Assembly: GCA_016208915.1 (NCBI GenBank)
Contig: JACQXE010000016.1
Span: 1-35,958 of the forward strand
DNA length: 35,958 nt
Source of the DNA: Nitrospirota bacterium
GTDB lineage: Bacteria > Nitrospirota > Thermodesulfovibrionia > Thermodesulfovibrionales > UBA1546
Direction of reading: 5' to 3'
Below the pieces are notes generated by a model. The model made no database searches and had not been told where the DNA came from. It saw nothing but the letters and a program-made list of their open reading frames with translations. Within the stretch, counting starts at the first letter, position 1. Each line of letters opens with the position of its first letter. The position numbers and the translations under genes were made by a program. This document shows positions 1-35,958 of the stretch, in pieces.

Positions 1-78
1 CCATATTCCTCCATAATAACTAATCCATACATATCCCCAACTCCAAAATTTCCCCTCAATATTAAAATCTTTCTGCAT
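1..78 (-). CDS. possible 5' end of a gene leaving the window
   Basis: On the minus strand an open frame starts with ATG at 78-76 and runs off the left edge (26 codons, rich in Trp, Tyr and Gly). A second candidate ATG, in another frame, lies at 32-30. It is preceded by GGAG about 8 nt upstream and would begin Met-Tyr-Gly-Leu-Val-Ile-Met-Glu-Glu-Tyr. Only one of the two can be the real start, and too little is visible to name a family. The stretch 79-288 between this and the GNAT remnant shows no coding signal I can support. Confidence 0.25.
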   Translation of the reverse strand, partial: MQKDFNIEGKFWSWGYVWISYYGGIW

Positions 79-288
79 CGATTTGCAAAGAGTTCTAAGA
101 GATAATGGCTTGAAAAGATGCCTGAGGTTCTCCAGACATCAGCAAACAAATCAGGCTTTGCTTTTTAGAGGATGTCGCCATTTACAATTAAACACATTTT
201 ATACCAAACCGCAGCAATTTTTCAGCAGTGTAAATGATATTCTGTCAATTGTTTTAAAGAAATTGCGGATAATTACGATTGCTCATTC

Positions 289-477
289 TTATCTGAACGA
301 CATCTTGAGTGCGTATACTCTACTGTCTCCTCTTTTTTCAATCACGAATCCTGTCTTTTCAAATAGATGCAGCATCTGCTGGTTTTCCATAAGAACCTCA
401 GCAGTAAAACCATGCAGCCCATCCCTCTTCACAAGTCTATAAATAAAGACACCGGATATCCTAACAGTCTGATTATA
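289..477 (-). pseudogene. GNAT acetyltransferase C-terminal remnant
   Basis: A 62-codon open frame lies just downstream of comF, bounded by TAA at 480-478 and TAA at 291-289. It reads like the C-terminal third of a GNAT acetyltransferase: ...GFTAEVLMENQQMLHLFEKT, then GFVIEKRG. This matches the family pattern AEVLxxNxxMLxLFEKxGF, which covers the last core strand and helix. The acetyl-CoA loop (Q/R-x-x-G-x-G/A) and everything before it are missing. There is no good start codon with a ribosome site, only an internal GTG and ATG. I read it as a 5'-truncated remnant left next to comF. The family call is from the motif only. Confidence 0.55.
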
Positions 478-482
478 TTACA

Positions 483-1217
483 TCACATCATGCTTGACCG
501 GGCAAGAGTGACTACAACTACATCTTTTGCGCCTGCCCTGATAAGTGTCTTTGCGCATTCCCTTACTGTTGCACCGGTTGTCATCACATCATCAAGAAGA
601 ACCAGCCTGAGGCTGTCTATTTTGCTGCTGACTTGAAATGCTTTTTTTATATTTTTAATCCGTTCTTTTGCGCTGAGTCCTATCTGCGGAGGTGTATCCT
701 TTACTTTCATGAGCATGTCCATATGAAGCGGGATATTCAATTCCTTTGAAATTACAAGTGACAGAAGAAGCGTCTGATTGAACCCCCTTTCTCTTAGTCC
801 TTTTCTGCTGAGCGGTACAGGGATTATTCCATCATATTTAGGCAGGTTGAGGGTTAATAAAAGATTGCCAAGCGGTCCTGCAAGCCTTTTTAATCCCGAG
901 AATTTCATAAGGTGAATCGCCTCTGCCAGCGCACCTTGATAAATGCCATAATTCAAGACCAGAGAAAACGACGGCTCATCTTTCATGCAGTCTTTGCAGA
1001 TACTGGAATGCTCTGACGCAAGCGGTGTTGCACATATTCTGCATGAAGGGCCTGAATACCCTGCTATACCTGTCCAGCATGCTGTGCATATAGGCGAGTG
1101 CTCATAACTGTCAGAGGGCTTTTTACATACAGGGCAGACTGATGGATATATCAGATTAAATATTTTAGAGGCTAGAAAGTAGCCTCGGCTTTTAACGATG
1201 CTCCGCACTTGCCACAC
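483..1217 (-). CDS. comF: ComF family phosphoribosyltransferase-like protein
   Basis: A 244-residue ComF/GntX-type protein. The N-terminal third carries a cysteine-rich zinc region with repeated CxxC pairs (CPVC, CTAC, CRIC, CKDC, about residues 31-80). The C-terminal part is a type I phosphoribosyltransferase fold with the PRPP-binding motif LVLLDDVMTTGATVREC near residue 207. In naturally competent bacteria ComF supports uptake and processing of transforming ssDNA; elsewhere the role is unclear. The start is a GTG overlapping the end of the upstream PilZ gene by 46 bp. Another GTG nine bases downstream (V4) is equally possible, as no clear ribosome site decides. It follows purA and the PilZ gene on the same strand and is probably cotranscribed with them. 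Confidence 0.85.
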   Translation of the reverse strand: MWQVRSIVKSRGYFLASKIFNLIYPSVCPVCKKPSDSYEHSPICTACWTGIAGYSGPSCRICATPLASEHSSICKDCMKDEPSFSLVLNYGIYQGALAEAIHLMKFSGLKRLAGPLGNLLLTLNLPKYDGIIPVPLSRKGLRERGFNQTLLLSLVISKELNIPLHMDMLMKVKDTPPQIGLSAKERIKNIKKAFQVSSKIDSLRLVLLDDVMTTGATVRECAKTLIRAGAKDVVVVTLARSSMM

Positions 1218-1674
1218 CTTGGATTAAGTGGAATCTTGTCTATCGCAACCTTGTTTTTTATATTACAATTGGGACAGGCTATTAATAGTGGTTCTTTCTG
1301 TTTAGCGGGGTCTTTTTCTTCTCTGCCTTTCTGTTCAAAATCGGCATGCATATTTTTATTTTCCGGCGCTATGATTGCATTGACAAAATTTATAAAGTTC
1401 AAGTCTTTTTCTATCAGTTCTACGCCCATCCCGTTTTTCATGGTTGATATCTGGGTCTTCACTGCTCTTTTCACTCTGCCCTTTACTATAGAAAGTGTAT
1501 TGTCCGGTAGATAGAATTCAATATGAATTAATGTCCCAGGCGCAAAACACCGACGTGTTCTTATAAAGATTCCTCTTTCGGAGATATTGCTTGCTATGCC
1601 TGTGTATGTTTCTGAGTTTATTGTAAACCTGGTTTCAATTCTCTTTGTAAAGCGTTCAAACTTTCTTTTCGACA

Positions 1675-1675
<1 letters not shown>
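1172..1675 (-). CDS. PilZ domain protein with C-terminal zinc ribbon
   Basis: A 167-residue protein with two parts. Residues 1-105 form a PilZ domain, the c-di-GMP receptor fold, with a KRIETRF stretch (RxxxR-like) near residue 12 and NISERG at about 29-34 in place of the usual (D/N)xSxxG. Residues about 130-160 hold a zinc ribbon with CPNC and CGKC pairs, similar to the ribbons on MJ0042-type and some thioredoxin-like proteins. By family it would bind c-di-GMP and pass the signal to a partner. The zinc-ribbon fusion suggests protein or nucleic acid contact, but that is inference. Its ATG overlaps the purA stop by one base (TGATG), so it is probably translationally coupled to purA. Confidence 0.8.
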
Positions 1676-2964
<1,289 letters not shown>

Positions 2965-2983
2965 TTACTCCCCACAGTATAAT

Positions 2984-4561
2984 TTACAGATTCAGCAGCT
3001 TGACAGAGAGGATATTAGGAAGTTTTTTTATCTCATCGAACTGAGTCGGAGTTACAGGGGAATCAATGCTCATGACCGATATTGCCTTGCCTCCGGCGCT
3101 CTCTCTCCCAAAATACATACGTGCTATATTGATGTTGTTCTTTCCAAAGAATGAACCGAGATTGCCGATAACACCCGGCTTATCAAGATTATAGACAAAA
3201 AGCATTATTCCCTCTGGCACTATCTCAACTGTAAAATTGTCAACACGCACAATTCTGGGGTCTTTTTTGCTGAATAATGTTCCTGCGATGAATCTTTCGG
3301 TATCGCCTGCTTTTATCCTCAATGCAATCATGCCTTGATAATTGCCGGCATCAGAGCTTTTTGTCTCTTTTACTTCTATCCCGCGTTCTTTTGCGATGAA
3401 CGGTGCGTTAACAAAATTGACTGTCTCTTCTAATATCGGGGTAAGAAACCCTTTTAGCGCTGCGATAGTAACAGGCGCAGTATTAAGATTTGCTGCCTCG
3501 CCCTTATATTCTATATTTATTTCCTTAACGCCGCCTTCGAATAACTGGGCGGCAAAACTTCCGATTTTCTCCGCAAGACTAAGATATGGCTGCAACCTTG
3601 CTACCTGATCTGCAGGAATCGAAGGAAAATTTACCGCATTTCTTATTGTACCGTGCACAAGGTAGTCTGCTATCTGTTCTGCCACTGCAATTGCTACATT
3701 CTCCTGAGCTTCTTCTGTTGATGCGCCAAGATGAGGTGTGCATATCACATTGTCAAGCCCAACAAGTGTGAAATCATCGGGTGGTTCTTTTTCAAAGACA
3801 TCAAGAGCGACACCAGCTACCTTGCCTGTCTTTAACGCATCATATATATCCTTTTCATTTATTATTCCGCCCCTTGCACAGTTAATAATCCTGACCCCGT
3901 CCTTCATCTTCTGGATGGTTGAGGCATTTATAAGATTTTTTGTCTCAGGCGTTAGAGGAGTATGTACAGTAATAAAATCAGCCCTGCTGAAAAGCTCGGG
4001 AATCGTAACTTTTTCTATTCCCAATGCCTTTGCCTTTTCCTCGCTCAGGAACGGGTCGTACGCTATCACAACCATTTCGAGCCCCTGAGCCTTTTTGGCA
4101 ACCTGAGTCCCTATATTACCAAGACCTATAACCCCGAGAGTCTTATTGAAAAGTTCTACACCCATGAATTTTTTCTTTTCCCATTTTCCTGTTTTCATTA
4201 AAGAGGTTGCCTGAGGGATCTGCCTCGCAAGCGAAAACATCATGGCAATAGTATGCTCTGCTGTGGTTATCGTATTTCCGCCGGGAGTGTTCATTACAAC
4301 AATGCCTTTTTTTGATGCAGCTGCTTTATCCACATTATCAAGACCTGAACCAGCCCTGCCTATCACCTTAAGATTTTTTGCAGCCTCTATAATGTCTGCT
4401 GTAACTTTTGTTGCGCTCCTGATAACAAGTCCGTGGTATTCACCGATGCATTCCTTAAGTTCATCAGGTTTCATTCCTGTTTTCACATCAACTGACAATC
4501 CTGCTTTTTTAAGTATCTCTACGCCTTTGTCTGAGATCTTATCGCTTACAAGAACTTTCAT
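2984..4561 (-). CDS. serA: D-3-phosphoglycerate dehydrogenase
   Basis: A 525-residue long-form enzyme oxidising 3-phosphoglycerate to 3-phosphohydroxypyruvate with NAD, the entry to serine synthesis. Visible are the Rossmann motif GVIGLGNIGTQVAKKA (about residues 143-158), the VHTPLTPETKNLIN and NCARGGIINE stretches with the active-site arginine, and the catalytic histidine in CTPHLGAST. An intervening ASB-type domain follows, and then a C-terminal ACT domain (about 450-525: NLDKPGVIGNLGSFFGKNNI) that in the family binds serine for feedback control. The ATG is preceded by GGAGGAAAA. This strong ribosome site supports the start and suggests that the transcript begins here. Confidence 0.97.
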   Translation of the reverse strand: MKVLVSDKISDKGVEILKKAGLSVDVKTGMKPDELKECIGEYHGLVIRSATKVTADIIEAAKNLKVIGRAGSGLDNVDKAAASKKGIVVMNTPGGNTITTAEHTIAMMFSLARQIPQATSLMKTGKWEKKKFMGVELFNKTLGVIGLGNIGTQVAKKAQGLEMVVIAYDPFLSEEKAKALGIEKVTIPELFSRADFITVHTPLTPETKNLINASTIQKMKDGVRIINCARGGIINEKDIYDALKTGKVAGVALDVFEKEPPDDFTLVGLDNVICTPHLGASTEEAQENVAIAVAEQIADYLVHGTIRNAVNFPSIPADQVARLQPYLSLAEKIGSFAAQLFEGGVKEINIEYKGEAANLNTAPVTIAALKGFLTPILEETVNFVNAPFIAKERGIEVKETKSSDAGNYQGMIALRIKAGDTERFIAGTLFSKKDPRIVRVDNFTVEIVPEGIMLFVYNLDKPGVIGNLGSFFGKNNINIARMYFGRESAGGKAISVMSIDSPVTPTQFDEIKKLPNILSVKLLNL

Positions 4562-4597
4562 TTTTCCTCCACGACTCTATATAGGCTTAAGCAATAA

Positions 4598-4627
4598 AGC
4601 ATAACACAGCAATAAAAACATTGACAA
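4598..4627 (-). promoter_or_regulatory. possible sigma-70 promoter for serA
   Basis: On the minus strand TTGTCA (4627-4622) and TATGCT (4603-4598) are separated by 18 bp. They lie about 36 bp before the serA ATG in a short AT-rich gap. The -35 is close to consensus and the -10 moderate. This is inference from sequence match only. Confidence 0.4.
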
Positions 4628-4636
4628 GACTATCAA

Positions 4637-5704
4637 CTATCTGCTGTTGCGCACAGGCCATATATAGTGAGTAGTGCTTGATTTTCCGATATAGCTAATA
4701 TGTCCGTCTTTCATGTCCACTCCTGCCATGTCGGATATGTTTGCCGGGCTTACAGTTGATGACAAGTAATATTTCTGAATATCACCGAACCCGAAATTGT
4801 AAATTCTTATATGCCTTGCAAGTGTTTTCAGTTCATCTGCAGTTGGCAGTCTCCAGTCACTATATCCGGCATACCTATGCTCATTTAACTGCCTGATGAA
4901 ATCAACAGCATCGTCCCAGTTCATAGGTATTCCAGCGAGATTACCTTTCTTTGTCCATGTAAGGTCTATATTATCTTTAACGATTAGGCCTTCCTGTGGG
5001 ATAATCTGTTTAGGCGGGAGCGCAGGAACCGGTGCTGAGGTGAACTCTTCTGTTTTTTGAAAAACCTCTTTATCAGGAGCCTTTGTTTTAACAACAGTTT
5101 TTGTATCTGATCTGTCTGCTTTCAGCTCGGTTTTCTCTTTTAAAAGAGCAGCTATTTTCTCTTTTATTTCTTCTTGCTTTTTCCTCTCCTCTTCAAGCTG
5201 AAGTATAAGATTTTCCCTGTCAATTCTTGCCTCTGACAGGGCATTCTCTGCGTGCTTTGCCTTTTTTTCTGTATCAGCCAGCCTTTCATCAAAGAACCTA
5301 TGTGTTTTTTCCCCATTTGCGCTCTTGCCAACCGGTTCTGTTTTTGTAATACTGTCAATATTCCTTATCTCTTGGTCTACCTGGGTTACAAAGGGACTTT
5401 CAGGGAACTGCTGCCTTACTTCAGAAAAAGTTTTCCTTGCCTCGTCAAATGACTTAAGTTGCATCAATGACTTTCCAAGCCAGAACATCGCTGCATCCTT
5501 TGTTGAACTGTCAGGAAATTCCTTAAGAAACCTTCTGAATACCTCAACCGCCTTCTCAGGCTGATATGAAAGATAATACTCATACCCCTCATCAAACAGC
5601 TCTATCTCCTGATAGGATGCAGATATGTCTGAAACAGCGGAGAATAGTATGATTAACAGCGCTGCCACAAGCATCTTGAGATTATTTTGAATATTTTCCA
5701 CCAT
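4637..5704 (-). CDS. TPR / coiled-coil envelope protein with C-terminal DUF1566 (Lcl-like) domain
   Basis: About 355 residues. After a hydrophobic signal segment (MLVAALLIILFSAVSDISA) comes a YbgF/CpoB-like tetratricopeptide region (FDEGYEYYLSYQPEKAVEVF ... FWLGKSLMQLKSFDEARKTF). Then follow a charged coiled coil (EEERKKQEEIKEKIAALL) and a C-terminal DUF1566/Lcl domain with the hallmark YSDWRLPTADELKTL and final HYIWPVRNS. The protein is probably periplasmic or envelope-anchored. I chose the ATG at 5704; a TTG at 5743 would add 13 residues, and neither has a good ribosome site. The TPR part is almost identical at DNA level to the next gene upstream, while the C-terminal halves are unrelated. 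Function is not known; the TPR resembles proteins working with Tol-Pal. Confidence 0.75.
   Translation of the reverse strand: MVENIQNNLKMLVAALLIILFSAVSDISASYQEIELFDEGYEYYLSYQPEKAVEVFRRFLKEFPDSSTKDAAMFWLGKSLMQLKSFDEARKTFSEVRQQFPESPFVTQVDQEIRNIDSITKTEPVGKSANGEKTHRFFDERLADTEKKAKHAENALSEARIDRENLILQLEEERKKQEEIKEKIAALLKEKTELKADRSDTKTVVKTKAPDKEVFQKTEEFTSAPVPALPPKQIIPQEGLIVKDNIDLTWTKKGNLAGIPMNWDDAVDFIRQLNEHRYAGYSDWRLPTADELKTLARHIRIYNFGFGDIQKYYLSSTVSPANISDMAGVDMKDGHISYIGKSSTTHYIWPVRNSR
5405..5631 (-). repeat. 227-bp near-identical block, copy A (TPR region)
   Basis: This block matches 6617-6843 over 227 bp without gaps; I count only four mismatches by eye (about 98%). It encodes the signal-peptide end and TPR region of two adjacent paralogues whose remaining sequence has diverged completely. 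Confidence 0.85.
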
Positions 5705-5767
5705 AGGATTATATTGGAACCTTCCCAGAAGAGGAACTAACAAAAGCGCAGCCGGATATACAGAAGC

Positions 5768-6919
5768 TTAGCAGAACGAAAGACTTCTTATATATTTCCC
5801 GATATTCCTGTCACCTTTGATTATGTATTTAATAATTATCATGTCCCCCTTACTGATACCAAGTCTCTCTATTTTTGAAAAAAGGTATTCATTCTCAAAG
5901 AATATCGCGATTATTTTCCCCCTGCCGTCTTTCACAATAATAGTGTTATCCTCTTCATGAATTCTTATCAACCGGCCTTTTACTGTTAAAAGGCCATCTT
6001 TTATATCTTGTATATCCTTTTCTTTTGCCGGCTCAGGAGATTTAACTTCAAGCTCTATAGTTTTTTTAACCACGGTTTCTACATGTGTTCTCTCGACTGG
6101 AATCTTTCCTTCCCATGCATCACCAAGTTTTTTTAGTTCAGATTCTTTTTTCTCAAGTTCACTTATCTTTGTCTTCATCGTCTCTGTCTTTTTCCTCTCC
6201 TCTTCCAACTGCAGCCTGAGCTTTTCAGTATCCTCCGTGGTTTTTATAAGCTCCTGCTCTGAAGCTGTCACCTTATGTTCCACTTCGGCCAGTTTTTCCT
6301 CAAGCGCTGCTTTTGCCTTTACCTCCTCGCCAAGATGCTTTAATTCTGCTTCTTTTCCTTCTATCTTTGCCTGCATCGCCTCTTTTCTTTTTTTCTCTTC
6401 GTCCAGCAATGCCTTGATTTTTTCACGTTCCTCCACAGCCTTCGATAGATCTTTTTCCCTGATCTGAGCTTTATTTTCTATATCGGTAATCTTTTCCTCT
6501 ATGATATTTTTTGCCTTTTCAGCGTCCTTGATCTCAGATTGGGTCTTGCTTACATCATCCATTATGGCAATAGTCTGTAATTCCCTGTCTATTTGGGGTG
6601 AGAACGGGCTTTGAGAGAACTGCTGCCTTACTTCAGAAAAGGTTTTCCTTGCCTCGTCAAATGACTTAATTTGCATCAATGACTTTCCAAGCCAGAACAT
6701 CGCTGCATCCTTTGTTGAACTGTCAGGAAATTCCTTAAGGAACTTTCTGAATACCTCAACCGCCTTCTCAGGCTGATATGAAAGATAATACTCATACCCC
6801 TCATCAAACAGCTCTATCTCCTGATAGGATGCAGATATGTCTGCTGTTACAAGAAACACAAAAAATAAAAGGAAAGCGCCAATAGCCTTCAATTTATTGT
6901 TACTGATGTTTTTTCCCAT
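5768..6919 (-). CDS. TPR / long coiled-coil envelope protein, paralogue of the downstream gene
   Basis: About 383 residues: a signal-type hydrophobic segment (AIGAFLLFFVFLVTADISA), a YbgF-like TPR region, then a long coiled coil (about residues 130-300) of Glu/Lys-rich heptads with several EERKK-type repeats. A small C-terminal domain of unknown family follows (DGLLTVKGRLIRIHEEDNTI), predicted beta-rich and ending SLSFC. The ATG at 6919 has AGGAG just 3 nt upstream; an ATG at 6934 lies in the same frame. Either start overlaps the end of the surA-like gene. The TPR block is 98% identical in DNA to the following gene, which points to recent duplication or gene conversion. The product is probably periplasmic. 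I cannot name a function. Confidence 0.72.
   Translation of the reverse strand: MGKNISNNKLKAIGAFLLFFVFLVTADISASYQEIELFDEGYEYYLSYQPEKAVEVFRKFLKEFPDSSTKDAAMFWLGKSLMQIKSFDEARKTFSEVRQQFSQSPFSPQIDRELQTIAIMDDVSKTQSEIKDAEKAKNIIEEKITDIENKAQIREKDLSKAVEEREKIKALLDEEKKRKEAMQAKIEGKEAELKHLGEEVKAKAALEEKLAEVEHKVTASEQELIKTTEDTEKLRLQLEEERKKTETMKTKISELEKKESELKKLGDAWEGKIPVERTHVETVVKKTIELEVKSPEPAKEKDIQDIKDGLLTVKGRLIRIHEEDNTIIVKDGRGKIIAIFFENEYLFSKIERLGISKGDMIIIKYIIKGDRNIGKYIRSLSFC
6617..6843 (-). repeat. 227-bp near-identical block, copy B (TPR region)
   Basis: This is the partner of 5405-5631. The boundaries are sharp: similarity ends within the signal peptide on one side and just after the TPR on the other. Confidence 0.85.
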
Positions 6920-7845
6920 AAGCTCCTCATCCATTCATTGAATAGTTTTTCTTTTTGTGGTTCATAGAGATACTTGTGTATCTCATCCCTCACGCTTTCT
7001 AACGGCTTGTAACTTTCGTCAGTCCTATTTATTAATTTCAAAATATATACTCCGTCCTTAATCCACACAGGCTCGCTCATCTCGCCCTTTTTCATCGAAA
7101 AGACTTTTTTATCCAGCGGTGGAATCAAGGATCCCCGCGTGAACTCGCCTAATCTGCCTTCTGGCCCGAGAAAGTTTTTATCAGAATATTTGTCCATAAG
7201 GTTTTCAAAGCTTTCGCCATTCTTAAGCTGTGCAGATATTTTCATTGCTGTACGCTTCAATTCTGTAATCTCGGTTATAGATGCGTCTTCATTGAGCTTT
7301 AGAAATATAGCTTTTACCTCTGATTTTTCCGGGTTGAGCAGAAAATCCATTTTGTGTGCGGTGTAATAATCAGCTATTTCTCTATCTGTTATGGCAACCT
7401 TTGAATCCACATTTGCTGTTATAAGCTTTACAGACATTATCTTATCTTTAAGGAGTTTTCTGTAGCTCTGCACATTCATCCCCTCTTTTGCAAGCACTAT
7501 TTCCAGATCCTTCTGTGAAAGGGCATTCAGCTCTTTGAATGATTCGATCTCCTCGTCTATTCCCGCCTCTGTTACCTCTATGTTGTTTCGGAAGGCTTCA
7601 AGCAGAATAATTTTTGCATCCACGAGCCTTTTTAATAGATCTTCATCAACTATATCTGTATTTTCTGTTATGCCTGCCCCTTTTGCAAAACGCTGATACT
7701 CTGAAAAAGTAATCAGTTCACTGTCAACTGTTGCAAGAATCTTTTGTCCGGTGATCCCGAAAGATTGACACGGGACAATTAATAAGATTGCAATTAAAAT
7801 GGTTGTGCCAGCTATAAACCGGCCTGTCTGCCTTTTAACTGACAT
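6889..7845 (-). CDS. SurA-like periplasmic peptidyl-prolyl isomerase/chaperone
   Basis: About 318 residues. It has an N-terminal signal segment (AGTTILIAILLIVPCQSFG), a SurA_N-type helical chaperone domain (residues about 30-165: ILATVDSELITFSEYQRFAK, repeated EEIESFKELNALSQKDLE), and a single parvulin (PpiC-type) rotamase domain (about 185-280: SEVKAIFLKLNEDAS ... FLGPEGRLGEFTRGSLIPPLD ... GVYILKLINR). It helps outer-membrane protein folding by family analogy. I prefer the ATG at 7845 because the signal peptide then begins normally; a start at 7890 adds 15 non-signal residues. It heads the group of envelope genes that follow on the same strand. Confidence 0.85.
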   Translation of the reverse strand: MSVKRQTGRFIAGTTILIAILLIVPCQSFGITGQKILATVDSELITFSEYQRFAKGAGITENTDIVDEDLLKRLVDAKIILLEAFRNNIEVTEAGIDEEIESFKELNALSQKDLEIVLAKEGMNVQSYRKLLKDKIMSVKLITANVDSKVAITDREIADYYTAHKMDFLLNPEKSEVKAIFLKLNEDASITEITELKRTAMKISAQLKNGESFENLMDKYSDKNFLGPEGRLGEFTRGSLIPPLDKKVFSMKKGEMSEPVWIKDGVYILKLINRTDESYKPLESVRDEIHKYLYEPQKEKLFNEWMRSLWEKTSVTIN

Positions 7846-7968
7846 CACAATCAGATCTTCCCTACACCTCTTTTGTGCAGTTAAAACCACCTGTTAAATA
7901 AAAAACCTAAACTATTCCTTTTAGATTTTATCAAAACTGCCCCAAAAAGTCACTAAAATATAGATTAT

Positions 7969-8118
7969 ATGGAAAAAACAGGTTAGGGTAAAATAAGCGA
8001 TAGCCAATGCAGAGGTGAAGAAGCTATCCTCAGGAGCAAAGCTAAAAAAAAGGTAGCCAAGAAAAAGACTGCAAAGAAAAAAATATCTGCAAAAAAGAAA
8101 ACTCAAAAGAAATTATAA
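7969..8118 (+). pseudogene. lysine-rich histone-H1-like small ORF interrupted by an amber codon
   Basis: On the plus strand, ATG at 7969 opens a frame of 49 codons that contains TAG at 7984-7986 (codon 6) and ends TAA at 8116-8118. After the amber codon it reads GKISDSQCRGEEAILRSKAK and continues as AKKK-type repeats (KKVAKKKTAKKKISAKKK). These resemble the C-terminal tails of bacterial histone-H1-like or AlgP-like DNA-binding proteins. No other ATG, GTG or TTG lies in frame after the TAG. It may be a decayed gene, a recoded or suppressed amber, or a base error. It faces against surA and parB and fills most of the 300-bp gap between them (7846-8146). Confidence 0.45.
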
Positions 8119-8146
8119 AATATCATACAAAAGACGGCAGCAAGCG

Positions 8147-8983
8147 TTAGCTCATTAATATCTCGAGAAGTCGGTCGAGTTCCTCAAGAGAATAATACTC
8201 TATCTCTATTCTTCCACCCTTTTTGCCTTTGTGATGGATTTTTACCTTTGTGCCGAGGCTTTTTATTAATTTATCCTCGAGTGCCGCTATCTGTGCATCT
8301 CTATGTGGTGGGGTTATTTTTGATTTTTTGACTCCTGGAAAGTTTATATTTTTCCCCAGCGCTTCTGTCTCTCTTACGCTAAGCCCTTTTTTTATGACTG
8401 CCCTTGCTGCCTCTATCTGGTTAATCCTTCCTTCAATAGAGAGTATTGCCCTTGCATGTCCCATGCTTAATTCTCCGTCAGAAACCAGTGTCTTAATCTC
8501 TTCAGGGAGTTTTAATAATCTGAGGTAATTTGCTACAGTAGCCCTGTCTTTGCCAACCTTTTCTGAAAGTTCTTCCTGTGTGAGGTCGAAGTCTTTCATC
8601 AGTCTGTTGAATGCTTCTGCTGTCTCTATCGCATTCAAATCCTCACGCTGGATATTTTCAATAAGCGCTATCTCGAGTGCATCTTCAGAGGCAACCTCTT
8701 TTATGATTGCAGGTATTTTTTTCAGCCCTGCAATCTGTGAAGCGCGCCATCTGCGTTCACCTGCAATGAGCTTGAACGAGCCGTCACCAACCCTTGAAAC
8801 AAGGATGGGTTGTAAAACCCCCCTCGCTTTTATTGATGATGAAAGCTCGTTTAGAGAGTTGTCTCTGAATATCTTCCTCGGCTGCTCTCCTCCCGGGAAG
8901 ATACGGTTAATATCCAGTTGCAGCACTTCCTCTCCCCGTTCAGGGAGCAGGGCCTCAAGTCCTTTTCCTAATGCTGTTTTCAT
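8147..8983 (-). CDS. parB: chromosome partitioning protein ParB
   Basis: 278 residues, normal for chromosomal ParB/Spo0J. The N-terminal tag LGKGLEALLP (residues 5-14) matches the family ParA-contact peptide. The CTP-binding ParB/sulfiredoxin fold is seen in SIKARGVLQPILVS, the GERRWRASQIAG box (residues 76-87) and the IENIQREDLNAIETA box. A helix-turn-helix follows (LTQEELSEKVGKDRATVANYLRLLKLP, about 134-159), and then a C-terminal dimerisation segment ending in EEYY-type residues. It binds parS and loads SMC with ParA. Its start overlaps the end of parA by 29 bp, indicating cotranscription. I saw no parS by eye. Confidence 0.95.
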   Translation of the reverse strand: MKTALGKGLEALLPERGEEVLQLDINRIFPGGEQPRKIFRDNSLNELSSSIKARGVLQPILVSRVGDGSFKLIAGERRWRASQIAGLKKIPAIIKEVASEDALEIALIENIQREDLNAIETAEAFNRLMKDFDLTQEELSEKVGKDRATVANYLRLLKLPEEIKTLVSDGELSMGHARAILSIEGRINQIEAARAVIKKGLSVRETEALGKNINFPGVKKSKITPPHRDAQIAALEDKLIKSLGTKVKIHHKGKKGGRIEIEYYSLEELDRLLEILMS

Positions 8984-9734
8984 TCAATATCTCCTTTGCC
9001 AGAGATAGATAGCTCTGCGCGCCTTTTGACCTTGCATCATAAAGCAGGACCGGTTTACCATGACTCGGTGCCTCACCGAGCGTTACATTTCTCGGTATTA
9101 CAGTATTATATACTTTGCTGTTCAGATGTTTTCTGACCTCCTGCTCGACCTGGCGCGACAGGGTGTTTCTGGCATCAAACATTGTGAGAAGTACTCCTTC
9201 GATATCAAGAGCAGGATTGAAAGAGTTTTTTACCAGCCTGATAGTATTTGTGAGAAGGCCGAGACCTTCAAGCGCATAGTATTCACACTGAACAGGTACA
9301 AGCACAGAGTCTGCAGCCACAAGCGCATTCAGTGTCAAAAGTCCGAGCGACGGCGGGCAATCAAGAAGTATATATCTATAATGGTCTCGTATTGGTTTTA
9401 TTGCGTTTGACAGTATGTATTCCCTTCCTTCCTTACCTGCAAGTTCAAGTTCAATGCCGAGAAGGTGCACTGTTGAGGGTATTATATCAAGATGGTCCAC
9501 GAGAGTCTTTTTTATGGCATCCTCTATATTGCATCTCTGGGCATAGACGTCATAGATGGTCTTGCCAATGTCATCTTTTGATATGCCAAGTCCGCTTGTA
9601 GAGTTTCCCTGCGGGTCTGTATCTATTATGAGGATATTCTTTTCAGCAAGCGCAAGAGATGCAGCAAGATTAATGGCAGTTGTAGTCTTACCGACTCCAC
9701 CTTTCTGATTAGTTATGGCGATTACCTTACTCAT
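8955..9734 (-). CDS. parA: chromosome partitioning ATPase ParA (Soj)
   Basis: 259-residue deviant Walker-A ATPase. KGGVGKTTT (residues 11-19) is the signature P-loop, DTDPQGN (38-44) the A' box, and LLDCPPSLGLLTLNAL (about 123-138) the Walker B region. It moves ParB-parS complexes on the nucleoid. It has no N-terminal HTH, so it is the Soj type rather than a plasmid ParA. It diverges from kdsB across a 100-bp gap that holds promoters for both. No clear ribosome site precedes the ATG, which fits a short or absent leader. Confidence 0.95.
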   Translation of the reverse strand: MSKVIAITNQKGGVGKTTTAINLAASLALAEKNILIIDTDPQGNSTSGLGISKDDIGKTIYDVYAQRCNIEDAIKKTLVDHLDIIPSTVHLLGIELELAGKEGREYILSNAIKPIRDHYRYILLDCPPSLGLLTLNALVAADSVLVPVQCEYYALEGLGLLTNTIRLVKNSFNPALDIEGVLLTMFDARNTLSRQVEQEVRKHLNSKVYNTVIPRNVTLGEAPSHGKPVLLYDARSKGAQSYLSLAKEILNENSIRKRT

Positions 9735-9748
9735 ACAGGAAGTGCTGT

Positions 9749-9754
9749 ATTATA
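9749..9754 (-). promoter_or_regulatory. -10 element for parAB
   Basis: Reading the minus strand, TGGTATAAT contains a perfect TATAAT (9754-9749) with a TGN-like extension (TGG). The -35 region is weak (TTAAAA at 17 bp). The predicted transcript start falls about 8 nt before the parA ATG, giving a very short leader without a ribosome site. Confidence 0.5.
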
Positions 9755-9817
9755 CCAGTTCCCTTATTATTTTTTAAAAAGGTGAATCTTTTCATTTAAA
9801 TTTCTATGCAAATTTTA

Positions 9818-9823
9818 TATAAT
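9818..9823 (+). promoter_or_regulatory. -10 element for the kdsB operon
   Basis: A perfect TATAAT lies 11 bp before the kdsB ATG (9835). No good -35 is visible at 17 bp (TTTAAA). Transcription would start about 5 nt before the ATG, so the first gene would be nearly leaderless; no ribosome site is seen. Confidence 0.4.
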
Positions 9824-9834
9824 TATCTACAACA

Positions 9835-13150
<3,316 letters not shown>

Positions 13151-13627
13151 ATGCGGTCTAAATTCCTGCTATGCATCATGACAGTTCTTGCTATTTCGGT
13201 CTGCTCTGTTGTTACAGGTGAAGAAAATACTATCCAGAAAGAAGAACAGTCTTTTACTAACAAAGACCTTGAGAAATATAGAGAACCATCTGATAATAGG
13301 ATGTTGGCCCCGCGAGACAGAATAGAAGCTAAGAAAGGAAAGGCTGAAAAGATAAAGGAACAACAGGAAAAGGAGTACTGGTGCAAAAAAGCAACACAGT
13401 ATAGGAATAAAACAGAAAAGATTAAAGAGGAGCTTACAGAGACAGAGAAGGCGCTCTCTGCTGAAGGTGTTATAAGCTCTTCATATTCGAAAAAGAAAGA
13501 GATTGAGAAGAAACGCGGAAAATTACAAAAGCAGTTGAAGTATGCGGAGCAGGACCTGAGCAATCTCGAAGCCGAGGCGCATAGAAGCAGTGTTCCGCCT
13601 GGATGGCTGAGATGCCAGTTTGAATAA
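13151..13627 (+). CDS. small secreted coiled-coil protein of unknown function
   Basis: 158 residues. A signal peptide is visible at 1-23 (KFLLCIMTVLAISVCSVVTG), followed by a highly charged Lys/Glu-rich region with predicted coiled coils (about 60-95 and 100-150, KKKEIEKKRGKLQKQLK). The ending VPPGWLRCQFE resembles short conserved tails of hypothetical proteins in similar operons. Its ATG follows the kdsA stop with no gap, so it belongs to the KDO operon and may serve the envelope. I do not recognise a named family. Confidence 0.75.
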   Translation: MRSKFLLCIMTVLAISVCSVVTGEENTIQKEEQSFTNKDLEKYREPSDNRMLAPRDRIEAKKGKAEKIKEQQEKEYWCKKATQYRNKTEKIKEELTETEKALSAEGVISSSYSKKKEIEKKRGKLQKQLKYAEQDLSNLEAEAHRSSVPPGWLRCQFE

Positions 13628-13644
13628 GAGGAGCATATCTCTTT

Positions 13645-13747
13645 TGTCATTCCCGCTTGTCGGGAATCCTTCTGGTTTGTTCGACCATCTCAGCAACTCG
13701 CCAAGGCGAGAATCATCAAGAAAGATGCCGGACAAGCCGGCATGACA
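13645..13747 (+). repeat. three-hairpin palindromic element (MITE/REP-like)
   Basis: A 103-bp element begins TGTCAT and ends ATGACA. It contains three hairpins: ATTCCCG/CGGGAAT with loop CTTGT, CTCGCC/GGCGAG with loop AA, and TGCCGG/CCGGCA with loop ACAAG. The first and third hairpins are also reverse complements of each other apart from compensating changes, so the whole can fold as one long hairpin. It lies between the coiled-coil gene and kdsD, with no transposase. Confidence 0.8.
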
Positions 13748-13786
13748 GCTTTTGTTGGAAACACTGACATATAAAAAGGAATTTTT

Positions 13787-14755
13787 ATGGAAAACATTCT
13801 TGACATAGCAAAAAAAGTTCTGAAGATAGAAGCTGATGCAGTACTAAACCTTATTGAAAACCTAAACAGCAGCTTCGAGAAGGCTATTGATATTATCTAT
13901 CACAGCAAAGGCAGGGTTGTTGTGACAGGAATGGGCAAATCAGGGCTCATAGGCAAAAAGATCGCAGCGACACTTGCCTCAACAGGCACTCCTGCTTTTT
14001 TTATGCATCCTGCTGAGGCAAGCCACGGGGACTTAGGGATGGTTACAGCTGATGATGTAATTATTGCTATTTCAAACAGCGGCGAGACAGAGGAGATTGC
14101 AAGGCTTATTCCTTTTTTGAAAAGGTTTAATGTAAGTCTTATCACCATGACAGGAAATTCTAATTCTACATTAGCAAAAGCAGCAGATGTGCATCTTGAT
14201 ATCTCAGTCAAAAAAGAGGCCTGTTCTCTCGGGATAGTGCCTACGGCATCAACAACCGCTGCACTCGCAATGGGCGATGCAGTTGCAGTTGCACTTTTAA
14301 CAAAAAGAGGATTAAAAGAAGAGGATTTCGCTTTTTTCCATCCCGGTGGAAGCCTTGGAAAAAAACTATTCATAAAGGTAAAAGACCTCATGCATGCTGG
14401 CGATGCATTGCCTGTTATCTTTCCTGACATACCCATGACCAAAGCGCTCATGGAGATATCTTCTAAAAGGCTCGGAGTAACTATTGTCGCAGGTTCGGAC
14501 AGCAAGATTCTTGGAATAATCACAGATGGCGACCTGAGGCGCGGGATAGAGAAATGGGGCAAAGCCCTTTTTGATATGAAGGCAGGCGAAGTAATGACAA
14601 AAAATCCTAAGACAATATCGGAAGATGATCTTGCCGTAAAAGCTTTGTCAATAATGGAGAGCAAATCCATAACATCCCTTGTAGTGCCGGATAACGATGG
14701 AAGGGCAAAGGGGATAATTCACCTGCATGACATATTGAGGAAGGGGATAGTGTGA
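13787..14755 (+). CDS. kdsD: arabinose-5-phosphate isomerase
   Basis: 322 residues, normal KdsD/GutQ length; converts ribulose-5-phosphate to arabinose-5-phosphate for KdsA. The SIS sugar-isomerase domain spans about 30-175 with GMGKSGLIGKKIAATLASTG, HPAEASHGDLGMV and SNSGETEE. Two CBS domains follow at about 200-320 (VKDLMHAGDALPVI and VMTKNPKTI). AAGGA precedes the ATG by 7 nt. In many genomes kdsC follows directly; here the partner kdsC is 8.5 kb further on, past an inserted defence-like island. Confidence 0.96.
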   Translation: MENILDIAKKVLKIEADAVLNLIENLNSSFEKAIDIIYHSKGRVVVTGMGKSGLIGKKIAATLASTGTPAFFMHPAEASHGDLGMVTADDVIIAISNSGETEEIARLIPFLKRFNVSLITMTGNSNSTLAKAADVHLDISVKKEACSLGIVPTASTTAALAMGDAVAVALLTKRGLKEEDFAFFHPGGSLGKKLFIKVKDLMHAGDALPVIFPDIPMTKALMEISSKRLGVTIVAGSDSKILGIITDGDLRRGIEKWGKALFDMKAGEVMTKNPKTISEDDLAVKALSIMESKSITSLVVPDNDGRAKGIIHLHDILRKGIV

Positions 14756-14781
14756 GGGATCTCTGCTTGCACACGGTTATA

Positions 14782-14852
14782 AATCCTGCAATAAGAAATT
14801 TGGTTATTGCAGGATTCTGGCTTATCATGCAATAATAATCTTGTTTATTGCA
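14782..14852 (+). promoter_or_regulatory. two matching palindromes, probable operator/promoter of the fic island
   Basis: Palindrome 1 has perfect 13-bp arms (14782-14794 and 14804-14816), palindrome 2 has 8-bp arms (14828-14835 and 14845-14852). Both contain TGCAATAA, a 9-nt spacer, then TTATTGCA. Equivalent positions lie 41 bp apart, close to four helical turns. A possible promoter, TTGCAG (14808-14813) with 17 bp to AATAAT (14831-14836), would lie across the two, so a bound protein could block it. A third half site, GCAATA, lies at about 14860. There is no T-run, so they are unlikely to be terminators. Confidence 0.6.
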
Positions 14853-14878
14853 GCATCGAGCAATAGAGAGGTAAGGCA

Positions 14879-16036
14879 TTGAACCCAAAGGATTTTGAAT
14901 CTTCATCCTCAGGCCGTTGTATAAAGACATTAAATGGATATTGGGCATTTGTGCCAAATCCATTGCCCCCAGTTATAAGTTATGATAAAAAACTCATCAG
15001 CCTTCTTTCAGAAGCAGACAGGCTGTTAGGAGAACTATCAGGGACAGGAAGACTGCTGCCTAACCCCTATCTTTTAATTGCCCCCTATATTCGCCGTGAG
15101 GCGGTCTCAAGTTCAAGGATTGAAGGGACACAGGCATCACTTAGCGATCTGTTTTTCTATGAAGCATCGGAGGAATCTAAAGTGCCAGATGTGATTGAAG
15201 TGAGAAATTACGTTCAGGCAATGGAATATGGGATTAAACGTCTTAAGGATTTGCCGATCTCTACAAGGTTGATTAATGAAATTCACAAGGTTTTGATGAA
15301 AGGAGTTAGAGGCGACCACGCAACTCCTGGAGAGATTCGTCGCAGTCAAAACTGGATAGGATCTCCGGGGTGCACGCTTAATGAAGCTACTTATGTTCCG
15401 CCGCCTGTAGAAGAGATGAAAGAGACATTGAGCACATGGGAAAAGTACCTTCACTCCAATCCTGAAGAGCCTCCTTTAATTCAATGCGCTCTTTTGCATT
15501 ATCAATTTGAAGCCATTCACCCGTTTCTTGACGGCAATGGCCGTATCGGAAGGCTTATAATCACCTTTTTCCTCTATGAGAAGGAATATTTAACACAGCC
15601 CTTGCTTTATCTGTCAGCATTTTTTGACAAGTACAGAGATGAATATTATGATAGACTGCTTGCAGTGAGTCATAAAGGTGACTGGCGGGGATGGCTAGAA
15701 TTTTTCTTGCGAGGTGTAATTAATCAATCCAAAGATGCTATCACAGATGCAAAGAAGATACTTACACTCCATGCAGAGTACCAAACTCTTCTTGAAGAAA
15801 CAAGAAAGGTGCCTGAATCGGCACATCGGTTAATTGATGAGATCTTTGTAAATCCTGTTATTTCTATATCAGGGGTAAGCAAAAAGTGGAAGATTTCTTT
15901 TAATTCAGTAAAGACAGGCGTATTAAGACTCGTCAGTATAGGCATTCTTCATGAACTGTCAGGGAAAAAACGCAATAAACTTTTTATTGCTCCTAAATTG
16001 TTGAAATTGTTGACTGCAGGAGATACAGGGAGGTAA
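14879..16036 (+). CDS. Fic family AMP-transferase with N-terminal inhibitory motif and winged helix
   Basis: 385 residues. The N-terminal Fic_N region carries SSRIEGT (about 78-84), matching the inhibitory helix motif (S/T)xxxE(G/N) of self-inhibited Fic proteins. The catalytic motif HPFLDGNGRIGR is complete (214-225). The C-terminal part (about 315-375, NPVISISGVSKKWKISFNSV) is a winged helix. By family it transfers AMP from ATP to a protein hydroxyl; the target is unknown. The start is TTG with GAGAGG 7 nt upstream. It is the first gene of the inserted island. Paired palindromes lie directly before it, and the winged helix makes self-regulation likely (inference). Confidence 0.9.
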   Translation: MNPKDFESSSSGRCIKTLNGYWAFVPNPLPPVISYDKKLISLLSEADRLLGELSGTGRLLPNPYLLIAPYIRREAVSSSRIEGTQASLSDLFFYEASEESKVPDVIEVRNYVQAMEYGIKRLKDLPISTRLINEIHKVLMKGVRGDHATPGEIRRSQNWIGSPGCTLNEATYVPPPVEEMKETLSTWEKYLHSNPEEPPLIQCALLHYQFEAIHPFLDGNGRIGRLIITFFLYEKEYLTQPLLYLSAFFDKYRDEYYDRLLAVSHKGDWRGWLEFFLRGVINQSKDAITDAKKILTLHAEYQTLLEETRKVPESAHRLIDEIFVNPVISISGVSKKWKISFNSVKTGVLRLVSIGILHELSGKKRNKLFIAPKLLKLLTAGDTGR

Positions 16037-16066
16037 TTAAATTCTAAAAAGGTATAAACCTAACTG

Positions 16067-18037
16067 ATGCCGGGTAAAAGCAAAAAAATCCAATCTCAGA
16101 AGGATTTACTGAACATTCAGGAGGAATCTCAGAAGCAAACCCTTCCTGAGCAGAAAAAGGTCTTTTCTGTTTCAGATAAGATTCGCAAGCGTGTGCATAA
16201 TCTGCCGGACCCAGCAAGGCCGCCTTTGGGATATGATGAACACAAAGCGTTTGACAGGGTGTTTCCGTATATCCGCCTTCCACGACTTCATCCGCCGAAT
16301 CACGGCGATACTGTAATCTTTAACGCTCCTGAACTTCCGGCGAATCAGCTTATTCTTGGTGATAATCTGGAGGTTTTAAGGACGCTCCCTACTGAATCAG
16401 TTGACTTGATTTATAATGATCCGCCGTTTTTCTCTGGAAGAAACTACAACGTCATATGGGGTGATTCAAATGAGGTGCGCTCTTTTCATGACATCTGGGA
16501 AGGCGGTATTGATTCATATCTTATTTGGCTGAATGCCCGTCTATGGGAAATGCGCCGCGTCCTCAAGAAGACAGGCTCAATTTATATCCACTGTGACTGG
16601 CACGCAAGCCATTATATCAAATGCGAGATGGATAAAATTTTTGGGTATGAGAATTTTGGAAATGAAATCGTTTGGTGCTATACAGCACCTTCAAATGTGA
16701 GAGATTATTTTCCAAAAAAGCATGACATTATTTTTAGATATACAAAGACAGCGGAATGGATTTTCAACTACGAAGAAATCTCAATGCCATATTCAGAAGA
16801 AACTGTAGCTCGAACGCATAGAGGTGCTGGAAACGAGGGTTTATATTTAGACAGAAATCCGGAAACAAAACACAAAAATAGACTGAAACCTGCGGGTAAG
16901 ATACCTGAAGATTGGTGGACAATTCCCAGGCTACAAGGCAATGCAGTGGAACGGATTGGCTATCCCACACAAAAACCAGAACTCTTGTTAGAGCGAATCA
17001 TCAAAGCCTCTTCCGATGAAGGTGATGTAGTTGCTGATTTCTTTGGAGGCGGGGGAACAACCTTTGCCGTTGCCATGAAAAATAAGCGCAGGTTTATCGG
17101 CTGTGATTCTTCGCGCGTGGCGATTTCGGTAACGTTGGACAGGCTGGTAAAAATCGGTGAGGAGATGAGCGGAGTTGAAAGCAATCTGTCTTCCAAAGAG
17201 AGCCATTTCCAGCCAAAATTACAGGCAGACGGGACAGTTGAGAAAGTCCCTAATATTGAAGTCTCATATCTCGGAGTCTATCCGGTTGATAAATTCAGCC
17301 ATATTACCCAGAATTCTTTCATTGATTTTGTTCTTACCTGCTATGGAGCAAGTCATAATACTGCCGAAGGCGTTGCTCATGGTTTTCGCCCACCCGGACA
17401 GCAGGAGCCGATATTGGTTGGCCCTGCAAATCCAAATGATTCCTTGGATGCAGAGACGGTGAAAGCATTCTTTGATGAGATAAAATCCCGCCTTGAGCCG
17501 GATAAACTTGTCCGTGCAAAGATTATCGGCTGGAGATTTAATCGTCAGGTAGTGGAATATATCAAGGTCTTGAAAAAATATATTGAGGATAATCAGTTGC
17601 CGATCGAGATTGACTTGATTCCCCTTGATTCAAAGGAATTCAGAAGAAGAATCCTTCAGCGTTATCAGGATGTTGACGAGGCCGAGTTTTACTTGCGATT
17701 TTCAAAACCGCCGGTAATCGGCGATATTCGCATTAAGAAATTCAGCGCTCTTGAATATGAGTTTGAAGCAATGGATGCCTTCTCATCCAATGAAGACGGC
17801 TATCTCGTCAACTGCCAATGGGACTTTGATTATCACGAAGGACATTTGACAGCAGACAAGGAATATATTCTTTCCCGCGAGAAGATAAAGCCAAAAGGCA
17901 GGGATGAGAGATTTGAGGCAATCTTAACAGCCAAACACAAATTTGAAAAAGAAGGTGAATACACCATCGCCTGTAAAGTGCAGGACAATCTGGCAGGGGA
18001 GACGGTGCTGGCGAAGAGGGTGAAGGTGGAGGACTAA
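16067..18037 (+). CDS. beta-class N6-adenine DNA methyltransferase (type III Mod-like)
   Basis: 656 residues. The catalytic motif IV is NDPPF (117-121; a DPPY variant). It precedes the SAM-binding motif DFFGGGGTTFA (324-334), with the target region between, which is the beta order typical of type III Mod enzymes. The GYPTQKPELLLERII stretch (298-312) is also typical. Residues about 390-656 form an extra C-terminal part with FAFE-like and CQWDFDYHEGH stretches that I cannot assign. It would methylate adenine in an asymmetric site and protect self DNA. It abuts the next helicase gene (TAAATG) and is followed by restriction-type genes, so it is the modification arm of the island. Confidence 0.9.
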   Translation: MPGKSKKIQSQKDLLNIQEESQKQTLPEQKKVFSVSDKIRKRVHNLPDPARPPLGYDEHKAFDRVFPYIRLPRLHPPNHGDTVIFNAPELPANQLILGDNLEVLRTLPTESVDLIYNDPPFFSGRNYNVIWGDSNEVRSFHDIWEGGIDSYLIWLNARLWEMRRVLKKTGSIYIHCDWHASHYIKCEMDKIFGYENFGNEIVWCYTAPSNVRDYFPKKHDIIFRYTKTAEWIFNYEEISMPYSEETVARTHRGAGNEGLYLDRNPETKHKNRLKPAGKIPEDWWTIPRLQGNAVERIGYPTQKPELLLERIIKASSDEGDVVADFFGGGGTTFAVAMKNKRRFIGCDSSRVAISVTLDRLVKIGEEMSGVESNLSSKESHFQPKLQADGTVEKVPNIEVSYLGVYPVDKFSHITQNSFIDFVLTCYGASHNTAEGVAHGFRPPGQQEPILVGPANPNDSLDAETVKAFFDEIKSRLEPDKLVRAKIIGWRFNRQVVEYIKVLKKYIEDNQLPIEIDLIPLDSKEFRRRILQRYQDVDEAEFYLRFSKPPVIGDIRIKKFSALEYEFEAMDAFSSNEDGYLVNCQWDFDYHEGHLTADKEYILSREKIKPKGRDERFEAILTAKHKFEKEGEYTIACKVQDNLAGETVLAKRVKVED

Positions 18038-19954
18038 ATGTTTAATCCAACTGCAGAACAACAAAAAATAATTGACCATTTTAATGGGCATGCAATTGTA
18101 GTGGCTGGACCGGGGTCTGGCAAAACAGTGACGCTGATTGCTCATGTCAACAAATTGATCAATGATAGAAACATCTCACCAGACGATATATGGATCATGG
18201 CTTTTAACAGAGATATTTCTTCAAAACTTAGAGAAAAGATTCAAAATGAGATAGGGAGTAAAATACCTCAAATCACAACAATTCATACATTTATTCTTAA
18301 ACAGACCCTCAAGCACGGGACACAGATACTTGGCGGATTTGAAATTGCTGATGGATTAGGTGAATGTGGAAAGGAAAATTTATTATGGAAGTCAATAATT
18401 AAAAGATTGAAAGAGAAACACGGAATAGAAAAAACGCTGGATAATAAACGCTTGGACATTCGACATGTAAAAGGATTTTTATGGAACGAACTCAGGGACT
18501 ATTGGCTGACATCCAAAAAACCTAACAACAATCTGTTTGATAAGTTTAACTTCGAGATAGAACGTCTTAAAGCAATATATAAAATTATTTTCCTTGATGA
18601 ATTAGCGATAAAATTTCTTGATGCACTTAAAGCAAATCCTTCTTTCAGGCAGGATGTCCATAAGCCAAGAATTGTGATTGATGAATTTCAGGATTTAAAC
18701 CCTGCAGAGCATGGAATTTTACAGCAGTTTCATGAGGAAGGAACGACTTTTATTGTTTTTGGAGACGATGATCAGGCAGTAAACGATTTTCGACGTGCAC
18801 ATGCAGACTATATTCAGGATTTCACAAAAATATATAAGCCAGAGCAATATCCTTTACTGAGAAACAGAAGATGTCCGAAAGAAATTTTAGAATTAGCAGA
18901 TGAATTTGTTAAAGGGCTTCCACGTTTAAAAAAGCTGGCTGGTTACGCCTCTCATAAAGGTAAAGTGGATATACTTGATTTTGATACTGATGAGGTTGAA
19001 CAATTAGAAATTGCCAACATTGTAAAAAAATATCTTTCATTATTCCAACAATACCAAGACAATCCTCAAATCTTAATCCTATGCGGAACAACTGGAAAAG
19101 TTAAGGGACAATCTCGAATTGCTGAAGTTATTGAAATCTTGAAAAATGCAGAGGTCAATGAAGTAACAGGTGATAAGAAAGAAGACCCACTGGATAATGA
19201 GTGGGGACTTGCTTTTAAATCCTTAACAGCTATTTTGGTTAAGGGGTTGACCCCGATGAATATTGCTGCTTTTTTATCGGTTGCTGATTTTTCCTTACTG
19301 AAAACAGTAAATGAACACATTGAAGAAGCAGAACGGCAAGGGAACCGAATAGATTTCTTAAAAACACTCTCTGACCTTGGAAAAAATAATTCAAGTGTTG
19401 AAAAGTTGCTTTCCGATATAGAAAATTTAAAGGAAAAAATAAAGGATGAAAAATTTAATCCAGACATTATTATAAGTTTTATTAAAAATAGTTTGGATGG
19501 TAAGAATGATGCGGAGCCATTTATTAAGAAAGTCTGGGAGGAATCTCAAAAAAAACACGAAGAAAAATTAAGCAAGGGCGAGCAGTTCTTACAATTGCTA
19601 AACAAATATATTACTGAGGAAATAAAGAAACAAGAGATTGGTCGTGTCCATGTAACAACATACAGAAAATCGAAAGGATTAGAAGCAGAACTGGTTATTG
19701 TTACATCGGTTGATTCAAGTGATTTCTTTGACCAGCAACAAAAAAGGCGTCTCTTATATGTTGCAGCTACCCGCTCTAAAAAGAACCTTATACTAACTTT
19801 TGCAAACAAAAGAAGCGGTGCTCGCCGATTTACACGTGGGAGAGATAAGAAATTCAAAGGCGTGCCAAGAGTTTTTCGTTCTCATTTGATACCAAGCAGT
19901 TATCAAACAATCAACTATTCTGAAGAATGGTTGAAAAATTGGGAACCAATATAG
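18038..19954 (+). CDS. UvrD/Rep-like superfamily 1 DNA helicase
   Basis: 638 residues. SF1A motifs in order: Q motif NPTAEQQKII (3-12), Walker A AGPGSGKT (23-30), motif II VIDEFQDLNPAE (about 213-224), motif III GDDDQAVNDFRRA (about 242-254), motif IV LRNRRCPKEIL, motif V VHVTTYRKSKGLEAELVIV (about 536-554) and motif VI RRLLYVAATRSKKNLIL. It is a 3'-5' translocase by family. The ATG follows the methyltransferase stop with no gap, so the two are probably coupled. A UvrD-like helicase between Mod and Res is not part of a standard type III system. The sequence looks more AT-rich by eye than the KDO genes, consistent with transfer. Confidence 0.9.
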   Translation: MFNPTAEQQKIIDHFNGHAIVVAGPGSGKTVTLIAHVNKLINDRNISPDDIWIMAFNRDISSKLREKIQNEIGSKIPQITTIHTFILKQTLKHGTQILGGFEIADGLGECGKENLLWKSIIKRLKEKHGIEKTLDNKRLDIRHVKGFLWNELRDYWLTSKKPNNNLFDKFNFEIERLKAIYKIIFLDELAIKFLDALKANPSFRQDVHKPRIVIDEFQDLNPAEHGILQQFHEEGTTFIVFGDDDQAVNDFRRAHADYIQDFTKIYKPEQYPLLRNRRCPKEILELADEFVKGLPRLKKLAGYASHKGKVDILDFDTDEVEQLEIANIVKKYLSLFQQYQDNPQILILCGTTGKVKGQSRIAEVIEILKNAEVNEVTGDKKEDPLDNEWGLAFKSLTAILVKGLTPMNIAAFLSVADFSLLKTVNEHIEEAERQGNRIDFLKTLSDLGKNNSSVEKLLSDIENLKEKIKDEKFNPDIIISFIKNSLDGKNDAEPFIKKVWEESQKKHEEKLSKGEQFLQLLNKYITEEIKKQEIGRVHVTTYRKSKGLEAELVIVTSVDSSDFFDQQQKRRLLYVAATRSKKNLILTFANKRSGARRFTRGRDKKFKGVPRVFRSHLIPSSYQTINYSEEWLKNWEPI

Positions 19955-19957
19955 ACC

Positions 19958-20038
19958 ATGTACTATTCTTTTAAATCTCACGAAGCAAATTTTAAGAAAT
20001 GGCTGAAATCAGGCACAAGATATGTTAGTTTTTGTTGA
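19958..20038 (+). pseudogene. duplicated 5' stub of the restriction helicase gene
   Basis: A 26-codon frame starts MYYSFKSHEANFKKWLKSG and matches the first 19 residues of the restriction helicase at 20776 (MHYSFKPHEANFKEWVKSG) at 15 positions. The DNA match is about 49 of 57 bases. After that the resemblance stops, and a TGA ends the frame inside the start of the DUF3800 gene. It is therefore an old partial duplicate flanking the DUF3800 insertion, or a short leader peptide retained for translational coupling. It starts 3 bp after the SF1 helicase stop. Confidence 0.7.
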
Positions 20039-20654
20039 TGAATCAGGAGACTCAGGATTTAAGACCGAGCAGGGGTCAAGTCAATTCTTCACCGTTGCAT
20101 TGGTTATTTTTGAAGAACATGACGAGGCAACTGCCTGCGACCAGCGAATTCAACTTCTACGGCGTGAGCTCGGCTGGAACGAACGCTCTGAGTTTCACTT
20201 TAACCGTAATTCAGACAGAGTAAGGCGGACATTCTTACAGGCTGTTTCTCCTTACAATTTTTTCTATTATGGGATTGTCCTGAATAAAGACCCTCAGAAG
20301 TTATGGGGTGAGGGATTTCGGCATAAGCCCTCATTTTACAAGTATACCTGTAGTCTTGTTTTTGAAAATGCAAAGGAAAAGCTGAATAGGGCGCACGTTA
20401 TTATTGATAAAAGCGGCAATCTGGATTTCAGGAGGCAGCTTGCAAAATATTTGACAGGGAAAATAAATGAGGAACATCGTAAAATTATTACACAGGTAAA
20501 AATGCAGCGCTCTGAGAGCAATAATTTGCTTCAACTTACTGATTACATAGCCGGTGTGATTAATCGTTCTGTTCAGAGAGACAAGAAATTTAGCGCAGAC
20601 TATCGGCGGATTATTGCGCATAGGGAAATGTATGTCCAGATATGGCCTAGATAA
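20022..20654 (+). CDS. DUF3800 domain protein
   Basis: 210 residues, full length for the family. The N-terminal signature FVDESGDSGF (residues 4-13), the central IIDKSGN (about 126-132), and the C-terminal LLQLTDYIAGVINRS (about 169-183) with acidic residues and the final MYVQIWP match DUF3800. The family is thought to have an RNase H-like fold with an acidic active site and is often seen next to defence genes; activity is unproven. It starts within the duplicated restriction gene stub, in another frame. It lies between the two helicases and seems to be an insertion in the island. Confidence 0.85.
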   Translation: MLVFVDESGDSGFKTEQGSSQFFTVALVIFEEHDEATACDQRIQLLRRELGWNERSEFHFNRNSDRVRRTFLQAVSPYNFFYYGIVLNKDPQKLWGEGFRHKPSFYKYTCSLVFENAKEKLNRAHVIIDKSGNLDFRRQLAKYLTGKINEEHRKIITQVKMQRSESNNLLQLTDYIAGVINRSVQRDKKFSADYRRIIAHREMYVQIWPR

Positions 20655-20775
20655 AAATAAAACTTCCGACCCTATCCTTTTCAGGAACGCGGGCGATAAA
20701 CGCCACAGTTCAGGCCGGAAGCAATTCCAATATTATTTTGGATGAATACATGAACTTTGTCAAGAAATAAAAACT
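20655..20775 (+). other. gap with possible nested hairpins and a start-less open frame
   Basis: Near 20664-20722, CTTCCGACC faces GGCCGGAAG (one mismatch) around an inner hairpin GGCG-ATAAA-CGCC, so a branched RNA or DNA fold is possible. In the frame 20651-20770 there is no stop before TAA, and the end reads GSNSNIILDEYMNFVKK, like a protein C-terminus, but there is no start or ribosome site. It may be the tail of a gene lost when DUF3800 and its flank were acquired. Low certainty. Confidence 0.3.
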
Positions 20776-22806
20776 ATGCACTATTCTTTTAAACCACACG
20801 AGGCAAATTTTAAGGAATGGGTGAAATCGGGATTTATCGGAGTCCCTGATGCAGGCGTTATATTTTTAAAATACCTTTCTTCTCCTCATTTCAAGCCAAG
20901 GATGGAACTCTTCAGCGACAAGCAGTGGAAGATGCAGCTTGAGGCAATTCATAGATGTATTTATTGCTTTGAAATCTTAGGTGAAAAAGACCTTTTAACC
21001 AATATAGTCACAGGCGGCGGAAAGACAACCATCATTGGGACCATGATCGCTTATATGATGATTGTTCATGACCAGACAAAATTTCTGATTCTGACGCCAA
21101 ATACAATTGTCCGTGAAAGGCTGGCTGATGATTTTGACAGAAATTCTGACAGCTATATTTATGACACATTCCCTTTGTTCTTTAACTCATACGAACCTTT
21201 AAAAGACAGGATTTCTCTGCATATAATGAAGCCTTCGGAGAGTGCTGCAGGTGTAAGGGCTGGGACAATTATCTTAGGCAATATCCATCAGATTTATGAG
21301 CGGACGGATAACTGGAAGGTATTGAGGGACAATGTAGAATCTCTCTGCATCTTTAATGACGAGGCACATAATACAAAGGCCGAGCAGTATGATGATTTGA
21401 TGAATAAGCTTAAGCCAAAACGGTTTTTCCGTCTTGATACCACTGCCACGCCTGACCGTCTTGACGGCAAGCATCCTGACAGCAAAATGATTTTTGTCTA
21501 TTCAATTGCTGACGCAATGAGGGACAAAATCATCAAAAGACCGATAGTCTTTCACCCTGATGTAAAGAAGGTTCAACTTACCTATGAGGATTTAGAGACG
21601 GGGAAAACGATTTCAGCAGAGGAAGTGCCGTGGGAGGAGATTGAGAAAAGAAAAATCAGGGCAACCAGATACATTACAAGCACTAATCCCATGCGCCAGC
21701 AGATAGCTATTGCACTGGAGTTGTTAAAACATCAGCGGATGGCAGCCCCGCCTAAATTTAAACCGTTACTATTTGTGGTAGCAATTTCTATTGCCGATGC
21801 AGAGCGTATCCGTGATGAAATAATCAGTGTTGGCGAACCTTATGGGATTAAAAAAGTCCTTCTGGTAACAAATGAATCTGACGATGAATTAAAAGAGGCT
21901 GCGAGGGATTTAAATAAAAATCCTCAGACGGAATATGATGCTGTTGTCTCAGTCTTGATGCTTCGTGAAGGATGGGATGTGCGTAATATTTCAATAATCC
22001 TTCTTTTCAGGAAATTCAGTTTCAAAGAAATAAACGGACAGAAATATTCTGTTTATGGTCCTCAGGTAATTGGAAGAGGCTTAAGGAGAATGAGCAAGAA
22101 TCCTGAGGAATGGGAATCTCTCTTTGTTGTTGACCATCCGATACTAAAGCATAAATGGCTTTGGGATATGTTAAAGGCAACAGAGTATCCTGACGCATTA
22201 GACCCGGCAGGGGTTATCTTTGATATCGAGAAAATCCCTGTAGAAAAACAATTGGATGCTTTTGATGAAGGAGAGACAACGCTTGAAGCAGCAGAAGAGA
22301 AGCTTGATATTTCATCCTTGCCTCCTACGCCGGAACCTCCTGAGATTGTTGAACCTATTTATGAATGGCAGAAGTTTCTGAACGAATATAAATATGATTT
22401 TTACAGGATGAATATTACCGAGGATGTTGAACAGATAAAGAGCCTTAATCTTGACGCAGGGTTTACTACACTTGATAAGAATGTGCCTGAGATTGAGGTC
22501 GAGAAAATCTCCAGAATCACAAAGACCGAGCATTGGGCAATAGATGAGTTAAAAAAGCAGTTAGTCCGGCAGATTCATTTAATTGCCCGCGATGCACTCC
22601 TCGAATATGACCGTAATCCTGATGACCGGCAGGTTGTTTTGGTAAAAATAATTCGTGAACACATAAAAAACCGCCTCTTGTTGGGAAATGATATTGATGA
22701 ATCAGCTAACGACAAACAGTTACGGATTCTATGGGCAATGATTGAACAGGTGAGGGATATATTTTTAAGACCAGAACTGATAGAAGGAATCTTTTCTAAG
22801 AGATGA
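20776..22806 (+). CDS. SF2 helicase subunit of a type III-like restriction enzyme (Res-like)
   Basis: 676 residues. SF2 motifs: Walker A VTGGGKTT (78-85), NDEAHNT with the DEAH box (195-198), TATPDR (223-228), LMLREGWDV (about 393-401) and the arginine-finger motif QVIGRGLRRM (about 425-434). This is the ResIII/DEAD helicase found in type III Res proteins and related single-gene restriction enzymes. Those normally carry a C-terminal nuclease, for a total of 800-1000 residues. Here the frame stops at TGA, and a PD-(D/E)XK nuclease continues in the same frame two codons later. It would translocate on DNA from recognition sites set by the upstream methyltransferase (inference). Confidence 0.9.
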   Translation: MHYSFKPHEANFKEWVKSGFIGVPDAGVIFLKYLSSPHFKPRMELFSDKQWKMQLEAIHRCIYCFEILGEKDLLTNIVTGGGKTTIIGTMIAYMMIVHDQTKFLILTPNTIVRERLADDFDRNSDSYIYDTFPLFFNSYEPLKDRISLHIMKPSESAAGVRAGTIILGNIHQIYERTDNWKVLRDNVESLCIFNDEAHNTKAEQYDDLMNKLKPKRFFRLDTTATPDRLDGKHPDSKMIFVYSIADAMRDKIIKRPIVFHPDVKKVQLTYEDLETGKTISAEEVPWEEIEKRKIRATRYITSTNPMRQQIAIALELLKHQRMAAPPKFKPLLFVVAISIADAERIRDEIISVGEPYGIKKVLLVTNESDDELKEAARDLNKNPQTEYDAVVSVLMLREGWDVRNISIILLFRKFSFKEINGQKYSVYGPQVIGRGLRRMSKNPEEWESLFVVDHPILKHKWLWDMLKATEYPDALDPAGVIFDIEKIPVEKQLDAFDEGETTLEAAEEKLDISSLPPTPEPPEIVEPIYEWQKFLNEYKYDFYRMNITEDVEQIKSLNLDAGFTTLDKNVPEIEVEKISRITKTEHWAIDELKKQLVRQIHLIARDALLEYDRNPDDRQVVLVKIIREHIKNRLLLGNDIDESANDKQLRILWAMIEQVRDIFLRPELIEGIFSKR

Positions 22807-22809
22807 TTT

Positions 22810-23178
22810 ATGGTTTCTAAAAGAGGGACACTGACAAATCTTAAGAGGAACCCTTCTGGAAAAGAGGAATATGATTCTGCTCTTGAACGGGAATACATGG
22901 TTGAACTGGAAAGGAACCCGGCAGTTAAAACATGGACAAAGAAACATGGGATTAAAATACCATATAAATTTTTTGGGATTACGAGACACTATTGGCCTGA
23001 TTTTATGGTTGAATATAAAGACGGCAGTAAAGAAATCCATGAGACAAAAGGACTGCCGTTACTTCTGTGGCTTTCAACCAAATTGAAGGGGCAGACAGCA
23101 GAGGAATTTTGTAAGGCAAAAGGATGGAAATATAAGATGATTACAAAAGGAAGTCAGGCGTTTTATGGGAAGGTGTGA
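22810..23178 (+). CDS. PD-(D/E)XK nuclease module of the restriction enzyme, separated by a TGA
   Basis: 122 residues with a restriction-type core: EYDSALEREYMVELERNP (helix with the conserved Glu, about 18-35), HYWPDFMVEY (PD at about 60-61) and IHETKG (ExK at about 75-77), then a helix and GWKYKMITKGS. This is the PD...ExK active site resembling TnsA-type and Res C-terminal nucleases. It lies in the same frame as the preceding helicase, with only TGA and TTT between. It may be a free subunit made by reinitiation at ATG 22810, or the true C-terminus of the helicase cut off by a stop. It is the last gene of the island. Confidence 0.85.
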   Translation: MVSKRGTLTNLKRNPSGKEEYDSALEREYMVELERNPAVKTWTKKHGIKIPYKFFGITRHYWPDFMVEYKDGSKEIHETKGLPLLLWLSTKLKGQTAEEFCKAKGWKYKMITKGSQAFYGKV

Positions 23179-23248
23179 AATATAGAGATAACTGTGAGAA
23201 ACAAAGACTTCTGGAAATGAAAATTCTTAAAGGGTAGAATATAAAACT

Positions 23249-23788
23249 ATGAAAGTTACAAAAAAACAACTCGCAACACTCGCCAAAAACATCAAACTAG
23301 TCATTTTTGATGTTGATGGCGTGCTCACAGACGGACGCATCATCCTTGATAATGAAGGTAATGAGTTCAAGGCATTTCACGTGCGGGACGGACATGGGAT
23401 AAAAATGCTCATAAGGGCAGGTGTCAAGGTTGCATTAATTACAGGAAGGCAGTCAAAGGTTGTTGCGAGAAGGGCTAAGGAACTCGGCATAACCGAAGTC
23501 TTTCAGAAATGTTATGACAAGAGAGAGGCATACAAACGCATTAAGAAGAAGTTTTCGCTTAGAGATAACGAGATAGCATATGTAGGAGATGACATAGTTG
23601 ACTTGCCTTTGATGAAAAGCGTGGGGCTTTCCTTTGCAGTTGCTGATTCCTCTTATGAGGTTAGGTCTCATGCAACAGAGGTCACAAAAAATCCAGGAGG
23701 AAAATGCGCTGTGAGGGAGGTTACGGACCTAATCTTAAAAGCGAAAGGATTATGGAACAGAATTATAGATGGGTACCTTAAAAATTAA
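23249..23788 (+). CDS. kdsC: KDO-8-phosphate phosphatase
   Basis: 179-residue HAD phosphatase of the small C0 type. The catalytic motif IFDVDGVLTDG (residues 19-29), ALITGR (motif II, about 62-67), a conserved lysine region, and VGDDIVDLPLMKSVGLSFAV (motif III/IV, about 112-131) are intact. It removes phosphate from KDO-8-phosphate, the step between KdsA and KdsB. The island separates it from kdsD. The 70-bp gap before it shows no clear promoter, so its transcription may come from the island or a weak local site. It overlaps pgsA by 20 bp. Confidence 0.94.
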   Translation: MKVTKKQLATLAKNIKLVIFDVDGVLTDGRIILDNEGNEFKAFHVRDGHGIKMLIRAGVKVALITGRQSKVVARRAKELGITEVFQKCYDKREAYKRIKKKFSLRDNEIAYVGDDIVDLPLMKSVGLSFAVADSSYEVRSHATEVTKNPGGKCAVREVTDLILKAKGLWNRIIDGYLKN

Positions 23789-24302
23789 TCTCCCGACTGT
23801 CCTCACACTGAGCCGTATTGTCCTTATCCCGGTTTTCATTATTATTGTTTATCAGCATCCATTTTTGGGAGCCGTAGTCTTCAGCATTGCATCTATAACA
23901 GACTTCCTCGACGGTTATCTTGCAAGGCGTTCGGGCGAAATCACAAAGTTCGGAATTATCATGGACCCTATCGCCGACAAATTCCTTGTCATTTCAGCGC
24001 TAGTGGTTCTGGTGGATATAGAGAGGCTTTCGGCATGGATAGCAATTATCATTATTGTAAGAGAATTCCTCGTGACAGGCTTGAGAGTAGTTGCGCTTTC
24101 AAAAGATATTGTTATCCCTGCTGAAAAGGGAGGAAAACTCAAGACAACTGCACAGATGATAGCCATCCTCTGTCTTATAATGGGAGGAAGCATTTTTAAT
24201 ATAGACCTTTATGATATCGGGATTGTCTTTATCTGGATAGCACTTGTCCTGTCTGTTGTCTCAGGCATCCAGTATACAGTCTCGTTCGGGAAGAAGATAT
24301 GA
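23769..24302 (+). CDS. pgsA: CDP-diacylglycerol-glycerol-3-phosphate phosphatidyltransferase
   Basis: 177-residue integral membrane CDP-alcohol phosphatidyltransferase that starts phosphatidylglycerol synthesis. The signature D-x2-D-G-x2-A-R-x8-G-x3-D-x3-D is complete in DFLDGYLARRSGEITKFG followed by IIMDPIAD (about residues 43-68). The N-terminus NLPTVLTLSRIVLIPVFI is typical of PgsA, and about five hydrophobic helices can be seen. It overlaps kdsC by 20 bp and plsY by 4 bp (ATGA), indicating one operon. Confidence 0.95.
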   Translation: MGTLKINLPTVLTLSRIVLIPVFIIIVYQHPFLGAVVFSIASITDFLDGYLARRSGEITKFGIIMDPIADKFLVISALVVLVDIERLSAWIAIIIIVREFLVTGLRVVALSKDIVIPAEKGGKLKTTAQMIAILCLIMGGSIFNIDLYDIGIVFIWIALVLSVVSGIQYTVSFGKKI

Positions 24303-24889
24303 TAAAGACTTATCTGCCTGTAATCCTTGCATTTATACTCGGCTCGATACCATCTGGTGTAATAATTGCAAAAATCAAAGGAGTTAATCTTAAAAAAATC
24401 GGAAGCGGCAATATAGGCGCAACAAACGTCCTTAGAGCAGTCGGGAAGGGGTCTGCTGTATTGACACTCATGGGAGATATATTGAAAGGGACTGCTGCTG
24501 TGGCAATTGGGCGTTATTTATCTGTCGGGCCATTGTATGAGGGCATACTCGGACTGTCCGCAATTCTCGGACACAATTTTTCTGTGTTCCTCAGGTTTAG
24601 AGGTGGCAAAGGCGTTGCCACAGGCATAGGAGTCCTCTTAATTTATACGCCGCAAACTGCTATACTTACACTTATAATATGGTTGGCTGTGGCGCTTATG
24701 ACAAGGTATTCTTCTCTGGGAGCAATTCTCTCATTCGGACTGCTGCCTATAAATGTTCTCCTTCTCGACTATTCAAAAATAAAGCTCATAATTTCTGTGA
24801 TGATTACACTTTTGATTCTATCAAGACATATCGGCAATATAAAAAGACTTTTAAAGGGAACTGAAAGAAAGATTGGAGCACAGGCTTGA
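24299..24889 (+). CDS. plsY: acyl-phosphate:glycerol-3-phosphate acyltransferase
   Basis: 196-residue polytopic membrane protein making lysophosphatidic acid from acyl-phosphate. The three PlsY motifs are present: GSIPSGVIIAKIKGVNLKKI with GSGNIGATNVLRA (about 16-47), then ILGHNFSVFLRFRGGKGVATGIGV (about 89-112), and a third near SLGAILSFG. It is coupled to pgsA by the ATGA overlap, and the following gene starts at TTG within its stop codon region. Confidence 0.95.
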   Translation: MIKTYLPVILAFILGSIPSGVIIAKIKGVNLKKIGSGNIGATNVLRAVGKGSAVLTLMGDILKGTAAVAIGRYLSVGPLYEGILGLSAILGHNFSVFLRFRGGKGVATGIGVLLIYTPQTAILTLIIWLAVALMTRYSSLGAILSFGLLPINVLLLDYSKIKLIISVMITLLILSRHIGNIKRLLKGTERKIGAQA

Positions 24890-26550
24890 TTATGCAAAAA
24901 CTTATTCTGTTTATTATAATTGCTATATTTTCACTCGTGACTCTGTCATTTGCAGAGGATATATATGAATCCCGTCTTGACAAAGGACTGAAGAATACAG
25001 AGCCGTACTCATATATTCTGATAAAAAAGGCTAAAGAAGACCCTTCCAAGGCAAAGAGTCTTCTTGAAGAGGCAATTAAATATTCCCCGGATCTCCCTGC
25101 AGCATACTTTGAACTTGCAAAGACAAGTTTTTCTCTCTCTGCTGAGGGCTTGTTCGAAAGCATGGAACAAACTATCGAAGGATTTAAGGCTTATAAAAGG
25201 AACTTCTGGTGGCTGAGAAGCATTACAGGGCTGGTGACTTTGAGTCTCATATCTTCGTTAATTGTAGCGCTTCTTACAGTGGTGTTTATAAGGTTTTTTA
25301 CAGAGGCTTCACTTTTGGCGCATGAAATAACAGAAAACGGGAAAAAGTCGATTATCGTTTTGTTCCTGATCCCTCTTTCCTTTTTAGGCCCGCTGTTTTT
25401 TATAGCAGGGGCATTATTCCTTTTAGGACTGTATTTCAGAAAGATAGATAAAACAATTGTATATATGTCATTTATAGCGCTCGCCCTGTCACCTGTGTTC
25501 CTGAAGATAACAAATATTTTTTTTTCATCTGCTTCTCTGGAACTAAGGGCTGTAATAGATGTGAATGAAAGCAGGGACAATAAATATGCTGTTGCCGTGT
25601 TAAAGGGCAAGAATGATTTTGTCTCGCAGTTTTCATACGGCCTTGCTTTGAAGAGAGAGGGCAGCTATGAAAATGCGCTGACAATCTATAACAATCTGCT
25701 CTCACCATCTAATCCGAAGGTTTATATAAATATCGGGAACTGTTACTTCAGTATGAATGATATCGAGAGAGCAAAAGATTTTTACAAAAAGTCGGCTGAT
25801 ATAAAACCTCTGTTTTCTGCCTATTATAATCTTAGCCAGTTATCGAGAGAAACTCTTGATTTTGCAAAAGGGGAAGAATATTTCTTTGAGGCGATGAAAC
25901 TTGACAGAAAAACAGTATCGAATTTTAAATCAGCAGGCAGCAGAAATCCAAATCAGTTTGTCATAGATGAAACCCTTCCGATGTCTGTTTTATGGGAGCA
26001 TGCCAACAAGACAGAACATGAAACGGTGATTACCTCCATGGCAAATCCGATAATTGCTGTTATCATCGGTACATTTCTATTCCTGCTATTCTACATAATT
26101 GATACTCGCTGGAAAAGCAGGGCATACAGATGTAAACGCTGTGGCGCTATACTCTGCAGAAAATGCGGGAAAGAACTTTTCTGGGGGCAGATGTGCGCTC
26201 AGTGTTACAAGTCTCTTGTCAAACTTGATTCCCTCGACCCGAGAGAGAGGGTGGCCAGATTGCTTAAGGTGCAGGAGATTTATGAAAGGAAAAAAAATAT
26301 TGCGAGGGCGCTGTCATTTCTTTTTCCCGGGGTAACTCATATCTATTCAGGGAGAATCTTAACCGGCAGTTTTTTGCTCTGGATGTTTCTATTTTTGGCA
26401 GGCATGATGCTTTTTAACCGTTTACTTCTATCTTTTATCCATCCATTCTCACATGGCTGGATAACAATTCCGGCAGTAGTCTTAATGGTCAGTTTATACG
26501 TTGCTTCTAATTTTGCTATACGCAGGAGGCTCAGCAGGGGATGGCATTAG
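24886..26550 (+). CDS. membrane protein with TPR repeats and a zinc ribbon
   Basis: About 554 residues. There is a signal-type N-terminus (LILFIIIAIFSLVTLSFAED), a helical TPR-like region (about 30-90), three membrane segments around 100-205, and then further TPRs (about 235-345: VYINIGNCYFSMNDIERAKD). A membrane segment at about 385-405 is followed by a zinc ribbon (CKRCGAILCRKCGKE with later CAQC, about 411-440) and a C-terminal TM2-like part (FPGVTHIYSGRILTGSFLLW). It may scaffold an envelope complex; I do not recognise a named family. TTG 24886 has GGAG 8 nt upstream; ATG 24892 is also possible. It is cotranscribed with plsY and overlaps the next gene. Confidence 0.75.
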   Translation: MIMQKLILFIIIAIFSLVTLSFAEDIYESRLDKGLKNTEPYSYILIKKAKEDPSKAKSLLEEAIKYSPDLPAAYFELAKTSFSLSAEGLFESMEQTIEGFKAYKRNFWWLRSITGLVTLSLISSLIVALLTVVFIRFFTEASLLAHEITENGKKSIIVLFLIPLSFLGPLFFIAGALFLLGLYFRKIDKTIVYMSFIALALSPVFLKITNIFFSSASLELRAVIDVNESRDNKYAVAVLKGKNDFVSQFSYGLALKREGSYENALTIYNNLLSPSNPKVYINIGNCYFSMNDIERAKDFYKKSADIKPLFSAYYNLSQLSRETLDFAKGEEYFFEAMKLDRKTVSNFKSAGSRNPNQFVIDETLPMSVLWEHANKTEHETVITSMANPIIAVIIGTFLFLLFYIIDTRWKSRAYRCKRCGAILCRKCGKELFWGQMCAQCYKSLVKLDSLDPRERVARLLKVQEIYERKKNIARALSFLFPGVTHIYSGRILTGSFLLWMFLFLAGMMLFNRLLLSFIHPFSHGWITIPAVVLMVSLYVASNFAIRRRLSRGWH

Positions 26551-26915
26551 AGGGTTCTCTAAAGGAATTCGGATTAGCAGATATATTACAGCTGATTTAT
26601 TTTCAGCGTAAGACCGGCATCCTAACCCTTGAGGGAAGAATGGACAAGATCCGCCTTTTGTTCTACGAGGGCAATCTTGTATTAGCAGAATCCAAGAGAA
26701 GAATCGAGACAAACCGTCTCGGAACAATCCTTGTGAAAAAAGGACTCATTAAAGATGAAGACCTTAGCAAGGCACTCGAGGAACAACAGTCAACAGGGGC
26801 AAAACTTGGGAATATTCTGATAAAAAACGGGCTTGTGGAGAAAGAACAGATACAGGAAATTGTCATCTCTCAGATAACAGAGACAGTTACACAGCTTTTC
26901 GGATGGAAGAAGTGA
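26541..26915 (+). CDS. DUF4388 (PATAN) domain protein
   Basis: 124 residues. MALEGSLKEFGLADILQLIY through LFYEGNLVLAESKRR (1-55) is the N-terminal part of a PATAN/DUF4388 domain, seen in gliding and two-component regulatory proteins. Residues about 60-115 (GTILVKKGLIKDEDLSKALE, repeated as GNILIKNGLVEKEQIQEIV) resemble the MshEN/GspE N-terminal repeat, which binds c-di-GMP in some ATPases. The ending TQLFGWKK is where PATAN proteins often continue, so the gene may be slightly truncated. It overlaps the previous gene and sits before a GspG-like gene. A regulatory role in secretion or pili is inference. Confidence 0.75.
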   Translation: MALEGSLKEFGLADILQLIYFQRKTGILTLEGRMDKIRLLFYEGNLVLAESKRRIETNRLGTILVKKGLIKDEDLSKALEEQQSTGAKLGNILIKNGLVEKEQIQEIVISQITETVTQLFGWKK

Positions 26916-26943
26916 TGTAAGCACAATAGTTGACAAGAGCCAA

Positions 26944-27384
26944 ATGGACAGTTTTCCAGCGCTTAAACTTCTCTTGTCCATAATAGAAAAAGATGCCGTC
27001 GAACCAAAAGAGATCACGCCTATAGTTTCTGCAAGCACCCCTCAAGGGACAAAGGCGGTACGTATCGCATCTGTTTTCTCTTTTGCAAGAATGGGGATAG
27101 TTATTGCATTTATTGGCGCTTTTCTTATTTCTGTGATTCCAATCTTTTCCGAGAAAAACGATGCGGTTTATCGGCTCAAAGCGGCCGAGGATGTAATTGG
27201 ACTCAGATTTGAAATAAATGCTTACAGATACGAACACGGCTCTTATCCTTCTGCGATCGAGCATATAAAAAAGATTACTGATCCTTGGGGCAATATATAC
27301 ATTTATAAAACAGAAGGCAACAGTTTTGTCCTGTTCAGCACTGGTCCTGATGGGAAAAAGGGAACAGCGGATGACATCCATTAA
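26944..27384 (+). CDS. GspG-like pseudopilin-domain protein without the usual prepilin motif
   Basis: 146 residues. The C-terminal part (about 75-146) matches type II secretion protein [15 protein letters not shown], then [12 protein letters not shown] and [17 protein letters not shown] single membrane helix is at about 53-72 ([17 protein letters not shown]). The normal class III leader with G/F-x4-E before the helix is not seen, and 50 hydrophilic residues precede the helix. The product is probably a membrane-anchored domain rather than a pilin subunit. The start has no good ribosome site. It overlaps queC at its end. Confidence 0.72.
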
Positions 27385-28270
27385 GTCTGGGGTTAGGGGC
27401 TCGGGCTTAGGAATTAGTAGTAAGAACCAATCCCAAAACCCCAATCCCCAATCCCGGGTGCCGAAAGCTGTTGTACTCCTTAGTGGAGGTGTCGATTCCA
27501 CAACCACACTCGCAGTTGCAAAATCAGAATGTTATGAGGTATCAGCGCTCAGTTTTGATTACAATCAGAGACACAGAATAGAGCTTGAGGCGGCAAAAAA
27601 AGTTGCTGCATCACTCGGCATAAAAAACCACCTGATTGTTAACTTTGATCTCAGAGAAATTGGTGGCTCTGCGCTAACCGCTGATATAGAAGTGCCGAAG
27701 ACAAGCGCGGAAGCGCAAAAGCGCGGAAGCGCAAAAGCAGAAAAAGGTTCTTTAACTTCTGAACTTCTAAACTTCTCGCCTCAGGCGAGTCGCCGCGGAG
27801 ACCGAACTTCTGAACTAATCCCTGTCACCTATGTCCCTGCCCGTAACACCATCTTTCTCTCCTTTGCACTTGCATGGGCTGAGGTGCTTGAGGCAGAAGA
27901 TATCTTTATCGGCGCAAATGCAGTTGATTACAGCGGATATCCTGACTGCCGTCCTGAGTATCTGAAGGCATTTGAAAAAATGGCTAATCTTGCAACCAAG
28001 GCCTCTGTTGAGGGAAAGATGAGATTTAAGATAAATGCCCCTTTGATAAATCTTACAAAGGCTGAAATCATAAAAAAAGGCATAGAACTTGGGCTTGACT
28101 ATTCATTGACATGGAGCTGCTATGATCCACAGCCGAAAATCCCTCCTCACCCCCCTTTAGAAAAGGGGGGAGGGAGGGATTTGAAGCCCTGCGGTCAGTG
28201 TGATAGCTGCATTTTCAGGGCAAAGGGGTTCAAAGAGGCAGGAATAAAAGACTCATTAATAGGGTGCTGA
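27371..28270 (+). CDS. queC: 7-cyano-7-deazaguanine synthase carrying repeat insertions
   Basis: About 299 residues against the usual 220-230. It makes preQ0 from 7-carboxy-7-deazaguanine, ammonia and ATP for queuosine or related pathways. The N-type ATP loop [14 protein letters not shown], the [22 protein letters not shown] and [17 protein letters not shown] motifs, and the zinc cysteines ([12 protein letters not shown]) are intact. Three foreign stretches make it long: an N-terminal extension of heptamer repeat, a loop at residues about 110-149, and a Pro/Gly-rich loop at about 255-270. ATG 27371 has AGGGA 8 nt upstream. GTG 27458 would give a normal N-terminus but lacks a ribosome site. 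Confidence 0.92.
27389..27458 (+). repeat. ten-unit heptamer repeat before/in the start of queC
   Basis: Exactly ten 7-bp units can be laid end to end: GGGGTTA, GGGGCTC, GGGCTTA, GGAATTA, GTAGTAA, GAACCAA, TCCCAAA, ACCCCAA, TCCCCAA, TCCCGGG. The left half is G-rich and the right half C-rich, so the halves are roughly complementary and could pair. Confidence 0.8.
27703..27816 (+). repeat. 8-bp tandem repeats around a palindrome inside queC
   Basis: Four AAGCGCRR units (27703-27734) are followed by AACTTCTG, AACTTCTA and AACTTCTC (27754-27777). Then come the palindrome CTCGCC-TCA-GGCGAG (27775-27789) and another GAACTTCTGAACT (27804-27816). All is translated in frame as a hydrophilic loop between the conserved VP and [11 protein letters not shown] segments. 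Confidence 0.85.
28137..28182 (+). repeat. C/G-run palindrome inside queC
   Basis: AAATCCCTCC and CCCCCCTTT are followed after three bases by AAAGGGGGG and a GGAGGGAGGGATTT tail. This makes a long imperfect hairpin that encodes [11 protein letters not shown] between the conserved CYDPQP and CGQCDSC zinc region. Confidence 0.8.
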
Positions 28271-29607
28271 TGCGTGCATACGATTTGATAAAGAAAAAAC
28301 GTGACAGAACCGAGCTTTCAAAAGAAGAGCTTACATTCCTTATAACAAAATATCTTTCCAATGAAATCCCTGACTATCAGATGTCCTCTTTCCTAATGGC
28401 AGTCTATTTTAATGGCATGACAGATAATGAGACGCTGGTCTTAACAGAACTGATGCTCAATTCAGGCAGCAAACTCAATCTCTCAGATATTTCTGGGCCA
28501 AAGGTTGACAAACATTCCACAGGCGGGGTTGGAGATAAAACAAGCATCATACTTGCTCCCTTGATAGCGTCAACGAATGTGAAGGTTCCAATGATTGCAG
28601 GTAGGGGGCTCGGACATACAGGAGGCACCATTGACAAGCTCGAATCAATACCGAATTTCAGGACTAACATCTCATTACAGGAGTTTAAGGAGAATGTAAA
28701 AAATATCGGCCTTTCTATAATAAGTCAGACAGATGAGATTGCCACTGCTGATAAAAGGCTATACAGTCTCAGGGATGTGACTGCAACAGTTGAGTCAATA
28801 CCTCTGATTGCAGCGAGCATTATGTCCAAAAAACTTTCTGAAGGGATTGACGGACTTGTTCTTGATGTAAAGGTTGGCTCTGGCGCTTTCATGAAAACCA
28901 TTGAAGATGCAAGGATGCTCGCAAAAACAATGGTGAATATAGGCAATTCTATGGAAGTAAAAACAATTGCGATTATTACAGACATGAACCAGCCTCTCGG
29001 AAGGACTATTGGCAATAGCCTTGAAATAAAAGAATGCATCTCTGCCTTGAGGGGAAAGATGCCGGATGACCTGAAAGAAGTCGTCCTTACTCTCGGTTCA
29101 TGGATGCTCTATGTTGCTGATTGTGTCGCAGATGGCATATCTGTATCCCGACTTTCTGAACAATCAGTTATAAGATACAAATCAGAGCTTATGGACTTTA
29201 TAGAAAAGGGAGAGGCATTTAAAAAATTTGTTGAGTTTATTGACGCACAGTATGGTGATCCTGAGGTTGCATTTAGGCCAGGCCTGATTCCGTCTGCAGA
29301 GAAGAAAAAACATATCACGATTCCGGCAAAAGGTTACATATCTAAGATAGATGCTGAGAAGACAGGGATAGCATCTATGCTTTTAGGCGCAGGCAGAAGC
29401 CGCTATGGAGAAGATATAGACCGCTCTGCAGGCATAATCCTTAATAAAAAAGTCGGGGATCTTATAAATCATAATGAACCTGTTGCAATGTTTCACTACA
29501 ATATTGAAAATCACCTTAAAGAAGCGGAAGATATATTTATTTCAGGGGTTCAGGTAGACGAGCTTCCTCCTGATAAGAAGCCATTAATACTGGATAGTAT
29601 TATTTGA
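28270..29607 (+). CDS. pdp: pyrimidine-nucleoside / thymidine phosphorylase
   Basis: 445 residues from ATG 28270; cleaves pyrimidine nucleosides with phosphate. Motifs: N-terminal alpha domain (ELSKEELTFLI), phosphate site KHSTGGVGDKTSIILAPL (about 79-96), the signature AGRGLGHTGGTIDKLESIPN (about 110-129), SLRDVTATVESIPLI and LDVKVGSGAFMKT. The C-terminal PYNP domain ends with HYNIENHLKEAED. The ATG overlaps the queC stop (TGATG), so the two are coupled. The naming between deoA and pdp rests on family only; pdp (Bacillus type) fits length. Confidence 0.92.
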   Translation: MRAYDLIKKKRDRTELSKEELTFLITKYLSNEIPDYQMSSFLMAVYFNGMTDNETLVLTELMLNSGSKLNLSDISGPKVDKHSTGGVGDKTSIILAPLIASTNVKVPMIAGRGLGHTGGTIDKLESIPNFRTNISLQEFKENVKNIGLSIISQTDEIATADKRLYSLRDVTATVESIPLIAASIMSKKLSEGIDGLVLDVKVGSGAFMKTIEDARMLAKTMVNIGNSMEVKTIAIITDMNQPLGRTIGNSLEIKECISALRGKMPDDLKEVVLTLGSWMLYVADCVADGISVSRLSEQSVIRYKSELMDFIEKGEAFKKFVEFIDAQYGDPEVAFRPGLIPSAEKKKHITIPAKGYISKIDAEKTGIASMLLGAGRSRYGEDIDRSAGIILNKKVGDLINHNEPVAMFHYNIENHLKEAEDIFISGVQVDELPPDKKPLILDSII

Positions 29608-29618
29608 GGTGAATGGAT

Positions 29619-30449
29619 ATGAAGAACAAATCAGCAATTAAAAGATATTTGTTAGCCTTAGTTGTACTATTTTTTATTAATGGCTCTCTTTTAAATGCGG
29701 AGACTATAACAGGCAGCGGATGTTCAGTCAGCAATGTGGGTTATCTGACTGAACTTGCTAAAGAATATGAAAGACAAACAGGCATGAAAGTTTTTGTCCG
29801 CGGCGGGGGCAGCGTAATGGGCATTGAAGATCTGCGACGAGGAAAGGTTGACTTTGCAGCATCATGCAGATCAAGGGAGGAAGGCGACCCTGAAGATATA
29901 CAGTTCATTCAGGTTGCATGGGATGCATTGGTATTCATAGTAAATAAATCCAATCCATTAGAAAATATATCTGTCAACGATGCCCTTGCGATATATTCCG
30001 GCCGTATAACTAACTGGCAGCAGCTTAAAGGGGTCAATATGCCGATAAAGCTTATTATTTCCAGACCACAAAAAGGACTTTCCGGCGTTGAGGCTTCTAC
30101 AAAAAAGCTGATATTAGGCGGTAAAGAACCCGTTGTATCTTCAAACACCATCTTGGTTGCATCAACAGGTTTGGTAGAACAACTGGTTGAAGATACACCA
30201 GAAGGGTTTGCAACAACAGGCGTTACGAGCGCCAGAAAGCGCAACGTAAAGATTCTTAAAGTAAATGGAGTCTATCCCGGAAAGAAAAATATTATAGCCG
30301 GGGAATATCCTTTTAAAAGACCATTGTTTGTTCTGATACCAGGAAAACCAAAACCTGATGTCAGAAAATTTATAGATTTTATATTGAGCAAAGGCGGACA
30401 GCAGTTTATAAGTGCGTTGGGTGTGATATCCCTTACAGACGCTAAATGA
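29619..30449 (+). CDS. PstS-like periplasmic phosphate-type binding protein
   Basis: About 276 residues. Signal peptide at about 1-26 (LALVVLFFINGSLLNAE), then a type II periplasmic binding fold: TGSGCSVSNVGYLTELAKEY, GGGSVMGIEDLRRGKVDFAA, ALAIYSGRITNWQQL. This is the PBP_like_2 group typical of PstS-related proteins, with the glycine-serine loop near the start that binds the anion. I chose ATG 29619 because GAGGTGA lies 6 nt upstream; ATG 29613 would put it too close. It overlaps the histidine kinase by ATGA, so it probably supplies the sensed ligand or forms a sensor pair rather than an importer (inference; no pstCAB here). Confidence 0.85.
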   Translation: MKNKSAIKRYLLALVVLFFINGSLLNAETITGSGCSVSNVGYLTELAKEYERQTGMKVFVRGGGSVMGIEDLRRGKVDFAASCRSREEGDPEDIQFIQVAWDALVFIVNKSNPLENISVNDALAIYSGRITNWQQLKGVNMPIKLIISRPQKGLSGVEASTKKLILGGKEPVVSSNTILVASTGLVEQLVEDTPEGFATTGVTSARKRNVKILKVNGVYPGKKNIIAGEYPFKRPLFVLIPGKPKPDVRKFIDFILSKGGQQFISALGVISLTDAK

Positions 30450-32692
30450 AAATATCGCTGTATACTAAGATATCGGTATTTGTAACGCTGGTTATTCTAA
30501 TAATCAGCATTATGAGCACTTATCTTTTCACGTCAGCCCATAGTCGCAGTAAAGAAAAAGGACTGATAACAAGAGGGATAGCGCTTAGCCATGCACTGTC
30601 AAAGGCTGCTGAAGAAGGGCTTATAAATGAAAACCTTGATCTTATAAAAAAGGCGGCTTATATAATCAGGACTCCTGATGTCACCCTTGTGCAGGTGTAT
30701 TCAGACCTCTGGGAACCCATAGACTCTTACCCCTTCGATAGGCTAAAGGAATCTCCACGGCCTGAGGCTCCCGTTTATTTTATGGACAAGACGGAAACGT
30801 TTTATATTAAAGATTCGGAAGGCTATGATTTTTACAGCCCTGTGTTTTTCAAAATATCAGAAGATTCAAAACCCATGACTATTGGTTTTGTCAGAATTAT
30901 TTTGTCGTCTGCGGTAATAAAAAAGGACCTGAGGGAAATAATTGCTACCAACATCATAGTTTCGGCAATCATTGCATTCCTCGCTATTATAGCTATCAAT
31001 ATTCTTATGAAACACATTGTTATCAGGCCTGTGCTTGCCTTGCACAGAGCCGCATCTCAGTTTAAAAATGGTGTAATACCGGATGCTGTTCCTGTATATT
31101 CCAGTGACGAAATAGGCGAGTTGTCAGCAGAATTTAACATAATGAGCAAGGCAATAACAGAAAAGACAGCAGAACTTGTTAACTCAGAAAAGAAGATAAA
31201 ATCATTTTTTGAGAGGGTCGAACATGCGATATTCAGGCTTGATAAGGATGGCAACATAATAGAGGCCAACCGCAGATTCCATGAGATTTACGGAACTGCA
31301 AAGACACTCTGCTCATTATTGCTGAGCAAAGAAAAAGCCTCAGACTGCCTTGTAAGAACAACCTCAGGAAAAATGGTTCATGTTGAAGAAAAGGTGATGG
31401 GCAAGCATGGGAATGAACTCAGCGCATTGCTTTCTATATATCCAGAGACTGACAGTTCCGGCAGTGTCATCGGATATGATGGTTATATTATAGATATAAC
31501 AGACAAGAAACGTCTTGAAGGCAGACTGCTTCATGCACAGAAGATGGAGGCCATCGGCACCCTTGCAGGCGGCATCGCCCATGATTTCAATAACCTTCTT
31601 ACTGCAATTCTCGGATATGCGGACATTGTAAAAGAAGATATCAACGAATCTCATCCGCATTACAGATACTGGGAAATAGTGGAACAGGCCGCATTACGTG
31701 GAGCAGACCTTACAGGAAATCTCCTTGCATTTGCAGGGAAAAAGGCTGAACCCAGGCTAAAAGAGCCCGTAGATATAAATGGGGTAATACAGGAGATTAT
31801 AAGCCTTCTCGGCCATACATTTGATAAGGCCATATCCATTGAGACGAAGATAGCAGACAGACCCTTATATATTCTTGGTGATTCAAGCACCTTATATCAG
31901 GCGCTGCTTAATATATGCCTGAACGCAAGGGATGCTATGCCGAATGGCGGAAGACTTTTAATCGAGAGCTTTGCTTTTACGGCTAACGAGGCTTTTCTTG
32001 TCGGGCATAATGAGGCTTCCGCAGGTACTTACATCCAGATCAATATAGCAGATACAGGTACTGGTATTGATAAAAAGGTCATTGATAAGATATTCGAGCC
32101 TTTCTTTACAACCAAGGAGTTTGGCAAGGGGACAGGCCTCGGGCTTGCAATAGTTTATAGCGTGATAAAGGAGCATTGCGGATTTATAGATGTATACAGC
32201 GAACAAGGAACAGGGACTATATACAAACTATATCTCCCTGCATATGAAAAAGAAGTTATTCGGGAAGTCGCAGTGCAAGAGGCGGATGATGCCGAAATAC
32301 AAGGGAAGACAATACTGGTAATTGATGACGAAGCACCTTTAAGAAGGTTCTGCAAGGACATATTCGAAAAGTCGCAATATAATGTTATAACAGCAGGTGA
32401 CGGATTTGAGGCTATAAAGATATTCGAGGAGAATAAGGATTCAATCTCTCTCGTACTCCTCGACATGATAATGCCCGGGCTCAGCGGCTACGAGACATTC
32501 AGAAAACTTCAGGCTATTGAACCCTCTTTGAAGGTGCTTATCACCTCAGGATTCAGCAAAGATATAGGCGCTCAGTGGGAATATTGGGAATATGAAAAAG
32601 GCATTGCAGGGTTTATACAAAAACCATACAGAGCTCAGGAGCTCCTTCAAAAGGCAAGAGATGCTTTAAGATTACAGCGTCCAAAGTCATAG
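30446..32692 (+). CDS. hybrid sensor histidine kinase with receiver domain
   Basis: 748 residues. TM1 at about 8-28, a periplasmic sensor of about 140 residues, TM2 at about 172-192, HAMP at about 193-245, and PAS at about 255-350 ([20 protein letters not shown]). HisKA carries His379 in [15 protein letters not shown]. HATPase_c has the N box ([12 protein letters not shown]), G1 (ADTGTGID) and GKGTGLGLA. The C-terminal receiver domain (about 620-740) has VIDDEAP, Asp673 in LLDMIMPG, and lysine in FIQKPYR. It autophosphorylates and passes phosphate to its own receiver; no separate response regulator is nearby. It is translationally coupled to the PstS-like gene. Confidence 0.92.
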
Positions 32693-32705
32693 CAGGGCAT
32701 TAGTG

Positions 32706-32734
32706 TTGACAAAGTATTTTTGAATCAATATATT
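32706..32734 (+). promoter_or_regulatory. near-consensus sigma-70 promoter placed for leaderless start
   Basis: TTGACA (32706-32711), 17 bp, TATATT (32729-32734). The predicted transcript start falls at about 32740-32742, inside the run of three ATG codons at 32737, 32740 and 32743. There is no ribosome site upstream. Confidence 0.65.
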
Positions 32735-32736
32735 AG

Positions 32737-33450
32737 ATGATGATGGAAGCTCGTCTGCATGAATTATATCAGCTCGGCACAGAGCTCTTTGAAAAAGGAA
32801 AATACAATGAGGCAGAGCCTGTCTTAAAAGATGTTATAAAAATAAATCCAAATTATGCGGATGTATTAAATAAGCTTGGGATAATAACCCACCTAAAGGA
32901 CAATATCAAAGAAGCAGTCGAATATTTTGAAAGGGCAGTAGAACTCAATCCCCGATATACAGAGGCATCCCTTAATCTTGTGATAGCATATAATGATATG
33001 GGCCAATTCAAACTTGCCCAGGAGGTATTTTCAAAGGCAGCCCAGATAGCACATCCAACACCTTTGGCCTTAGACCCTTTTGTAGCGGGGAAACTCGCAA
33101 ATGAGCACTATAAGATCGGCAATATCTACCTTGAGTTTGGGATGTATGACAATGCGATAGACGAATACAATAAAGCTATAAAACTCTTTCCAAAACTTGC
33201 TGACGTCTATACGAAACTTGGAATAGCATGCAGAAGCAAGGGGCAGTATGAAGATGCGGTAGTTCATTTTATTAAGGCAAAGGAGATTAATCCATCGTAT
33301 GGTCAGGCATGGGTCCAGCTTGGACTTACATATTACATGAAAGGGCTTACAGGGCTTGCCTTTGAAGAATGGGAGAGCGCCCTGAAGAGGAATCCTGACC
33401 TTAAAGAAGCCAAGACATATCTACAGCTCCTTAAAAAAGAGGAACAATAA
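32737..33450 (+). CDS. TPR repeat protein
   Basis: 237 residues, almost wholly tetratricopeptide repeats (about six): GTELFEKGKYNEAEPVLK, LGIITHLKDNIKEAVEYFER, NLVIAYNDMGQFKLAQEVF, NIYLEFGMYDNAIDEYNK, LGIACRSKGQYEDAVVHFI and LGLTYYMKGLTGLAFEEW. There is no signal peptide or membrane helix, so a cytoplasmic scaffold is likely. Three in-frame ATGs open the gene; which is used is unclear because the promoter predicts a transcript starting at them. A neighbouring ABC gene follows after 5 bp. No specific function can be named. Confidence 0.85.
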   Translation: MMMEARLHELYQLGTELFEKGKYNEAEPVLKDVIKINPNYADVLNKLGIITHLKDNIKEAVEYFERAVELNPRYTEASLNLVIAYNDMGQFKLAQEVFSKAAQIAHPTPLALDPFVAGKLANEHYKIGNIYLEFGMYDNAIDEYNKAIKLFPKLADVYTKLGIACRSKGQYEDAVVHFIKAKEINPSYGQAWVQLGLTYYMKGLTGLAFEEWESALKRNPDLKEAKTYLQLLKKEEQ

Positions 33451-33455
33451 GAGCA

Positions 33456-34436
33456 GTGCCCCTGCTTGAGATAAATTCCCTTAGTGTCTTATTCAAGACC
33501 CCGGCAACGCCGATAAAAGTAGTAAGCAATACATCTTTTGCCATTGAAGAATCCGAGGTGTTCGGTCTTGTTGGCGAAAGCGGCTGCGGGAAAAGCCTTA
33601 CAGCTCTATCTATAATGGGCATCTTACCTTCCAATGCCTATGCCGAAGGCACAATAAAGTTCAAAGGCACAAACCTTCTCAAGCTTGACAGGGAATCCAT
33701 GAGAAGGCTGAGGGGTAAAGAACTTGCAATAATATTTCAGGAGCCAATGACGTCTCTTAACCCGGTACTGACCACAGGTTATCAGATATCTGAAGTCATG
33801 ACAACACATCTCGGCTTTTCAAAAAAAGAGGCGTATAGCAGGACAGTGGAACTTCTGAGAGATGTACAGATACCATCTCCTGAAATAAGGATAAAAGAAT
33901 ATCCCCATCAGATGTCAGGAGGCATGAGGCAGAGGGTTATGATAGCAATGGCAATTGCATGCAATCCATCTCTGCTTATTGCTGATGAGCCTACAACTGC
34001 CCTTGACGTTACTATACAGGCGCAGATACTCGAGCTTATCCAGGGGCTTCGGGAAGAAAGAAAAATGTCTGTCCTTCTGATAACACACGACCTCGGTATT
34101 ATTGCAGAAAATGTCAGAAGGGTTGCTATAATGTATGCAGGCCGTATTGTTGAACTCACAGAAGTAAGCGAATTGTTTAATAACCCACGGCATCCTTATA
34201 CAGTTGGTCTTCTCGATTCGCTGCCAAAGGGAAAAGGGATACCACTCAAACCAATTCCAGGCTCTGTTCCATATCCTGACAGGCTGCCTGCCGGATGCAA
34301 ATTCTCTGACAGATGCAGCTTTGCAATTCCTGAATGCAGAGAGGAAGAACCTGAGCTGAGGAATATTAAAGAAGGCTCTGCACCGCTGCATCTTATAAGG
34401 TGCATAAGGGCAGAAGATATTACATGGAGCTCTTAA
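33456..34436 (+). CDS. dppD: oligopeptide/dipeptide ABC transporter ATPase (DppD type)
   Basis: 326 residues. Walker A GLVGESGCGKSLTA (about 37-50), Q-loop FQEPMTSLNPVL, ABC signature HQMSGGMRQRV (about 151-161), Walker B LLIADEPTTALD and the switch ITHDLG. The C-terminal oligo_HPY region (HPYTVGLLDSLP, then CKFSDRCSFAIPEC) is typical of DppD/OppD. GTG start 5 bp after the TPR gene. It energises peptide uptake with DppF. No permease or binding-protein genes lie in this window, so they are elsewhere or the pair serves other permeases. Confidence 0.9.
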   Translation: MPLLEINSLSVLFKTPATPIKVVSNTSFAIEESEVFGLVGESGCGKSLTALSIMGILPSNAYAEGTIKFKGTNLLKLDRESMRRLRGKELAIIFQEPMTSLNPVLTTGYQISEVMTTHLGFSKKEAYSRTVELLRDVQIPSPEIRIKEYPHQMSGGMRQRVMIAMAIACNPSLLIADEPTTALDVTIQAQILELIQGLREERKMSVLLITHDLGIIAENVRRVAIMYAGRIVELTEVSELFNNPRHPYTVGLLDSLPKGKGIPLKPIPGSVPYPDRLPAGCKFSDRCSFAIPECREEEPELRNIKEGSAPLHLIRCIRAEDITWSS

Positions 34437-35503
34437 GAGTAAGCGGATTAAAAAAATATTTCCCTGTCAGCAAGAAATTTGCCTCTGCGCCCCTAGTTCT
34501 AAAGGCTGTTGACGGAATAAGCTTGTCTGTTGATGAAGACAAGGTATTTGCCCTTGTTGGTGAAAGCGGATGCGGCAAGTCAACAGTTGCAAGGATTGTG
34601 CTTAGGCTCATGCCTCCTACAGCAGGAGATATTGTTTTTGAGGGAAAAAACATTTTTGAACTCAAAGGAGACTCCCTGAAAAAATTCAGGCGCTCTGTGC
34701 AGATAGTTTTTCAGGATCCCTTTGCCTCTCTTAATCCCAGAAAGACTGTGTTTGACACAATAGCAGAGCCGCTAAAGATACATAAGATAGCTGATAAAAA
34801 AGACATGAGGGACAGATGTGTTGAACTCCTGAAAAAAGTAGGACTTGGGGCTGAAGCCATGAAGCGGTATCCGCATGAATTTAGCGGAGGCCAGCGCCAG
34901 AGGATATGCATAGCGCGGGCGCTTTCTGTAAATCCGAGACTTATAGTTGCTGATGAGCCGCTCTCAGCCTTGGATGTTTCGATACAGGCCCAGATACTCA
35001 ATCTCCTTCAGGAGCTGAAGAAAGAAACTAAAATAGCGTTTCTGTTTATAAGTCATGATTTGAAGGTAGTGCATTATTTTAGTGATATAGTCGGGGTTAT
35101 GTACCTCGGAAAGATTGTTGAACATGCAAAGACAGAAGATCTTTTTGAGGATCCGCTGCATCCGTATACAGAGATATTGCTTTCATCAGCGCCAAAGATC
35201 AAAAGCGATAGATTCAGCATTCAGCGAAAAGCTCCAAGCTCCAAGCTCCAAACTCCAAATTCTCGCTTCGGTCCGCACTCGGGCGGATTCGCCGAGGAGA
35301 ACGAGTCATCGAAGGAGACCAAACTCATAACCATAACCGGCGAGGTTCCAAGCCCTATAAATATGCCTTCTGGGTGTCCGTTTCATCCGAGATGCCCGAG
35401 GCGGTTTGAGCCATGCGATAAGAGAGTGCCTGTCCTGAAACAAGTTCAGGATCAAGAGGCAAAAGGCAGGCTTGTGGCATGCCATCTGTGGAATCCGTGG
35501 TAG
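34424..35503 (+). CDS. dppF: oligopeptide/dipeptide ABC transporter ATPase (DppF type) with repeat insertion
   Basis: About 359 residues, roughly 30-40 more than usual. Walker A LVGESGCGKSTVAR, Q-loop FQDPFASLNPR, signature EFSGGQRQRICIARAL, Walker B IVADEPLSALD and SHDLKVV are all intact, and the C-terminal oligo_HPY part (CPFHPRCPRRFEPC) is present. Between HPYTEILLSSAPK and ITGEVPSPIN there is a foreign Ser/Lys/Glu-rich loop (about residues 263-300) translated from heptamer repeats. A second palindrome lies near the end. ATG 34424 overlaps dppD by 13 bp and is preferred to the GTG at 34400, as the family starts near LLRVSGLKKYFP. Confidence 0.9.
   Translation: MELLRVSGLKKYFPVSKKFASAPLVLKAVDGISLSVDEDKVFALVGESGCGKSTVARIVLRLMPPTAGDIVFEGKNIFELKGDSLKKFRRSVQIVFQDPFASLNPRKTVFDTIAEPLKIHKIADKKDMRDRCVELLKKVGLGAEAMKRYPHEFSGGQRQRICIARALSVNPRLIVADEPLSALDVSIQAQILNLLQELKKETKIAFLFISHDLKVVHYFSDIVGVMYLGKIVEHAKTEDLFEDPLHPYTEILLSSAPKIKSDRFSIQRKAPSSKLQTPNSRFGPHSGGFAEENESSKETKLITITGEVPSPINMPSGCPFHPRCPRRFEPCDKRVPVLKQVQDQEAKGRLVACHLWNPW
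35212..35330 (+). repeat. heptamer repeat and palindrome inside dppF
   Basis: Units in one phase: GCATTCA, GCGAAAA, GCTCCAA three times, ACTCCAA, ATTCTCG (35217-35265), preceded by another ATTCAGC. A GC-rich imperfect palindrome (TCCGC/GCGGA inside TTCTC/GAGAA) follows to about 35305. Translated in frame in the linker before the C-terminal domain. Confidence 0.85.
35433..35451 (+). repeat. short perfect palindrome inside dppF C-terminus
   Basis: Arms TCCTGAA and TTCAGGA with loop ACAAG give a perfect 7-bp stem. It is translated as LKQVQD in place of the usual short acidic linker before VACHLW. Confidence 0.7.
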
Positions 35504-35609
35504 TAGATTTCCGTTCGGCAAGCGGAAGAAAAGACATTTTGAAGATAGGCCAAGTCTCTTGGATTTTGTGTAGGTGTAGAGTCAATTATCTGTCCCCTCA
35601 TTTCGCCTC

Positions 35610-35644
35610 TTGACTTTTTTCATACACTATTATACACTTTGTAT
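35610..35644 (+). promoter_or_regulatory. lexA promoter region with palindromic candidate operator
   Basis: TTGACT (35610-35615) is a good -35. The -10 is less certain (TACACT at 17 bp or TATACA at 15 bp). Overlapping it, ATACA-CTT-TGTAT (35632-35644) is a perfect palindrome, preceded by a similar ATACACTAT. Overlap with the -10 fits autorepression by LexA, but the box does not match a known LexA consensus. The 35504-35609 stretch holds nothing else I recognise. Confidence 0.45.
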
Positions 35645-35649
35645 TAAGT

Positions 35650-35958
35650 ATGAAGATTAAGCTTAGTCAAAAACAAGCAGGTGCAGTTCGCTATATACGA
35701 AACTGGCTTATGCATAAGGGCAAAACCCCATCTGTGCGTGAGCTGATGACAGCGCTTGGATATAAATCCCCCAGATCGGCTGCTTTAATTATTGAGGAAT
35801 TAATCCAGAAAGGTATTTTGAGAAAGCGTTCAAATGGCGCTTTGCAGTTAATTAAAGCTATTGGCGCAGATTCAGTTCATGCCCGCACAGTCGATATTCC
35901 TTTAGTTGGTATGGTAACCTGTGGTGTTCCTATTTTGGCTCAGGAAAATATTGAGGGA
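35650..35958 (+). CDS. lexA: LexA-type SOS repressor, 3' part outside window
   Basis: 103 residues visible, running off the right edge. The N-terminal winged helix is clear: LSQKQAGAVRYIRNWLMHKG, then TPSVRELMTALGYKSPRSAA and LQKGIL-like IEELIQKGIL (about 1-68). The start of the S24 peptidase domain follows: IPLVGMVTCGVPILAQENIE (about 83-102), with the self-cleavage site at Cys-Gly instead of the usual Ala-Gly. The catalytic Ser and Lys lie beyond the window. The gene follows a 146-bp gap with its own promoter signals. Confidence 0.85.
   Translation, partial: MKIKLSQKQAGAVRYIRNWLMHKGKTPSVRELMTALGYKSPRSAALIIEELIQKGILRKRSNGALQLIKAIGADSVHARTVDIPLVGMVTCGVPILAQENIEG

Follow-up and report, generated by a model that had tools for sequence, protein, structure and literature searches.

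The restriction operon described here is probably a type III-like system of three conserved genes, encoding a methyltransferase (Mod), a helicase (Res) and a nuclease (Nuc), whose mod-res junction forms a slot for exchangeable cargo, the cargo being largely autonomous second-line defence or toxin modules. It lies in a stretch of 35,958 nucleotides from a Nitrospirota bacterium (hereafter the window), where the slot holds a UvrD/GajB-like SF1 helicase and a DUF3800 protein. The initial annotation had taken Mod, UvrD, DUF3800, Res and the nuclease for one functional module, a proposal that finds no support in comparison with relatives, which keep Mod, Res and Nuc only and differ in what fills the slot. 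Its description of an expanded restriction locus stands insofar as defence-type genes are packed in with a type III-like Mod/Res pair and a separate nuclease, but the particular combination is not conserved. We regard the Mod-Res slot itself as a better finding than the window's gene combination; a literature search, with subscription papers mostly outside its reach, returned no paper describing such a cargo slot.

The conserved restriction core

The genes of the operon and the neighbouring Fic gene all lie on one strand and where the initial annotation had placed them (Table 1). Domain matches and intact motifs bear out its five families, as well as its observations that the UvrD-like helicase is joined to Mod without a gap, that DUF3800 stands ahead of Res, and that the nuclease module is separate from Res. 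On motif inspection, the catalytic motifs of Mod, UvrD, Res, Nuc and Fic are intact.

Table 1. Features of the restriction locus and its surroundings, in window positions
Feature	Position	Strand	Evidence or description
kpsF-kdsC junction	13787-23788		host site of the restriction unit
Repeats between kpsF and Fic	14783-14856		two near-palindromes of 33 nt, mutually pairing into a strong hairpin
Fic (SoFic-like, autoinhibited type)	14879-16036	+	Fic E=2.5e-21; PADLOC SoFic 9e-126; motifs HPFLDGNGR, SSRIEG
Mod, beta-class DNA methyltransferase (core)	16067-18037	+	Pfam N6_N4_Mtase E=1.5e-49
Mod hypervariable target-recognition region (aa ~204-292)	16676-16942	+	no DNA similarity to L018/L019
UvrD/GajB-like SF1 helicase (slot)	18038-19954	+	UvrD-helicase E=6.6e-39; PADLOC GajB E=3e-39; motifs GPGSGKT, DEFQD
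res relic, first 19 codons	19958-20014	+	tblastn E=4e-9; now a short ORF running into the DUF3800 start
DUF3800 protein (slot)	20022-20654	+	PF12686 E=4e-14
DUF3800-IX ncRNA (Rfam RF02968)	20658-20722	-	55.3 bits vs gathering 36.8; 1-67/67; E=1.7e-9
Res, SF2 helicase (core)	20776-22806	+	ResIII E=8e-18; motifs GGGKT, DEAH, TATP, GRGLR
Nuc, separate 122-aa PD-(D/E)xK nuclease (core)	22810-23178	+	TnsA-like N E=1e-10; RE_endonuc 6.5e-4; motif PD..ETK intact

In type III restriction-modification, a Mod-Res complex acts on two inversely oriented sites, cleaving 25-27 bp from one of them. The window shares with such systems (EcoP15I, EcoPI) a beta-class Mod whose recognition domain is variable, a Res with SF2 helicase motifs, and a PD-(D/E)xK nuclease motif. 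Mod, which matched M.RsrI, CcrM and EcoP15I Mod in phmmer searches, carries DPPF at residue 118 ahead of FFGGG at residue 325, with the hypervariable region between these catalytic and AdoMet motifs. The AlphaFold model of Res superimposes on EcoP15I Res (4zcf_C) with a Z score of 20.6, a match that is not exclusive, as other SF2 helicases match too; a sequence search of solved structures with Res gave no match. We call the operon type III-like because of the Mod architecture and the Res helicase. Since its nuclease is a small gene of its own rather than part of the Res polypeptide, and since its mod-res junction takes exchangeable cargo, we do not file it as canonical type III. The BPTD_3080-family restriction endonuclease (NCBIfam NF046055) is similar in that Res and Nuc of the window match successive parts of its single 970-aa profile, but the two are fused there and split here, and the window scores far below the family cut-off.

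The core recurs in about 80 genomes of many phyla. A Res profile search returned 79 genome loci and 14 loci on viral contigs, in which scans with the single Res and UvrD proteins had found no relatives; plasmid and phage collections yielded distant helicases only. Mod stands upstream of Res in nearly all loci whose sequence extends far enough, and a small separate nuclease ORF, mostly of 115-140 residues, follows Res in 67. The comparison establishes that the unit conserved across phyla is a predicted three-gene type III-like restriction operon, Mod-Res-Nuc. It would methylate self DNA and cut unmodified DNA, with Res as the motor and Nuc as the cutter. In a distant subgroup (L014, 965-1927; L016, 400-1326), a gene for a ClpP-like SDH-type serine proteinase immediately precedes Res, and where Mod would be expected the sequence examined gives no match to it. 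A Roizmanbacteria contig, which also bears a Fic gene, has a Res fragment only (L077, 2184-3044; 76% identical), apparently a decayed copy.

Exchangeable cargo at the mod-res junction

The exchange is apparent between the window and its nearest relative, L018, whose Res is 97% identical in protein and ~92% in DNA. Outside the target-recognition domain their mod genes are 86-89% identical in DNA, and from the Mod stop to the Res start there is no DNA similarity at all. The recognition region itself is equally unrelated to that of L018 and of a second relative, L019, while the DNA on either side of it is 81-89% identical, and column conservation in Mod falls from ~0.92 to ~0.33 within it. This establishes, at the level of aligned genes, that both the Mod recognition domain and the slot cargo have been swapped between near-identical cores. 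Cargo would be exchanged by recombination within the flanking mod and res sequence, which is conserved.

We define as the near clade those loci whose Res is 67-97% identical to that of the window, with Mod orthologues at 60-84%; they come from Nitrospirota, Planctomycetota, Desantisbacteria and several Patescibacteria, and form a small sample of 15, mostly from metagenome-assembled genomes. The slot is occupied in 14 of these 15, as against about 12 of the 63 others (Fisher p=1e-7 without phylogenetic correction), and on the Res tree its occupancy switches state 12 times. Its contents are strikingly varied: TIR and DUF3800 in L018, DUF5677 in L021, Ymh-HEPN in L022, HNH in L023, a trypsin-like protein in L024, DUF3800 in L026, WYL and NYN in L027 and L030, an OLD-like ATPase in L035, and unclassified proteins in L019, L020, L028 and L029. 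When all near-clade slot proteins were compared with each other (E<1e-3), only L027 and L030 had homologous cargo. Distant loci with a slot bear toxin-antitoxin-like pairs (MNT-HEPN, PIN pairs, DUF433 with a PIN-like protein, XRE/M78 with DUF4411) and, further, NYN, AlbA, AAA or PHP-SMC proteins. In all 13 near-clade loci measured, the GC content of the slot is below that of the core (p=2e-4).

Could the junction be no more than a tolerated landing site, created by recombination in mod and res, with cargo that is functionally unlinked to restriction? The surroundings fit such a passive hotspot, as the genes flanking the operon are rich in defence families as well, and the kpsF-kdsC site that the operon occupies is itself a variable island in the window's family. 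Nine of 12 slot genes match defence families compared with five of 10 flanking genes, an excess that is not significant (p=0.38); because flanking genes so often match too, an enrichment of the slot over its surroundings is not established. What speaks against passive insertion is its placement, as 14 of the 15 near-clade loci have insertions between Mod and Res while Res and Nuc are at most ~105 bp apart. Moreover, near-full occupancy in one clade suggests selection. We therefore hold a purely passive hotspot to be a possible but somewhat doubtful explanation.

Cargo as a probable second line behind restriction

PrrC is an ABC-ATPase-HEPN anticodon nuclease in an hsd operon; the window's cargo is a UvrD helicase and a DUF3800 protein, and we invoke PrrC as an analogy only. 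That restriction operons carry back-up toxins, PrrC among others, is an established idea (PMC3710099, PMC12707154). EcoprrI with PrrC, like other toxin-bearing restriction operons, resembles the window in having a defence or toxin gene inside the operon, but the case known best is of type I with a defined toxin, whereas the type III-like core of the window family accepts many unrelated families in one slot. By this analogy, we favour a scenario in which the cargo would be expressed from the restriction operon and act largely by itself once restriction has failed, a back-up such as PrrC provides behind EcoprrI.

The same precedent (PMC3710099, PMC12707154) admits a tighter coupling, in which the restriction complex would keep the slot effector inactive and free it upon phage inhibition or overload, as in EcoprrI. 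The position of the cargo inside the operon and the presence of RNases, TIR proteins and proteases among its classes would agree with such guarding. However, the cargo is too diverse for a common protein contact to be easily imagined, and several cargoes resemble complete toxin-antitoxin pairs with an inhibitor of their own; we consider guarding unlikely. Slightly less likely still would be its generalization to a modular immune chassis, with Mod-Res-Nuc as both enzyme and sensor, and the slot as a plug-in socket for effectors (TIR, RNases, proteases, helicases, an RNA-controlled DUF3800) whose activation would depend on the state of the restriction complex; the recognition domain and the effector would be exchanged independently of each other.

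If the slot proves to be what it appears, defence and toxin modules would naturally gather at the mod-res junction of this restriction family, and reading that junction across genomes would offer a simple route to new ones, as several cargoes match no family. With their near-identical cores, the window and L018 form a natural pair for asking whether restriction and second-line effectors are coupled.

Composition of the window slot

The first cargo gene begins with the very base that follows the Mod stop codon. Its product aligns over nearly the whole GajB profile (positions 19-584 of 604), as in Gabija (GajAB), but the island has no GajA: among the six island proteins scanned, none matched this OLD ATPase-TOPRIM protein. 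The initial annotation had made recurrence of the helicase or DUF3800 next to the Mod/Res pair the touchstone of its proposal. For UvrD the outcome was negative, as this helicase stands beside the Mod/Res core in none of the other loci, L018 with its 97% identical Res included, and it is ruled out as a conserved partner. DUF3800 does recur, in the slots of L018 and L026, which makes three slots in all, but the copies are unrelated.

The second cargo gene comes with an RNA. Directly after it, on the opposite strand, lies a full-length DUF3800-IX RNA scoring above the gathering threshold (Table 1), with a stable predicted fold (z=-3.0) and no dispersed copies in the genome. As an RNA just behind a DUF3800 gene it conforms to its Rfam family, but here gene and RNA sit within a restriction operon. 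Among 199 genomes searched, this RNA occurred in the window's own and in one other, G316, where it likewise closely follows a DUF3800 gene and is encoded on the other strand, in another gene context and without this UvrD adjacent; the two DUF3800 proteins are 35% identical. No such RNA was found beside the DUF3800 genes of L018 or L026. As the same RNA and a related DUF3800 recur in a different context, DUF3800 and its cognate RNA look like a self-contained unit. DUF3800 is described as having an RNase H-like fold (Altae-Tran et al., PMC10910872); our structure model of the window protein is weak (pLDDT 65) and gave no Foldseek match at E<0.001, nor any reaching Z>=8. DUF3800 may be a nuclease under control of its RNA, and the UvrD protein may act on invader DNA.

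Between UvrD and DUF3800 lies a relic of res, 86% identical in nucleotides to the intact res start, where the best of 200 shuffles reached 58%. On the simplest reading, the second module would have brought its own res 5' end, leaving the old start behind. The window slot was thus apparently filled stepwise, with the UvrD/GajB-like helicase followed by DUF3800 and its RNA. A recent target-site duplication was considered as a possible origin of the relic, but its identity to the local res (86%) lies only slightly above that to the res of L018 and L019 (81-82%). A distant member, L042, bears a similar, independent scar, with 35 codons of res lodged between its AAA and AlbA cargo genes (8535-8639).

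Alternatively, UvrD and DUF3800 with its RNA could be a working pair that forms the accessory unit as a whole. The two are adjacent in the window, and UvrD is reported together with DUF3800 in some Cas12a2 loci (Altae-Tran et al., 2023; PMC10910872). However, the res relic separates them, their GC contents differ (0.351 for UvrD and 0.412 for DUF3800, with Mod at 0.438 and Res at 0.405), L018 and L026 have DUF3800 without UvrD, and G316 has DUF3800 and the RNA without this UvrD adjacent. Such a pair is, in our view, quite improbable. Most improbable is an integrated machine of Mod, UvrD, DUF3800, Res and Nuc, together with Fic, in which UvrD would add DNA unwinding and Fic AMPylation. In its favour, the genes share a strand and are tightly packed, UvrD follows the Mod stop without a gap, and UvrD is reported with DUF3800 in some Cas12a2 loci (PMC10910872), but it is largely refuted by absence in relatives, since UvrD is missing from all other loci, even L018, the relic splits UvrD from DUF3800, and L019 has no Fic at the same site.

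Fic neighbour and genomic site

The initial annotation had Fic leading the module. A SoFic-like Fic gene does end 30 bp upstream of Mod, but it is not conserved at the locus: neither L019, at the same site, nor the remaining near-clade loci have it next to Mod. By this comparison, Fic is a neighbour outside the conserved unit. The genes on either side of the host site, kpsF and kdsC, are lipopolysaccharide genes, directly adjacent in many relatives and often with other genes between them in the window's own family. This setting, like the DUF3800-IX RNA and the res relic, had been missed initially. At this insertion hotspot, DUF1016/YhcG nuclease, DUF1828 or TPR proteins are encoded in members of the family, L019 has the same restriction core, and G331 (L017) has a distant Res-Nuc immediately upstream of kdsC. 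Scans for promoters and terminators in the window showed no clear excess over shuffled sequence. The hairpin formed by the two repeats between kpsF and Fic is possibly a terminator or the trace of a mobile element.
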